DNA of 63,203 nucleotides, from assembly GCA_947259175.1 (NCBI GenBank), contig CAMYKW010000010.1, positions 1-63,203 on the forward strand, in the 5' to 3' direction. The stretch's first letter is position 1, and each line of letters begins with the position of its first letter. Below are positions 1 to 63,203 of the stretch, piece by piece. A program made the position numbers and the translations under genes. The stretch comes from an uncultured Gammaproteobacteria bacterium (GTDB taxonomy: Bacteria; Pseudomonadota; Gammaproteobacteria; Arenicellales; JAANXG01). The notes beneath the pieces were generated by a model. The model was not told where the DNA came from. It did not search any database and worked only from the letters and a program-made list of their open reading frames with translations.

Positions 1-993
1 ACGGATGAGGCCAAACAGGGCGCCCGGGTCTATCTTGTCCTGCTTATCAGCACCTCGATCGGTTTTCTGCTTCTCGCTATGCTGTGGACCTGGCAAGCGG
101 CCGGTACGCTGGATTTCGTCAAAGGCGGTATTTTGCGGGACCGGGTCGACCCCGGACTACTTCCGTTGCTGTTGGCGCTGTATTTGTTCGGCATCGGCAA
201 GGCCGCGCTGATGCCATTCCACCGCTGGCTGCCTTCGGCAATGGTCGCCCCCACCCCGGTCAGCGCGTTGTTGCACGCCGTCGCGGTTGTCAAAGCGGGA
301 GTGTTCACCGTCGTCAAAGTAACGATTTATATCTTCGGTATCGACTTGTTGCGGGACACGAACGCATCGACGATCATGATGTGGATCGCAGCATTTACAT
401 TGCTTGCCGCGTCATTGGTTGCAATGAAGAAAGACAATCTGAAAGCCCGGCTGGCGTATTCGACCGTAAGTCAGCTCGCCTACATCACGCTGGGTGCGAT
501 GCTCGTCAATACGACCGCTGTAATCGGCGCGGCGATGCACATCGCCACGCACGCATTTGGGAAGATCACCCTGTTTTTCTGCGCAGGTGCGATATACGTG
601 GCAACCCACAAGACACGGATCAGCGAGATGAACGGCCTCGGACGTGTGATGCCTTTCACCTACGGCGCGATGCTGGTCGGCACGCTGAGTATCATCGGAC
701 TGCCCCCTTTTGGCGGACTATGGAGTAAATGGTACCTCGCCGTCGGCACCTTAGAGGCGAGTCAATGGATCATGCTGGCCGTGCTGCTGGTCAGTTCGCT
801 GTTGAACATCGCCTATCTGCTGCCGATTCCCATTTACGGATTTTTCGGCAAATCGCCCGGTCAGCCGACGGCAACAGGGATCAAGGAGGCCCCCCTGCCG
901 ATGGTGTTCGCGCTGGTGTTCACCGCCGTCGGTTGCGTGATCTTGTTTCTGTTTCCCGGCCTGTTGTATCGACTTCCGGCACTGCTGTATTAA
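1..993 (+). CDS. Mrp/complex I-like antiporter subunit (NuoL/MrpD family), 5' truncated
   Basis: The frame is open from base 1, so the start lies outside the window; 330 residues remain. It is a multi-helix membrane protein of the proton-translocating antiporter family (Proton_antipo_M). Visible hallmarks are the segment GKAALMPFHRWLPSAMVAPT and the following KAGVF lysine, which in the family lie on the ion path, then KARLAYSTVSQLAY and a conserved HAFGKITLFF helix. Family members act in the inner membrane in Mrp-type cation/H+ antiporters, complex I or related assemblies. A small membrane protein and a second antiporter-like subunit follow on the same strand, so this is the tail of an operon. 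Which complex it belongs to cannot be decided without the upstream genes. Confidence 0.85.
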   Translation, partial: TDEAKQGARVYLVLLISTSIGFLLLAMLWTWQAAGTLDFVKGGILRDRVDPGLLPLLLALYLFGIGKAALMPFHRWLPSAMVAPTPVSALLHAVAVVKAGVFTVVKVTIYIFGIDLLRDTNASTIMMWIAAFTLLAASLVAMKKDNLKARLAYSTVSQLAYITLGAMLVNTTAVIGAAMHIATHAFGKITLFFCAGAIYVATHKTRISEMNGLGRVMPFTYGAMLVGTLSIIGLPPFGGLWSKWYLAVGTLEASQWIMLAVLLVSSLLNIAYLLPIPIYGFFGKSPGQPTATGIKEAPLPMVFALVFTAVGCVILFLFPGLLYRLPALLY

Positions 994-1124
994 ACGGATG
1001 AGCATGAAACCGCAACTACCACGGCAGACCCACTCAGCCGTTGCCTCGGGCAACGACCGCGCGTGCGGCGGTTGCGCGCGGCCTAACCTCCCTGTCGAGC
1101 GTAATCCCAGTTTATACTCCGGCC

Positions 1125-1385
1125 ATGGCAGCGCAAGAGACTAAACATTGGCTGGTCCGGCCGAGGACCATCCGCCTGCTGTGGATAGGGTTTTCCGTTG
1201 TGCTCGCGGCTTTGGTCCTTGCCGACACATTCGTCCACGGGCATCCGAGTTTCGGATTGGAAGGAACCTTCGGCTTCTATGCGTGGTACGGTCTCGCGAC
1301 CTGCGTGGCAATGGTGATCGTCGCCAAGTTGCTCGGCATGTGGCTGAAGCGTCCCGATACTCATTATGACGACGACATCGATTAG
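1125..1385 (+). CDS. Small two-helix membrane protein in antiporter cluster
   Basis: An 86-residue protein from the ATG at 1125. An in-frame ATG at 1041 would add 28 residues with no membrane character. It has two clear hydrophobic segments, about residues 11-35 (RTIRLLWIGFSVVLAALVLA) and 45-66 (FYAWYGLATCVAMVIVAKLL), and an acidic tail HYDDDID. Its last 20 bases overlap the start of the next antiporter-like gene, which argues for translational coupling and a role in the same membrane complex. I do not recognise a named family; small accessory subunits of this shape are common in Mrp/Mbh-like operons. It could be an assembly factor or a minor subunit. Confidence 0.7.
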   Translation: MAAQETKHWLVRPRTIRLLWIGFSVVLAALVLADTFVHGHPSFGLEGTFGFYAWYGLATCVAMVIVAKLLGMWLKRPDTHYDDDID

Positions 1386-3066
1386 CCTGATCACCCCGGG
1401 CGTGTGGCTCGTCCTCGGCGCCCTGTTGCTGCCGGCGGTACCACGGCGTTTTCGCGCCGTGATGCTCATCGGTCTACCAGTCATGACCCTGTGGTTGGTG
1501 TGGACGTTGCCCAACGGCGCTTCACCGGTCCTGCAGGTTCTTGACTACGAGCTCGTGCCGGTCAATAGCGACGCACTTGGACGGTTGTTCGGTATCATCT
1601 TCGCGCTCATGGCGGTCGGGGGCGGTATATTTGCCTTGCGCCAAAAAAGCACTTTAGAGCTGGTCGCGGCAACCATATACGCCGGGGGCGCAGTTTGTGT
1701 CGCGCTGGCCGGAGACCTCATCACGCTGTTTGTGTTCTGGGAAATCATGGCTATCGCCTCGACCACCGTGCTGATCTCCTCCAAGGAACAGCGGGCGGTT
1801 CGTGCCGGCATGCGCTACTTCATGGTGCACATCTTCGGTGGATCACTGCTGCTTGCGGGCATCGTCGTACACCTCGTGAATACCGGCTCGCTCGCCATCG
1901 AAGGGCTGGACGCCGGCACCCTAGGTGGCGGACTGATTCTCGCCGGCGTACTCCTCAATGCCGCCGCACCACCGCTGTCCGCCTGGCTCGCCGATGCCTA
2001 CCCTGAGGCATCTTACAGTGGGATGGTCACCCTCTCCGCGTTCACCACTAAGGCGGCGGTGTACGTCCTGATCCGCGCCTTTCCCGGGACCGAAATTTTA
2101 ATCTTCGTCGGGTTGTTCATGATCTTCTACGGGATCATCTATGCGCTGCTGGAGAACGATATGCGCCGCATTCTCGCCTACAGCATCGTTAACCAGGTCG
2201 GGTTTATGGTAACCGGTGCCGGAATCGGCACAGAAATGGCGTTGAACGGGGCGGCGGCACACGCATTTACCCATATTATCTACAAGGCGCTGCTGCTGAT
2301 GTCGGCGGGATCGGTGCTCTACCAGACCGGCAAGCGCAAGTGCACTGACTTGGGCGGCCTGTTTCAGAGTATGCCGATCACCATGATTTGCGGGGTGATC
2401 GGTGCATTGTCGATCTCGTCATTCCCCTGGACTTCCGGCTTTGTGAGCAAATCGATGATCAGTCAGGCGGCGGCGGACGAGCATCTCATGATGACCTGGT
2501 TTCTATTGATGGCCGCTTCCGCAGGAGTTTTTCTTCACGCGGGGATCAAATTCCCCTGGTTCGTGTTCTTCCAAAAGGACTCCGGCCTGCGTCCACCGGA
2601 CCCACCCTGGCACATGCGGGCAGCGATGATTTTATTTGCCTCACTGTGCATCACCCTCGGCGTCTGGCCGGAACCGCTTTACGCGCTGCTGCCCAACCCG
2701 GTCGAGTACGTGCCGTATACTGTGCCGCACGTTGTCAATATGCTGCAGTTGCTGCTTTTTTCGGGACTCGCCTTCTTCCTCATGCTGCCATTGATGAAAC
2801 GCTCTCTCACCATCACCCTGGACGTTGACTGGTTTTACCGCAAACTGGGACCGTGGGCGGCGGATCGGGCGGTGGAATTCGTGACGGCGGCGTATCGTCG
2901 GGTTGAGGCGGAAGGGAGGCTGCGGCTCGAGGGAATATTGGCGTTGCTCAGCCGCTACGCAGGGCCTCACAGCGTGGCGGCCAGGACGCCCGAATCCTCA
3001 TTTATGGTGCTGTTCGTCGTGGCCCTGCTCTGCCTGTTGCTGTTTCTTCCCATACTCGTGTGGTGA
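1366..3066 (+). CDS. Mrp/complex I-like antiporter subunit (MrpD/NuoN-like)
   Basis: 566 residues, ATG at 1366, overlapping the previous gene by 20 bases. It carries the Proton_antipo_M core with many transmembrane helices, including DLITLFVFWEIMAIASTTVL, the DMRRILAYSIVNQVGFM loop-helix, and AHAFTHIIYKALLLMSAGSV with the conserved His and Lys of the family. After the core comes a hydrophilic stretch at about residues 475-545, then a final hydrophobic helix FMVLFVVALLCLLLFLPILV. By family it moves protons or Na+ across the inner membrane as part of a multisubunit antiporter or a respiratory complex. It is the last gene of the cluster; the next gene starts 122 bases on and is unrelated. Confidence 0.88.
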   Translation: MTTTSISLITPGVWLVLGALLLPAVPRRFRAVMLIGLPVMTLWLVWTLPNGASPVLQVLDYELVPVNSDALGRLFGIIFALMAVGGGIFALRQKSTLELVAATIYAGGAVCVALAGDLITLFVFWEIMAIASTTVLISSKEQRAVRAGMRYFMVHIFGGSLLLAGIVVHLVNTGSLAIEGLDAGTLGGGLILAGVLLNAAAPPLSAWLADAYPEASYSGMVTLSAFTTKAAVYVLIRAFPGTEILIFVGLFMIFYGIIYALLENDMRRILAYSIVNQVGFMVTGAGIGTEMALNGAAAHAFTHIIYKALLLMSAGSVLYQTGKRKCTDLGGLFQSMPITMICGVIGALSISSFPWTSGFVSKSMISQAAADEHLMMTWFLLMAASAGVFLHAGIKFPWFVFFQKDSGLRPPDPPWHMRAAMILFASLCITLGVWPEPLYALLPNPVEYVPYTVPHVVNMLQLLLFSGLAFFLMLPLMKRSLTITLDVDWFYRKLGPWAADRAVEFVTAAYRRVEAEGRLRLEGILALLSRYAGPHSVAARTPESSFMVLFVVALLCLLLFLPILVW

Positions 3067-3188
3067 TGGGTTGGTCGGCCCCGGCGCGAAGTCGCCGGCA
3101 AGCGTCGTGGCGCTCATTTAACCCGTCCAACCCCCTTTCTTTTCACGACGCATGTTTTCGTCTAAGGTGAAAACTGGTCTTCCGGACC

Positions 3189-4172
3189 ATGGTGTCTCAG
3201 TGTTTTAACGTCACGATACCCATGATTACGACATTACTTTACCTGTTGCTGGTCACACAATCCGCCTTTTCGCAGGCACCGGGCCCCCTCAATACGATGC
3301 TGGAGGTGGACAATGCGGTTGTCGCCCGCGAAAACGATCGTCAGGTCACCCTCCAACACAACGCGGTGCGGCCACAGTTCACACACGGCCTATTGTGGAG
3401 AATATCCGGGGCCGGCGACAAACCCAGTTACCTGTTCGGCACTATGCACGTTGATGATCCCCGGGTCACTCAGCTCCCGGACGTCGTCGCGAATGCTTTT
3501 GAGCAAAGTGACAGCCTCACCCTGGAAGCCAAACTGGACTTGGCGAGCCTTGCCGCCGTGGCGACAAAGATGATCCTCGACGACGGACGGTCCCTTTCCG
3601 ACATTCTGGGCGCCGATCTGTTCGCCGCCACCCGAGCGTTACTGCAACAGCGCGGTATTCCCGGTCCGGTAGCGCTTAAGTTCAAGCCCTGGGCGGTCTC
3701 GGTGCTGCTCAGCGCCCCGAAAGCACAATCCGGAATGTTCCTCGACCGTGTATTACACGAGAAGGCCCGGCTTCAGGACAAACCTATTCACGGTCTTGAG
3801 ACATTAGAGGAACAGGTGGCCGTGTTTGATGAGTTGAGCATGGCCGATCAGGTCAGTCTGGTTGCAGAATCCGTTGCACAATATGAGCAATTACAAAACC
3901 TCATCGAGGAAATTACTCAGGCTTACCTGCAGCGGGATCTTGCAGCCCTTATTGCCGTCACCGACCGCTATCTCGACCAAAACGGCGGCCTCGCAAATCG
4001 CATCAAAAAAAGACTCATCTTCCAGCGGAACATCAATATGGTAGACAGGATCTATCCACGGTTACGCGAAGGTAACGCATTCGTTGCCGTCGGCGCCCTG
4101 CATTTACCTGGGGCAAACGGCATGCTTGCGCTGTTGCGTAACAAAGGACTGGGTATCGAGGTGGTGTATTAA
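3189..4172 (+). CDS. TraB/GumN family secreted protein
   Basis: 327 residues. The N-terminus has a signal-peptide-like hydrophobic stretch (ITTLLYLLLVTQSAFSQA); ATG 3222 (MITTLLYLL) is an alternative start that gives a cleaner signal peptide. The TraB/GumN hallmarks are visible: LLWRISGAGDKPSYLFGTMH near residue 60 and FVAVGALHLPGANGMLALL at the C-terminus, containing the family's GxxH motifs (GTMH, GALH). These motifs are related to Tiki-type proteases, so a periplasmic metal-dependent hydrolase is possible, but bacterial members are poorly characterised. It converges on the pentapeptide-repeat gene with only 24 bases between stops and appears monocistronic. Confidence 0.82.
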   Translation: MVSQCFNVTIPMITTLLYLLLVTQSAFSQAPGPLNTMLEVDNAVVARENDRQVTLQHNAVRPQFTHGLLWRISGAGDKPSYLFGTMHVDDPRVTQLPDVVANAFEQSDSLTLEAKLDLASLAAVATKMILDDGRSLSDILGADLFAATRALLQQRGIPGPVALKFKPWAVSVLLSAPKAQSGMFLDRVLHEKARLQDKPIHGLETLEEQVAVFDELSMADQVSLVAESVAQYEQLQNLIEEITQAYLQRDLAALIAVTDRYLDQNGGLANRIKKRLIFQRNINMVDRIYPRLREGNAFVAVGALHLPGANGMLALLRNKGLGIEVVY

Positions 4173-4196
4173 GTCGCCCGTTGCGAGCTAGAAAAT

Positions 4197-5246
4197 TTAC
4201 CGCTTGAGCAGTTTTACGGCGCGGGAAAATAACGTAGCAGGCCGACGCCTGGACATGCGCGGCGGCTGCGGCCCTGATGACAAATTCAAATTGGTCACGT
4301 GAACACTGACGCGCGACGGCTGACCCGGGTTATCCCACCGCGTGTTCGCGGAATACACAATATCCGGGAATTGGGATAAGGCGGTTGCTTGGTAGACGCC
4401 GGTGCCGCGAAGGTTAGTACCCCTGAGGTCGGTGGCCGGATATTTCGAACCGCGCATCTTTACCGACCACATATCAGCTTCCGTCAGGTTGGCGCCGGTC
4501 AAGTCGGCAAATCCCAGATCAGCGCGCGACAAATTGGCGCCGCTCAGATCTGCTCCGCCTAAATTGACGCGGGTGAGGTCGGCTCCGGCAAGGTTGACTT
4601 CTTCCAGGGTCGCATGATTCAAGCTTGCCTGCTGCAGTTCGACGCCGGACAGGTTGGTTTTCAGCAGGTAGGCGTTATTCAACCGAGCCTCGGAAAGGTC
4701 CGCCCCATCCAGCTGGGCGCCGTCCAGCTTGGCGCCACCGAGTTGCGTTCCAATCAGCTTCGCGGCAAAAAGATTGGCCCCGGACAAACTTGCCGACACC
4801 AGATTCGACTGTGACAAATTCACTCCGGCCAAATTTGCGCCGCGCAAATCCGCCTCGTACAAGTTCGCGGATAGCAGGTTTGCTCCGGACATCGAGGCTT
4901 TGCGTAAACACGCCCCGGACAGAGTTGTACTGATCAGAGTTGCGCCGGCGAGATTGGCGCCAGTGAGATCGGCCGACGTCAAATCAGCGTTTGAAAGATC
5001 CGCTCCGAACAGTCGCGCACCGCATAGTTTCGCCTGATAAAGGTCGGCACCCGAAAGATCCGCTCCAGACAGATCAGCTTCGGTCAAATCCGTGCGTGAT
5101 AGATCAGCACCGCGAAAATTCACACCGCACAATCGGACACCGGAGAGATTGACTCCGGAAAAAGTGCCATGTGCCAGAGATCTGCCCGTGAGGCTGCTTC
5201 CCGGGACTGACACAGCGTCCAACAAATTTGCGACGATTACGCTCAC
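4197..5246 (-). CDS. Pentapeptide-repeat protein
   Basis: 349 residues from a GTG at 5246; no strong ribosome binding site is visible, so the exact start is uncertain. From about residue 22 to 278 it is an almost unbroken run of A(D/N)LXX pentapeptides (for example ADLSGADLSGADLYQAKLCG), roughly 50 copies, which should fold into a right-handed quadrilateral beta-helix. The last 70 residues leave the repeat, are rich in Pro, Ser and Arg, and end in a basic RAVKLLKR tail. No signal peptide or membrane helix is seen, so it is probably cytoplasmic. Family members range from gyrase-protecting DNA mimics to scaffolds; nothing here selects one role. Confidence 0.88.
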   Translation of the reverse strand: MSVIVANLLDAVSVPGSSLTGRSLAHGTFSGVNLSGVRLCGVNFRGADLSRTDLTEADLSGADLSGADLYQAKLCGARLFGADLSNADLTSADLTGANLAGATLISTTLSGACLRKASMSGANLLSANLYEADLRGANLAGVNLSQSNLVSASLSGANLFAAKLIGTQLGGAKLDGAQLDGADLSEARLNNAYLLKTNLSGVELQQASLNHATLEEVNLAGADLTRVNLGGADLSGANLSRADLGFADLTGANLTEADMWSVKMRGSKYPATDLRGTNLRGTGVYQATALSQFPDIVYSANTRWDNPGQPSRVSVHVTNLNLSSGPQPPRMSRRRPATLFSRAVKLLKR

Positions 5247-5329
5247 TGGAATTAATCACCTGATTCAATCAACCAAAACCCTCAGCCCGAAATCCGCCAC
5301 TAACTCAGTATAGCCGCTGCGGATGAGGT

Positions 5330-6055
5330 TTACGACTGCTCCTCGATATGCCGCCACAGACACGGCTCACCCGTCTCCTTCTCCAGTCGCCTCACCCAGG
5401 ACTCGTGGGCCGCTAACTCCTCCTGTGACGGCATAATCACAGGTAAAGATTGGTGTTTTTTAGCGCGTCCTTTCTCGGTTGCCGCGACCGCTCGCGCTCC
5501 CGAGGTAATTCCATCCAGCAGCAATGCGGTCTGCCCCCCGGTCATCGCCAGATAGACATCGGCGAGGATCTCCGCATCCAATAACGCTCCGTGCTGTGTG
5601 CGCTGCGAGTTATCTACATCATAGCGCTTGCACAAAGCATCGAGATCATTTCTCTGACCTGGATGAGTATGACGCGCCAACGCCAAGGTATCGAGAATCG
5701 TGCAATAATCCTCGATCACCCCTAAATCCCTTGCAAGTCCCTCGAGCTCGCGGTTGAGAAACGCGGTGTCAAACGCTGCGTTGTGAATAATCAACTCCGA
5801 ATTACGGACATATTCCAAAAAATCCTCAACGATATCCGAGAAACGGGGCTTGTCCGCCAAAAACTCGTTGTCAATGCCGTGGACCTCGAGTGCGCCTTCG
5901 TCTATCGCGCGATCCGGATTTAAGTATTGTTGAAAAGTATTTTCTGTTCGTCGCCGGTTGATGATTTCCACACACCCGATTTCAATGATGCGGTGCCCAA
6001 GGTCGGGATCGAGGCCGGTGGTCTCCGTATCCAAAACGATTTGCCGGGTTTTCAT
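5330..6055 (-). CDS. dnaQ: DNA polymerase III epsilon subunit (proofreading 3'-5' exonuclease)
   Basis: 241 residues, ATG at 6055 overlapping the rnhA stop by four bases. ExoI motif [10 protein letters not shown] sits at residues 8-17 with the catalytic Asp and Glu, ExoII at [13 protein letters not shown], and ExoIII at about residues 155-165 ([14 protein letters not shown]) with the DEDDh His. The C-terminus ([18 protein letters not shown]) is the short tail that binds the alpha subunit. It removes misincorporated nucleotides in the replicative core. The rnhA-dnaQ neighbourhood is typical for gammaproteobacteria. Length matches the family. Confidence 0.96.
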
Positions 6056-6504
6056 GTTGCCTCCGGGGCAAACAAAAGATGGTCGATTGCCTGGTTCGCC
6101 AATTCATCGGCGCGCTCGTTTCCGGGGGTTCCGGCGTGGCCCTTCACCCAGTGCCACTCGATTTCGTGCCGGGTAGACAGCTTCTCCAGACGTTGCCATA
6201 GATCCATATTCTTCACCGGCTTTTTGTTAGCCGTTCGCCAGCCCCGGCGTTTCCACTGAGGCAACCATTGAGTGATACCGTTCTTTAAATAACTCGAATC
6301 CGTAAAAAGCGTGACTCGGCATCTTTTCTTCAACGCCTCCAGCGCTTTAATCGCGGCGATCACTTCCATGCGATTATTTGTAGTGTCGGCGACTGCACCT
6401 TTGAGTTCCTTTTCATGTCCACCGCTTCGCAATATCGCGGCCCAGCCTCCGGGGCCGGGGTTCCCTCGGCAAGCGCCATCGGTGTAGATCTCTACATGAG
6501 TCAC
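6052..6504 (-). CDS. rnhA: Ribonuclease HI
   Basis: 150 residues. It degrades the RNA strand of RNA:DNA hybrids and so clears R-loops and Okazaki primers. All parts of the catalytic DEDD set are visible: Asp in [17 protein letters not shown], Glu in [15 protein letters not shown], Asp in [14 protein letters not shown], and the last Asp in [16 protein letters not shown]. The TPGNERAD loop and the basic stretch [18 protein letters not shown] match the handle region of the E. coli type. It overlaps the upstream methyltransferase and downstream dnaQ by four bases on each side, so the three genes are translated as one operon. Confidence 0.97.
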
Positions 6505-7238
6505 GTTTCGCTTTGTTTTGTCACGGGCTCCGCCAGGCCTGGCCTTAATTGTTTCTTATTTTTCCAGCTTGGCTTTATCGGAGTTACGCCGATCTCACGC
6601 TTACGCGCAACCAATATATATACCGCAGCCATCAACGGCCACCAACGATCACCGACTTGGTCAAGAAACATAAACCGCCGGTTCAGTTTTTTGGACGACG
6701 CCGGAGGCCGATAATACACCATCGCGCCAACATTCATCTCAAATCCCAGCAGTTGCAGCCAGTCCTTGACCCGGGCCAGACGATAGTATCTCCCGCACCA
6801 TGGATATTCGTCCCCCCCCGCCAACAGGCTACGCAAACCCCACAGGCTCATCGGGTTAAAACCCAATAACACCAAATGTCCTTCCGGCACCAGGACGCGA
6901 CTGATCTCGCGTAGAATTTGATGCGGATGTTCGCTGAATTCGAGAACATGGGGCAGTAATACTATACCAATAGATTTGGCGTCGAACGGCAACTGTTCGG
7001 CATGCGCGGACACTTTGACATCCTCATCCTCGGTTTCAAACTGGTCACCAAGGTAAACATGCGATACCGCTTCGCTGGCATCAAGCATTCGCGGATATCC
7101 ATGGCGGGATACTTGTAGCGCGATCGGCCCATACAGATCAGGGAGCAATCGAGTCAAGCGCTCGCGTTCCGCCCCGACCAGGGAACGACCCAAGTCGGTC
7201 GTATACCATTGCACAGTCGTCTCATGCCCCGGTTTCAT
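6501..7238 (-). CDS. SAM-dependent class I methyltransferase
   Basis: 245 residues from ATG 7238; in-frame ATG 7256 and TTG 7274 would add up to 12 residues, but homologous N-termini start just before the [10 protein letters not shown] segment. A Rossmann-type methyltransferase core is seen: an acidic strand end around [33 protein letters not shown] and [20 protein letters not shown], the type-11 methyltransferase pattern. Genes of this kind lie beside rnhA/dnaQ and gloB/mltD in many gammaproteobacteria; no gloB is present here. The substrate is unknown. It is divergent from mltD with 98 bases between the starts. Confidence 0.85.
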
Positions 7239-7336
7239 AAAGGAGTTTTTACACATCGATGGCGACAGATACAAGCGCTGGTCTACAATTGACTAAGAAC
7301 AGTTAGAAACGTACCATTTCAGCCCCAGGGACATCT

Positions 7337-8731
7337 ATGGGCAACATAAGAACCAAGATATTTGGGATTCTGCTGTGGGGTATGTCGCTGGGGGGCTGTG
7401 CGACTTATCCCCCGTCACCCGAGCCGTCGAATCCAGAGTATGCTATGCAGGCGCAAAATGAGGAATCCGCGTCTGCGAACACCAAGCAGCACGCGCCTGG
7501 ATGGTCGCCCCCCCACCTGCGTATCGCGGAGCCTGCGGCAACCGTTCACAACAATCTTTGGGACCGCATTCGCGCCGGCTTCTCCCTCCCTGCCCTCGAC
7601 AATCAATACGTGCACCATTACGAACGCTGGTACCAGACTCGCCCCGATTATGTCCGGCGCGTGGTGGAGCGGGCTCGCCGTTATCTATTCTATATCGTGG
7701 AAGAGGTCGAAAAACGCGATATGCCGATGGAAATCGCTTTGCTCCCCGGCATCGAAAGCGCGTTCAAACCCACCGCGTACTCGCGCGCCCACGCTGCAGG
7801 TCTGTGGCAATTCATTCCTGCGACGGGCCGGCACTACGGGCTACGACAAAATTGGTGGTACGACGGGCGGCGTGACGTAGTACGGTCGACACAAGCGGCG
7901 CTGAATTACCTCGAGAAATTGCACAAGGAATTCAACGGTGACTGGTTTCTCGCACTGGCGGCTTACAATGCCGGAGAAAACCGCGTGCGTAAAGCGATTG
8001 CCTACAACCGCAAGCGCGGGCGAAGTACGGCCTATTCACATCTGCGGCTGAAGGCGGAAACACGAAGATACGTGCCAAAGCTGATTGCGTTGAAGCATGT
8101 CGTCCTGAACCCCGCCCGCTACGGATTGAGGCTCGATCCCATCAGCAATACCCGGTATTTCGCAGAAGTGGACGCGAAAACCCAGGTCGATTTCGCGGTG
8201 ATCAGCGAATTGTCGGACATTCCGCAATCTGAACTGCGCAAGCTCAATCCTGCGTTTCGCCGCTGGGCAACGGCTCCCGACGGTCCGCACCGTCTATTGG
8301 TTCCGGTAGCGAAGCGCCGCCACGTTCAACAAAAGATCGCCATGTTGCACCCGGACCAGCGGATGCGTTGGTTGCGGCATCGTATTAGCCGCGGCGACAC
8401 GCTGAGCACCATCGCCCGGCGTTACGGAGTTACGATCGGTTCCATCAAGACCGCCAACAATGTGCGCGGATCATACCTTCGCGAAGGCCGCGACCTTCTG
8501 ATACCCGTTTCACATCGGCGTTATGCGTCAGTTCGGCAAACCAACGGCCGCGCAAAGAGACGCCGTTCTACTGGAGGCGGTGCGACGGTATATCGGGTAC
8601 GCTCCGGGGATACCCTGTGGGCGATCGCCGAACGCCATGATGTCTACGTAAAGCAACTGGCCAGATGGAACGCCATCCGGGTCAACGACGTCCTGCGTCT
8701 CGGGCAGAAGATCCTGATCTATCAGAATTAA
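7337..8731 (+). CDS. mltD: Membrane-bound lytic murein transglycosylase D
   Basis: 464 residues. The N-terminus is a lipoprotein signal with lipobox LGGC at about residues 18-21, so it should be anchored in the outer membrane. The SLT domain has the catalytic Glu in PGIESAFKPTAYSRAHAAGL followed by WQFIPATGRHYGL and ALAAYNAGENRVRKA. Two LysM peptidoglycan-binding domains follow, at about 346-390 (RISRGDTLSTIARRYGV) and 417-460 (RVRSGDTLWAIAERHDV), separated by a short basic linker. It cleaves the MurNAc-GlcNAc bond, giving 1,6-anhydromuropeptides. It is monocistronic and converges on rimI with 19 bases between. Confidence 0.95.
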   Translation: MGNIRTKIFGILLWGMSLGGCATYPPSPEPSNPEYAMQAQNEESASANTKQHAPGWSPPHLRIAEPAATVHNNLWDRIRAGFSLPALDNQYVHHYERWYQTRPDYVRRVVERARRYLFYIVEEVEKRDMPMEIALLPGIESAFKPTAYSRAHAAGLWQFIPATGRHYGLRQNWWYDGRRDVVRSTQAALNYLEKLHKEFNGDWFLALAAYNAGENRVRKAIAYNRKRGRSTAYSHLRLKAETRRYVPKLIALKHVVLNPARYGLRLDPISNTRYFAEVDAKTQVDFAVISELSDIPQSELRKLNPAFRRWATAPDGPHRLLVPVAKRRHVQQKIAMLHPDQRMRWLRHRISRGDTLSTIARRYGVTIGSIKTANNVRGSYLREGRDLLIPVSHRRYASVRQTNGRAKRRRSTGGGATVYRVRSGDTLWAIAERHDVYVKQLARWNAIRVNDVLRLGQKILIYQN

Positions 8732-8750
8732 GAACCTGGGTGGCTTAGTT

Positions 8751-9221
8751 TCAATACAACATCTTGGCCAGCACCAGCGCGCTCTCCCGAGCCCCCCCGG
8801 ACGCGGGATAGTAGTCCTCGCGGCGACCGATCTCGTTGAATCCCATGCCGCTGTACAAGTTGAACGCCTTGTTATTGGATACCCTGACTTCGAGAAATGC
8901 GATGCGGACCTTGTTACGTTTCGCGATCGCAACAAGACGGTCAACCATCAACCTGCCCAGCCCATGTCCTTGATGATCAGGCGCCACACTCAAATTGAGA
9001 ATATGACATTCCCCCGAACCCACCGACATGATGCCATAACCAACAATATCAGAGTCGCTCTCAAAGACCCGGCATACATAGCCAATTTTGATACAATCCT
9101 TAAATATCCCGACTGTCCACGGGAACTCGTAGACGCGGCGTTCGATAGCGACCACCCGCTCGACATCCTGTTGCTGCATGGGTCGGAAATACGGCCTGAT
9201 CTCCGTAGGTAGCGCGCTCAT
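8751..9221 (-). CDS. rimI: Ribosomal protein S18-alanine N-acetyltransferase
   Basis: 156 residues from ATG 9221, whose ATGA overlaps the stop of the upstream UDG gene; the longer frame back to 9263 runs into that gene and is rejected. A GNAT fold: FPWTVGIFKDCI, then the acetyl-CoA loop LSVAPDHQGHGLGRLMV and VRVSNNKAFNLYSGMGFNEI, which are RimI signatures. It acetylates the N-terminal Ala of ribosomal protein S18. The UDG-rimI pairing is common in proteobacteria. Start chosen from the ATGA coupling and the fit to the usual RimI length. Confidence 0.92.
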   Translation of the reverse strand: MSALPTEIRPYFRPMQQQDVERVVAIERRVYEFPWTVGIFKDCIKIGYVCRVFESDSDIVGYGIMSVGSGECHILNLSVAPDHQGHGLGRLMVDRLVAIAKRNKVRIAFLEVRVSNNKAFNLYSGMGFNEIGRREDYYPASGGARESALVLAKMLY

Positions 9222-9916
9222 GCGGAATCCAGAATCCGTCTCGCCAGACACAGATCCTGCCACGCTTTCCGTTTGTCGAGGGGATTGCGCAGCAAGTACG
9301 CGGGATGATAAGTCACGATCAACGGAATTTCCGACGCCTCGAACTGAAAAACCTGGTTACGCAGTTTGCCGATCGGACGCGTTGTTTTTACCAACGATTG
9401 CGCCGCGAACCTTCCCAACGCGACGATGATCTTAGGCCGCACATGTGCAACCTGTTGATGCAGGTAGGACTCGCATTCGCGCACCTCTGCGCCCATCGGA
9501 TCGCGATTGTTCGGCGGTCGGCATTTGAGCACATTCGCTATGTAGACCTCTTCGCGGCTCATCCCGAGTGCTCCGATCATCGCGGTCAGTAAACGTCCGG
9601 CACGGCCGACAAACGGCAAACCCTGACGATCTTCCTCGGCGCCCGGGGCTTCGCCGACAAACATCCAGTCCGCCGACTCGTTGCCCGCACCGAATACTGT
9701 ATGTGTACGGGTCTTGCTGAGTTCGCAGCGGACACACTCCTGCACCTGTTGTTGCAGCGGCCGCCAGTTGCCCCGGTGTTCCTCACCGCCGCGGGTATCT
9801 TCAGGCGCGGCCGACTCCCGGGACGGCCGGGTGTCGGCCGCCGTGGCGCGTGCCTCCCATACCTGGATTGCCATGGCATCGAGGCAGCGCCGTTGACGAG
9901 CGCTCAACCGTTGCAT
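9218..9916 (-). CDS. Uracil-DNA glycosylase, family 4/5 (iron-sulfur type)
   Basis: 232 residues. The family motif GEAPGAEEDRQGLPFVG with GRAGRLL is present and the second motif VTYHPAYLLRNP is near the C-terminus. Cys residues in VRCELSKTRTH, NVLKCRPPNNRDP and EVRECESYL fit the 4Fe-4S cluster ligands of thermostable-type UDGs. The first 65 residues are a less conserved leader (RQRRCLDAMAIQVWEAR) also found in homologues fused to a DNA polymerase-related region. It excises uracil from DNA after cytosine deamination. It is coupled to rimI by a four-base overlap; leuA lies 63 bases upstream. Confidence 0.92.
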   Translation of the reverse strand: MQRLSARQRRCLDAMAIQVWEARATAADTRPSRESAAPEDTRGGEEHRGNWRPLQQQVQECVRCELSKTRTHTVFGAGNESADWMFVGEAPGAEEDRQGLPFVGRAGRLLTAMIGALGMSREEVYIANVLKCRPPNNRDPMGAEVRECESYLHQQVAHVRPKIIVALGRFAAQSLVKTTRPIGKLRNQVFQFEASEIPLIVTYHPAYLLRNPLDKRKAWQDLCLARRILDSA

Positions 9917-9979
9917 AGTCCAAACATAGCCTGTCGATCGTAGAAATCCATCGCTACGGCGAAGATCTACGCATTCCTA

Positions 9980-11527
9980 TTATATAGGTTGACTGTGCTG
10001 GGGATGTTGTCGGTCACTGTGGTTAATCAGTTTATTCAACGCCATGATATAAGATTTTGCCGACGCGATAACGATATCGGTATCAGCACCGTGACCATTA
10101 ACTATGCGCCCGCCTTTCTCCAGACGCACGGTGACTTCTCCCTGGGCGTCTGTGCCGCTGGTGATATTGCTCACTGAATACAGCTGCAACTGCCCGCCGC
10201 TGTTAACAATCTTTTCCATCGCCTTGAATGTCGCGTCCACCGGCCCGCTGCCGTCGGCAACGGACGTAGTTTCCTTTCCGTCTACCGCCAGGGTGACGGT
10301 GGCTTTCGGCGTTTCACCGGTTTGCGAACAAACGTGAAGAGTAATCAGCTTGAAACGCTCCGCCTCCTGCTCGAGTCCCTCCTCGGTAACCAGCGCCTGT
10401 AAATCCTCATCGAAGATTTCGTGTTTTTTGTCGGCCAGGGATTTAAAGCGCGAGAAAGCGGAATTCAGCTCCTCCTCGGTCCTGAACTCCACACCCAACT
10501 CCTTGAGCCGGGTCTTGAAAGCGTTGCGTCCGGAATGTTTGCCCAGAACCATTCTGTTCGCCACCCAACCGACATCCTCCGCACGCATGATTTCATAAGT
10601 TTCCCGCTTCTTAATCACCCCATCCTGATGTATACCCGACTCGTGCGCAAACGCATTGGCGCCGACGACCGCCTTGTTCGGCTGCACCGGAAAGCCGGTA
10701 ATGTTGGAAACCAAACGGCTCGCCGGTACGATATGCGTGGTGTCCAAACGGGTATCGCAGGGAAACACATCCTGGCGCGTGCGCACGGCCATGACTATCT
10801 CCTCGAGAGATGCATTGCCGGCCCGCTCACCCAGACCATTCACGGTACACTCCACCTGACGCGCTCCATTCATCACCGCTTCCAGCGAATTCGCAACCGC
10901 CAGCCCCAAGTCATTATGACAGTGCACCGAAAACACCGCCTGGTCCGAATTGGGAACCCGCGCGATAAGTTGTTTGATCACGTTACCGAACTGGGAAGGC
11001 ACGTTGTACCCCACGGTGTCCGGTATATTGATAGTGCCCGCGCCGGCGGCGATGGTCGCCTCGACCACGCGGCACAGAAAATCGAGGTCCGATCGTCCGG
11101 CGTCTTCCGGGGAGAATTCTACATCGTCGGTGAACCGGCGGGCATGTTTCACCGCCCACACCGCTTGCTCGAGCACTTCGTCGGGTTCCATACGAAGTTT
11201 TTCCCGCATATGGATCGGCGATGTGGCTATGAAGGTATGAATGCGTGATGACGCGGCCGGCTTGACCGCCTCGGCCGCGCGATCGATATCGTGTTCTACG
11301 GCGCGGGCCAATCCACAAACGGTGCTATCTTTGATTTGCGCCGCGACTGCGGCCACTGCTTCGAAATCTCCCTGGCTGGCGGCCGGAAAACCCGCTTCGA
11401 TAACGTCCACCCGCATCTTTTCCAGAACTTTGGCGATGCGAATTTTTTCTTCCTGGGTCATAGAGGCCCCAGGGCTTTGTTCACCATCACGCAAAGTGGT
11501 GTCGAATACTATCAGCTGCTCATTCAT
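9980..11527 (-). CDS. leuA: 2-isopropylmalate synthase
   Basis: 515 residues from ATG 11527, chosen because a GGAG lies about eight bases before it and [20 protein letters not shown] matches the family N-terminus; ATG 11551 is an in-frame alternative with a weaker site. It condenses acetyl-CoA with 2-ketoisovalerate, the first step of leucine synthesis. Seen are the metal-binding LRDGEQSPG and HCHNDLG motifs, [12 protein letters not shown], and the C-terminal LeuA regulatory domain (residues about 390-500, [18 protein letters not shown]) that binds leucine. It is separated from leuBCD, which lie 23 kb away, and is preceded by a probable leader peptide. Confidence 0.96.
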
Positions 11528-11610
11528 GGTCTTACTCCGAGATTCATTCATGCCTTAGCTTCGCTGTTGAGGCGAAACCATCAGTATTCGGAATATGGGA
11601 AGGGTATGTA

Positions 11611-11626
11611 TGCGCCTAGCGGCGCA
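11611..11626 (-). promoter_or_regulatory. Hairpin over the leuL stop codon
   Basis: On the minus strand TGCGCC-GCTA-GGCGCA forms a perfect six-base-pair stem with a four-base loop that covers the end of the Leu-rich reading frame. A second weaker stem, TTCGC/GCGAA with a seven-base loop, lies at 11560-11576 just before leuA. Together they could be pause and attenuator structures; neither is followed by a clear T-run. Confidence 0.45.
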
Positions 11627-11723
11627 GCAGCAGGGTGGGGAGCAGGAATCGCGCACGCCGGAGGCCACCCGCGTCGCGGGCGGGGACTGAAAGATAATTT
11701 GCGGAGTTGGGTCTGGAACTCAT
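11616..11723 (-). CDS. leuL: Probable leucine leader peptide of leuA
   Basis: A 35-codon frame, ATG at 11723, TAG at 11616-11618, lying between pssA and leuA on the same strand. The peptide ends FLLPTLLLRR: five Leu in the last ten codons, three of them consecutive CTG, with seven Leu in all. The stop codon sits in the loop of a perfect six-base-pair hairpin (11611-11626). Leu-run leader peptides ahead of leucine genes are the known hallmark of translational attenuation. No long T-run follows, so the terminator half is not obvious. No Shine-Dalgarno is seen; the promoter candidate just upstream would make the ATG the first base of the mRNA. Confidence 0.6.
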   Translation of the reverse strand: MSSRPNSANYLSVPARDAGGLRRARFLLPTLLLRR

Positions 11724-11729
11724 AGTCCA

Positions 11730-11759
11730 AGTGTAGCCTTGTCGTATTACAAAATTCAA
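11730..11759 (-). promoter_or_regulatory. Candidate sigma-70 promoter for leuL-leuA
   Basis: Minus strand: TTGAAT (11754-11759), an 18-base spacer, then TACACT (11730-11735), four of six matches at each box. Transcription would start near 11723, i.e. at the ATG of the leader peptide, implying a leaderless leader. It overlaps the intergenic end just after pssA. Confidence 0.45.
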
Positions 11760-11774
11760 GTGCTATCTCGCCGT

Positions 11775-12554
11775 TCAGGATTGCTTGTTGGCGGTGCGTC
11801 GTTTGTGCAACTTGGTCGCAAATACGGTGATAGGTCCGGATACGAAGTAACCGCAAAAGAGCACGAACAGCACTCGCGGGGGATCAAATGCAATCAGCAC
11901 GAATACCAGGACCACGATCAACAGAGCAACGAATGGCACTTTGCCTTTTAGGTCGAGATCCTTAAAGCTACGGTAGCGAATGTTGCTTACCATCGCCGCC
12001 GCAGTGGCAAATGTCAAAATCAGCGCCAGCCCCTGCATGCCCCTGCCCTGCAGGCCATAGGTGTCCATGACCCAGACAAATGCCGCCAGCAGCGCCGCCG
12101 CGGCGGGACTCGGCAAACCTTGAAAGTAGCGCTTGTCGTTCACCTTCTGTGTGTTGAAACGTGCCAACCGCAACGCCGCGGCGGCAACGTATAGAAACGC
12201 AACCAGCCATCCCAATTTGCCGGTGTGCATCAGCGCCCATTCGTACATCACCAGTGCCGGGGTGAGACCGAATGAAATCATGTCCACCAAGCTGTCGTAT
12301 TCGACGCCGAAATCGCTGCTGGTGCTGGTAAGGCGCGCCACCCGACCGTCCAGGCCGTCCATCACCATGGCAATGAATACGGCGATCGCCGCGGTCTCGA
12401 ATTGGCCTTTAGTCGCCTGTACGATGGCGTAGAAGCCGGCAAACAAGCCGGCGGTGGTAAACAGATTGGGCAGGATATATATGCCCTTGCGGCCAACGCG
12501 TTTCGCCGGAACTTCCAGCGGTTCCTGAGGTTTAAGTTCGTGTTCGGCGGTCAT
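11775..12554 (-). CDS. pssA: CDP-diacylglycerol-serine O-phosphatidyltransferase
   Basis: 259 residues, ATG 12554. It makes phosphatidylserine from CDP-diacylglycerol and serine in the inner membrane. The CDP-alcohol phosphatidyltransferase motif DG-x2-AR-x8-G-x3-D-x3-D is complete in the stretch beginning DGRVARLTSTSSDFGVEYDS. About six to eight hydrophobic helices follow (for example YVAAAALRLARFNTQ, FATAAAMVSNIRYRSF). The type is the integral-membrane (B. subtilis-like) enzyme rather than the E. coli peripheral one. It lies downstream of psd, so both steps to phosphatidylethanolamine are encoded together. Confidence 0.93.
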   Translation of the reverse strand: MTAEHELKPQEPLEVPAKRVGRKGIYILPNLFTTAGLFAGFYAIVQATKGQFETAAIAVFIAMVMDGLDGRVARLTSTSSDFGVEYDSLVDMISFGLTPALVMYEWALMHTGKLGWLVAFLYVAAAALRLARFNTQKVNDKRYFQGLPSPAAAALLAAFVWVMDTYGLQGRGMQGLALILTFATAAAMVSNIRYRSFKDLDLKGKVPFVALLIVVLVFVLIAFDPPRVLFVLFCGYFVSGPITVFATKLHKRRTANKQS

Positions 12555-12694
12555 CGCTCGGATCGACTCATTCGTTGCACCGCGGATCGGTAACCGTGCA
12601 GCAGCGGGTCTTGATCACGTTTGTCATAACAGAACTGTCTATTCTCGATTTCGCCGACCGGGCGCAATGATCGATGCACATCCCTAGCCTCAGG

Positions 12695-13342
12695 TTACGG
12701 AGTAAACTGGCCCAGAACATCCGCTCCCGCGCTCACCCAGTCTCCCAGCCGGGCGCGGGTCTGGAAGCCCTCGGGCAGATACACATCCACCCTGGAACCA
12801 AATCGTATAAACCCGTAGCGTTCGCCGCGCTGCATGTGCTGCGACGCTTCCGCATAGCACAGTATACGCCTTGCAATCAGTCCTGCCACCTGTACACACA
12901 CAACATCCTCGCCGTTTTCCGTCTTCAGCCAAATCGCGTTACGCTCATTGAGCTCGGAGGCCTTATCCAGCACGGCATTGAAATACTTCCCCGGGGAGTA
13001 CCAGACTTTCTCAACGCGACCGGCGACAGGTGCGCGGTTGGAATGTACGGAAAATACATTCATGAAGATACTAATCTTCACCGCTGCCCGATTTAGGTAC
13101 GGATCCGTGGCCGCCCCCACGAACACCACTTTGCCGTCCGCTGGGGCCACTGCGATGTTAGGCCGTTGAGGAATTACACGCTTGGGGTCGCGGAAAAACT
13201 GCACAACGAACAGCACCGCCAGCCATAGCGGTAGAGACCACCAGAAACCGAAGAAAATATAGACCAGGACCGCGGCTGCTGCAGTGAATGCGATATGCAG
13301 CCATCCTTCCTTGGCCAAAGGGGGATGTGTATCTCGAATCAC
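12695..13342 (-). CDS. psd: Phosphatidylserine decarboxylase, short (archaeal/actinobacterial-type) proenzyme
   Basis: 215 residues from GTG 13342. Two hydrophobic segments near residues 17-50 anchor it, followed by FFRDPKRVIPQRPNIAVAPA, SIFMNVFSVHSNRAPVAGRV and a C-terminal GS self-cleavage site in GFIRFGSRVDVYLPEG, where Ser becomes the pyruvoyl prosthetic group. This is the short Psd class of about 210-230 residues, not the long E. coli form with LGST. It decarboxylates phosphatidylserine to phosphatidylethanolamine. It sits 73 bases after ilvC and 140 bases before pssA. The GTG start has no strong ribosome binding site. Confidence 0.92.
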   Translation of the reverse strand: MIRDTHPPLAKEGWLHIAFTAAAAVLVYIFFGFWWSLPLWLAVLFVVQFFRDPKRVIPQRPNIAVAPADGKVVFVGAATDPYLNRAAVKISIFMNVFSVHSNRAPVAGRVEKVWYSPGKYFNAVLDKASELNERNAIWLKTENGEDVVCVQVAGLIARRILCYAEASQHMQRGERYGFIRFGSRVDVYLPEGFQTRARLGDWVSAGADVLGQFTP

Positions 13343-13415
13343 GATTAATGTTGTGGTGACGCGAAGGTACCTGTGTCACCGGCCAATGCGTGCCACCGGC
13401 GAGGGGCAATGCCGC

Positions 13416-14453
<1,038 letters not shown>

Positions 14454-14463
14454 TCACTTTGAA

Positions 14464-14955
14464 TCACACACTCAACGCGCGGTCTCCACGCGCAATACCA
14501 GTGACGCCGGACCGGGCGACTTCGATGATCTCAGTCACATCCAACGCCTTTACGAAGGCATCGAGCTTTTCCACCGTTCCGGTAAGCTCCAGAGTATAGG
14601 TGGAATCGGTGACGTCGATGATGCGCCCGCGGAAGATATCCACCAGCCTCTTCACCTCTTCGCGTGCGTGATCCAGGGCCTTTACCTTCACCAGCATCAA
14701 TTCGCGCTCTATATGCGCCCCTTCCGTAAGATCCTGTAACTTAACAACATCCACGAGTTTATTGAGCTGCTTTACGATTTGTTCAATGATCTCATCCGAA
14801 CCAAAGGTAACCACCGTCATTCTGGATAGCGTGCGATCGTCCGTGGGAGCTACGGTGAGCGATTCGATGTTGTACCCGCGAGCGGAGAACAAGCCGGCGA
14901 CACGGGAAAGCGCGCCTGCCTCGTTTTCGAGCAGGATCGAGATGATGTGACGCAC
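14464..14955 (-). CDS. ilvH: Acetolactate synthase small (regulatory) subunit
   Basis: 163 residues from GTG 14955; the G of the ilvB stop TAG is the first base of this GTG, so the two genes overlap by one base. The N-terminal ACT domain starts RHIISILLENEAGALSRVAG and contains YNIESLTVAPTDD, the family's valine-binding region; a second ferredoxin-like half contains EVKRLVDIFRGRIIDVT. It binds the large subunit and gives valine feedback inhibition. Confidence 0.96.
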   Translation of the reverse strand: MRHIISILLENEAGALSRVAGLFSARGYNIESLTVAPTDDRTLSRMTVVTFGSDEIIEQIVKQLNKLVDVVKLQDLTEGAHIERELMLVKVKALDHAREEVKRLVDIFRGRIIDVTDSTYTLELTGTVEKLDAFVKALDVTEIIEVARSGVTGIARGDRALSV

Positions 14956-16688
14956 TACGCCAACTCCCGCTCTGGAGGCGCCTCACCGTTGGAGGGTTTG
15001 AGATGCATCTCATTATGTCCCTTGCCTGCGGCAATCATCGGATACACATTTTCGGTCTGGTCGGTAATGAAATCCATGAATACCAGCCGGTCTTTCAACT
15101 GCAAGGACTCCCGCAGCGCACCCTCCACGTCACCTGGTTTTTCGATACGCATGCCCACATGGCCAAAGCTCTCGGCGAGGGCAACAAAATCCGGCAAAGC
15201 GTCCATATAGGAATGAGAATACCGTCGATCGTAGAAGAATTCCTGCCACTGGCGAACCATCCCCATATACCGATTGTTGAGATTCACCATCTTTATCGGC
15301 AGGTCATATTGTTTACAAGTGGATAATTCCTGAATGCACATGATGACACTGGCTTCGCCGGTCACGCAGACTACGGATTCTTCCGGATGCGCCAGCTGAA
15401 CACCCATTGCCGAAGGGAGACCAAAGCCCATCGTTCCCAAACCACCGGAGTTTATCCAGCGTCGTGTTTTTTTGAAGCCATAGAACTGAGCGGCCCACAT
15501 CTGGTGTTGCCCAACGTCGGAAGTCACGAAGGCATCGCCGTTGGTAATTTCGAAAAGCTTTTCGATGACATACTGGGGCTTGATCAGATCGGAGTCCCGA
15601 TCGTAGGACAGACAGTCAATCGACCGCCATTTCTCGATCTGTGTCCACCAACGTTTCAACGCGTCCGCATCGGGCTTTTTATCACGCTTATTTATTTCGG
15701 CAAGCAAGTCTTTCATCACCAGCTTGGCATCGCCAACAATCGGGATTTCTACCGCCACATTCTTGCCGATCGAGGAGGGATCGATGTCGATATGTATTAT
15801 CTTCGCGGTGGGCGCGAACTTGGCTACTTCTCCGGTGATGCGGTCGTCGAACCGCGCCCCGATGGCGAGCATCATGTCGCAGTCATGCATGGCCAGGTTT
15901 GCTTCATACGTTCCATGCATCCCCAACATACCGAGGAACAAGGGGTCGTCCGCAGGATACGAACCGAGTCCCATCAGCGTGTTCGTACACGGATAACCCA
16001 GCGTACGTACTAATTCGATCAATATTTCGGCGGATTCGGACGAGACGATGCCGCCTCCGGTGTAAATGATGGGACGCTTGGCTTCGAGTATGCGATCCAC
16101 CGCCCGTTTAATCTGTTTGGGATGTCCCTTGTTCACCGGTGCGTAAGACCGCATGGTCAGGGACTTGGGATACAGGTATTCGGTTTTCTCGGCGGTGACG
16201 TCCTTGGGGATATCCACGAGCACCGGGCCAGGTCGGCCGCTGGCGGCAATATAGAACGCCTTCTTCACGGTTTCCGCCAGGTCATTGACGTCTTTGACCA
16301 AAAAGTTGTGTTTGACACACGGGCGTGTGATGCCGACCGCGTCGACTTCCTGGAACGCGTCGTCGCCGATCAAATGGGTCGGCACCTGGCCGGAAAGCAC
16401 CACCAGCGGTATTGAGTCCATGTAGGCGGTGGCGATTCCGGTTACGGCATTGGTGATTCCAGGTCCCGACGTAACCAACACCACACCGGGTTTACCGGTG
16501 GCTCGCGCATACCCATCCGCGGCATGGGCGGCGCCCTGTTCATGGCGCACCAGGATGTGCTTGACTTTATCCTGTTTGTATAGCGCATCGTAAATATGCA
16601 AAGCGGCGCCGCCGGGATAACCGAATATGTATTCGATCCCCTCGTCTTGCAGGCACCGGACGACGATGTCAGCACCAGTCAGTTCCAC
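14955..16688 (-). CDS. ilvB: Acetolactate synthase large (catalytic) subunit
   Basis: 577 residues from GTG 16688, preceded by AGGAG with six bases between. It is the thiamine-diphosphate and FAD enzyme that forms acetolactate and acetohydroxybutyrate. Seen are the N-terminal [20 protein letters not shown], the catalytic Glu in [20 protein letters not shown], the FAD region [20 protein letters not shown], and the TDP motif [14 protein letters not shown] ending [12 protein letters not shown]. It heads the ilvB-ilvH-ilvC operon. The upstream region has a hairpin with a T-run, so attenuation is possible. E. coli-type paralogue naming (ilvB, ilvG, ilvI) cannot be decided; the neighbour order is like that of ilvIH. 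Confidence 0.95.
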
Positions 16689-16710
16689 CGAACGCTCCTA
16701 ATCACATGAT

Positions 16711-16731
16711 AAAAAAAGCCCGTGACCGGGC
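16711..16731 (-). terminator. Intrinsic terminator-like hairpin in the ilvB leader
   Basis: Minus strand GCCCG-GTCA-CGGGC followed at once by seven T, ending 23 bases before the ilvB GTG. A perfect rho-independent terminator placed between promoter region and operon is the usual shape of an amino-acid attenuator. No Ile/Val/Leu-rich leader frame was found upstream, so a peptide-based mechanism is not supported. Confidence 0.65.
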
Positions 16732-16742
16732 CCCAGCCGCGT

Positions 16743-16772
16743 AGTATAGCCGCCGGGAACCCTTCAAGTAAA
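16743..16772 (-). promoter_or_regulatory. Candidate sigma-70 promoter upstream of ilvB
   Basis: Minus strand TTTACT (16767-16772), 18-base spacer, TATACT (16743-16748; five of six matches). If used, RNA would start within a few bases of the terminator-like hairpin, so that hairpin would sit at the extreme 5' end rather than act as a classic attenuator. Confidence 0.45.
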
Positions 16773-17195
16773 TCAGCAATTTAGCCTGCCCCCCGCGACT
16801 ATTCCTGGCAGGCGCTTGCGGCTGGAGAAAGACGTCATTCCACGGAATCGGCATTACGATGGGTGTTTGCGGCGCACGGCCGGAGGAGCCGCGGAAAGGC
16901 GACCGCAAAATGCACGCCGGCAACCGACTACCCCTCGCAGGAATCTTTTCCCCCGGGGTGCGAGGCGCAGGCGAAAGAAATCGAGCATTGCAAGCAATGG
17001 GGGGTTTCTGGAAAATTCGAGCAATGCAGCCCCCAGGACACCACATCGATTGCTTTCCCCGCCCCCGGCCAGCGGAAAAAACGCCGCGGGCTTGCCCGCC
17101 AATGCCCGGCCCTCGGCCATGGCGGGAACGTGCGCGACAATCCACGCAGTGAAACCGCCGGCCTGTCGCGCGTGCTTCGCAGAGGGTGGTCTCAG
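16773..17195. other. Gap between ilvB and lpxH, no supported gene
   Basis: About 420 bases of GC-rich sequence between the divergent ilvB and lpxH. Several overlapping frames are open on both strands, as expected at this GC content, but none resembles a known family; one plus-strand frame simply extends lpxH upstream. A minus-strand hairpin GCGGG-CAAG-CCCGC at 17086-17099, followed after four bases by six T (17076-17081), could stop transcription running toward ilvB. Confidence 0.5.
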
Positions 17196-17912
17196 GTGAC
17201 CACGCTGTTCATCTCCGATCTGCACTTGGCGCCGGAGCGGCCGCAATCCACCGGACAATTTTTCGATTTCCTCGAGAATCAGGCGACACGCGCCCAGGCG
17301 CTTTATATTCTCGGGGATCTGTTCGAATACTGGATCGGCGACGACGCCGCCGCCGACTTGGGTCATCGCGGCGTTATCGACGCCCTCAAACACCTGCATG
17401 ACGGCGGTGTGACCACATACTTTTTGCCGGGTAACCGCGACTTTCTGGTGGGCGAGCGTTTTTCGCGTGAAACCGGATGTATCTTATTGCCGGATCCGAC
17501 TGTCGTCGATTTGTACGGCAAGCGCATCTTGCTGATGCATGGCGACAGTCTATGCACCGACGACAAGGAACATCAACATTTCAGGGCGCTGGTGGCTCAA
17601 CCCTCCTGGCGCAAGGATTTTCTCGCCAAACCGATAGCGGAGCGCATGGCGCTCGCCACCGACGCCCGTGCGCAAAGCGAACTCAACAAATCTACTTTGC
17701 CGATGGCGATCATGGACGTAAATCAAGACACCGTCGAATCCGTAATGCGGAGCTTTGGCGTGCGCACCCTGATCCATGGTCACACCCATCGACCGGCCGT
17801 GCATCAATTCCGAATTGACGGGGCTCCGGTGCAGCGGATTGTATTGGGCGATTGGTACGAGCGGAGTAGCGTATTGCAGTACTCGGGGGATAAATTGTCG
17901 CTTACCCCCTGA
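17196..17912 (+). CDS. lpxH: UDP-2,3-diacylglucosamine diphosphatase
   Basis: 238 residues from GTG 17196, chosen because VTTLFISDLHLAPERP matches the family N-terminus and length (240 in E. coli); the frame is open upstream but that part is unlike LpxH. It hydrolyses UDP-diacylglucosamine to lipid X in lipid A synthesis at the inner membrane. The calcineurin-type metal ligands are all present: SDLHL, GDLFEYWIGDD, PGNRDFLVG, LLMHGD, and HGHTHRPAVH. It stands alone on the plus strand and overlaps the convergent neighbour by 11 bases. Confidence 0.95.
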   Translation: MTTLFISDLHLAPERPQSTGQFFDFLENQATRAQALYILGDLFEYWIGDDAAADLGHRGVIDALKHLHDGGVTTYFLPGNRDFLVGERFSRETGCILLPDPTVVDLYGKRILLMHGDSLCTDDKEHQHFRALVAQPSWRKDFLAKPIAERMALATDARAQSELNKSTLPMAIMDVNQDTVESVMRSFGVRTLIHGHTHRPAVHQFRIDGAPVQRIVLGDWYERSSVLQYSGDKLSLTP

Positions 17913-18669
17913 GGCCCTGGGTAGTGACGCGGCGGTAGCCTACGGGAAGCTCGAATAATCTCGGGTCTGCGTTGAAGTTGGGATCAAAATCACGCAGTTC
18001 CCTGAATTTCCCATTGTAGTCCTGCTGCCGAACCGGAAAGCCGAACTTGAGATGACGATCCGGCACCAACACCATATCGGACAGATCACAATCCGATACC
18101 AGATCCTTGGGCATTTGCTGCACCGTCACGGACTGCTCCGCCGCCAACGCGCGGTGAAAATCGCGCAAGACTTCGACGGTGTCCGCCAACAAACCTCGAG
18201 CGGATGCCACCTCGAAGCAAAGCTGTTCATTGGTATAAAAACGATGAACTTTGACTTCGGCGCCGAGGATCGACGGACTCCCTTCGCTAATCAGTTCTTC
18301 TTCCCGGAGCTCAAACCGCTCCGGTTTGTCTTGGGCGATCCCCTGATCCGACAATATCAACACCGATCGGTTGTCGTGATCAACGCTATATATGGTTTTT
18401 CGTCCTCGGTCGAACAACACGAAACCGCTGGATTTTTCCCCATCATCAATGCGCAGGAACCGGTTGTTGGCGATCATGCGCACAAGATAATTCTCGGTGC
18501 CGCGCTCACGCTCCTGGAACCATACCAAAGTGGACGCGTCCTTCGTTTCTTCGGCCCCCGAACCGAAATCGGCGCCGAACGACAAGCAGCTGTAAGCAAT
18601 CATCGCCAATAATGAAAAGATCAGCGCGGGCCGCGCCGGCACGCATTCAACCAATCCAGACGCCGGCAT
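17902..18669 (-). CDS. Secreted protein of unknown function
   Basis: 255 residues, ATG 18669, two bases after the metZ stop, so probably co-transcribed with purF-metZ. The N-terminus is a signal peptide (LIFSLLAMIAYSCLSFGADF). The mature part is predicted to be mostly beta: TLVWFQERERGTENYLVRMI, GFVLFDRGRKTIYSVDHDNR, EVKVHRFYTNEQLCFEVASA. The alternation of strands and the 'disclosed value of a stored polymer' style recalls LolA/DUF4412-like periplasmic proteins, but I see no signature and do not assign a family. Two Cys (in QLCFEV and DCDLSD) could form a disulfide. Confidence 0.72.
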   Translation of the reverse strand: MPASGLVECVPARPALIFSLLAMIAYSCLSFGADFGSGAEETKDASTLVWFQERERGTENYLVRMIANNRFLRIDDGEKSSGFVLFDRGRKTIYSVDHDNRSVLILSDQGIAQDKPERFELREEELISEGSPSILGAEVKVHRFYTNEQLCFEVASARGLLADTVEVLRDFHRALAAEQSVTVQQMPKDLVSDCDLSDMVLVPDRHLKFGFPVRQQDYNGKFRELRDFDPNFNADPRLFELPVGYRRVTTQGLRG

Positions 18670-18671
18670 CG

Positions 18672-19850
18672 TTAATCTCCGAGCCGAATGTCGGCCATGA
18701 TATCGTTGATATCTTCCAGTCCAACCGAAATACGGATCAAGTTCTCAGTAATCCCGGCGGATTCCCGTTGTTCTTCGGTCCAGCGGCTGTGGGTGGTGCT
18801 GGCGGGATGGGTGATCGTCGTTTTTACATCACCGAGATTCGCAGTTATAGACAACAGCTCAGTCGCATCTATGAGACGCCACGCGGCATCACGGCCGCCG
18901 TTCACCTCGAAGGATACGATACCGCCGGAGGCCCGTTGCTGCGAGCACGCTAATTCGTATTGCGGGTGGTCTTCCAATCCCGGGTAATACACCCTTTTGA
19001 CCGCCGATTGCCCGGTCAACCATTGCGCAAGTCTGGTGGCGTTCTCGCTGATCGCGTGCATTCGCAGTTGCAGGGTCTCCAGGCCTTTCAAGAATACCCA
19101 GGCATTGAACGGGCTCATCGACGGCCCCGCAGTGCGCAATATGCCGAAGACTTTCTCTCCCACCAGTTCCTCGTCACCAACCACCGCACCTCCCACACAC
19201 CGCCCCTGACCATCCAGATACTTGGTTGCCGAATGGATGACGATATGTGCGCCAAGATCCAGAGGGCGCTGTAATGCCGGTGTGCAGAAACAGTTGTCCA
19301 CCGCCAACAAGGCGTTTTTACTGCGCGCGATTTCCGCAAGCGAGGCGATGTCGCCAAGCTCCGTCAAAGGGTTGGCGGGTGTTTCCAGAAACAACAATTT
19401 GGTGTTTTTGCGCATCCCTCTCCGCCAGGCGTCGACATCGTCGAGTGCGACAAAATCGAACTCCACGCCAAAACGACTCATGATATTCGCGAACAGCAGC
19501 CGGGTAGCTCCAAAGATACTCTGGGAGGTCAATACATGATCCCCCGCCTCGAGCAAGCCCAGGCACATGCTCAGGATCGCCGCCATCCCGGACGCCGTAG
19601 CCACACAGCTGCTGCCGCCTTCCAGCGACGCGAGCCGCTCCTCGAATGTCCTTACCGTTGGATTGGTAAACCTTGAGTAAACGTTGCCTTCTTCCTGATA
19701 GGCGAAACGCGCCGCCGCTTGAGCGGCGTTTTCAAAGACGAAACTGGAGGTCGTAAATATAGGTTCCGATTGTTCTCCTTCGTTAGTACGCCGATGACCG
19801 GCTCGAATCGCGCGGGTAGAAAACGAGTACCGATTTTCGGAGTCTTGCAT
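18672..19850 (-). CDS. metZ: O-succinylhomoserine sulfhydrylase
   Basis: 392 residues. A PLP enzyme of the Cys/Met metabolism family that converts O-succinylhomoserine and sulfide to homocysteine. The PLP lysine is in IHSATKYLDGQGRCVGG; the cofactor-binding ENAAQAAARFAYQEEGNVYS and TSQSIFGATRLLF segments are present, and the C-terminus KTTITHPASTTHSRWTEEQR is typical of this group. The purF-metZ order, with nine bases between, matches pseudomonads and favours metZ over metB or metC. Confidence 0.93.
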   Translation of the reverse strand: MQDSENRYSFSTRAIRAGHRRTNEGEQSEPIFTTSSFVFENAAQAAARFAYQEEGNVYSRFTNPTVRTFEERLASLEGGSSCVATASGMAAILSMCLGLLEAGDHVLTSQSIFGATRLLFANIMSRFGVEFDFVALDDVDAWRRGMRKNTKLLFLETPANPLTELGDIASLAEIARSKNALLAVDNCFCTPALQRPLDLGAHIVIHSATKYLDGQGRCVGGAVVGDEELVGEKVFGILRTAGPSMSPFNAWVFLKGLETLQLRMHAISENATRLAQWLTGQSAVKRVYYPGLEDHPQYELACSQQRASGGIVSFEVNGGRDAAWRLIDATELLSITANLGDVKTTITHPASTTHSRWTEEQRESAGITENLIRISVGLEDINDIMADIRLGD

Positions 19851-19859
19851 GCCGGGAAC

Positions 19860-21380
19860 TCAGGAATAGCTGTAGCTATTTACTTCACCCAGATCCAAAA
19901 GGCTGGCCTTGGATTTGGCTTCGTCGCTACGCACCCGGCGCAGGTCGATCAGATAGTCCTCGCTGACATCACCGGTGATATATGAAGCATCGAAACATGA
20001 AGTGTCAAATTTGCTTATCGATGGATTGCCCTCGCGCGCCGAATCGATGAGATCTTTAAGGTCCTGGAAAAAAAGTTTATCGGCGCCGATCTCTCTCGCC
20101 ACCTCCGCTTCCGATCGACCATGGGCGACCAATTCATCGGCATCCGGCATATCAATACCGTATACGTTTGCATAGCGCACCGGTGGAGCCGCCGAGGCGA
20201 AATAAACCTTTTTGGCGCCAGCTTCCCGCGCCATTTGAATTATCTGTCGCGACGTGGTGCCTCGCACGATCGAGTCGTCAACCAATAAGACGTTTTTACC
20301 GCCGAACTCCAATCCTATGGCATTGAGCTTCTGACGCACCGACCGTCTCCTCTCCGCCTGGCCGGGCATGATAAACGTACGCCCGATGTAGCGGTTTTTG
20401 ATAAATCCTTCCCGGTACTTCAGTCCCATTTCATAGGCCATTTGCAGCGCGGATGTTCTGCTGGTGTCGGGAATGGGGATGATCACATCGATGTCGTGAT
20501 TGGGCCATTCACGCATCAGTTTATGCGCCAACTTTTCTCCCATACGGAGTCGGGTTTTGTGAACGGCAATACCGTCGATAATCGAATCCGGTCGCGCCAG
20601 ATATACAAACTCAAAGATGCAGGGCGCGTGTGTTGGGTTCTCGGCGCATTGCCGCGTGTGCACGGTCCCTTTGCTATCCACGAACACCGCCTCACCCGGC
20701 TGTATGTCGTTGACCAGAGTAAAATCGAGCACGTCAAGCGCGACGCTTTCGGAAGAAATCATCGTTTCCACGCCGTTCTCGGTGTCGCGCTGGCCATAGA
20801 TGAGAGGCCGTATTCCGAAGCGGTCGCGGAATGCGAGAATGCCATGGCCGACAATCATCGCCACCACCGCATAGCCGCCACGACACCGTTGATAGACTTT
20901 GGTGACCGCACGGAATATATCGTCAACGGTCAGTCGGGTGCGTCCCTGGCCGAGAACTTCCCGCAATTCATGGGCCAAAATATTCAACAGGATCTCGGAA
21001 TCGGAGGTGGTATTCAAGTGGCGCAGGTCATCGCGAAACAACTGTTCACGCAATTCCGCGGCATTGGTGAGATTGCCGTTATGTCCTAGCGCTACACCAA
21101 AGGGCGAGTTCACATAGAACGGTTGGGCTTCCGCCGGGGAGCTGGTCCCGGCGGTGGGATAGCGGCAGTGGCCAATGCCCATGTTGCCCTGCAGTTGCCG
21201 CATATGTCGGGTGCGAAAGACATCCCGGACCAGACCAATATCTTTACGTAGATACACGCGCTTGCCGTCGCTGGTAATAATTCCCGCAGCATCCTGGCCG
21301 CGGTGCTGAACTACGGTCAAACCCTCGTAAATCGGCTGATTTACGAGCGACCTGCCGAGGATCCCGATTACGCCGCACAT
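19860..21380 (-). CDS. purF: Amidophosphoribosyltransferase
   Basis: 506 residues from ATG 21380, fixed because the residue after Met must be the catalytic Cys ([12 protein letters not shown]); the longer frame to 21422 would bury it. It makes phosphoribosylamine from PRPP and glutamine, the first committed step of purine synthesis. The Ntn glutaminase half has [10 protein letters not shown] and GHNGNLTNA; the transferase half has the PRPP loop [19 protein letters not shown]. Cys residues in [15 protein letters not shown] and nearby do not suggest the B. subtilis Fe-S type. Length equals E. coli PurF (505). Confidence 0.97.
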
Positions 21381-21543
21381 GGCCGTCCCCCACGCTTGCA
21401 ATTGAACGTTATGACCCGACAATCCACTTGTGACACCGCAACCAAATCAGTTTGCTTTCCCTCGTCGGATCGAGAAGTCGCGCGCACCATCCGGAAACGA
21501 GAGTTTAATCCATTGGTCGCGATCAACGAAATGCGTATCGGCA

Positions 21544-22038
21544 TCATTTTGCAATCAGTTGCTCGGAAACCGCGGCCGGCAACAAATCCCGCAGCAACAG
21601 CGTAAGCGGTTGAAAGTACTTGATCATCATCGACTCCCGCCACCAGGGCTCCTCAGGCAGGGGGGTTACGCCAGCGACCAGCATGAAACCCGCGACAATC
21701 GCCGCCGCCCGAAAAAAACCGAACAACGCTCCCAGCATGCGGTCGGTTCCACTCACTCCGGAAACAGACAGCAACCGGTATAGCAAGAAGCTGATCACAG
21801 TGAGCACTAACAGACTACCGATAAACAACACTGTGAATGACGCCGCGACTCGCAACGTGGTCGAATCCAGGTATTTCGCAAAATACACACTTGCGTTGGA
21901 TGCGTAGGTGAACGCGACCCAAAATGCCAGAATCCAGGAGATCAAAGACAACACTTCACGAAAAAAACCACGGACGAAACCAATCAAGGCGGATACGACT
22001 ATCACCGCTAAGATCACGTAATCTAATCCGTTGAGCAT
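21544..22038 (-). CDS. cvpA: CvpA family membrane protein (colicin V production)
   Basis: 164 residues with four hydrophobic helices (YVILAVIVVSALIGFVRGFF, LSLISWILAFWVAFTYA, AASFTVLFIGSLLVLTVISF, LGALFGFFRAAAIVAGFML). GFVRGFFREVLSLISW is the family signature. It is an inner-membrane protein linked to envelope stress tolerance in enteric bacteria; its molecular job is unclear. It sits between dedD and purF as in E. coli and Pseudomonas. About 160 bases separate it from purF. Confidence 0.93.
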   Translation of the reverse strand: MLNGLDYVILAVIVVSALIGFVRGFFREVLSLISWILAFWVAFTYASNASVYFAKYLDSTTLRVAASFTVLFIGSLLVLTVISFLLYRLLSVSGVSGTDRMLGALFGFFRAAAIVAGFMLVAGVTPLPEEPWWRESMMIKYFQPLTLLLRDLLPAAVSEQLIAK

Positions 22039-22086
22039 TTCACCTCGTCTGTTTTCATTGTGTAAGGCTGCTGGACCGCGACTTGT

Positions 22087-22785
22087 TTATGGATACGCCG
22101 CGATGAGTCCTTTTTCACCTGTCGCCTGCTGAATTCGGGACCGCACGCGACCTGCTTCGACTCGCTGTGCGTAGGGACCCACCCACACCCGCGTTAACAG
22201 CCCTCTGCTGGTTTTCACGCGTTCCGAAGACGGTTTAAAACCGAGCGCCTTGAGTGAATTCATAATGCGGGCGGCGTTTTCCGGTTGCGAGAACGTTCCT
22301 ATGCGCACGATCCAACCGCGTTCGACAGTATTGTCGAGTGGCTTTGTTGTTGCTTTTGCACTCGCCGTGCGTTCCGCTTTTCGGGCTTTGTTCGGTGTGC
22401 TGGTCTTCTTTTTAGCCGCGTCCGGCACCTGCTTTTTCTTCTCTGCCGCCGGGCTGGCCACAGCGCTTTTGACCGCCGGTTTTGGCGTCGCGACCGCTTT
22501 CGGCTCGGCAGCGGGTCTAGACTCCGGCGTGGTATCCGGAAAATCTCGCGTTGATTCGCGTTTCAAATCCGGTGTCGCCCCGCCAATGGGAGTAATCTTG
22601 GAAATAAACACCTTGGTATCCGGATTCTCCGCCGCGGAATCGTTCAATGCCAAGTCGGCGGCGGGCTTCGGGCCGGAAAGAATCATTGGGAATATGACCA
22701 CACCGAGAATGATCAGTATCAGCGCACCAACAATGCGATGCTTCAGCTCGAAACTGGAATCACTGATAGAGGGATTTTGCGGCAT
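22087..22785 (-). CDS. dedD: SPOR-domain cell-division protein (DedD-like)
   Basis: 232 residues from ATG 22785; a longer frame to 22959 adds 58 residues unlike the family. A short cytoplasmic head (SISDSSFELKH), one membrane helix (RIVGALILIILGVVIFPMIL), a long Ala/Pro/Lys-rich periplasmic linker (residues about 45-150) and a C-terminal SPOR domain (GWIVRIGTFSQPENAARIMN ... GLLTRVWVGPYAQ). SPOR domains bind denuded glycan strands at the septum. The folC-dedD-cvpA-purF order supports the name. Confidence 0.9.
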   Translation of the reverse strand: MPQNPSISDSSFELKHRIVGALILIILGVVIFPMILSGPKPAADLALNDSAAENPDTKVFISKITPIGGATPDLKRESTRDFPDTTPESRPAAEPKAVATPKPAVKSAVASPAAEKKKQVPDAAKKKTSTPNKARKAERTASAKATTKPLDNTVERGWIVRIGTFSQPENAARIMNSLKALGFKPSSERVKTSRGLLTRVWVGPYAQRVEAGRVRSRIQQATGEKGLIAAYP

Positions 22786-23254
22786 TTCTTTTAATCCGTC
22801 CGTCGCACCGCGGCTTCCGTCGCTGTTAATGCCATCCTTGTTGCAGCGCTGATTGCCAACAAATCTGCCAGCCAAGCCGTGGATTTCGGTAAACAGTTCC
22901 CGGAATAATGGAGAGAAAATCGCGGTTGCGGTCGCAAACCGCCCGACCGAACTTTGCATGAGTTCGACATTACAAACAACATCAGCTCTTTATCTTGGCG
23001 GTCTTGCTGCAATCTGCAGGTTAGCCCGAAACTTTCACCAAGGCGGCTAGAATCAGGTCGATTAGCGTGATTGATAAAGGATATTCGCACATCTTCTTGA
23101 CTTGCGTTTTGTAGCCCGGCTCCGGCTCGATAGCGAACGCCTTCAACTTGCGCTTCACTCCACCCATTGCTACGGGTACGGGTTTCGCTCCAGCGCGGCG
23201 TCCAGTCGTACGCACCTTTCGCCAGCTTTCGGGATCCTTGGTGCAATATCCAGG
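22786..23254. other. Gap between folC and dedD, no supported gene
   Basis: About 470 bases. Minus-strand frames of 64 codons (23021-23215) and about 150 codons (22791-23246) are open, but their products are basic or low in recognisable pattern and match no family I know. In most relatives folC and dedD are nearly adjacent, so this is an insertion or decayed sequence. No repeat, tRNA or terminator was recognised. Confidence 0.5.
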
Positions 23255-24565
23255 CTACACGGATGGCAAATTCAGATGGGCAATTATATCACCCACGGTG
23301 TGAAACGACCCAAACACAAGGATGCGATCGTCCCCATGCGCCGCGGCACGGGCTCGTTCAAAGGCCTCCGTGACCGATACGCATGACGCCACCTTATCCC
23401 CGGCACCGGGGCCCAGGCCATGAAATACTTCGCGATACAGCTCCTCGCCGCCGGCTCCGCGGGGGTCGTCTATCGGCGCCACCCACCACTGGTCAATGTC
23501 GTCCGAGAGCAACTTGGCGACCTCCCGAACGGGCTTGTCTCGCAACATCGCGCATACGGCCAGGGTACGGCGCCGCGCTCCCAGGGTACGCAACTGATCG
23601 CGCAAAGCCGACACCGCCGCCACATTATGAGCGACGTCCAGAATAATCTCCGGCCCCCCCGGAAGCACCTGAAATCTCCCCGGCACATTGACCGATCTCA
23701 ATCCCCGGCGTATCGCCTCGGAGCTAACGCTGAGTTGTGTCGCCAGGCACTCCAGCACCATCAAGGCACCCGCGGCGTTGCGGAATTGCCACTGGCCCAT
23801 CAACCCCGGCTTGGGCAACGCGCGATGCCGCCGATGCCCGGGCCCCGACCAATCCCAAACATCGCCCCGCACCTGATAATCGAATTCTCGGCGCAACAAA
23901 TACAGATGCGCTTTCAACCGCTGCGCGTACTCGATCAATGCCGGCGGCGGCTCCGCATCGGCAACCACCGCCGGGCGGCCGGCCCGCATAACGCCCGCTT
24001 TTTCGACGGCGATCCGCGCCCGATCCGGTCCCAGCCAGTTGACGTGATCGATAGCGATGCTGGTAATCAGACTGACGTCCGCGTCCACCGCGTTTACTGC
24101 GTCCAAGCGACCACCCATGCCGACCTCCAACAATGCGACGTCCACGTTGTGGTTGTGAAAAATCAGCAGTGCCGCCAAGGTGCCGAATTCGAAGTAGGTC
24201 AACGGCACATCATCCCGGGCCGCTTCGATCATCTCGAATGCGCGGCACAATTCCGCTTCCGCCGCCGGTGTGCCTTGTACACGGATCCGTTCCCCATAGT
24301 GAACCAGATGCGGCGACGTGTATGCGCCGGTCCGATAACCGTCCTCTGCAAGGATGGCTTCGAGCATGCCGACACTCGAACCCTTGCCGTTGGTTCCGGC
24401 GACGCTTACCAGGACAAATTCCAGCGGTTGGATGTGCAAATTGTCGAGCACCCGGCGCACCCGCTCCAGGCTCATGTCGATGGTACGCCAGTGGACGGAC
24501 TGGATGTGCGTCAACCAGTCTTCGAGTGTACGGCGAGGATTAACCGGCGACGTCTTCGACGTCAC
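23255..24565 (-). CDS. folC: Bifunctional dihydrofolate/folylpolyglutamate synthase
   Basis: 436 residues from GTG 24565, which has AGGA eight bases before it and overlaps accD by 26 bases; the longer frame to 24628 lies deeper inside accD. It adds glutamate to dihydropteroate and to folates. The Mur-ligase-type ATP loop is [43 protein letters not shown] and [13 protein letters not shown] are family motifs, and the C-terminal domain has [14 protein letters not shown] and [14 protein letters not shown]. Position beside accD and dedD is standard. Confidence 0.95.
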
Positions 24566-25475
24566 GCAACGTTTCCTGGCGGCCGGCGGCCTCCGCCTTG
24601 GCGTCGCGTCCAAACTCCCTAGGCGCACCCATCAACATCGACACCAGGGCGTGGATTCTGTCGCGCAGTTCACGGCGGTCCACGATCAGGTCAATGGCGC
24701 CGTGTTCGAGCAGAAACTCCGATCGTTGAAAACCCTCAGGCAGCGTCTCACGGACAGTCTGTTCGATGACCCGCGGGCCGGCAAAACCGACCAGCGCATT
24801 GGGTTCGGCGATAATAACGTCTCCCAGCATTGCAAGGCTTGCGGACACACCGCCCATGGTCGGATCGGTAAGCACGGAAACGAAAGGAATTCCATGCTGA
24901 CCCATCCTCGTCAGCGCGGCGCTGGTCTTCGCCATCTGCATGAGTGAGAACAATGCCTCCTGCATGCGGGCGCCGCCACTCGCGCAGAAACATACCAGGG
25001 GCATGTGTTGTTCGACGCAGATCGTGACCGCACGCACGAAACGCTCCCCCACCACCGAACCCATGGAACCGCCCATAAATTCGAATTCGAATGCCGCAAC
25101 CACGATCGGGGTTTGCTTTAATGCTCCCTTGACCACCAGCAACGCCTCCGATTGGCCGGTCTTCTTTTGTGCCTCTGACAATCGGTCTTTGTACTTCCGG
25201 CTGTCCCTGAACTTGAGCGAATCCACCGGACGCAAATCCGCGGCGATCTCTTCCCGTGGCTCGCGATCCAGGAAAACGTCCAGACGCCGCGCGGCTTCGA
25301 TGCGCATGTGGTAATCGCATTTCGGGCAAACATCCAGATTCCGATCCAGTTCCGCGCGATAAAGCACCGCGCTGCATTGCGGACACTTGGTCCACAAGCC
25401 TTCCGGCACGCCGCGCTTTCCAAGCCCGGTGCTGGACTTTATTTTCGGCGGCAGTATCTTATCGAACCAATTCAT
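24540..25475 (-). CDS. accD: Acetyl-CoA carboxylase carboxyltransferase subunit beta
   Basis: 311 residues, ATG 25475 overlapping the trpA stop. The N-terminal zinc ribbon has two CxxC pairs ([10 protein letters not shown] and [11 protein letters not shown]). The crotonase-like core has [14 protein letters not shown] and [20 protein letters not shown]. With AccA it transfers carboxyl from biotin to acetyl-CoA, the first step of fatty-acid synthesis. The C-terminal 20 residues ([16 protein letters not shown]) are variable. It is coupled on both sides, to trpA and to folC. Confidence 0.97.
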
Positions 25476-26302
25476 GGCGTCGCGGCGACAACTTGTGGTT
25501 TTTTTTCAACGGCTTCCCTCAGACTCGAGATAAACTCGGTTAAAGACCCACGAATCTGCTGGAGGTCCCCTTCGGCCTGTTCGATGCGCCTGACCACGGC
25601 GCTGCCCACGATGATGGCATCCGCAAAGCGTGCCATTTCAGCGGCGACTTGCGGACTGTCGATTCCAAAACCAACCCCCACGGGCAGCTTACATTGCTGT
25701 TTGATTTCGCGCACGTGGCCTTCGACCTCGGACAAGTCGATGTGCCCGGCGCCGGTCACTCCGCGTAACGACACATAGTAAACGAATCCGCTCGCACGAT
25801 CACAGATCATGCGCACCCGTTCCGGGACCGTGGTTGGCGCCAACAAGTAGATGGAGTCGACACCATGAGCATTTAGCGCGGCGCGCAGTTCCGTGGCCTC
25901 TTCCGGCGGCATGTCCACGGTGATCACCCCGTCTACTCCGGCATCCGCGGCGCGCTGCGCGAAGATTCGATACCCCATTACTTCCACCGGATTCAAGTAA
26001 CCCATCAAGATTACCGGCACGTCGGTTTGTTGTTTGCGAAACTCTGCAACCATCTTCAATACGTCGCCGATGCCGACTCCATGAACCAGCGCGCGTTCAC
26101 TGGCGCGCTGGATGACCGGGCCGTCGGCCATAGGGTCGGAGAATGGGACACCAAGTTCCAGGGCATCAGCGCCGGCCTCGACCATGATCCGCATCAACTC
26201 GACCGTTGCCGCCGGACGCGGATCGCCGGCGGTGATATAGGAGATCAGCGCCGCTCTTTGCTCATTGCGCAAGCGTTCGAACATGAGACCCAGCCGCGAC
26301 AT
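25472..26302 (-). CDS. trpA: Tryptophan synthase alpha chain
   Basis: 276 residues, ATG 26302 overlapping the trpB stop (shared A/T of ATGA type). A TIM barrel that cleaves indole-3-glycerol phosphate. Signatures: the catalytic Glu in [21 protein letters not shown] (near residue 50), the catalytic Asp in [11 protein letters not shown], and the phosphate site [20 protein letters not shown] with GSAVVRRI. It follows trpB and leads into accD. Confidence 0.97.
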
Positions 26303-27519
26303 CAGATCGAAATCCCTTCGCGCGTGGCTATGGTGTGCACATCCTTATCGCCCCGTCCGGATAAATTGACCACAACAACCTGTTCCGATCCCAGCTTTTT
26401 CGCCAATTTGCCGGCATAGGCAAGGGCGTGGCTGGACTCCAGCGCCGGAAGAATCCCCTCCTTCCGGGTCAAAGTGTAGAAACCCTCAAGTGCTTCGTCG
26501 TCCGTCACCGCAACATAACGCGCGCGGCCGGAGTCCTTGAGCCAGGCGTGCTCAGGTCCCACGCCGGGGTAATCCAATCCGGCGGAGATTGAATGGGTCT
26601 CAATGACCTGACCGTTTTCATCTTCCAACAAATAACTGCGCTGACCGTGCAGCACACCGATTTTCCCGGCGCACAACGAGGCGGCGTGGTGATGGGTGCT
26701 GATCCCCTCGCCGGCAGCCTCTACGCCGTACATGGCGACCTTGGAATCGCCGATGAACGGATAAAACAGTCCGATTGCGTTGGAACCACCACCGACGCAA
26801 GCGACCAGGGCGTCGGGAAGCCGTTTCTCCGCGGCCAGGATCTGTTCGCGCGTCTCGCGGCCGATGACCGCTTGCAGATCTCGCACCATGGCCGGATACG
26901 GGTGCGGCCCGGCAACCGTGCCGATGATGTAAAACGTGTTGTCTACGTTGGTCACCCAATCCCTGAGCGCCTCATTGAGCGCATCCTTGAGAGTCCGCGA
27001 TCCGGATTCAACGCTCACGACCTCCGCTCCCAGCAGTTTCATGCGATACACATTGATCGCCTGGCGCTGAATGTCTTCGGCACCCATGTATATCACACAC
27101 TCGAGTCCCATTCGCGCCGCCACGGTTGCGGTGGCGACTCCGTGCTGACCCGCACCGGTTTCGGCGATAATCCGCCGTTTTCCCAAACGCTGTGCAAGCA
27201 GTATCTGGCCGACGGTGTTATTGACCTTGTGCGCCCCGGTATGATTCAGATCCTCTCTTTTGAGATAGATCCTGGCGCCACCGTAATGACGCGTCAACCG
27301 CTCTGCGAAATACAGCGGCGACGGCCGTCCCACATAGTGTTGCAGATCGGCATCCAGTTCCGCCAAAAATTCCGGATCCTTTAGAAAAACCTCATATGCT
27401 TCACGCAGTTCCGCCAATGGACGCATCAGCGTCTCGGCGACGAAGATACCGCCATGGGGACCAAAATGTCCCCGCTCGTCGGGGAAGTTGTACGCCATCG
27501 CCTGACTGGAAATCGCCAT
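26302..27519 (-). CDS. trpB: Tryptophan synthase beta chain
   Basis: 405 residues from ATG 27519, which has AAGGG six bases upstream; an in-frame TTG at 27525 is less likely. A PLP enzyme that joins indole and serine. The PLP lysine is in [36 protein letters not shown] and the phosphate-binding [14 protein letters not shown] are present. It begins five bases after trpF ends on the strand's reading direction, inside the trpF-trpB-trpA-accD operon. Confidence 0.97.
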
Positions 27520-27521
27520 AA

Positions 27522-28184
27522 TCAACCCTTATTGCCACTGCATTGCTGTAGTCGGTCCGCCTCCCGTACCGCCCGCGCAAGGCGCGCGATTTTCTGCGCA
27601 TCTTTTACGCCCGGCGCCTGCTCCACGCCGCTGCTGACATCGACCGCGTACGGTCGCGCCGATCCAATGGCGTCAACAACGTTATCCGCATTGAGCCCAC
27701 CGGCTAATATTACCGGTTTTGACATCGTCGCGGGGATACGTTTCCATGAAAAAGTTTCTCCCGTGCCACCTTCGATTCCTGGTTTATACGCGTCCAACAG
27801 CAATCCTCGGCAATCGGTAAAGGCGCGTTCAATATCCGCCAGGTCCACATCGGACCGCATACGTATCCCCTTGATATAAGGCCGGCCATAGCCGCGGCAT
27901 TGTTCGGGCGACTCATTCCCGTGAAGCTGCAACAGATCCAGCGACAACTGGTCCGCCACTCGCCGCACCTGATCGACCGGCTGGTCTACGAACACACCCA
28001 CCACGGTCACAAACGGCGGTAACTGACCGCGAATATTACGCGCCTTCTCGATATCCACACAACGCGGGCTTCGCGGATAAAACACGAGACCGATCGCGTC
28101 CACACCAGCCGCAACCGCCGCGAGTGCGTCTTCGGCGCGGGTGATTCCGCAAATCTTAACCCGGGTTCGGGCGGCGATGACCAT
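27522..28184 (-). CDS. trpF: Phosphoribosylanthranilate isomerase
   Basis: 220 residues, ATG 28184. Catalyses the Amadori rearrangement in tryptophan synthesis. The barrel's catalytic Cys is in [17 protein letters not shown] near residue 11 and the catalytic Asp in [20 protein letters not shown]. The phosphate site is [14 protein letters not shown] with [19 protein letters not shown]. It is a stand-alone trpF, as in pseudomonads, not fused to trpC. Confidence 0.96.
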
Positions 28185-28240
28185 GACGAATGTTGTCTAC
28201 CGTCGGCGGACGAAGCACGTCTATGTGATGGACGGCTAGT

Positions 28241-29020
28241 CTACCAAAACCGAATCGGCTCCGGCGGCTCGGGAATGCCGATTGGCGACGGATATTCGAC
28301 CGCAGTCAGATACAGGCCGCACGCGGGCGCGGTTACCCCGCCCAAACGTCGGTTGCGTCCCGCCAGTACCTCGGTGGCCCACTCTTGCGGCCGTTCACCC
28401 GCACCAATGGCGGCGAGCACCCCGACCAGGTTTCTAACCATATGCTGCAAAAAGGCGTTGGCGCGAACGTCGATACACACCCATGACCCGTGCCGGCGGA
28501 CATCCAGCGCGTGCAGTGTTCTCGTCGCCGATTTCGCCTGGCAACCTGCGGCGCGAAAACCGCTGAAATCATGTTCGCCGAGCAGCGGCAGGGCCGCGTT
28601 ACGCATGCGTTGCGTGTCCAGGGGACGATAATCCCAGGCTACCAGACCGCGCAACACGCCGGGACGAGTTTTCTGATTGAGAATCACGTAGCGGTAACTG
28701 CGGCTCAGTGCGCTGAAACGCGCGTGGAAATCGTCGTGCACCGGGCATACCCATGTCACCGCTACGTCGCCGGGTAGCCAGGAATTGGCGCCCCGCTGCC
28801 ACCCGTAGGCTTGGCGCCGGCTGTCGGTATCGAAATGCACCACCTGCCCGGTCGCGTGTACACCGCTGTCAGTGCGGCCTGCAGTGACCACTGCGACCGC
28901 ATGGTTAGCAACCCGGCCCAGGGCCTCTTCGACACAGGCCTGCACACTGCGAGCACCATGTTGCCGTTGCCAACCTTGGAATCCGCTGCCTCGATACTCA
29001 ATTCCGACGGCCAATCGCAT
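28241..29020 (-). CDS. truA: tRNA pseudouridine(38-40) synthase
   Basis: 259 residues from ATG 29020 (MRLAVGIEYRGSGFQGWQRQ), which fits the family start; the frame to 29047 adds nine residues. It modifies uridines 38-40 in the anticodon arm. The catalytic Asp is in TAGRTDSGVHATGQVVHFDT. HARFSALSRSYRYVI and the C-terminal NAFLQHMVRNLVGVL are conserved. It lies between fimV and trpF, as in Pseudomonas. Confidence 0.95.
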   Translation of the reverse strand: MRLAVGIEYRGSGFQGWQRQHGARSVQACVEEALGRVANHAVAVVTAGRTDSGVHATGQVVHFDTDSRRQAYGWQRGANSWLPGDVAVTWVCPVHDDFHARFSALSRSYRYVILNQKTRPGVLRGLVAWDYRPLDTQRMRNAALPLLGEHDFSGFRAAGCQAKSATRTLHALDVRRHGSWVCIDVRANAFLQHMVRNLVGVLAAIGAGERPQEWATEVLAGRNRRLGGVTAPACGLYLTAVEYPSPIGIPEPPEPIRFW

Positions 29021-29211
29021 AACAGTCCGCGCGCTGTACCATCCCACCCTGTTTGGCGCTTGCCGTGATTTTTTCTATAGTATCGCCCGCCTTTAGCATC
29101 ACCGGGGACATACAACCAGAGATCGCCGGCCACGACTTTGGGGCACAACACGGGTGATTATCGCACCGCTGCGGCGCTTTTGCGTATTCGCTCGCGGCGC
29201 CAACGACCCCG

Positions 29212-32200
29212 CTAGCCACTCAGTTGGTTGGCCAACTCCTGCGCTTGGGTGCGTTGCGTGGGATTACCTTGTTTCAGCACTTCATCAATAATGCTGCGCG
29301 CACCATCTTTATCACCCATGTCGATGTACGCGCGGGCAAGATCCAGTTTCGTCGCAGCTTCGTCCCATTGTTCTGCATCCGCGGCGCCCGTTTCCACGCC
29401 GTCCATATTGCTCACCGTCGCCGCGAGTTCCTCGAGATTCGTTGTTATGTCTCCAGACGTGGCGTCTGCCGCGGCCGCTTGTGCTTCAACGCCGGCGACC
29501 GGGATCTCATCGAGATCCGCCGAAGTTGCGAACTTGGCCGGTTGTGACGGCGCCGCCGGTTCAGGGGCGAACTCAACCGCAGATGCCGACGCCACATTCT
29601 TGTTTCCCGGCAGGGGCATGACTTTCGCCACTCGCTGCTCTGGCGCATCATCGCTATCGGCGCCGGGCGCGGTTGGCGGGACATCGAAGTCCAGGCCTGC
29701 CGCCACGTCTTCTTCCAGCGCTTCCGGTTCCGCGTGGTCCTGGATCTCGGCCTCCAGTTCTTCAAAATCCAGTTCAAAATCTACGTCGTCGAGTTCGTCT
29801 GCGGCCGGTTCCTCTACCGTTCCCGCCGGCGCCGCTTGTGCGGGTTCGGCCGCGAGGTCCTCGCCCATCGCCGCCGCCGGCGCTTCACCGCCAGCGGAAA
29901 TATCCTCATCCGGCGCGGGCTGCGCACCGCCCTCGCCTCGGAGTGTGTCCAACTCAGTCTCGAGATTCGAACCGCCCTCCGGCTGCGGAAACGGCTGCAG
30001 CGAGCTGTCCAAGACCATCTCAGGACTCATGTCACCGGGAACAGCCTGTTGTTCGGCGCCTTGCTCTTCACCACCGCCACCGCCCGCGGCAGCGACCGCC
30101 GCCGGCAGTTCCTGGCTGAACAACGGATTATGCGGATTCATAGCGCGGCCCATGGCGACCACCTGTTGCCAGATCACCGGGTCGCCTTGATCACCCGCCG
30201 GATACAGCTCTTCGGCCAGCGTCTCGAACGCCTTGAGATCGTTCCGCTGCTGATAGATTTCCAACAGTTTCAACTTGAGTTCGTGGCGAGCGGAATCCTT
30301 CTTGATGGCCTCTTTGAGTACCTCTTCCGCCTGCTCATCGCGGCCGTAGGCGAGATAAACTTCCGACTCGGCGAGGGGATCGACTTCGTCAGCCTGTACC
30401 GTACCCATACCGGCCATACCAAAATCACTTAAGAATGACGTATCCGTAGCCGCTGTCGCGCGCGTGGTGTCGGTGGTGTCGGTTTGTCCGTCCAACACGC
30501 TTCCGGTCAGAATGCTCTCCTCAAATTCGGCGATCGAGCGTCGGCGGCGGATCATTTGCAAAAGGCCCACCAACAACGCCACCGCGGCAACGCCCAGTCC
30601 CACCAAGTACTGCCAACTTGAGAACAGGCTGTCGAGGATGTCCTGCCACCAGGGAACGGACTTCTTCGGCTTGGTCGCCACCCGCGTGGGCTTCTTAGGT
30701 TTTGGTTTGGCTGCCGGCTGCTGCGCCGCCACCTTGGGCGCCGCCGCTGCCGCGGCTTCGGGCTTGACCTCCGCTTGGACCGCTTGTTTTGCTTCCGGCT
30801 TCACTTCCGCCTTGGTGATTTCTTGCGCCGCCGCCGGTTTATCCGCTGGCGTCGCCGGCGCGGGTGGCGCCGGTTGTGCAGCGGGGGTTTGCGGCTCCGC
30901 CGCCGCCTGTTGCTGCATCTGCGCCATCTGCTCGCTCTGTAACTCGATCAGGCGATTGGTCTTCTCCACTTGACCCTCGAGCATTGCCACGCGCTCGCGC
31001 AACTCTTTGTTCTCCAACTCCCGTGACGTAAGCGTTTCCTCCAACAGCTGTATCTGTTCACGCAGCGCCTGGGCCTCGGCATCAGCTGTGCCGCCGTCAG
31101 CGGCCTGCCCCGCCGCCTCCTTGGCCTCGTCGAGATTGGCCCGCACGATACGCAGCACGTCCGTTTCCGCCGTCTCGGCTTGCGCGGCTTCCGCCTCCTC
31201 TTGCGCCGGGCTTTCATCCGCAGCGGCTTCGGCTTCCTGGGTATCCACCTGCGGTGCGGCCTCCGCCGGCTCGGCCGCGGTATCCTCCGCAGCCGCGGTA
31301 TCCACCGGTTGCGGCGGGGCCTCGGCCGTCGCCGCCGGGACCATCGCAACCTGACTCGCTGCGGCGATCTCCAGCTTGTACGACTGCCACTCTTCCAGAT
31401 GGGCGGTGTATACGCTGCTCGCTTCGTCCTCGGTGATCTCCGCAACGGTATCGATATCTTCCAGCTTCAAGATCTCTCCGACTTTAAGCCGGTTGATGTT
31501 GAAGTCGACGAACGCATTAGGATTCTCGCGCAGCAGCGCGATCATTATTTGAAAGATATTGGTCTGCGCGTCCCCGACATCCAGCTTCGACGCGATAGCC
31601 CACAGCGTGTCGCCCTCTTGTGTGGGACCATATTCTCCGCTGCGAACACCCGATACCGGCGGCGCCACATCCGTCGTCGCCTCGGCGGCGGCCGGAACCA
31701 CAGGCGTCGGCACCGCAGGCGCCGGGGCCTTGTCAGCGGGTTTGGGCGCTTCCGGTGCCGTTTCTGCGACCGTCCGCGGGCTGCTCACCGAAGCGGGTAT
31801 ATCCAGGGCGTACGTTGGCGGGTCGAGCAACGCAGTATATTCCCTGATCAATTCGCCACCCGCCCATTCAACGGTTACCAGCAGATGCAAAAACGGCTCC
31901 CTGGCCGCCTGTTCGGTGGTTATCTTGATAAAAGGCTGGGGAGCATCCGTGGCGATATCAAACTTCAGAGCGCCGAGAAACTCGGGACGGTCCACGTTCG
32001 CTCGAACGAAGTCTTCCCGCGACGAGAGCCGCGCCCTCAAGGTTTCGAGTTCGGCATCCTGCACCGAAGTCAACTCAATTTCCGCCACCAGGGGCTCATC
32101 CAGGGCGGATTTCACCCGCAGCTTGCCCAGTCCCAGCGCAACGGCATCGCCAAACGCCAGCAAGCTCGACGCGGCAAGCGCGACGCTGCATAGTCCCCGT

Positions 32201-32229
32201 AGCGGTCTGTGGTTAGTTCGTGTCAGCAT
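29212..32229 (-). CDS. fimV: FimV/HubP-like polar peptidoglycan-binding protein
   Basis: 1005 residues from ATG 32229; ATG 32238 three codons upstream is an alternative. Order: signal peptide (SVALAASSLLAFGDAVALGL), FimV N-terminal domain (GKLRVKSALDEPLVAEIELT), periplasmic LysM near residues 210-270 (YGPTQEGDTLWAIASKLD), a long Ala/Glu/Pro-rich and coiled-coil segment (LREQIQLLEETLTSRELENK), a transmembrane helix (YLVGLGVAAVALLVGLL) near 555, then an acidic cytoplasmic tail with TPR-like parts ending in the FimV C-terminal domain KLDLARAYIDMGDKDGARSI. Such proteins organise the cell pole and type IV pilus motility. No pilus gene is in the window. Confidence 0.93.
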   Translation of the reverse strand: MLTRTNHRPLRGLCSVALAASSLLAFGDAVALGLGKLRVKSALDEPLVAEIELTSVQDAELETLRARLSSREDFVRANVDRPEFLGALKFDIATDAPQPFIKITTEQAAREPFLHLLVTVEWAGGELIREYTALLDPPTYALDIPASVSSPRTVAETAPEAPKPADKAPAPAVPTPVVPAAAEATTDVAPPVSGVRSGEYGPTQEGDTLWAIASKLDVGDAQTNIFQIMIALLRENPNAFVDFNINRLKVGEILKLEDIDTVAEITEDEASSVYTAHLEEWQSYKLEIAAASQVAMVPAATAEAPPQPVDTAAAEDTAAEPAEAAPQVDTQEAEAAADESPAQEEAEAAQAETAETDVLRIVRANLDEAKEAAGQAADGGTADAEAQALREQIQLLEETLTSRELENKELRERVAMLEGQVEKTNRLIELQSEQMAQMQQQAAAEPQTPAAQPAPPAPATPADKPAAAQEITKAEVKPEAKQAVQAEVKPEAAAAAAPKVAAQQPAAKPKPKKPTRVATKPKKSVPWWQDILDSLFSSWQYLVGLGVAAVALLVGLLQMIRRRRSIAEFEESILTGSVLDGQTDTTDTTRATAATDTSFLSDFGMAGMGTVQADEVDPLAESEVYLAYGRDEQAEEVLKEAIKKDSARHELKLKLLEIYQQRNDLKAFETLAEELYPAGDQGDPVIWQQVVAMGRAMNPHNPLFSQELPAAVAAAGGGGGEEQGAEQQAVPGDMSPEMVLDSSLQPFPQPEGGSNLETELDTLRGEGGAQPAPDEDISAGGEAPAAAMGEDLAAEPAQAAPAGTVEEPAADELDDVDFELDFEELEAEIQDHAEPEALEEDVAAGLDFDVPPTAPGADSDDAPEQRVAKVMPLPGNKNVASASAVEFAPEPAAPSQPAKFATSADLDEIPVAGVEAQAAAADATSGDITTNLEELAATVSNMDGVETGAADAEQWDEAATKLDLARAYIDMGDKDGARSIIDEVLKQGNPTQRTQAQELANQLSG

Positions 32230-32429
32230 AGCGAGCATCTCACGCAAGAAAATGCATATAAGCAACTGTTATTATTGCACTAGTTGTTGAAACCTTGTCG
32301 TTAACCATGAGTTCATCCTGGAATCTCGGGTGTGCATCAGCGCGCCGGCAAGGTTGGTCACAGTAAGAAAAGCGCCTTTTTCACTGGTAGTTAGCTTAGT
32401 ATATTAGCAATGCTCTTGATGATTGTTAA

Positions 32430-33464
32430 CTAACTCTTAGACGATAAATGAGCTTTTATCAAATGTTCACCTATCTGTACACTGTTCAAAGCCGCGCCCT
32501 TGCGCACGTTGTCCGCCACGATCCATAAATCCAAGCCCCGCGAGCAGGAAATATCCTCGCGAATTCGACCCACGAAAACCGCATCATGATGCGCGCCGTC
32601 GGTCACCGCCGTGGGGTAACCACCGTCCTTGCGTTCATCGATCACTTTCACGCCCGGCGCCTGCTGTAACAGGTCGCGGGCCTGCCGCGCTGTGATCTTG
32701 TCAACGGTTTCGATGTGCACCGCTTCCGAGTGACCGTAGAACACCGGCACCCGCGCCGTGGTCGGATTTACCCGTATATCAGGATCCGCGAGAATTTTTT
32801 GTGTCTCCCAAACCATTTTCATCTCTTCTTTGGTGTAGCCGTTATCTTGGAAAACATCAATGTGAGGTAATACATTAAAAGCGATTTGTTTCGGGTAGAC
32901 CTTCGGCTCGATTTTCCGACCATTCAGGAGCGCTGCTGTCTGGCTCGCCAATTCTTCCATCGCGGGCTTACCGGTACCAGAGACCGCCTGGTATGTGCAT
33001 ACGTTGATGCGCTCGATTCCAACTGCATCGTAGATCGGCTTGAGGGCGACTACCATTTGAATGGTGGAACAATTCGGATTGGCAATGATGCCGCGGTTGC
33101 GATGTTCAGCTATCGCTTCCGGATTGACTTCCGTCACCACCAGGGGAATGTCGTCGTCGTAACGGAACTGAGAAGTGTTATCGATGACAATGCACCCCGT
33201 CTCTACCGCAATGGGAGCGAATTTCGCGGAAACCGATGCGCCCGCCGAAAATAATCCGATATCAACACCGCTGAAATCGAATTCCGCCAGATTGCCGACT
33301 TTGTGTTCACGTCCGGCGAACATGATCGACGAGCCCTCCGAGCGGCTACTCGCTAATGGGAAAATGTCCGCGAGCGGAAAGTTTCGTTGCTCCAGGATTT
33401 CCAACATTGCTTCTCCGACGGCGCCGGTGGCGCCGACCACTGCCACATTGTATCGCTTTGCCAT
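32430..33464 (-). CDS. asd: Aspartate-semialdehyde dehydrogenase
   Basis: 344 residues. It reduces aspartyl phosphate to the semialdehyde used for Lys, Met, Thr and diaminopimelate. The NADP loop is AVVGATGAVGEAMLEILEQR and the active-site Cys is in ANPNCSTIQMVVALKPI near residue 130; a catalytic His lies in VFYGHSEAVHIET. The length fits the shorter non-enteric class. It lies between leuB (26 bases) and fimV (200 bases), the Pseudomonas arrangement. Confidence 0.96.
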   Translation of the reverse strand: MAKRYNVAVVGATGAVGEAMLEILEQRNFPLADIFPLASSRSEGSSIMFAGREHKVGNLAEFDFSGVDIGLFSAGASVSAKFAPIAVETGCIVIDNTSQFRYDDDIPLVVTEVNPEAIAEHRNRGIIANPNCSTIQMVVALKPIYDAVGIERINVCTYQAVSGTGKPAMEELASQTAALLNGRKIEPKVYPKQIAFNVLPHIDVFQDNGYTKEEMKMVWETQKILADPDIRVNPTTARVPVFYGHSEAVHIETVDKITARQARDLLQQAPGVKVIDERKDGGYPTAVTDGAHHDAVFVGRIREDISCSRGLDLWIVADNVRKGAALNSVQIGEHLIKAHLSSKS

Positions 33465-33490
33465 CTTTCCCTTTCCTAATCGCTGCTTGC

Positions 33491-34585
33491 TTAAGATCCA
33501 CCGGACAGATCGCGCAACGCGGACACCACTGCATCACCCATCTGCGCGGTGCTCACCGACCGCCCCCCCGCGTTGACGAGATCGGCGGTACGCAACCCGC
33601 TGTCCAACACTCGCTCCACGGCGGTTTCCACCAGCCCTGCGAGGCGTTCCTCGTCCAGGGAGTAGCGGAGCATCATCGCCACCGACAGCAGCGTGGCCAG
33701 AGGATTGGCGACCCCCTGACCCGCGATATCCGGGGCCGAACCATGAATCGGCTCATACATACCCTTACCGTCCGCCGCCAGCGAGGCGGACGGTAGCATC
33801 CCGATGGAACCGGTCAACATGGCCGCAATATCCGAAAGAATATCGCCGAACATGTTGGTGGTGACGATCACGTCAAACTGCTTGGGTCGGCACACCAACT
33901 GCATGGCCGCGTTGTCCACGTACAGATGAGTCAACTCGACGTCCGAGTACTCCTTTGCGGTCGACGTCGCCACTTCGCGCCACAGTTCCGTAGCTTCCAG
34001 AACATTTGCCTTGTCCACGGAGCAAACGCGCCGATTTCGCTTGCGCGCAACATCGAACGCCACGCGCACAATTCTTTCGATTTCCGATTCGCGATAAACC
34101 AGGGTGTTATATCCCTCCCGTTCCCCGTTGTCCGCGGTGCGCACTCCCCGTGGCTGGCCAAAGTAGATTCCACCCGTCAGCTCACGCACGATCATAATGT
34201 CGAGTCCCGATACGAGTTCCGTCTTCAAACTGGACGCATCGGCAAGCTGCGAGTAAGTCACCGCCGGTCGCAAATTGGCGAACAATTGCAGTTCGGCGCG
34301 CAATGCCAGGAGTCCACGTTCCGGGCGCGACTCGTAAGGCAGCGCTTCCCACTTGGGACCGCCGACGGCGCCGAGCAACACCGCATCGGCGCCACGGGCC
34401 GCCTCCAGGGTCGCGTCCGGCAACGGCACGCCGTGCTGATCGTAGGCGCTGCCCCCGACCGAGCCCTGCTCGATACGCAAAGACAACCCAAAATCGTTCC
34501 CCAGGCACTCGAGCAATTTCATCGCTTCCGCGGTGACCTCGGGTCCAATGCCGTCACCCGGCAAACACAATATGGTCTTAGCCAT
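33491..34585 (-). CDS. leuB: 3-isopropylmalate dehydrogenase
   Basis: 364 residues, ATG 34585. Oxidative decarboxylation in leucine synthesis. Seen: the N-terminal [18 protein letters not shown], substrate-binding [17 protein letters not shown], the family signature [20 protein letters not shown] and the NAD site [18 protein letters not shown]. It lies downstream of leuD in leuC-leuD-leuB. Confidence 0.97.
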
Positions 34586-34662
34586 TTCCAGAATCCGTCA
34601 ATTTTGAATGGGCCGGGGATTGTTCTTCCCGGCCGGTGAAAGAAACTCGCGGAACTGTGCGC

Positions 34663-35313
34663 CTATGCGTCGAAGCCCAAAAACAACCAGGGGGCCTGTT
34701 CGCGGCGCCTGGTTTCATAAGCGCGGATGTCGTCGGCGTGCTGCAAGGTCAGCTCTATATCGTCGAGACCATTCAGCAAACGATGTTTTCGCGCCGGGTC
34801 GATTTCGAAAGACAGGGTTTCACCGTCGGGCGTGGTCACCGTCTGCGCTTGAAGATCGACGCTCAACCGGTAACCCGGTGTGGACTCGACCCGCGCAAAC
34901 AATTTTTCCACCGCCGCCGATGGCAGCACCACCGGCAGCAGCCCGTTTTTCAGGCAATTGTTGTAGAAAATATCGGCAAAACTCGGGGCGATCAAGACCC
35001 GAAAACCATAATCCAGGAACGCCCAGGGCGCATGTTCCCGTGATGACCCGCAACCAAAATTCTCGCGCGCCAGAAGAATCCGGGCATCGCGATACCGTTC
35101 CTGGTTGAGCACGAAGTCGGGATTGACGCGCCGTTTCGTATGGTCCTGCCCCGGTTCGCCTGGATCCAGATAGCGCCAGTCATCAAACAGATTCGGTCCG
35201 AAGCCGGTACGCTTGATCGACTTCAGATACTGTTTGGCGATGATTGCATCGGTGTCTACATTGGCGCGATTCATCGGCGCCACCAATCCGCTAAATTCGG
35301 TAAATCTTTCCAT
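34663..35313 (-). CDS. leuD: 3-isopropylmalate dehydratase small subunit
   Basis: 216 residues from ATG 35313, two bases after the leuC stop; a TTG at 35319 overlaps leuC and is less likely. The swivel domain of isopropylmalate isomerase: [20 protein letters not shown], the conserved [18 protein letters not shown]-like loop (here [20 protein letters not shown]) that binds substrate, and [17 protein letters not shown]. It works as a complex with LeuC. Confidence 0.97.
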
Positions 35314-35315
35314 GC

Positions 35316-36716
35316 TCAAAAATCACGTATGTCGACAAAATGCCCGGACACCGCCGCCGCAGCCGCCATCGCCGGCGATACCAGGTGGGTGCGGCCGCCG
35401 CGGCCCTGGCGACCTTCGAAGTTTCGGTTCGAGGTCGAGGCGCAACGCTCGCCCGGTTCCAACCGATCGGCATTCATTGCCAGACACATCGAGCACCCCG
35501 GCTCGCGCCACTCGAAACCAGCGTCCTTGAATACGCGGTCGAGACCTTCCTGCTCGGCCTGCTGTTTGACCAATCCGGACCCCGGCACCACCATCGCCAG
35601 ATTGATGTTGGGCGCCACCTTGCGTCCGCGAGCGACGCGCGCGGCATCACGCAGATCTTCAATACGCCCATTGGTACACGAACCGATAAACACTTTATCC
35701 AAGCGGATGTCTTCGATTGCGGTGCCTGACTTGAGATCCATATATTCCAAGGCCCGGGCGCGCCCCTCCCGCTTTGCCGAGTCGGCGGTGTCCGGATCCG
35801 GCACGCGGCCGCTGATTGGCACCACCATTTCCGGTGACGTGCCCCACGTGACCTGCGGTTCGACGGCGCCCGCATCCAAGGCGATCTCGCGATCGAACAC
35901 AGCGTCCGGGTCGCTATGCAGGTCTCGCCAGGTCTGGCACGCACGCGTCCATATCTCTCCCCGCGGCGCGTAGGGACGGCCCGAGACGTAATCCAGGGTC
36001 TTGTCGTCGCACGCGACGATGCCGGCACGCGCCCCCGCTTCTATCGTCATGTTGCACACCGTCATGCGCCCTTCAACGGAAAGCTCTTGAATCGCCGACC
36101 CGGCGTATTCGATTGCGTAACCGGTGCCCCCGGCGGTACCGATGTGCCCGATGATCGCCAGTATGATGTCCTTGGCGGTGACACCGGGCGTCAACTTGCC
36201 GTCGACCACAATGCGCATGTTGGCGGACTTCTTCTGGGTCAAACACTGGGTGGCGAGCACGTGCTCGACCTCCGAGGTTCCGATTCCAAACGCCAAAGTG
36301 GCAAGCGCACCATGGGTAGAGGTGTGCGAATCGCCGCAAACAACGGTCATTCCGGGCAAGGTTGCGCCCTGCTCCGGCCCGATTATATGAACAATTCCTT
36401 GGCGTATATCGTCAATCTCAAACTTCAAGATACCGAACTCCCGCGTATTATCATCCAGCGTATCGACTTGCAGTTTGGATACCGGATCGCTGATCGGCTC
36501 GTCGCGGTGTGTGGTCGGTATGTTGTGATCCGGGACCGCGAGATTGGCGTTCGGCCGCCACGGACGGCGGCCCATCAGCCGTAGACCCTCAAACGCCTGA
36601 GGCGACGTTACCTCATGCACCAGATGACAATCAACGTACAACAAACACGTGCCGTCATCGTCCTGACGCACGACGTGCGCATCCCACAGCTTGTCATATA
36701 AGGTCTTTCCGGCCAT
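35316..36716 (-). CDS. leuC: 3-isopropylmalate dehydratase large subunit
   Basis: 466 residues from ATG 36716 ([16 protein letters not shown]), the same length as E. coli LeuC; GTG 36725 is in frame three codons upstream. It carries the 4Fe-4S cluster: Cys in [20 protein letters not shown] and two Cys in [40 protein letters not shown] is the aconitase signature. It starts the leuCDB operon and is divergent from an unknown gene at 36807. Confidence 0.97.
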
Positions 36717-36806
36717 AGTGGTCACATCTAATTCAATGATAAAGTTTGTGCTGTCGAATCAGGCAACAAAGATATTACCACGAGTAATTCGTGATTTCGT
36801 AAGGCA

Positions 36807-37232
36807 ATGCAAAACAGCAGTATCGTACGCTCCGATGGGCCACTGACGTTCCGAGATCTCATCCGCCACCTCGCGGATGAGATCGGTCGCCATCAGATAC
36901 CGGTGCGCACTCGGGCGACCGACATTCATGAGTTTATCGGACCGGATTCAATTCACCACGAGTTGGTGAACGAACTGGTTCGCGCCATCTACAAGGCCAA
37001 TCGCTGCGGTCACCTGGACGCCCCGGTGCACGCCGCCGGCACCTTCAATGCCCTGGGCAATCTGCGGGCGCGGTTGAGCCAGTCCAACCGTGCCGATGTC
37101 GATCAAATCAACCTCATCGACGACATCGGATGGACCGTGCGGGAACTGCTCGACGACGGCGCCGGCCTTGCCGGGCACATTGACCACCCTGCAGCACCGG
37201 CAACCATCCTCCCGTTACGCCGCACCCGATAG
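36807..37232 (+). CDS. Hypothetical protein, 141 residues
   Basis: ATG 36807, TAG end. Third-position GC and codon choice look like the neighbouring genes, which supports coding. The product is hydrophilic with a helical middle (HHELVNELVRAIYKANRCGH, NALGNLRARLSQSNRADVDQ) and a Pro-rich end (HPAAPATILPLRRTR). No signal peptide, helix or known motif. It lies divergent from leuC with 90 bases between and faces an MFS gene. A 30-base inverted repeat lies in its first 30 codons (36855-36884). I do not recognise it. Confidence 0.5.
   Translation: MQNSSIVRSDGPLTFRDLIRHLADEIGRHQIPVRTRATDIHEFIGPDSIHHELVNELVRAIYKANRCGHLDAPVHAAGTFNALGNLRARLSQSNRADVDQINLIDDIGWTVRELLDDGAGLAGHIDHPAAPATILPLRRTR
36855..36884. 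repeat. Perfect 12-base inverted repeat with 6-base loop
   Basis: GATCTCATCCGC (36855-36866), loop CACCTC, GCGGATGAGATC (36873-36884). It lies early in the unknown 141-residue gene and encodes RDLIRHLADEI there. A stable hairpin or dyad binding site could form near the 5' end of that mRNA. Confidence 0.8.
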
Positions 37233-37381
37233 CATACCAGCGGCATGGGCGGCGGGAATTTGTCTTCGGTTCGGCCTCGTCAAATCACAGCGCTTCAATC
37301 GCGGTTAAACACCGTTTCGACAGACGTCAGACTTTACCAAATCCATACGCCGTTATCCGCAATCCTGGTAAGAAATGCGGC

Positions 37382-38527
37382 TTAAACCCGCGCAGCTGCA
37401 AACACCGGCCGGATCCAGATCCAAACCAGCGCTGCGCCGACCAGCGCCAGCGCACTGGCGATCGCGAAGGTGGCGACGGGCCCCAGATGCTCCCAGGTAT
37501 ATCCGCTGTAAAAACTGCCCAGCGCGCCGCCGACGCCGAAACTCATACTGCTGTACAAGGCCTGACCACGATGCTGATGGGCGCCTTGAAAGACTCGATG
37601 AATCAGTTGCATCGCGGTGGCGTGGTAGGCGCCAAACGTCACCGCGTGCAGGGCCTGAGCGATCACCATCAGCGTCAGGTAACGGGGAAACAGGGCGACC
37701 ATTGCCCAGCGTAATGCGGTGACCAGGAACGTGGCGGCCAACACCGCGGGCAGCGACACGCGCCGAAATATTCGATGCATGACCAGAAAGATTCCGATTT
37801 CGCAAATGACCCCGAATGCCCACAGTGCGCCGATCACCGTTTTACTGTAGTGATGGCCGTCGAGGTAGATCGAAAAAAAGGTGTAAAACGGCGCGTGGCT
37901 GGCCTGCATGAGGAAACAGGCGAACAAGAACGCGACCACCTCGGGCCGGCGAAACACGCCCAGCAGCCTGCCTTGTGCGTTGGGCCCGGTCCCCGGTCCT
38001 TCAGGAATGATCAGGCTCACCAGCCAGATGCCGGCAAAACATGACATCAATACCGGAAGAATCACCGCCGGGCCGTAGCGGTCCAGCAACGGCCCCACCC
38101 CCAGCACCAGGACTATGAATCCCACCGAACCCCAGAGACGAATCTTGCCGTAGCGGTCGGCGCGATCACCAAGATGCTTCATGGTGGTGGCCTCCAACTG
38201 CGGCAGCGAGGCGTTCCAGAAGAAGCTGAATCCGACCATCAACAACGCCATGCCCCAGAAGCTGTCGATCCAGAAAACCACCGCATAGATAAGCATTGCA
38301 AGCAGCGTGGCGATGCGCACCACGGGCATGCAGCGTCCGGACCGGTCGGCGAGCCAACCCCATACATTGGGGGCGATGATCTTGGTGGCCAGAAGCAACG
38401 CCACCAATTGCCCGATCTCCAGGGCGCTGAAACCGAGATGCTGGAGATACAGGCTCCAGTAAGGGATGAGTACGCCGAGGGAGGCGAAGAAGAAGAAATA
38501 AAACCCGGACAGGCGCCAATATGGCAT
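37382..38527 (-). CDS. MFS transporter, HcaT/nucleoside-permease-like (MFS_1-like)
   Basis: 381 residues, ATG 38527, about twelve hydrophobic helices. The N-terminal YWRLSGFYFFFFASLGVLIP and LGFSALEIGQLVALLLATKI, WGWLADRSGR and LRHRADRYGKIRLWGSVGF-type loop (here HLGDRADRYGKIRLWGSVGF) are typical of the 3-phenylpropionate/HcaT-like group. The substrate is unknown. The mate gene aroC lies 95 bases upstream; the MFS-aroC pairing is seen in pseudomonads. Confidence 0.85.
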   Translation of the reverse strand: MPYWRLSGFYFFFFASLGVLIPYWSLYLQHLGFSALEIGQLVALLLATKIIAPNVWGWLADRSGRCMPVVRIATLLAMLIYAVVFWIDSFWGMALLMVGFSFFWNASLPQLEATTMKHLGDRADRYGKIRLWGSVGFIVLVLGVGPLLDRYGPAVILPVLMSCFAGIWLVSLIIPEGPGTGPNAQGRLLGVFRRPEVVAFLFACFLMQASHAPFYTFFSIYLDGHHYSKTVIGALWAFGVICEIGIFLVMHRIFRRVSLPAVLAATFLVTALRWAMVALFPRYLTLMVIAQALHAVTFGAYHATAMQLIHRVFQGAHQHRGQALYSSMSFGVGGALGSFYSGYTWEHLGPVATFAIASALALVGAALVWIWIRPVFAAARV

Positions 38528-38622
38528 GTAAAGACGGCGGTTAAAAATAAAAGTGAAAGCTTAGAATAAGCTTGTAACTGATTAATTTATTTTGATTATT
38601 TCCAGCTTTAGCAAATTGAACT

Positions 38623-39729
38623 TTAACTGTCCGCGACACCGGCTGGAATTACCGGCACCCTGGAGGCGACGTCCGCGTTTTGCGCGCGATGACGCAACAA
38701 ATGATCCATCAACACGAGCGCCAACATGGCCTCGGCAATCGGGGTTGCGCGGATGCCGACGCACGGATCGTGGCGACCCTTGGTGACCACCTCAACCGGA
38801 TTGCCGCGCCGGTCGATAGACCGTCCCGGCACCTGAATACTGGAGGTGGGCTTGAGTACCAGGCTGACCACGATGTCTTGACCGCTGGAGATGCCGCCCA
38901 GGACGCCCCCGGCGTTGTTGGTTATAAACCCCCGCGGGGTCATCTCGTCACGGTGCTCGGATCCACGTTGCTCGACACTGGCAAAACCGGCGCCGATCTC
39001 CACACCCTTGACCGCATTGATGCTCATCATGCCATGGGCGATGTCCGCATCCAGGCGGTCGAACACCGGCTCCCCCAAGCCCACCGGCACGCCGCTGGCC
39101 ACCACCCCGATGCGCGCTCCTACGGAATCCCCTTCGCGGCGCAGGGTCTCGATATAAGCTTCCATCTCCGGCACCTTGTCCGCATCGGGGCAGAAAAACG
39201 GATTGTTGCCGATCTGCTCGCGGTCAAAGCGGGCGATGCGAATCGGCCCCAACTGCGCGAGATAGCCCTGAATGGCGATGTTCGCCTTTGCCGCCAGGTA
39301 CTTCTTGGCGATCGCTCCGGCAGCCACGCGCATGGCGGTTTCACGGGCGGACGAGCGCCCACCGCCCAGGTAGTCGCGCACGCCGTATTTCTGCTCATAC
39401 ACGTAGTCCGCATGACCGGGCCGAAACGTGTCTTTGAGTTCGTTGTAATCCCGCGACCGCTGGTCCTGGTTCTTAATTAACAAGCCGATCGGCGTTCCGG
39501 TGGTCGCACCTTCGAACACCCCGGACACGATCTCCACCCGGTCGGCTTCCCGCCGTTGGGTGGTGTAGCGCGATTGCCCCGGTCGTCGCCGATCCAGGTC
39601 CCTTTGGACGTCTTCCTCGGACAGCGGCAGGCCCGGCGGGCAGCCATCGACGATACACCCCAACATGGGCCCATGACTTTCGCCGAAGGTGGTTACGCAG
39701 AATAATTTTCCGAAGCTGTTTCCAGGCAT
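38623..39729 (-). CDS. aroC: Chorismate synthase
   Basis: 368 residues, ATG 39729. It converts 5-enolpyruvylshikimate-3-phosphate to chorismate with reduced FMN. Signatures: [20 protein letters not shown] at the N-terminus, [40 protein letters not shown] and [16 protein letters not shown] with [20 protein letters not shown]. It is the last step of the shikimate pathway and feeds the trp genes elsewhere in the window. Confidence 0.97.
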
Positions 39730-39803
39730 GGCAAAATGTTAGCAGCAATGCCTTCTTGAAAGTAGCAAACGGCGGTGAGGCCATTGCCGCAGTTGAAGGC
39801 GGC

Positions 39804-40109
39804 TCACGCGATGCCCTGCCGGTGGGCTTGATTCAGCAGATCGAAAATCTGGTAAATGGGTATGACGCGGCGATACCTGCGCACCAGCCCCATGAACGGC
39901 AGATCCTCACCATCCGCAAACTGATGCGTGCCGCGATCGACCCGATCGTGCAATTGCCTCAGCTGATGACTGAGGGCACGAAAAGTTTGCACCAGATCGG
40001 CCATTTCGTCATCCATGTCCTCTTCGGCGCAGACCGCCAACTCGTCCATCTCAAAGATGGCCTGATCGGCAAGATCCAGGAATTCGGCAACGGTTGGCGG
40101 TGGCCGCAC
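39804..40109 (-). CDS. Hypothetical acidic helical protein downstream of mrp
   Basis: 101 residues from GTG 40109 (the frame extends to 40199 but then overlaps mrp). A GGCGG lies five to six bases before the GTG, a weak site. The product is acidic with long helices: VAEFLDLADQAIFEMDELAV, EEDMDDEMADLVQTFRALSH. No membrane segment or known motif. It starts 28 bases after mrp on the same strand, so is probably co-transcribed. No function can be assigned. Confidence 0.55.
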   Translation of the reverse strand: MRPPPTVAEFLDLADQAIFEMDELAVCAEEDMDDEMADLVQTFRALSHQLRQLHDRVDRGTHQFADGEDLPFMGLVRRYRRVIPIYQIFDLLNQAHRQGIA

Positions 40110-40137
40110 GGTATCCGCCCGTCTGTTTGAAAATAGT

Positions 40138-41226
40138 TCAGGAGTTCTGTATGACGATGGAAGGAAACTTGGCGCTGTAGTCCTTTTTCTGCGCTGCAAG
40201 CCTTCCCGCCGTGCGCCGCGCTATGTCTTTATAAACCTTGGCCACAGCGCCGTCCGGATCTGCGACCACCGTTGGTTTGCCGCCATCGGTGTCCTCGCGT
40301 ATGCGGATATCCAATGGCAACGCCCCGAGATAGGACAGCCCGTATTCTTCCGCCATCCGCTGGCCTCCGCCTTCACCGAAGATATGTTCCTCGTGACCAC
40401 ACTGGCTGCAGACATGGGTGCTCATGTTTTCCACCACGCCGATTACCGGGATCTCGACCTTTTCAAACATCTTGTACGCTTTGCGCGCATCCAACAGCGC
40501 GATGTCCTGCGGGGTGGTCACGATGATCGCGCCGGTAACCGGCACCCGTTGCGCCAATGTGAGTTGGGTGTCGCCGGTCCCCGGGGGCAGGTCGATCACC
40601 AGGTAGTCCAGGTCCGCCCAGCGGGTGTCTTTCAATAACTGCTCCAGGGCCTGAGTCACCATCGGGCCGCGCCATATCATCGGCGTCTCCTCGTCGATTA
40701 AAAAACCGATCGACATCGCCTGCAGGTGGTAACTGTGCAAGGGCTCCATACTTTTGCCGTCTTTTGACTCCGGCTTCGCGTTGATGCCCAACATGCGCGG
40801 CTGGCTGGGACCGTAGATGTCGGCGTCCAAAATGCCCACCCGGGCGCCTTCGGTCGACAACGCCAACGCCAGATTGACCGCTACCGTGGACTTGCCGACG
40901 CCCCCCTTGCCTGACGCCACGGCGATCATATTCTTGACGCCCTCCAGCGGCTTCACCCCCTTTTGCACCGAATGGGACGCGATTTCCGTGGATACATTGA
41001 TGGTCGCCGCTTCCACACCCTCAACCGACTCGACCTGGTCCTTCAACTGCCGTGCGTATTCGTCGATCCAGCTGCGTGCCGGATAACCCAACTGCAAGTC
41101 CACAGTGACCTGGCCCTGGTCGATTGCAATGTGTTTCACGTTCTTGCCCTTGACGGGATCGCGATCGGTATGGGGATCGATGATCGTCGCCAGGGTCTGT
41201 TCAATTTGGGCTTGTGTAACCGCCAT
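40138..41226 (-). CDS. apbC: Iron-sulfur cluster carrier protein (Mrp/ApbC)
   Basis: 362 residues. An N-terminal MIP18/DUF59 domain (residues about 1-85, AQIEQTLATIIDPHTDRDPV), then a P-loop ATPase with the deviant Walker A VASGKGGVGKSTVAVNLALA. The CxxC that binds the bridging cluster is in STHVCSQCGHEEHIFGEGGG. It ferries 4Fe-4S clusters to apo-proteins. It is divergent from metG across 223 bases, the usual gammaproteobacterial pair. Confidence 0.95.
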   Translation of the reverse strand: MAVTQAQIEQTLATIIDPHTDRDPVKGKNVKHIAIDQGQVTVDLQLGYPARSWIDEYARQLKDQVESVEGVEAATINVSTEIASHSVQKGVKPLEGVKNMIAVASGKGGVGKSTVAVNLALALSTEGARVGILDADIYGPSQPRMLGINAKPESKDGKSMEPLHSYHLQAMSIGFLIDEETPMIWRGPMVTQALEQLLKDTRWADLDYLVIDLPPGTGDTQLTLAQRVPVTGAIIVTTPQDIALLDARKAYKMFEKVEIPVIGVVENMSTHVCSQCGHEEHIFGEGGGQRMAEEYGLSYLGALPLDIRIREDTDGGKPTVVADPDGAVAKVYKDIARRTAGRLAAQKKDYSAKFPSIVIQNS

Positions 41227-41449
41227 AGGTACCTCGTTGTTGACACACTCGAATTAGCAGCGTTCCGGGGGAGCGGATCGTACACTTTTGGCCGACAAAT
41301 GTCATCGCGCATCAAGATCAAACGAACCTGCCCGGCGATAAACCGGAATTATCGACAGCGGGTCCGACTTGCTGCGCTGTCATTGGCTCTAACTAACCGA
41401 AACTGGTACGGTTACGCGCCCACGGGACGTACTCAACGATTACCGACCC

Positions 41450-43480
41450 ATGCCCAAAGAAAACCGCCGAATCCTGGTCACCAGCGCGTTGCCTTACGCC
41501 AACGGCCCGATTCATCTCGGGCATCTGGTGGAATATATCCAAACGGATATCTGGACGCGGTATCAGCGTCTGGCCGGTCACGAATGCTACTATGTCTGCG
41601 CGGATGACGCCCACGGCACGCCCATCATGCTGCGCGCCGAGAATGACGGCGTCACGCCGGAGCAGCTGATCGACCGTATCGGCGCCGAGCACCGAGCGGA
41701 TTTCGCCGAGTTCCTGGTCGCATTCGATAATTATCACACCACCCATTCGCCCGAAAACCGACAATATTCGGAGCTCATCTATCAGCGCCTGCGCGACAAT
41801 GGCCATATTTCGCGCCGCACCATCAAACAGGCATTTGATCCGCAAAAAGGAATTTTCCTGCCCGACCGCTACATCAAAGGACAATGTCCGCAATGCGGCG
41901 CCGCGGATCAGTACGGCGACAACTGCGAGGTGTGCGGCTCGACTTATAGCCCCACCGATTTGATCAATCCGGTTTCGGTTGTGTCCGGCGTCACGCCTAT
42001 CGAGCGGGAGTCCGAGCATTTTTTTTTCAGACTCAAGGATTTCGAAGACATGCTCAAGACCTGGACGCGGGGCGAACATCTCCAACCGGAAGTACAGAAC
42101 AAATTGCAGGAATGGTTCCACGTCGGGCTGCGGGACTGGGACATTTCTCGCGATGCCCCGTATTTCGGTTTTCAGATCCCTGACCAGCCGGATAAGTATT
42201 TTTACGTGTGGCTGGATGCGCCAATCGGCTACATGGCCAGCTTCAAGAATCTTTGCGACAAGTCCGATTTGAAATTCGATGATTTTTGGGACCCGGATTC
42301 GAGCACCGAGTTGTATCATTTCATCGGCAAGGACATTCTCTACTTTCACGCCTTGTTCTGGCCGGCGATGCTCGACGGCGCGGGATTCCGCAAGCCCAGC
42401 GCGGTATTTGCCCATGGTTTCCTGACCGTGAATGGCCACAAGATGTCGAAATCCCGCGGAACCTTTATTACCGCGCGCACCTATCTCGATCACCTCAATC
42501 CCGAATACCTGCGCTATTACTTCGCTGCCAAGCTGAACAACCGGGTCGAAGACCTGGACCTCAACATGGAAGACTTCGTGCTGCGCGTCAATTCCGATCT
42601 GGTGGGCAAAGTCGTCAATATTGCCAGCCGCTGCGCGGGCTTCATCAGCAAACGATTTGACGGGTATCTGGCCGCCGGGGTGCACGATGCCGAGCTCTAT
42701 CAGACATTCGTCGACGCGGGAGCACACATCGCCGAGTGTTACCAGCGCCGGGAGTACAGCCGCGGTATGCGCGAGATCATGTCGCTCGCCGATCAAGCCA
42801 ATCAATACATCGCCGATCACAAACCCTGGGAGATCGGTAAACGCGAAGGCCAGGAGGATCTGCTGCAGGAAGTGTGCAGCATGGGTCTCAATCTGTTCCG
42901 CGTTTTAATAACTTATCTGTCACCGGTCATACCCGCCACTGCCGGCAAGGTCGAAGCATTTCTGGATTGCGAAATCGTCACTGCCGGCGGGTGGCACAAC
43001 GTGCGACACCCACTGACCGGGCACCGGGTCAAACCCTATGAACATTTGCTGCGGCGCGTGGACAACAAGCAGGTTGAAGCGATGATTGAAGCCTCCAAAC
43101 AAACCGTCGGCACCGCCGCCGAGCCCGGGCCCCTCCAGGCGGAACCCATTGCCGCGTCGATCGGCATCGACGATTTCAACAAATTGGACCTGCGCATTGT
43201 GCGCATCACCCAGGCCGAGCGAGTCGAGGGCGCGGACAAGCTGCTGAAGCTGATCCTGGACCTTGGCGGCGAGCAGCGCACCGTCTTTGCCGGGATAAAA
43301 TCCGCCTACCCACCCGAGGAACTGGCGGGGCGTTACACGGTCATGGTGGCCAATTTGGCCCCGCGCAAGATGCGCTTCGGGGTGTCCGAGGGTATGGTGC
43401 TGGCCGCCGGACCCGGGGGCAAGGACTTGTGGCTGCTGTCACCCGACGACGGCGCGCAACCGGGCATGAGGGTAAAATAA
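41450..43480 (+). CDS. metG: Methionyl-tRNA synthetase
   Basis: 676 residues, ATG 41450. Class I synthetase with HIGH box in [20 protein letters not shown], a zinc knuckle [20 protein letters not shown] with a pair of CxxC motifs, and the KMSKS loop [16 protein letters not shown]. The last hundred residues (from about 575, [20 protein letters not shown]) form a C-terminal tRNA-binding domain of the EMAP/Trbp111 type that also makes the dimer. It stands divergent from apbC. Confidence 0.97.
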
Positions 43481-43517
43481 TCCCGGTCCACTCGCCGCCC
43501 ACGAATCGCAGCAACCG

Positions 43518-44186
43518 ATGGAGATGACGCCCCACGATTCCGCGCCGCCGCAAACGGGAGCGGCCGATGCCATCGACGCATGGCTTCCCCAGACCCAGTG
43601 CACCCAATGCGGTTATCCGAATTGCCGCGCCTATGCCCATGCGGTGGCGGCACGAGACGCCCAAATCAATCAATGCCCGCCCGGCGGCGACAATACCATC
43701 GGCGGGCTTGCGGCGCTGTTGGGCGTTGAACCCAAACCGCTCGATACGTCGTTCGGCACACACCGCCCACGCCGCCTTGCGTTCATCGTCGAAAGTCGAT
43801 GTATAGGCTGTACGCTTTGCATCCAGGCGTGTCCGGTGGATGCGATTCTCGGCGCAGCCAAGCAAATGCATACCGTCATCGAAACGGAGTGCACGGGTTG
43901 TGAATTATGCCTACCACCTTGTCCGGTGGATTGCATAGAGCTGCGTCCGGCCGGCATGCCCACGCCGGGCGAAAACTGGCGCTGGCCGGAGTACTCTCCG
44001 CTGGAGACCGAGCGCTTCCGGCGACGGGCCGCGGACCGGCTGCGAAGGCTTACGGCGCAACGAGCGCGACGTAAGGCACAGCGGGAAGCGAGACGTACGG
44101 CACGACACACGCATCGGCTGACGATCAAGGACGAGATCCAGGCTGCCGTCGCCCGGGTCAGGGCGAAACGCGCCGGCCCATCGTGA
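43518..44186 (+). CDS. rsxB: RnfB/RsxB-like ferredoxin, no membrane anchor
   Basis: 222 residues, ATG 43518. After a 20-residue head comes the four-Cys Fe-S domain [20 protein letters not shown] and [11 protein letters not shown], then two 4Fe-4S ferredoxin motifs, [20 protein letters not shown] and [22 protein letters not shown]-terminal Arg/Ala-rich helix ([20 protein letters not shown]) follows. The N-terminal transmembrane anchor of true RnfB is absent and no other rnf gene is next to it. Its stop overlaps the nth start. In relatives the rnf operon ends with nth, so this may be a relic or a stand-alone electron carrier that reduces Nth's cluster or SoxR-like targets. Confidence 0.88.
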
Positions 44187-44815
44187 ACGCGCAACACCGC
44201 AAAAACATTTTCCAACGGCTTCGCGCTCAAAATCCGGCGCCGACAACCGAACTCAAGTATCGCAGCGCCTTCGAGCTCATGGTTGCGGTGATCCTCTCGG
44301 CGCAAGCCACTGACGTCAGTGTTAATAAAGCCACGCGTGAATTATTCAAGGCCGCGAACACGCCGGAACAAATCGCCCGATTGGGGGTCCGTGGATTAAA
44401 GCCGTTCATAAAATCCATTGGTTTGTACAACAACAAGGCGAAACACATTGTCGCCGCGGCGCGCATGCTGATCGACCGCCATGACGGGCGTGTGCCCGAC
44501 ACACGACAAGCGTTGGAGGCGCTTCCCGGGGTGGGTCGCAAGACCGCCAATGTGATCCTCAATACCGCGTTCGAGCAGGCGACCATCGCCGTCGACACGC
44601 ATATCTTCAGAGTCGCGAATCGCACCGGCCTGGCCGCCGGGAAAACACCGTTGGCGGTGGAAAAACGCCTTTTGCAAGTGGTCCCGGACGAGTACCAACG
44701 GCACGCCCACCATTGGCTAATTCTGCACGGGCGTTATACTTGTACGGCGCGCAAGCCGCGCTGCCGCGATTGCGTCATCAACGATCTGTGCGAATATCGG
44801 GAGAAAGCCGCATAA
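44183..44815 (+). CDS. nth: Endonuclease III (DNA glycosylase/AP lyase)
   Basis: 210 residues from GTG 44183, which overlaps the rsxB stop by four bases. It removes oxidised pyrimidines. The HhH motif [20 protein letters not shown] with the catalytic Lys, the Asp in [16 protein letters not shown], and the 4Fe-4S cluster Cys in [20 protein letters not shown] are all visible. The coupling to the upstream RsxB-like ferredoxin is conserved in many proteobacteria. Confidence 0.96.
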
Positions 44816-45921
44816 TGAGCTGTTCAAATGTAGCGACAGGCATCAGCTACGGTACGCCGGCCCGTTCCCGGCACGCCGAACACGCGGTATCCCAGGCCCT
44901 GGAAAAGGCCGGATTGACCACGGCCAACAGCGTGCTTCTGTTCCTGACATCGGATTTCGCCCACGACCCCAAACCGGCGCTCACCGCAGCGGCGCGAACC
45001 GCCGGTTGCACACAGGTGTTCGGCTGTACCGGAACCGGCTTGCTCACCGATCAGGAGTGGCTGCTGGACAGTTCCGGGGCGGTGGCGATGGTACTCGGTG
45101 GTGACGTGTCGTTGTCGCCGGTGCTGGAAGATTCCGGCGATTCACTGGTGCTGAGCCTGAGCACCCCCGGGGGCCTTTCCACCCACTGGCTGGATGCCCC
45201 GGTGGGCCGCATCGGCGCACTGTCCACGGACGAATTCGGTCACGGCCCATTTTCGGTATGGAACAGCGCCCGGGTGGTGCGCGACGGTCATACCCACGCC
45301 GTAATCCACGGAGTCCGCCATGCAGTTACCGTGGGACAAGGCGTACGCGCGCTGACCGCGCCATTGGAAGTGGCGGAAGTGCAGGGATTCGACATCCGGC
45401 GCCTGGGCAACTATCCGGCTTTGAATGTGCTGGTAAACTCGCTGCCGGCGTCGGTGCGTCGCATGGAGCGCATCCCGCTGCATATGCTGATGTGCGGCGT
45501 CACCTTCGGGGATCCGCACACCGCGATCCGGGAAGGCCGATTTCGCCTGGATCACATCGTATCGGCCAATCCCCAGGACAGTTCCATTACTCTGTCCCAT
45601 CCGTTGACCCAGGGGGAGCGCCTGTTTTGGGCTATACGCGACAAACTCACCGCGGAACGGGGCATGACCATGGCGATAGAACGCGGTACAGAAGAATTGG
45701 GCGTGCCCCCTGAGTTCGCGCTGATGTTTCCCTGCATCAGCCGCGGGCCCTCGTTTTTCGGTAGCGGGGATAGAGACATTGAACTGTTGAAAGAAAAGCA
45801 TCCCGAATTACCGTTCATCGGCTTCTACGGCAACGGGGAAATCGCACCCCTTTCCGGGGGCAGCCACCTTTATCAGTACTCCACGGTCCTGGGTTTATTC
45901 GCCTGCGGCGAAATCACTTAA
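44815..45921 (+). CDS. FIST-domain sensory protein
   Basis: 368 residues from ATG 44815, whose A is the last base of the nth TAA stop; a longer frame to 44713 lies inside nth. It begins with a FIST N domain (SVLLFLTSDFAHDPKPALTA, GCTQVFGCTGTGLLTDQEWL) and ends in a FIST C domain (ALMFPCISRGPSFFGSGDRD, LPFIGFYGNGEIAPLSGGSH). FIST proteins bind small ligands, perhaps amino acids, in signalling, and often sit with histidine kinases, chemoreceptors or GGDEF proteins; none is next to it here. It lies 301 bases upstream of the bufferin operon. Confidence 0.88.
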   Translation: MSCSNVATGISYGTPARSRHAEHAVSQALEKAGLTTANSVLLFLTSDFAHDPKPALTAAARTAGCTQVFGCTGTGLLTDQEWLLDSSGAVAMVLGGDVSLSPVLEDSGDSLVLSLSTPGGLSTHWLDAPVGRIGALSTDEFGHGPFSVWNSARVVRDGHTHAVIHGVRHAVTVGQGVRALTAPLEVAEVQGFDIRRLGNYPALNVLVNSLPASVRRMERIPLHMLMCGVTFGDPHTAIREGRFRLDHIVSANPQDSSITLSHPLTQGERLFWAIRDKLTAERGMTMAIERGTEELGVPPEFALMFPCISRGPSFFGSGDRDIELLKEKHPELPFIGFYGNGEIAPLSGGSHLYQYSTVLGLFACGEIT

Positions 45922-46222
45922 CCCGCTTTTCTCACCGGGATCCCGGACGCTGGCGCAGGACTGGTTCGGCTTACCAAGATATAGTCGCTGGGCACCTGGC
46001 AAGAAGTGCGGATTAAGCCTCTCGTTTTTCACCCATCCGCGCACTGTCCCCACCGTTCCTCCGAGGGCGGGAAAGATTTGAGCCCAACGCCCGGTCTTCG
46101 CCCGTAACGGACAAGAAACTTTTGACTCGGTAGCGAGTCAGATTGGCCAAGACGGATATTTCAGATTCGTAATGGCGGGTCTTGACCGTCAAAAGACCTT
46201 TAACCAACAGGAGTAGAAGTTC
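45922..46222 (+). promoter_or_regulatory. Leader region of the bufferin operon with dyads
   Basis: 301 bases between the FIST gene and bufA. A perfect dyad TGACTCG-GTAG-CGAGTCA lies at 46123-46140. Another, GGTCTT-(9)-AAGACC, spans 46178-46198 and contains the palindrome TTGACCGTCAA; it lies 24 bases before bufA. CCGGGATCCCGG sits at 45935-45946 after the FIST stop. No clear -10/-35 pair of the sigma-70 type was found; GTAACG at 46104 resembles an ECF -35 box but a matching -10 was not seen. The ribosome site is AGGAG nine bases before the ATG. Confidence 0.5.
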
Positions 46223-46483
46223 ATGACTAACACCAAAACCCTCGTCAGCACCGCTGTTTCCAGCTTGATGCTATTGGGCATCGCCGGCACCACCGTGCCC
46301 GCCAACGCCGCAGACATGGAGAAATGTTACGGCGTGGTAAAGGCTGGAAAGAACGATTGCCAAACCGCGAATTCGTCGTGCGCCGGAACCTCGACCAAAG
46401 ACGGCCAGAAAGATGCGTGGCTGTTTGTACCCAAAGGCACCTGCGAAAAGCTGGTCGGCGGCAACACCAAGGCCGGTGCCTGA
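46223..46483 (+). CDS. bufA: Bufferin precursor peptide (DUF2282, BufA1-like)
   Basis: 86 residues with an AGGAG site nine bases before the ATG. Residues 1-30 are a signal peptide ending in VPANAAD. The mature part has four Cys at 35, 46, 53 and 74, within [22 protein letters not shown] and [12 protein letters not shown], the DUF2282 pattern. In the family the Cys are converted by the MNIO enzyme to thiooxazole-type heterocycles and the peptide binds copper in the periplasm or outside the cell. bufB and bufC follow at once. Recognition is by motif only; the modification state is inferred. Confidence 0.9.
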
Positions 46484-46489
46484 ACAGAC

Positions 46490-47359
46490 GTGACCGCGCG
46501 ATGTGAACAGTTTGCAGTGCGATCGATTCCGGCGCGAGCCGGAATCGGTCTGCGCAGCGAGCATTACCAGGCGGTGATCGCAAACCGGCCGCAAGTGGGT
46601 TTCTTCGAAGTTCATAGCGAGAACTACTTCGGATCGGGCGGCGTCCCCCATCGCTATCTGGAAACGATACGCGCCGACTATCCGCTGAGTTTTCATGGGG
46701 TGGGCATGTCGCTGGGTTCGGTGGATCCGTTGAGCACGGCGCACACGCGGCGACTTAAACAGCTGGTGGACTATTACCAACCGGATCTGATCTCGGAACA
46801 TCTGTCATGGAGTTCGGTCGGCGGCACGTTCTTCAATGACTTGCTGCCGTTGCCCTATACACCGGAGGCGTTGCACCATGTCGTCGACCGGGTGCGTCAA
46901 ATCCAAGATCGGCTGCAGCGCGAAATACTGGTTGAAAACGTGTCCAGTTATCTCCAGTACACGCACTCGACGATTCCCGAGTGGGAGTTCGTAAATGAAG
47001 TCGCGCTTCAATCCGGTTGCGGCATACTGCTGGACGTGAACAACATCTTTGTCAACGCCACCAACCACAATTTTGACGCGCAAACGTACCTGGCCGGCGT
47101 CTCCCCGCAGCTGGTGAAGGAGATACATCTGGCCGGACACACCGTCAATGAGTTCGAGGACGGCAGTATATTGATCGACACCCATGATCAATTGGTGTGC
47201 GACGAGGTTTGGAGCCTGTACCGCGGCGCCGTGAGCCGATTCGGCCCCAAACCGACCTTAATCGAGTGGGACACCGACTTACCGGAATTGACGGTGTTGC
47301 TCGAGGAGGCGAATAAGGCGCAAGCCGTCCTGGAGGCCGCCCATGACCGGGTTGCGTGA
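46490..47359 (+). CDS. bufB: MNIO/DUF692 RiPP-modifying oxidase (BufB)
   Basis: 289 residues from GTG 46490, six bases after bufA; no own ribosome site is seen, so translation is likely coupled. A TIM-barrel multinuclear non-heme iron oxidase: FFEVHSENYFGSGG near residues 38-51, PLSFHGVGMSLGS at 65-77, LISEHLSWSSVGGT at 100-113, LLDVNNIFVNATNH and KEIHLAGHT, and IEWDTDLPELTVLL hold the His, Glu and Asp ligands. In this family it oxidises precursor Cys residues. It works with the DUF2063 partner encoded next. Confidence 0.93.
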   Translation: MTARCEQFAVRSIPARAGIGLRSEHYQAVIANRPQVGFFEVHSENYFGSGGVPHRYLETIRADYPLSFHGVGMSLGSVDPLSTAHTRRLKQLVDYYQPDLISEHLSWSSVGGTFFNDLLPLPYTPEALHHVVDRVRQIQDRLQREILVENVSSYLQYTHSTIPEWEFVNEVALQSGCGILLDVNNIFVNATNHNFDAQTYLAGVSPQLVKEIHLAGHTVNEFEDGSILIDTHDQLVCDEVWSLYRGAVSRFGPKPTLIEWDTDLPELTVLLEEANKAQAVLEAAHDRVA

Positions 47360-48116
47360 GTTGCAACAAGCCTTCGGGGAGTCGTTGCGTTCGGAACAGG
47401 CGATGCAGCTTGCGCCGTGGATATGCGCCGACGGAATTCCGGGAATGCGGCGCGTACAGATTTATCGCAACAACCACGCTACCAGCTTAACAGAGGCGCT
47501 GCGCGCGGCCTACCCGGTGGTGGAAAAGCTGGTGAGTGAAGGATTCTTCCGCTTCGCCGCGCATCGCTATACACGGAAATTCCCCTCCACCGAGGGTAAC
47601 CTGCATGGATTCGGGCGCGACTTCGCCCGCTTTCTCGGTCAATTCCCGCCCGCGAAGGACCACCGGTATCTACCCGACGTCGCGCGGCTGGAGTGGGCGC
47701 GGCACGAGGTCTATCACGCGGGCGGTCACGCGCCGATGGCGCCGCAATCCCTCGCCGCCGTCGATCCCGCGGCCTACGAGTCGCTGCGCTTTACCATCCA
47801 TCCGGCGCGGCGCCTGCTGCGATCACCCTATCCGGTGGTGCGCATCTGGGAAGTTAATCAGCCGGACTGGAAAGCGGGCCAAACAGTGGATTTATCGGCG
47901 TCCGGCGACCGCGTGCTGGTCCTGCGGACCCAAGGTCAGATCGAGTTTCACCGGCTTGCCCCCGCCGAGTACCGGTTTCTCGACACGCTCAGCGCGGGAT
48001 GCACCCTGGGCCGGGCAGCGGAAGCGGCGCTGGCGCGTGAACCGGATTTCGACCTGAACCGATCTCTGGTTAAACATGTGCAGAACCACACGCTGGTCGG
48101 TTTCGCCCTGGCGTAG
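47343..48116 (+). CDS. bufC: DUF2063 RiPP partner protein (BufC)
   Basis: 257 residues, ATG 47343, overlapping bufB by 17 bases. The N-terminal domain has the family pattern QIYRNNHATSLTEALRAAYP, VVEKLVSEGFFRFAAHRYTR and DVARLEWARHEVYHAG. The C-terminal part (residues about 165-255) is a winged, PqqD-like region (VDLSASGDRVLVLRTQGQIE). In known systems it presents the precursor to the MNIO enzyme. It is the third gene of the operon. Confidence 0.9.
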   Translation: MTGLRELQQAFGESLRSEQAMQLAPWICADGIPGMRRVQIYRNNHATSLTEALRAAYPVVEKLVSEGFFRFAAHRYTRKFPSTEGNLHGFGRDFARFLGQFPPAKDHRYLPDVARLEWARHEVYHAGGHAPMAPQSLAAVDPAAYESLRFTIHPARRLLRSPYPVVRIWEVNQPDWKAGQTVDLSASGDRVLVLRTQGQIEFHRLAPAEYRFLDTLSAGCTLGRAAEAALAREPDFDLNRSLVKHVQNHTLVGFALA

Positions 48117-48161
48117 TCACTGCGTATATTTCACGCCACACCAGAAACGGAGAACCCGACC

Positions 48162-48650
48162 ATGTCTATCGCCCCTGCAGTCGCCAACCTCGCCAAGCCC
48201 ATAATCCGCGGACTCGAATACTTGAGCCCCTTGGGCCTGTTGGGCATTCGCTTGTGGGTGGCGAACGTGTTCTGGAAAGCGGGCCTGACAAAGATCGCGA
48301 TAGGAGAGGACTTCCCATTCATCGGCCTGGGCCCGAGCACCTTGATGCTTTTCCAGTATGAGTACAGCGTGCCGTTGATCGATTATAAAACCGCCGCGTA
48401 CCTGGGAACCGCTACCGAGCTGATGTTTCCGGTATTCCTGGCGATCGGCCTGGGCGGCCGCTTTGCCGCCATAGTCTTGTTTGTCTTCAACATCGTAGCG
48501 GTCATATCCTATCCCGGTCTCAACGAGGCGGGAGTGCAACAGCATCAACTCTGGGGGTTGATGCTGCTATTATTGGTTTTCTACGGTCCGGGAAAGATCT
48601 CCGTAGATCATTTTATTCGCAAAAAATACATGGACAGCCCCGGTTATTGA
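48162..48650 (+). CDS. DoxX family membrane protein of the bufferin operon
   Basis: 162 residues, ATG 48162 with a GGAGA about nine bases upstream. Four hydrophobic helices: LLGIRLWVANVFWKAGLTKI, TATELMFPVFLAIGLGGRF, IVLFVFNIVAVISYPGLN, LWGLMLLLLVFYGPGK. DoxX-type proteins are quinone-linked or thiol-redox membrane proteins and are frequent in bufferin operons; the role there is not settled. The reading frame ends 30 bases before a strong hairpin, so it is the last gene of the operon. Confidence 0.85.
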   Translation: MSIAPAVANLAKPIIRGLEYLSPLGLLGIRLWVANVFWKAGLTKIAIGEDFPFIGLGPSTLMLFQYEYSVPLIDYKTAAYLGTATELMFPVFLAIGLGGRFAAIVLFVFNIVAVISYPGLNEAGVQQHQLWGLMLLLLVFYGPGKISVDHFIRKKYMDSPGY

Positions 48651-48680
48651 TGTATCTCCGAAGCTGCACCTGGTTGCAAT

Positions 48681-48701
48681 GGGAGGGTGGTTCACCCTCC
48701 C
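48681..48701 (+). terminator. Hairpin ending the bufferin operon
   Basis: GGGAGGGTG-GTT-CACCCTCCC, a perfect nine-base-pair stem, 30 bases after the DoxX stop. The downstream bases GTGTTCATATTTGAC are only moderately T-rich, so termination may be partial and the radical SAM gene may get read-through. Confidence 0.6.
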
Positions 48702-48718
48702 GTGTTCATATTTGACAC

Positions 48719-49726
48719 ATGAAAATCAACTCGATTAACAAACCGGTTCCGAATTACGGCCCCACGTTCGACGACGCCTTGCGGGGCACAGGTCTGGGAA
48801 CACTCTCCCGCGCGCCACTGCGGGAACTGCAGGTCAACCTGGGCAGGTTGTGCAACCAGGCGTGCTCCCATTGCCATGTCGATGCCGGGCCGAAGCGCAC
48901 CGAAATCATGCAGTGGGAGACCATGAGTCGCATCCTGTCATGGTATGCCGCCGCGGGTTTACGCCGCGCGGACATCACCGGCGGCGCCCCGGAATTGAAT
49001 CCCAACTTTCGCAAGTTCGTAGACGCCCTCCTGGCTCTGGGAGCCCAGGTCAACTCGCGCTGCAATCTCACCGTGTTAATGGAACCCGGTCAGGAAGATC
49101 TGGCCGCCTGGTACGCCGAGCGGCGCGTGCATATGGTTTGCTCTCTGCCGTGTTACTCGAAACAAAACGTGGACGAGCAACGCGGCGACGGCGTGTTCAA
49201 CAAGAGCATCGAGGCGCTGCGCCTGCTCAATCGGCACGGCTATGGCCGTGACGAAGATCTGCATCTGGACCTGGTCTACAACCCGGGGGGCGCGGTTCTG
49301 CCCCCCGCCCAGGACCAACTCGAAAGCGACTACAAGACCCGTCTGTACGACGGCTTCGGCATTCGATTCAACCGCTTACTCACTCTCACCAACCTTCCGA
49401 TAAACCGTTTTGCGCATTATCTGCGGCGTACCGGCCAGACGCGCAGCTATCAGCAATTGCTGGTGGAAAATTTCAATCGGGACAGTGTTCCCAATCTGAT
49501 GTGCCGCCATGTGCTAAGCGTCGACTGGCTGGGGCGGGTTTATGACTGCGACTTCAATCAGATGCTGGCGCTGCCCCTGGGCGATCACGGTCCACGCCAA
49601 TTGTGGGACATCGATCCCCATACGCTGGAGGAGACCCCGATCGCCGTGGACCGGCACTGTTTCGGGTGCACCGCCGGCGCCGGTAGCAGTTGCGGCGGCG
49701 CTCTGGTTGCGAACCACACGGCTTAA
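48719..49726 (+). CDS. Radical SAM protein, ArsS-like (arsenosugar biosynthesis type)
   Basis: 335 residues, ATG 48719. The radical SAM cluster motif is in LGRLCNQACSHCHVDAGPKR (CxxxCxxC) near residue 44, followed by TGGAPELNPNFRK, and the C-terminus has the Cys-rich CFGCTAGAGSSCGG characteristic of the group that includes ArsS and selenocysteine-containing relatives. Here Cys replaces Sec throughout and no in-frame TGA is used. ArsS makes oxo-arsenosugars from dimethylarsenic; no arsM or ars gene is in the window. It lies 18 bases after a hairpin that closes the bufferin operon. Confidence 0.85.
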   Translation: MKINSINKPVPNYGPTFDDALRGTGLGTLSRAPLRELQVNLGRLCNQACSHCHVDAGPKRTEIMQWETMSRILSWYAAAGLRRADITGGAPELNPNFRKFVDALLALGAQVNSRCNLTVLMEPGQEDLAAWYAERRVHMVCSLPCYSKQNVDEQRGDGVFNKSIEALRLLNRHGYGRDEDLHLDLVYNPGGAVLPPAQDQLESDYKTRLYDGFGIRFNRLLTLTNLPINRFAHYLRRTGQTRSYQQLLVENFNRDSVPNLMCRHVLSVDWLGRVYDCDFNQMLALPLGDHGPRQLWDIDPHTLEETPIAVDRHCFGCTAGAGSSCGGALVANHTA

Positions 49727-49738
49727 ACCCATACCCGG

Positions 49739-49788
49739 CGGCGCGGGACCAACGACCGCAAAGGACCGTTTAGCGGTCTGGCCCGCCG
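49739..49788 (+). repeat. Nested inverted-repeat element after the radical SAM gene
   Basis: Outer arms CGGC..GGG (39-47) pair with CCCGCCG (82-88), and inner arms GACCGC (49754-49759) pair with GCGGTC (49773-49778), 13 bases after the stop. No T-run follows, so it is not a typical intrinsic terminator; it may be a structured 3' end. Confidence 0.4.
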
Positions 49789-49834
49789 AATAGAAGTCTC
49801 TGGAACGTTACCGCACGCGTGCCGGAATCGTCAT

Positions 49835-49984
49835 ATGAGATTCGACCACCCACAGTGGGAGATGTATTCGACTTCAAAGCACGAGGTACGCGCGTTGTTG
49901 AAACAAGTCGGCGTAACGTTGTTCGAGATGCACCTCAAGCATCGCATGCGCACATTCCAGGGCGCCTTTCACGCCAGGCACTGA
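49835..49984 (+). CDS. Possible small protein, 49 residues
   Basis: An open frame with ATG 49835 and TGA 49982-49984, in the 280-base space between the radical SAM gene and the HDOD gene. The product is His-rich and basic (KHEVRALLKQVGVTLFEMHL, HRMRTFQGAFHARH), with no Cys, signal peptide or known motif. No ribosome site is obvious. It may be chance; it is listed because nothing else fills this space. Confidence 0.25.
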   Translation: MRFDHPQWEMYSTSKHEVRALLKQVGVTLFEMHLKHRMRTFQGAFHARH

Positions 49985-50009
49985 GCTGAGTCATCCGTAT
50001 CCGTTAACG

Positions 50010-50903
50010 CTAATGGGCGCCATCGAGCATCTTCTCGACTTCGTGAATTTCCTGTTCCGCCTCGTCCAGGATCAACAGCGAGTTGCGTGGCGTTAATTCG
50101 CCCAACGCCAGTTTCTTGAAGGCCGGTACCTCATCGATGCGCGGGAGCCGGGTCGATCGCTGCGACCCGACGTAGGCGTGCAGTTGCGCGATGATGAGTA
50201 TGTCGACGTAGTCAGCTTGCTGTGAACCCGCGTAGGTCCAGTCTTCGGAGTGCAACGCCGCTTCAACGTACAGCCCTGCAAACTCCCACTTGTGCAAAAT
50301 CGCTGCGCTGACGCGCGCCTGCAGTAAATACACCAGCCGGTCGAGCATTTCCGGCCGCTCGGCAAGCTCCGGGTGCGACTCGGCTGCTCGCAACAGCGGG
50401 ATGGCGCCGACATCGTGCAATACCCCCACCAACATCGCTTTATCCGGCGACAGGCCGGGAGTCATCTTGGCGAGTACTTGACATAAAGCGGCGACGCGCG
50501 CGCTGTGTCGCCACAGAGTCCGCATACGGTCACGCAACACCGGAGAGTTCGTGTGGAACGAATTTTTCAAAACGAAACTTATTATCAAGTTTTGCGTGGT
50601 TCCGCGGCCCAATCGCGTCACTGCATCGGTACAGCTCTCGATCGCTCCGCGACCGCCGTATGCAGGGCTGTTTGCCACCTTGAGCAGGCGCACGGTCAGC
50701 GTCGGGTCCATCTGTATGATGCGGGCGATGTCTTCGCTATCGGTATTCGCGTCGTTAACGGCGCGTCCCACACGGACGGCGACGTCCGGAATACTGGGCA
50801 GCTTCAGCCTGCCGGATTTTAGATTAGCGACAAATTCATGAACGTACTCGCGAATAGAGTGATCCCCACTCGATTGAACCGCCGCCGTTATAGTGGTGTT
50901 CAT
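50010..50903 (-). CDS. HDOD-domain signalling protein
   Basis: 297 residues from ATG 50903, which has GGAG nine bases upstream; the frame runs to 51095 but the extra part is unlike the family. The HDOD fold is clear: LKLPSIPDVAVRVGRAVNDA, SEDIARIIQMDPTLTVRLLK, VANSPAYGG, AVTRLGRGTTQNLIISFVLK and LVGVLHDVGAIPLL. The last gives an HD-like HD pair, but catalytic metal sites are usually missing in HDOD proteins, which act as signalling scaffolds. It lies downstream of dnaJ with about 310 bases between. Confidence 0.88.
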   Translation of the reverse strand: MNTTITAAVQSSGDHSIREYVHEFVANLKSGRLKLPSIPDVAVRVGRAVNDANTDSEDIARIIQMDPTLTVRLLKVANSPAYGGRGAIESCTDAVTRLGRGTTQNLIISFVLKNSFHTNSPVLRDRMRTLWRHSARVAALCQVLAKMTPGLSPDKAMLVGVLHDVGAIPLLRAAESHPELAERPEMLDRLVYLLQARVSAAILHKWEFAGLYVEAALHSEDWTYAGSQQADYVDILIIAQLHAYVGSQRSTRLPRIDEVPAFKKLALGELTPRNSLLILDEAEQEIHEVEKMLDGAH

Positions 50904-51212
50904 TTCGCATGGCTCCTGATATTGCAGGTATTTCGCCGCCGCCGGCACACACCCGCGGTACATAAAAGGCTTGCACGTTCGAAGTTCCGCGCGCCCCTGT
51001 TGTCTATCGGCATACGGGAAGCGATTCTTTAACGGGCTGAACTCCGGTGGGATGGGAGACAACGAGCGCGCCGGCCTGGATCTCCATCCCACCACCCCGG
51101 CAGGGATGACGCCAGTCCGTGGCGCCGGGTTTTAGGAATTTTAAACGTGAGCGCTCCGCCATGCGGCGGGATCTGTGCACCCTGGTCGACCGGCTAGACG
51201 GCAATAACGGTA
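50904..51212. other. Gap between dnaJ and the HDOD gene
   Basis: About 309 bases. It holds the upstream extension of the HDOD frame and, on the minus strand, a hairpin CCGCC-GCAT-GGCGG near 51160 without a following T-run. No gene, tRNA or clear promoter was recognised. Confidence 0.5.
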
Positions 51213-52352
51213 TCAGGTGACCAGATCGTCGAAGAACGAACGCAATTTGTCGGTCCACGAGCTTTCGCGGGGGCTGTGGCGCGCACCGCCGTCACGAACC
51301 GTTCCCTCCAACTCTTTCATCAACTCCTTCTGGCGTTTGGTGAGGTTGACCGGTGTTTCCGCGGTGATTTTGCAGTACAAGTCTCCGACACGCCCACCGC
51401 GCACGTTGCGAACGCCCTTGGAACGCAAGCGAAAGAGCTTCTCGGTCTGCGACTCGGGTGGTACTTTGATCCGCGCCCGGCCGTCCAGCGTGGGCACCTC
51501 GAGCTCACCCCCAAGCGCCAGGGTCGCGAAGCTCACCGGCATTTCGCAATAAAGGTCGTCACCATCACGCTTGAAGATCGGGTGCGGCTTGATTTGAATC
51601 GACACGTACAGATCGCCGGGAACACCGTTTTTGCCGCCGCTCTCGCCTTCACCGGCCAGGCGGATCTGATCGCCTTCGTCAATACCGGCGGGGACTTTCA
51701 CCGACAAGGTCTTGGTTTCCTTGACCAGACCGGACCCATGGCAACGGCCGCAGGGATCTTTGATCACCGACCCACTGCCCCGGCACGCCGGGCATGTCTG
51801 CTGCACGGAGAAGAAACCCTGCTGCATACGCACCTGCCCCGCACCGCCGCACGTGGAGCAGGATACCGGGGCGGTTCCCGGCGAAGCGCCGGTACCGTCA
51901 CAACGATCACACACCACCGAGGTGGGAACACGGATCTTGGCTTCGGTTCCACGCACTGCGTCCTCGAGGGATAGCTGCAGGTTATAGCGCAGATCGGCGC
52001 CGCGCGCGCGCCCCCGGGAGCGCCGCGGGCCGGCGCCACCGAAGATGTCGCCGAATATATCTCCGAAGATGTCGCTGAAGCCACCTGCGCCCGGACCATG
52101 GAATCCGCCGCCAACCCCGGCGGAGGGGTCCACACCTGCGTGTCCGAACTGGTCATAAGCGGCCCGTTTTTGCCCGTCGCTCAGTATCTCGTACGCCTCC
52201 TTGGCTTCCTTGAACTTCGCCTCCGCATTCTCGTCACCGGTGTTTCGATCAGGGTGATGTTTCATAGCCAAGCGTCGGTACGCCTTTTTGATCTCGCTTT
52301 CCGACGCGTTGCGTTGAATGCCTAGTGTCTCGTAATAATCACGCTTTGCCAT
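51213..52352 (-). CDS. dnaJ: Chaperone DnaJ (Hsp40)
   Basis: 379 residues from ATG 52352 ([13 protein letters not shown]); the frame continues eight codons upstream. J domain with [17 protein letters not shown], a Gly-rich linker ([18 protein letters not shown]), then four zinc-binding repeats: [34 protein letters not shown] and [10 protein letters not shown], then the substrate-binding C-terminal domains. It stimulates DnaK ATPase and brings substrate to it. It follows dnaK after 152 bases that include a strong hairpin. Confidence 0.97.
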
Positions 52353-52443
52353 AACCGTTCCAGCGTCCGCCATCACCGACCAACGGGCTCATTCGTCTCA
52401 ACATTCGCGACATCACCCGGATAAATCTACTTTTGTCACATAC

Positions 52444-52474
52444 AAAACAGGCGTGGGCTTCCGTCCACGCCTGT
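52444..52474 (-). terminator. Hairpin with T-run between dnaK and dnaJ
   Basis: Minus strand ACAGGCGTGG-ACGGAAGC-CCACGCCTGT followed by TTTG, a perfect ten-base-pair stem (52447-52474) with a short T tract. It should end or attenuate dnaK transcripts, giving less dnaJ than dnaK, unless dnaJ has its own promoter. Confidence 0.7.
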
Positions 52475-52504
52475 CCTGGAACTTGCCACCAGCGAAATGC
52501 GCGA

Positions 52505-54442
<1,938 letters not shown>

Positions 54443-54518
54443 AGTGGTTTCCCCTAAAACTCAATGTGCCTTTTCAATGAATCAATTGTTAATAAAATTG
54501 GGTCTCAATCCGGTTTTT

Positions 54519-55190
54519 TCAAGCTTTTTCCTGCTGCGGCGTTTCATTGGCCGCGGGCTCGGCCGCCTTGGCGACAATCACCATCGCCGGCCGGATCAAG
54601 CGATCTTGGAGCGTGTACCCCTTTTGGATCACCGACACGATGTGGTTGGGCTCGATATCACTGGATTCCTGGATGCTCATCGCCTGATGCCGCTCCGGGT
54701 CCAATTTTTCCCCCGGTTCCGGGGCCACCACACGAATAGCGAATTTTTCGAATACGCTGTCCATTTGTTTCAGAGTCAGCTCCAGTCCCTCCAGCATGCG
54801 CTGCAAGGCACTCGCATCCTGCGTATCGAGGTCCACCGCCCGCGCCAGCTCCAGACTGTCGCGAACCGTAAGCATTTCCGAGGCAAACCGCTCAATCGCG
54901 TATTTGCGCACACCGGCGATCTCGTTGTCAGCCCGGCGCCGGGTGTTCTCGACTTCCGCCTTGGCACGGAGGAAGCTGTCCTTGAACCGCTCCAACTCTG
55001 CGGTCGCGTTATCGAGCTGGTTTTGCAAGTCCTCTACGTCGACCGCCTCTCCGTCCCCGGTGACCGTTTCCGCCGCGGGTGCCGGCTCGGTGTCGGGCGT
55101 CGCCTCGGAGGTAGCAGTCGCGGCCGGCTCGCTGTGCTGGATGGGTTCTTCCGTCTGGGGTTGGCTTTGCGCCTTGGGTTTTTTCTTCAC
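54519..55190 (-). CDS. grpE: Nucleotide-exchange factor GrpE
   Basis: 223 residues from GTG 55190, with GGAG about eleven bases upstream. A long acidic N-terminal part rich in Ala, Glu and Thr (residues about 1-60), then the long GrpE helix (VDVEDLQNQLDNATAELERF, RAKAEVENTRRRADNEIAGV) and the beta domain with VVAPEPGEKLDPERHQAMSI and VSVIQKGYTLQDRLIRPAMV. It releases ADP from DnaK. The extended N-terminus is longer than in E. coli. Confidence 0.95.
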   Translation of the reverse strand: MKKKPKAQSQPQTEEPIQHSEPAATATSEATPDTEPAPAAETVTGDGEAVDVEDLQNQLDNATAELERFKDSFLRAKAEVENTRRRADNEIAGVRKYAIERFASEMLTVRDSLELARAVDLDTQDASALQRMLEGLELTLKQMDSVFEKFAIRVVAPEPGEKLDPERHQAMSIQESSDIEPNHIVSVIQKGYTLQDRLIRPAMVIVAKAAEPAANETPQQEKA

Positions 55191-55335
55191 CTATTGCATC
55201 ACTCCGTACCTGTGCTTATCTCGAATTGGGGGCATCGCAGGCGTATTTCAAGCCGCCGGCGGCGCCCCGGCCGAACTTTTCGTGGTCACACCGGGCAAGC
55301 GCCGGCCGCTGAGAGCTCTTTTTATTGGTTAGCGC

Positions 55336-56382
55336 TTATTCCAAGCGATCAGAGCCGGTGGACAGCGCGCCGCTCAACAAGCGAGCAGTGACGTCCACGA
55401 CGGGAATAATGTCCTCGTAGGACATCCGTGTCGGTCCGATCACGCCCACGGTCCCGATGATTTCTCCGTCATGGTCGTAGGGCGCGGTTACCACACTGCA
55501 GTCGTCCAAAGACCGGTAACCCGACTCCTCGCCGATGAAAATACTGATGCCACTGACTCGCATGCTGCGATCCAGTAAATCCAGCAGATCCTGCTTGGTT
55601 TTAAAGGCATCGAAAAGCTTCTGTAATTTTTCGATCTGACACAGATCGGGAACATTCAACAAATTCTCTTCGCCGCTCAGCATGACCGCGTCGCTGCCGT
55701 CATCCTCATCGTCGAACAGTTTGCCCGCCACCGCCAAGGCAGTCGCCGTGATGCTGTGCATTTCGTCGCTATCTTTTTGCATTTCCTTGAGCAGCCCGCG
55801 GCGCACGTCCGCCAAGGAAGTTCCCCCGTAAGCCTCATTGAAAAAATTCGCCGCTTCGATCAGTTCGCTCGCCGAATATGAGCGGTCGGTGGGTATCACC
55901 CGGTTTTGCACCCGGCCGTCGTCGGTAACCAGAATAGTCAACACGCGATTCGCCGCCAGCCTGACGAACTCAATCTGGCGGAACAGGGAATTCTGCTGGC
56001 CGGGTATCAGTACGACGCCGGCGAATTGGGTCACTTGTGACAGCAGTTCGGAAGCTCTGGCGACCAACAACTGCGGATCGCGCTCCTTGGAGAATTTACC
56101 TTGCATCTCCTCGAGGGTCAGCTTCTCCAGCGGTCTTACCTGTAACAACGAATCGACGAAAAACCGGTAGCCCTTCTGCGTCGGTATCCGCCCGGCGGAA
56201 GTGTGCGGTGCGTGGATCAGGCCGAGGTCCTCCAGATCCGACATCACGTTGCGCACCGTGGCCGGACTCAGGTTGAGCTTGATCTGGCGCGCGAGGGTGC
56301 GCGAACCTACCGGTTGTCCCTCGTGGATGTACAACTCGATCAGGGTTCTGAGCAGTGATTCCGCGCGATCGTTGAGCATCAT
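55336..56382 (-). CDS. hrcA: Heat-inducible transcription repressor HrcA
   Basis: 348 residues; ATG 56382 or the adjacent ATG 56379. The N-terminal winged helix contains LYIHEGQPVGSRTLARQIK and LSPATVRNVMSDLEDLGLIH, and the C-terminal core ends SYEDIIPVVDVTARLLSGAL. It represses CIRCE-controlled heat-shock genes and itself needs GroEL to fold. A CIRCE lies 28 bases upstream, so it represses its own operon. In gammaproteobacteria the pair is present in some lineages but absent from enterics. Confidence 0.96.
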   Translation of the reverse strand: MMLNDRAESLLRTLIELYIHEGQPVGSRTLARQIKLNLSPATVRNVMSDLEDLGLIHAPHTSAGRIPTQKGYRFFVDSLLQVRPLEKLTLEEMQGKFSKERDPQLLVARASELLSQVTQFAGVVLIPGQQNSLFRQIEFVRLAANRVLTILVTDDGRVQNRVIPTDRSYSASELIEAANFFNEAYGGTSLADVRRGLLKEMQKDSDEMHSITATALAVAGKLFDDEDDGSDAVMLSGEENLLNVPDLCQIEKLQKLFDAFKTKQDLLDLLDRSMRVSGISIFIGEESGYRSLDDCSVVTAPYDHDGEIIGTVGVIGPTRMSYEDIIPVVDVTARLLSGALSTGSDRLE

Positions 56383-56409
56383 GTTGGTTGAGCTGGATAC
56401 GTGCCGTTC

Positions 56410-56436
56410 TTAGCACTCCATTCATTGGAGTGCTAA
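56410..56436 (-). promoter_or_regulatory. CIRCE operator
   Basis: TTAGCACTC-N9-GAGTGCTAA, a perfect match to the consensus (56410-56418 and 56428-56436). It lies between the -10 box and the hrcA start on the minus strand and should bind HrcA. Confidence 0.97.
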
Positions 56437-56442
56437 TCGAAC

Positions 56443-56471
56443 ACGCTATCAACGTACCGCCGGACTGTCAA
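56443..56471 (-). promoter_or_regulatory. Sigma-70-like promoter of the hrcA-grpE-dnaK operon
   Basis: Minus strand TTGACA (56466-56471), a 17-base spacer and TAGCGT (56443-56448). The -35 box is perfect; the -10 is weak. Transcription would start at or just before the CIRCE. No sigma-32 type promoter was recognised. Confidence 0.6.
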
Positions 56472-56653
56472 TATCGGCGTTGCCGAACGTGGTTATCCAA
56501 CCGCCGACGTCGAACAGGCCGGGCGCACGGCGCACCCACCGATGGCGAAAAAGTTCACTCCATCGGGAAAATCAACGAGAATGCACTATCCCCACGCAGC
56601 GGCCGCTGGTCGCATCAGTAACGTCAGGGTCTCAAGAAGAACGGCGCACTCCA

Positions 56654-57532
56654 ATGCCAAAACAATTCAAAACCATCGGTCTTTTCGGAAAATACAAAGA
56701 TCCCGGTGTCCGGGATGCGATCAACAGCCTCGCTGAATACCTCCGTTACCGCAACATCGAGGTGCTGGTGGGTGAAACCACCGCGCAGGAGATTCGCACC
56801 GCGTTGGCCGCGGACGCATCCGACGAAGACATCGAACATCGCATCGATCTGAGCATTGTCGTCGGCGGCGATGGAACCATGCTGCACGTCGCCCGATCAT
56901 TGGCGCCCTACAGCGTACCGCTGGTGGGCGTCAACATGGGCCGTTTGGGTTTTCTCACCGACATCTCCCTCAACGAAATGCACGAGGACATCGGCAGGAT
57001 TCTCGATGGAGAGTACGAAATCGAGCAACGCATGATGGTGAACGCCGAGGTGATCCGCAACGACGAAGTCATTTATTCCGACAACGCCTTCAATGATATG
57101 GTGATCGGCAAGAGCGACATGGAGCGCTTGATCGAAATTCAGACCTACGTCGATGGTGATTTTGTCACCAAACTGCGCGCGGACGGAATCATCGTCGCCA
57201 CGCCCACTGGATCCACCGCCTATGCACTGTCCGCCGGCGGCCCGATCATGCACCCACAGCTCGAAGCGCTGATCATGGTACCCATCTGCCCGCACATGCT
57301 GTCACAGCGCCCTATCGCGCTGCGGGCCTCTAGTATTATCGACTTCAACCTGATCAATATCTGCGAACGCTGCGCCTATGTCTCACTGGATGGAAAAATC
57401 GTGTTCCACCTCGACGGCGACGAAAAAATACGCGTGCGGCGTTCCCAAGAGACGGTGAATTTCGTGCGTACGCTGGATCATGACCATTATGCGGCGTTGC
57501 GATCAAAGCTCGGCTGGGGCGAGGCCATCTAA
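56654..57532 (+). CDS. nadK: NAD kinase
   Basis: 292 residues from ATG 56654; the frame runs upstream to 56480 but that part is unlike NadK. It phosphorylates NAD to NADP. The diagnostic GGDGTMLHVARSLA (near residue 75) and NMGRLGFLTDI, and later ADGIIVATPTGSTAYALSAG are present. It is divergent from hrcA and followed five bases later by recN. Confidence 0.96.
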   Translation: MPKQFKTIGLFGKYKDPGVRDAINSLAEYLRYRNIEVLVGETTAQEIRTALAADASDEDIEHRIDLSIVVGGDGTMLHVARSLAPYSVPLVGVNMGRLGFLTDISLNEMHEDIGRILDGEYEIEQRMMVNAEVIRNDEVIYSDNAFNDMVIGKSDMERLIEIQTYVDGDFVTKLRADGIIVATPTGSTAYALSAGGPIMHPQLEALIMVPICPHMLSQRPIALRASSIIDFNLINICERCAYVSLDGKIVFHLDGDEKIRVRRSQETVNFVRTLDHDHYAALRSKLGWGEAI

Positions 57533-57537
57533 CGGCG

Positions 57538-59241
57538 GTGTTGACGTCTTTATTCATTCGCGATTTCGCCATCGTCCCGCGGCTCGAACTTGATCTGGAA
57601 TCCGGATTGACCGTGCTTACCGGCGAGACCGGCGCGGGTAAATCCATCCTGGTCGATGCGCTGATGCTGGCGTTGGGCGCGCGCTCTGATGCGGACAGCG
57701 TCCGCCATGGCGCCGATGGAGCCGAGATCAACGCCAGCGTGGCGCTTGAGCACGGCGGCGACGCGGCGAATTGGCTTCAGCAACACGAACTCCATGAGCA
57801 GGACGGTTGCGTGTTACGCCGCCTGGTATACCGCGATAAACCCACCAAGGCGTTTATCAACGGGCGTCCGGTCACCCTGCAGTTGTTGCGCGAGTTCAGT
57901 CAACGGCTCGTCGACATTCACGGTCAACACGAACATCAATCGCTATTGCGCACCGATGCGCAACGCCAGATCGTTGATGATTTCGCTTCCCGGGTCGAGG
58001 ACGTCGGCACACTGGTGGTTCTGTATGAAGAACTGAAACGACTGCAAGCGCAACTGGACGATCTCGACAATGCGTCCTCGACTCGATTGCACGACATCGA
58101 TTTATTGAAGTTTCAGACTTCCGAGCTCGAACAGGCCGACGTAAGCGACGATGAGTTTGCGCAACTCGAACAAGAGCACGCCAAACTGACGCATGCCAAC
58201 GAACTGCGGGAAGGCATCGAGTTGTGTTACCAGCGCCTCTACGATGCAGAGCGACACGCGGTCACCGACACCGTTACCCAGTGCGTGCATGCGCTGGAAG
58301 GTTTGCTGGACTACGAACCAGGACTGGCACAGGCTGTCGATCTGTTGAATCAGGCGTCTATACATGTCGACGAAGCGACCACCCATCTGCGACAGCTGGG
58401 CGACGGCGTGGCGCTCGACCCCCAGCGTCTGGAAGAAGTGGAACGACGCATGAGCACTTTGCTGGCGCTGGCGCGGAAGCACCAGTGCGAGCCGGATCAA
58501 CTGAAGGCCATCCATCAGGAACTGACCGGCCGGTTGGCGGCGCTTGAACAAACGGACACGAGTATCGAATCCGTCCGCAACGCCCTCGAGGATACGCGGG
58601 CGCGCTACGATCAAGCCGCCGACAAAATCTCGAAGCAACGGCAAACGTCGGCGGCAAAGCTGTCCGAACTCGTTACCGAGCAGATGCAGGAACTGGGCAT
58701 GAAAGGCGGCCGCTTCGAGGTGACGATAACCAGGCGGGACCGCGCGCTACCCACGCGCTTCGGCTATGACGACGTTAGCTTTCAGGTCAGCACCAATCGC
58801 AACCAACCGCTGCGGCCGCTGAAGAAAGTCGCATCCGGCGGAGAATTGTCCCGCATCAGCCTGGCGATTCAGGTGATCACGGCTGGGGTGGGACGGGTGC
58901 CCACGCTGATTTTCGATGAGGTGGACGTCGGCATCGGCGGAGGCGTGGCCGAGATCGTAGGGCAGCGGCTGCGGTCACTGGCGCAAAAACGCCAGGTGAT
59001 CTGCATCACCCATCTGCCCCAGGTGGCCGCGCAGGGAGACCATCACCACGTTGTCAGGAAACACGATGACGACGGTGTCCGCGTGTCCATCGTTCCGCTT
59101 GGCGATAATGATCGAGTTGAGGAAATCGCCCGTATGCTGGGCGGTGTTAAGATCACCGATCAGACCATGGCGCACGCCAGTGAGATGCTGTCCCGCAGCG
59201 ACAATGTGTCGAAACCGCCGGCGCTGTCCGCGGTGGAATGA
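57538..59241 (+). CDS. recN: DNA repair protein RecN
   Basis: 567 residues; GTG 57538 or TTG 57541. An SMC-like ATPase for double-strand-break repair: Walker A TVLTGETGAGKSILVDALML, a central coiled coil (residues about 150-370), the signature loop VASGGELSRISLAIQV and Walker B TLIFDEVDVGIGGGVAEIVG. It follows nadK after five bases, as in many gammaproteobacteria. Confidence 0.96.
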   Translation: MLTSLFIRDFAIVPRLELDLESGLTVLTGETGAGKSILVDALMLALGARSDADSVRHGADGAEINASVALEHGGDAANWLQQHELHEQDGCVLRRLVYRDKPTKAFINGRPVTLQLLREFSQRLVDIHGQHEHQSLLRTDAQRQIVDDFASRVEDVGTLVVLYEELKRLQAQLDDLDNASSTRLHDIDLLKFQTSELEQADVSDDEFAQLEQEHAKLTHANELREGIELCYQRLYDAERHAVTDTVTQCVHALEGLLDYEPGLAQAVDLLNQASIHVDEATTHLRQLGDGVALDPQRLEEVERRMSTLLALARKHQCEPDQLKAIHQELTGRLAALEQTDTSIESVRNALEDTRARYDQAADKISKQRQTSAAKLSELVTEQMQELGMKGGRFEVTITRRDRALPTRFGYDDVSFQVSTNRNQPLRPLKKVASGGELSRISLAIQVITAGVGRVPTLIFDEVDVGIGGGVAEIVGQRLRSLAQKRQVICITHLPQVAAQGDHHHVVRKHDDDGVRVSIVPLGDNDRVEEIARMLGGVKITDQTMAHASEMLSRSDNVSKPPALSAVE

Positions 59242-59284
59242 ATCCAACTGAAAACCTCGGCAACTCGAAAAATCAGTACCGCGC

Positions 59285-59770
59285 ATGAATGACTCGATCC
59301 CTGAAAATACTCCGCAGACGGGGGTTCGCCACGCAATCCCCGGGGATGTGTCCGCTATCGGCGCGTTGATGGAACGTTACGCCGCACTGGGCAATGTGCT
59401 TCCACGAACCTTGCACGACATCCGCCACAAGCTCGACGATTTTTATGTGATCGAGGAACACAGCCAAGTCGCGGGCTGCGGGGCGCTGGAGGGTTTTACC
59501 CCCGAGCTCGCCGAGATCCGCAGTCTGATGATCGCCGAGGACCATGCCGGGCGCGGACTCGGCGGCCGCCTGGTAGACCATTTGATCGCCGCCGCCCGGG
59601 GGCGTGGATTCAAACGCCTGATGGCGCTGACCTACGTACCCGATTTTTTCCGCAGGCGGGGATTTGAAGTCGTGCCCAAGGATGCGCTGCCGGAAAAGGT
59701 GTGGGGAATCTGTGTCTCCTGCTACAAATTCAATCACTGCGACGAAACCGCGGTGCTGAAGCACCTGTGA
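59285..59770 (+). CDS. GNAT acetyltransferase, ArgA-like
   Basis: 161 residues, ATG 59285, with the acetyl-CoA loop LMIAEDHAGRGLGGRLVDHL and an ending TYVPDFFRRRGFEVVPKDAL, CVSCYKFNHCDETAVLKHL. The pattern with a late Cys pair and DETAV resembles the GNAT half of N-acetylglutamate synthase (ArgA) and of stand-alone short NAGS enzymes, so arginine synthesis is a reasonable guess. No amino-acid kinase domain is fused. It is placed between recN and bamE, where fur often lies in relatives. Confidence 0.75.
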   Translation: MNDSIPENTPQTGVRHAIPGDVSAIGALMERYAALGNVLPRTLHDIRHKLDDFYVIEEHSQVAGCGALEGFTPELAEIRSLMIAEDHAGRGLGGRLVDHLIAAARGRGFKRLMALTYVPDFFRRRGFEVVPKDALPEKVWGICVSCYKFNHCDETAVLKHL

Positions 59771-59847
59771 CCGCCGCCGCCCCGGGCCGCGATTTACCCG
59801 CCGGGCGGCATTCGTTATCATCCCGGAATTCGACGGCTGAGATATTC

Positions 59848-60288
59848 ATGCAACGGTTACCCTTCATCATCGGATTGTGCATCGCGGTGCTGGTCGCAGG
59901 CTGCATTCGTCCGTACAAAATCGATATCCAGCAAGGCAACGTGGTCAGCGCCGAACAGCTCGAGCAATTGAAAATAGGCATGACCAAGCGCGAAGTCCGT
60001 TACCTGCTCGGCACACCCCTGGTTGTGGATCCTTTCCACAACGACCGGTGGGAGTATTACTATTCTTTCCGGGCGGGGCGCTCCAAACAGACCGAACACC
60101 GGCGCATCACTATCGTATTCGACAACGACGCCTTCCACGAGATCCAGGGAGACGTCGTCGCCGGGGATACCACCGCCCTGCCCGCACAGGCCGAGGCGTC
60201 CACCGACGGCACCAAAGTCACCGAACCCCGGCCCAAGCAAAAAAAGGGATTCTTCAGCCGCGGCTGGGACAAGATTTTCAGCAAATAG
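59848..60288 (+). CDS. bamE: Outer membrane assembly lipoprotein BamE
   Basis: 146 residues from ATG 59848. Lipoprotein signal with lipobox LVAGC at about residues 15-19. The SmpA/BamE fold is seen in LEQLKIGMTKREVRYLLGTP and DRWEYYYSFRAGRSKQTEHR. After residue 105 it continues in a Lys- and Gly-rich tail (KQKKGFFSRGWDKIFSK) longer than in E. coli. It stabilises the BAM complex that inserts outer membrane proteins. It converges on rnfH with six bases between. Confidence 0.94.
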   Translation: MQRLPFIIGLCIAVLVAGCIRPYKIDIQQGNVVSAEQLEQLKIGMTKREVRYLLGTPLVVDPFHNDRWEYYYSFRAGRSKQTEHRRITIVFDNDAFHEIQGDVVAGDTTALPAQAEASTDGTKVTEPRPKQKKGFFSRGWDKIFSK

Positions 60289-60294
60289 TCCGCG

Positions 60295-60603
60295 CTAACC
60301 GCGGCTCCGACCCATGGTCTTGCCCTGGGCGGCAAGCTGGCGCCGGATTTCCCTGGGATCGGCAGTCAACGGACGATACACCTCAACGCGGTCACCGTCG
60401 GTGACCACATGGTCCAAGGTCACCAGGCGGCCAAAGATACCTACCTTGTTGACGCGCAAATCGAGTCCGTGGCGTTCGATACAGCCCGATCGATGCAGCA
60501 CGTACTCGACATCGCTGCCCAGCGGCACCGTGAGCGTGCGCAGATCCTGCCGCCCGGGTTCGACATAAGCAATCTCGACACGGATCTTCTTATCGTTTGC
60601 CAT
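60295..60603 (-). CDS. rnfH: RnfH family ubiquitin-like protein
   Basis: 102 residues from ATG 60603, overlapping ratA by 14 bases. A beta-grasp protein: KIRVEIAYVEPGRQDLRTLT, VPLGSDVEYVLHRSGCIERH, VNKVGIFGRLVTLDHVVTDG, RVEVYRPLTADPREIRRQLA are the UPF0125 pattern. The ratA-rnfH pair is the E. coli ratAB arrangement (also called pasTI); its cellular role is not settled. The C-terminus is basic (KTMGRSRG). Confidence 0.93.
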   Translation of the reverse strand: MANDKKIRVEIAYVEPGRQDLRTLTVPLGSDVEYVLHRSGCIERHGLDLRVNKVGIFGRLVTLDHVVTDGDRVEVYRPLTADPREIRRQLAAQGKTMGRSRG

Positions 60604-61027
60604 AGACCAGTTGCGCACGCTTATGGAACGCGTCCACCTGGGTGTTGGAGATGTGAGAAAACACCGGTCCCACCAGGGCAGCCACCACCTTGTTGTCGAA
60701 ATCGAAATGCAGGTCCAATTCGATCTTGCACGCCGTTTCGTCCAGCGCGGTGAATCGCCACACGCCCTCGAGATGGCGAAACGGCCCCTCGACATGTTTC
60801 ATGGTGATGGACTCGAAGGGTTTCATGGTGTTTCTGGTGGTGAACCACTTCTTCAGTCCCTTATAAGCGATCTTGATCGAGGCGGTCACGGCATCACCCT
60901 CCTCCGTAATCACATTGGCGTCATCACACCAGTTTAGGAATTCCCGGTAGCGGGGAATGTCGGCGACCAACGCGTACATCTCCTGCGCGCTGTAGGGCAC
61001 CAATGCCGAACGCTCAATTTTATGCAT
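60590..61027 (-). CDS. ratA: RatA/PasT, START-domain ubiquinone-binding protein
   Basis: 145 residues from ATG 61027 (MHKIERSALVPYSAQEMYAL), which overlaps the transporter gene's stop by a few bases. A START/Coq10-like fold with LVADIPRYREFLNWCDDANV and GPFRHLEGVWRFTALDETAC. In the family it binds ubiquinone and supports respiration; in some strains it also affects 70S ribosome assembly. It is coupled to the transporter upstream and to rnfH downstream. Confidence 0.94.
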   Translation of the reverse strand: MHKIERSALVPYSAQEMYALVADIPRYREFLNWCDDANVITEEGDAVTASIKIAYKGLKKWFTTRNTMKPFESITMKHVEGPFRHLEGVWRFTALDETACKIELDLHFDFDNKVVAALVGPVFSHISNTQVDAFHKRAQLVYGKR

Positions 61028-62417
61028 CGAAATAATGACCAAATAATAGATACAACAACAACAGGCCCACCATAACCGGGGCCACGAAACGGGTCAGAAA
61101 CAACCATACTTCAAATCCGGCGCGACTCGCGAGACGCAATTCGTCCTGCAAGTGCGGCCGTTGCATCTTCCACCCCGCGAATACCGCAATCAGGATCCCG
61201 CCCACCGGTAGTGTAATGTTTGTCGTCAGGATATCGAAAATGTCGAAAAATCCATTGGTTTTTTCCAACCCTAAGAAGCGGAACGAGAACGCCCAGTGGC
61301 TGAACGACATGATGGTGAGTAACCCCAGCAGCCACGCGAGCCCGCCGGTCAGCACCGCGGAGACCATGCGGCGGAAGCCGCGGGTCTCGGTGAGCCACGC
61401 CACCGCGGGCTCGATCAACGAGATCGCCGAGGTCCATGCGGCGAACACCAGCAACACGAAGAACAAGGTGCCCCAGAACCCGCCCCCCGGCATCTGCCCG
61501 AAGGCGATCGGCAGGATTTCGAATATCAAAGGCGGACCCGCCGCAGGTTCCAGGCCGTTGGCGAACACGATTGGAAAAATCGCGAGACCCGCCAGCAGGG
61601 CTACCGCCGTGTCGGCGGCGATGATCATGAACGTGGAACCGGCGATCGACGCACTCTGCGGCAGGTAGGAGCCATAGATCAGGATCGCGCCCATGCCCAG
61701 GCTCAAGCTGAAAAACGCCTGACCCATCGCGCCCAGGATCACCCCCGGCGTCAACCGGGAAAAGTCAGTGCTGAACAGGAACTCAATGCCCTGTCCGAAC
61801 CCGCTGCTGCCCATGGCATAAAACACCAGGGCCAGCAGCAGGATGAGCAACACCGGCATCATGAATCGCACCGCCTTCTCCAGGCCCGCCTGCACGCCGC
61901 GGGCGACGATCACCGTGGTGGTGACCATGAACAAGGTGTGCCAGATCAGCACCTTTGCAGGGTCGGTGACGAATACGCCGAACAGCGCCTTGATTTGCTG
62001 CGGGTCCTGGGTCGCGAACACGCCGCTCGCGGTGCGAAACACGTAGGCAAGCGTCCATCCGGCGACGACGCTGTAAAACGACAGAATCAGAAACCCGGTG
62101 GCCATGCCGAGCCATCCGACGAACTGCCACCCGGCGCCTGCGCCCTCGTCCAGGGCCAGAACGCGCATGGTGTTGACCGGGCTGCGCCGCGCCCGGCGCC
62201 CCAGCAACACCTCGGCCATCATGATGGGAATCCCGACCAGCGCAATACACACCAGATACACCAGCACGAACGCGCCGCCGCCGCCTTGACCCACCATGTA
62301 GGGAAACTTCCAGATATTCCCCAGGCCCACCGCCGAGCCGGTCGCCGCCAGCACGAACACCCAGCGCGACGACCACTGGGCGTGGACATAATTAATGTGG
62401 ACGTCCGCTGTAGCCAT
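61020..62417 (-). CDS. Sodium:neurotransmitter symporter family transporter
   Basis: 465 residues, ATG 62417. About eleven helices. The N-terminus has the SNF signature WVFVLAATGSAVGLGNIWKF and YMVGQGGGGAFVLVYLVCIA; EVLLGRRARRSPVNTM follows. It imports a small solute, probably an amino acid or similar, with Na+. The substrate is unknown. It lies divergent from smpB with about 120 bases between and overlaps ratA. Confidence 0.94.
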   Translation of the reverse strand: MATADVHINYVHAQWSSRWVFVLAATGSAVGLGNIWKFPYMVGQGGGGAFVLVYLVCIALVGIPIMMAEVLLGRRARRSPVNTMRVLALDEGAGAGWQFVGWLGMATGFLILSFYSVVAGWTLAYVFRTASGVFATQDPQQIKALFGVFVTDPAKVLIWHTLFMVTTTVIVARGVQAGLEKAVRFMMPVLLILLLALVFYAMGSSGFGQGIEFLFSTDFSRLTPGVILGAMGQAFFSLSLGMGAILIYGSYLPQSASIAGSTFMIIAADTAVALLAGLAIFPIVFANGLEPAAGPPLIFEILPIAFGQMPGGGFWGTLFFVLLVFAAWTSAISLIEPAVAWLTETRGFRRMVSAVLTGGLAWLLGLLTIMSFSHWAFSFRFLGLEKTNGFFDIFDILTTNITLPVGGILIAVFAGWKMQRPHLQDELRLASRAGFEVWLFLTRFVAPVMVGLLLLYLLFGHYFDA

Positions 62418-62538
62418 ATCGGATTGAATTTTTTGGGATCGAGAAGCAGCGTTTGATGGGCGCCCAGTTTAGCGTAAAACGCCAATGACGCTGCCGATCT
62501 ATTAGTTTTAGTGTTGGAGAAAGGGGGACATTCACTGT

Positions 62539-63021
62539 ATGGCCAAAAAGAACACCAAACCTAAACCCAAGTCCAACACCATCGCACTCAACAGGAAGGC
62601 GCGGCACGACTATCACATCGACGAGGAGTTCGAGGCCGGCCTGGCGCTGGAAGGCTGGGAAGTCAAGAGCCTGCGCGACGGGCGCGGACAACTGAAGGAG
62701 AGCTATGTGATCGTGCGCCATGGCGAGCTGTTCCTGTTCGGGGCGCACATCTCGCCGCTGGTGTCGGCCTCCACCCACGTGCACCCAGACGCGACCCGCA
62801 CCCGCAAGTTGTTGATGCACCGCACGGAAATCGACCGACTCGTGGGCGCCGTGGAACGCCGCGGTTACACCCTGGTGCCGTTGGCCCTGTATTGGAAAGC
62901 GGGGCGGGTGAAGCTCAAGATCGCGCTGGCCAAAGGCAAGAAACTGCACGACAAGCGCGCCGCCATCAAGCAGCGGGAATGGGAGCGGGACAAGCAACGG
63001 CTGCATAAAATGACGCGTTAA
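62539..63021 (+). CDS. smpB: SsrA-binding protein SmpB
   Basis: 160 residues, ATG 62539. It binds tmRNA and helps deliver it to stalled ribosomes. Visible: [80 protein letters not shown] and the basic C-terminal tail [20 protein letters not shown] that reads the empty mRNA channel. It precedes ssrA by 85 bases. Confidence 0.97.
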
Positions 63022-63106
63022 ACCCTGAGTCGGGCGCGGGATTCGGGGTGCGGTCCCCACCTGCGGGGCTGGAATTCGCGTATACTTGTCACCATATCTA
63101 ACCTAT

Positions 63107-63203
63107 GGGGGCGACAAGGCTTCGACGCGGGTCGCGAAACCATCGGTGCATGCCGAGGTGCGGAGTTCCTCGTAAATCCAACCGCAAACCATTAGTTGCC
63201 AAC
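63107..63203 (+). ncRNA. ssrA: Transfer-messenger RNA, 5' part, cut by the window end
   Basis: Starts GGGGGCGACAAGGCTTCGAC and continues to GTTGCCAAC at the window end. The 5' end has the tRNA-like acceptor and the GGGGGC/ TTCGACGCGGG start known from proteobacterial tmRNAs. The last bases TAGTT-GCC-AAC fit the resume site and the first two codons (Ala, Asn) of a tag beginning ANxNYALAA. The rest of the tag and the 3' tRNA half lie outside the window. TATACT at 63081-63086 is a possible -10 box. Confidence 0.9.

Follow-up and report, generated by a model that had tools for sequence, protein, structure and literature searches.

A conserved Buf1-type bufferin operon with an often appended arsS gene and a candidate ECF-type promoter in an uncultured gammaproteobacterium

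This work reports that the window, by which we mean the whole 63,203-nucleotide stretch of DNA analysed, carries a Buf1 bufferin operon that is real, conserved and of a familiar type, and that it belongs to a lineage whose class is taken as Gammaproteobacteria judging by its nearest named relatives, which are uncultured Gammaproteobacteria. The core of the operon is ordinary; the less ordinary part is that an arsS gene is often appended to it, and that a candidate promoter of the ECF type is often shared upstream of it within the lineage. The identities and order of the genes, their conservation and the promoter motif are documented below, and on this basis we consider it very probable that the locus is a Buf1-type operon that would be induced by copper from an ECF-type promoter and whose transcript would run into arsS.

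Results

The four core genes form a Buf1 cluster

Buf1 clusters are defined by DUF2282, follow the order bufABC and count doxX as a core gene, according to the available part of the published account (PMC12452194). At the window locus, ORF and profile searches found the four open reading frames bufA-bufB-bufC-doxX at 46223-48650, in this same order and at the positions of the first-pass annotation. All four proteins pass the curated Pfam cut-offs in the searches against DUF2282, DUF692, DUF2063 and DoxX that the annotation had called for, and the gene order that it had read is upheld. The operon that it had drawn stands in these core genes; the hairpin behind doxX may not be its end, and the unit may reach 49726. 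The features of the locus are as follows.

46115 to 46142, forward strand: ECF-sigma-like promoter candidate GAAACTT-N15-GTC, at conserved spacing upstream of bufA
46223 to 46483, forward strand: bufA1, DUF2282 bufferin precursor of 86 residues with a signal-peptide-like N terminus and Cys 35, 46, 53 and 74
46490 to 47359, forward strand: bufB1, MNIO bufferin maturase of 289 residues with a GTG start (PF05114, NF050167)
47343 to 48116, forward strand: bufC1, DUF2063 partner of the MNIO enzyme, 257 residues (PF09836, AlphaFold2 model)
48162 to 48650, forward strand: doxX, DoxX-family membrane protein of 162 residues (PF07681)
48679 to 48703, forward strand: hairpin of 11 pairs between doxX and arsS, a possible terminator or attenuator
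48719 to 49726, forward strand: arsS, arsenosugar-family (TIGR04167) radical SAM protein, the probable fifth gene of the unit

BufA matches PF10048 (DUF2282) with an E-value of 1.1e-24 (86.5 bits, cut-off 22.4), which bears out the earlier reading of a four-cysteine DUF2282 peptide, and it is the only DUF2282 match in its own genome. All four cysteines are among the 12 invariant columns in an alignment of 17 BufA sequences of our choice among the available loci. A hydropathy scan finds a hydrophobic stretch at residues 7-25, and an ANA-AD site was recognized by eye. Membership of Buf2 (BufA2) was rejected, since the peptide has four cysteines, not six or twelve, and matches the BufA2 model NF050166 at 28.5 bits against a cut-off of 60. 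A PDB sequence search with BufA returned nothing useful. Each modified cysteine loses 4 Da in mass, and since only the two central cysteines are modified in published Buf1 peptides, a loss of about 8 Da plus a disulphide would be expected for BufA. The extent of the cysteine modification proposed in the first-pass annotation is thus corrected for Buf1 to the two central cysteines; a figure legend of the source has these modified and the first and last cysteines joined by a disulphide (PMC12452194). For MNIO-PME1 clusters broadly, 5-thiooxazole has been proposed in the available text of PMC13097082. Bufferins are described as raising growth under copper stress (PMC12452194), and by analogy with the family the BufA of the window may bind copper.

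BufB matches PF05114 (5.5e-109, over the curated cut-off), the NCBIfam model NF050167 MNIO_BufB, 'MNIO family bufferin maturase' (395 bits, cut-off 310), and the MNIO-family structure 3BWW (1.3e-42), with weaker matches to TglH (8hci) and MbnB. The blocks common to BufB and 3BWW, namely FHG/IHG, SEHLS/SDHLS, VEN, LDVNN, IH-AGH, DTH and the E of IEWD/LERD, are taken by us to hold the iron ligands, and their alignment with this solved structure supports the MNIO/DUF692 enzyme with the expected segments. The DUF2063 protein reported to overlap bufB is likewise found, bufC overlapping bufB by 17 nt and BufC matching PF09836 at 1.2e-20 (74 bits, cut-off 27.2). A PDB sequence search with BufC gave nothing useful. 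Three PDB entries match its AlphaFold2 model (pLDDT 89.2, from an alignment of 23 sequences) at E ≤ 0.001, namely 8hci_A (1.4e-6, TM 0.61) and 8hi7_A, both of TglHI, and NGO1945 (3dee; 2.7e-5, TM 0.55), the TM-scores being modest at 0.53-0.61 on the query. We take 8hci_A and 8hi7_A to be the TglI chain, the non-MNIO chain of TglHI, and the match of the model to this chain and to NGO1945 supports a predicted BufC fold of the known MNIO partner type. As to an RRE-type C-terminal domain in BufC, the model gives only weak matches to the leader-binding protein TbiB1 (E 2-3, probability 0.54-0.66).

DoxX matches PF07681 at 1.1e-12, over the curated cut-off, and the HvfX family model NF050144 at 51 bits, below the cut-off of 80. 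Of the 'four-helix DoxX' first described, the family holds; a simple hydropathy scan does not confirm the four helices, finding stretches at 86-122 and 130-148 only; a four-helix label would follow from the Pfam family. The published account, in its available part, leaves the role of DoxX open (PMC13097082). BufC also falls below the NCBIfam cut-off for HvfC, and the scores of the three proteins below the BufA2, HvfC and HvfX cut-offs fit Buf1 rather than Buf2 or an oxazolin cluster. These shortfalls of BufA, BufC and DoxX were also entered among the points against the overall explanation.

The five genes from bufA to arsS have dN/dS values (NG86) of 0.02-0.22 against three same-genus relatives, the lowest being those of bufA (0.02-0.04), all of them rough because dS is 0.9-1.5. 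Chance open reading frames were rejected on the profile matches and the low dN/dS, and a phage origin was rejected as BufA and BufB lack a PHROGs match at 0.001. No known RNA element was found in 45900-50000 (Rfam, gathering threshold), and a scan of 10 neighbouring proteins of the window returned neither a sigma nor an NrsF domain. The neighbour gene names metG and rnfB are our presumption from sequences and domains.

A candidate ECF-type promoter is shared upstream of bufA

In the aligned regions upstream of bufA, the block AGAAACTTTT is followed by GTC. The pattern GAAACTT-N15-GTC, which in the window stands some 100 nt before bufA, joins a GAAAC box to a GTC box at a distance of 17 nt, a shape known from ECF-sigma promoters, and is a candidate promoter of this type that is often shared in the lineage. 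The pattern, chosen after viewing the upstream alignment, occurs with identical spacing no further than 200 nt from bufA in 10 of 21 arsS-linked loci, the window included, while shuffles give a mean of 0.003 loci; these loci, the 22 linked genomes described below less G005, include many close relatives and are thus not independent. The ten motif-bearing loci are spread over three families, and two further loci, of G169 and G285 from another order, both carry the motif. The exact motif is absent from the other 11 loci, the same-family genomes G008, G010 and G012 among them, and this absence was counted against the overall explanation together with the post hoc choice of the motif. A fuller pattern, GAAACTT-N15-GTCNSA, occurs once in the window genome, at the candidate itself (reversed control 0), and since we estimate about one chance match per genome, this single match alone says little. 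The motif is missing at a second DUF2282 locus that G003 carries (L084) next to a broken bufB, and no exact copy was found beside the ECF gene adjoining the second MNIO cluster on contig C75. A sigma-70 promoter was rejected, as none was found in 45900-50000 (shuffle mean 1.8), which is weak evidence.

arsS follows the buf genes in many relatives

ArsS matches TIGR04167 at 429 bits (cut-off 300), no other protein of its own genome passing this cut-off, and its CxxxCxxC motif (Cys 45, 49 and 52) is conserved in 41 of 41 rows. Among 60 genomes of relatives, own genome included, 37 have a BufB match; arsS lies just downstream of buf on the same contig in 22 of these and not in the other 15, as read by eye from coordinates. 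The gap between doxX and arsS, measured at 22 loci, is -1 to 23 nt (overlapping or close) in 12 and 51-84 nt in 10, with 68 nt in the window; this table omits the linked G005, G012 and G018, which have no single locus spanning both genes, adds G025, G169 and G285, and takes the start codon nearest the alignment where several were open. In G169 and G285, the order is nth-FIST-bufA-bufB-bufC-doxX-arsS. From this gene spacing, co-transcription of arsS with buf is likely.

The hairpin first described behind doxX is real, with 11 pairs, but it may not end the unit, as arsS starts 68 nt after doxX. A scan lists it as terminator-like with the tail GTTCATATTT; the stretch holds 4 sites of this sort, no more than its shuffled versions do (mean 4.3). 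Hairpins of other sequence lie in the same gap of two same-genus relatives, G003 and G001. The longer gap in 10 of the 22 loci and the hairpin in the gap of the window were noted against the overall explanation.

In the available flanks of seven Competibacter, Contendobacter and Competibacteraceae loci with bufABC and doxX (L039, L041, L042, L044, L046, L047 and L048; BufB 62-65% identical), no arsS was found, which speaks against a general buf-arsS link. Conversely, 5 of 10 unlinked arsS loci examined (L150, L152, L155, L156 and L157) have rnfB-nth-arsS, with or without metG and FIST, and no buf, and two of these genomes, G019 and G029, carry buf elsewhere; the buf cassette therefore occupies a position at which arsS is also found by itself.

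ArsS tracks an arsenosugar glycosyltransferase more closely than DUF2282

Across the 60 genomes, with presence and absence read by eye and p values not corrected for relatedness, ArsS agrees with the arsenosugar glycosyltransferase TIGR04283 in 56 (46 both, 10 neither, 4 discordant; p 4e-8) and with DUF2282 in 42 (p 0.0016). In a set of 274 class genomes, ArsS is present in 137, DUF2282 in 77 and both in 38, as recounted by script, against 38.5 expected. The two genes lie within 10 kb on one contig in 4 of these 38, namely the window genome, G169, G285 and G127, the last with arsS upstream and other genes between it and the DUF2282 gene. In 20 class-level loci hand-picked from the 137 ArsS genomes, a TIGR04283-type gene is near arsS in 17.

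On a tree of ArsS from 35 of the 47 genomes with a match above the cut-off, plus G127, G169 and G285, the buf-linked rows give 6 label changes (shuffled mean 12.9), and well-supported branches force only 2. A further tree of 41 rows, which gives SH-aLRT only and from which the program dropped L190 for too few columns, separates ArsS at SH-aLRT 100 into a clade of 20 rows, 11 buf-linked and 9 others with nth-slot copies among them, and a clade of 21 rows, 18 from arsM/glycosyltransferase clusters and 3 others, L188 being counted with the cluster rows solely because of its arsM-like gene. An extra cysteine, Cys141 in the numbering of the window ArsS, is present in 19 of the 20 first-clade rows and is Ala in all 21 of the second, while ten other highly conserved cysteines are common to both clades.

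In G141 (L192), a first-clade arsS with doxX and no buf match stands tail to tail with TIGR04283 and TIGR04282 homologues, and this arrangement speaks for an arsenosugar role of the first clade too. No arsM or glycosyltransferase gene was recognized beside the window arsS; the same genome has a TIGR04283 gene at another place (C2:114221-114907). An arsenite methyltransferase passes the curated cut-off in 4 of the 60 genomes and E ≤ 1e-40 in 17, the window genome having one match at the latter level, below the curated cut-off. As the arsM-like protein of a canonical cluster, L148, itself scores 169 bits against a cut-off of 263, these counts do not decide the matter.

Discussion

Based on these findings, we propose the following explanation of the locus. 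A stress signal, most likely excess copper, would switch on the operon, and an alternative sigma factor of the ECF type would probably act at the GAAACTT-N15-GTC candidate. BufA1 would be made with a Sec-type signal peptide, and BufB1 with BufC1 would oxidise its Cys 46 and Cys 53 to 5-thiooxazoles in the cytoplasm, after which the modified peptide would be exported to the periplasm, where Cys 35 and Cys 74 could form a disulphide and the mature product could hold copper. DoxX may be a membrane accessory, perhaps a redox one. The same transcript would most likely run on, in part through the hairpin, into arsS, whose product probably serves organoarsenical synthesis of the arsenosugar type rather than bufferin maturation. 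The chemistry, the export and the copper binding in this scheme are modelled on the families concerned. The Buf1 explanation is favoured because of the profile matches, the invariant cysteines, the homology of the MNIO enzyme and its partner, the low dN/dS, the promoter conservation and the arsS linkage, and because characterized operons consist of the same families, namely gigPABT and CC3254-3257 (PMC10304878 and PMC3511200, as far as their available text goes).

CC3254-3257 of Caulobacter is a Buf1 cluster with the same order of precursor, MNIO, DUF2063 and DoxX genes as the window. It is described as being under sigmaF, an ECF and heavy-metal sigma factor, whose motif GTAACC-N16-CGAA differs from the window candidate (PMC3511200, in its available part), and unlike it the window has arsS after doxX. 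The EGKCG-type captophorins (fontiphorin, oxazolin and gonophorin) likewise combine an MNIO enzyme with a DUF2063 partner, 5-thiooxazole and a link to copper in the available account (PMC13097082), whereas the window BufA is without EGKCG repeats. The arsM-arsS-TIGR04283-TIGR04282 arsenosugar clusters, as at L148, have the same ArsS family and share the ten conserved cysteines with the window, whose ArsS nevertheless falls in a separate clade. In the gig operon, gigP is presumably the DUF2282 gene and gigA the MNIO gene. In Cupriavidus metallidurans, gigPABT is one operon by RT-PCR and is induced by copper and gold (PMC10304878), and the Legionella GIG operon responds to gold and copper (PMC5413113); in both, gigP and gigA share the operon with genes for DUF2063 and DoxX proteins. 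The Cupriavidus operon is divergent from rpoQ-rsqA, its transcription stops by gigT, and the available text of both sources mentions no arsS (PMC10304878, PMC5413113).

The operon could instead stop at the hairpin, with arsS only a neighbour by conserved chromosomal position, as the terminator-like hairpin of the window, the hairpins found at this place in two same-genus relatives and the nth neighbourhood that arsS keeps at buf-free loci would suggest; we regard this as possible but rather unlikely, since doxX and arsS overlap or lie within 23 nt at 12 of 22 loci and, as weaker evidence, since 45900-50000 holds no sigma-70-like promoter. A cluster serving another metal or stress (gold, chromium, cadmium, mercury or arsenic), with copper binding secondary, is improbable in our judgement: the GIG promoter answers gold as well as copper (PMC5413113), the Caulobacter homologues stand under a heavy-metal sigma factor (PMC3511200) and arsS is a neighbour, but the published bufferins, in the text available, enhance growth under copper stress (PMC12452194).

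Another reading is that the ArsS-type radical SAM protein works in the bufferin pathway itself, in an extra modification or in handling arsenic or another soft metal. The tight and co-directional linkage in several families and a second order, the promoter motif common to two orders, the separation at SH-aLRT 100 from the ArsS of arsM/glycosyltransferase clusters, the extra Cys141 and the co-occurrence with DUF2282 within the 60 relatives, uncorrected for relatedness, all point that way. However, this co-occurrence falls to chance in the 274 class genomes, half of the unlinked arsS loci examined have the rnfB-nth-(FIST)-arsS order with no buf, the buf-linked rows are not one clade, the other conserved cysteines are identical in both clades, and it is the TIGR04283 glycosyltransferase that ArsS tracks more closely, so that we hold this reading to be very unlikely; a bufferin-specific ArsS enzyme is mostly unsupported by co-occurrence, tree and residue comparison. 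Just as doubtful is a bufferin variant with its own radical SAM protein, in which the distinct ArsS lineage with Cys141, co-transcribed from a dedicated ECF-type promoter, would be part of one metal(loid)-stress operon. If true, it would mean a second peptide modification, or copper sequestration coupled to arsenic conversion, in an operon present in at least two orders of one class. Among the matches listed, no paper was recognized that connects bufferins or DUF692/DUF2063 to ArsS or arsenosugars; 'arsen' and 'ArsS' do not occur in the main text of PMC12452194, nor 'arsen' in PMC13097082. In the proposal made here, the arsS link is probably a matter of conserved chromosomal position, with co-transcription likely, and not of shared chemistry, because of the buf-free slots, the glycosyltransferase tracking and the chance-level co-occurrence in the class.

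In conclusion, the core of the locus is one more Buf1 cluster beside the thousands known from the available account (PMC12452194). The conserved ECF-like candidate, being unlike the Caulobacter motif, may point to another way in which bufferins are regulated. The co-directional arsS suggests that organoarsenical chemistry may be turned on jointly with copper sequestration in this lineage.

Additional MNIO clusters in the genome

Judged from sequence, the genome that carries the window has both Buf1 and Buf2 systems, because its contig C87 holds a BufA2-type precursor together with an MNIO and a DUF2063-type partner. The precursor, of 83 aa, scored 88.5 bits in the profile search, against the BufA2 cut-off of 60. 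Two further MNIO-type loci were located on other contigs of this genome.

L169:3658-5630 (contig C87), Buf2 cluster: precursor, then MNIO, then DUF2063-type partner
L170:2856-6500 (contig C75), third MNIO cluster: precursor ORF, MNIO and partner
L171:3804-5228 (contig C29), fourth, divergent MNIO-type protein: 475-aa ORF

The cluster on C75 departs from the standard bufABC order, as its Cys-rich precursor ORF (4754-5002, 82 aa) lies on the strand opposite to the MNIO and partner; inspected by eye, this ORF appears Buf2-like. Genes for an ECF sigma factor and a DUF3379 protein adjoin the cluster. For the divergent protein on C29, the surrounding 10 kb gave no match to any of the window's partner proteins.

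Variation of the operon and its neighborhood

In relatives, a single open frame of 540-570 codons was matched by both BufB and BufC at three loci of family f10 (L030, L033 and L034), which is an apparent MNIO-DUF2063 fusion. Two tandem bufA-type precursors stand 5' of bufB at L030 and L034, and also at L019 and L144, both of genome G035.

Window 44713-45921, upstream of bufA: FIST-domain sensor-type protein
L192:3133-6950 (genome G141): nth-FIST-doxX-arsS, with zero buf matches

The FIST-domain gene position 5' of bufA is common to several relatives and to G169 and G285, genomes of another order; at locus L155, a FIST-domain gene lies upstream of arsS and buf is absent. Genes of arsenosugar-type glycosyltransferases are convergent to arsS at L192. 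The doxX of L192 may have been retained beside arsS after the loss of buf, or else it may belong with arsS.
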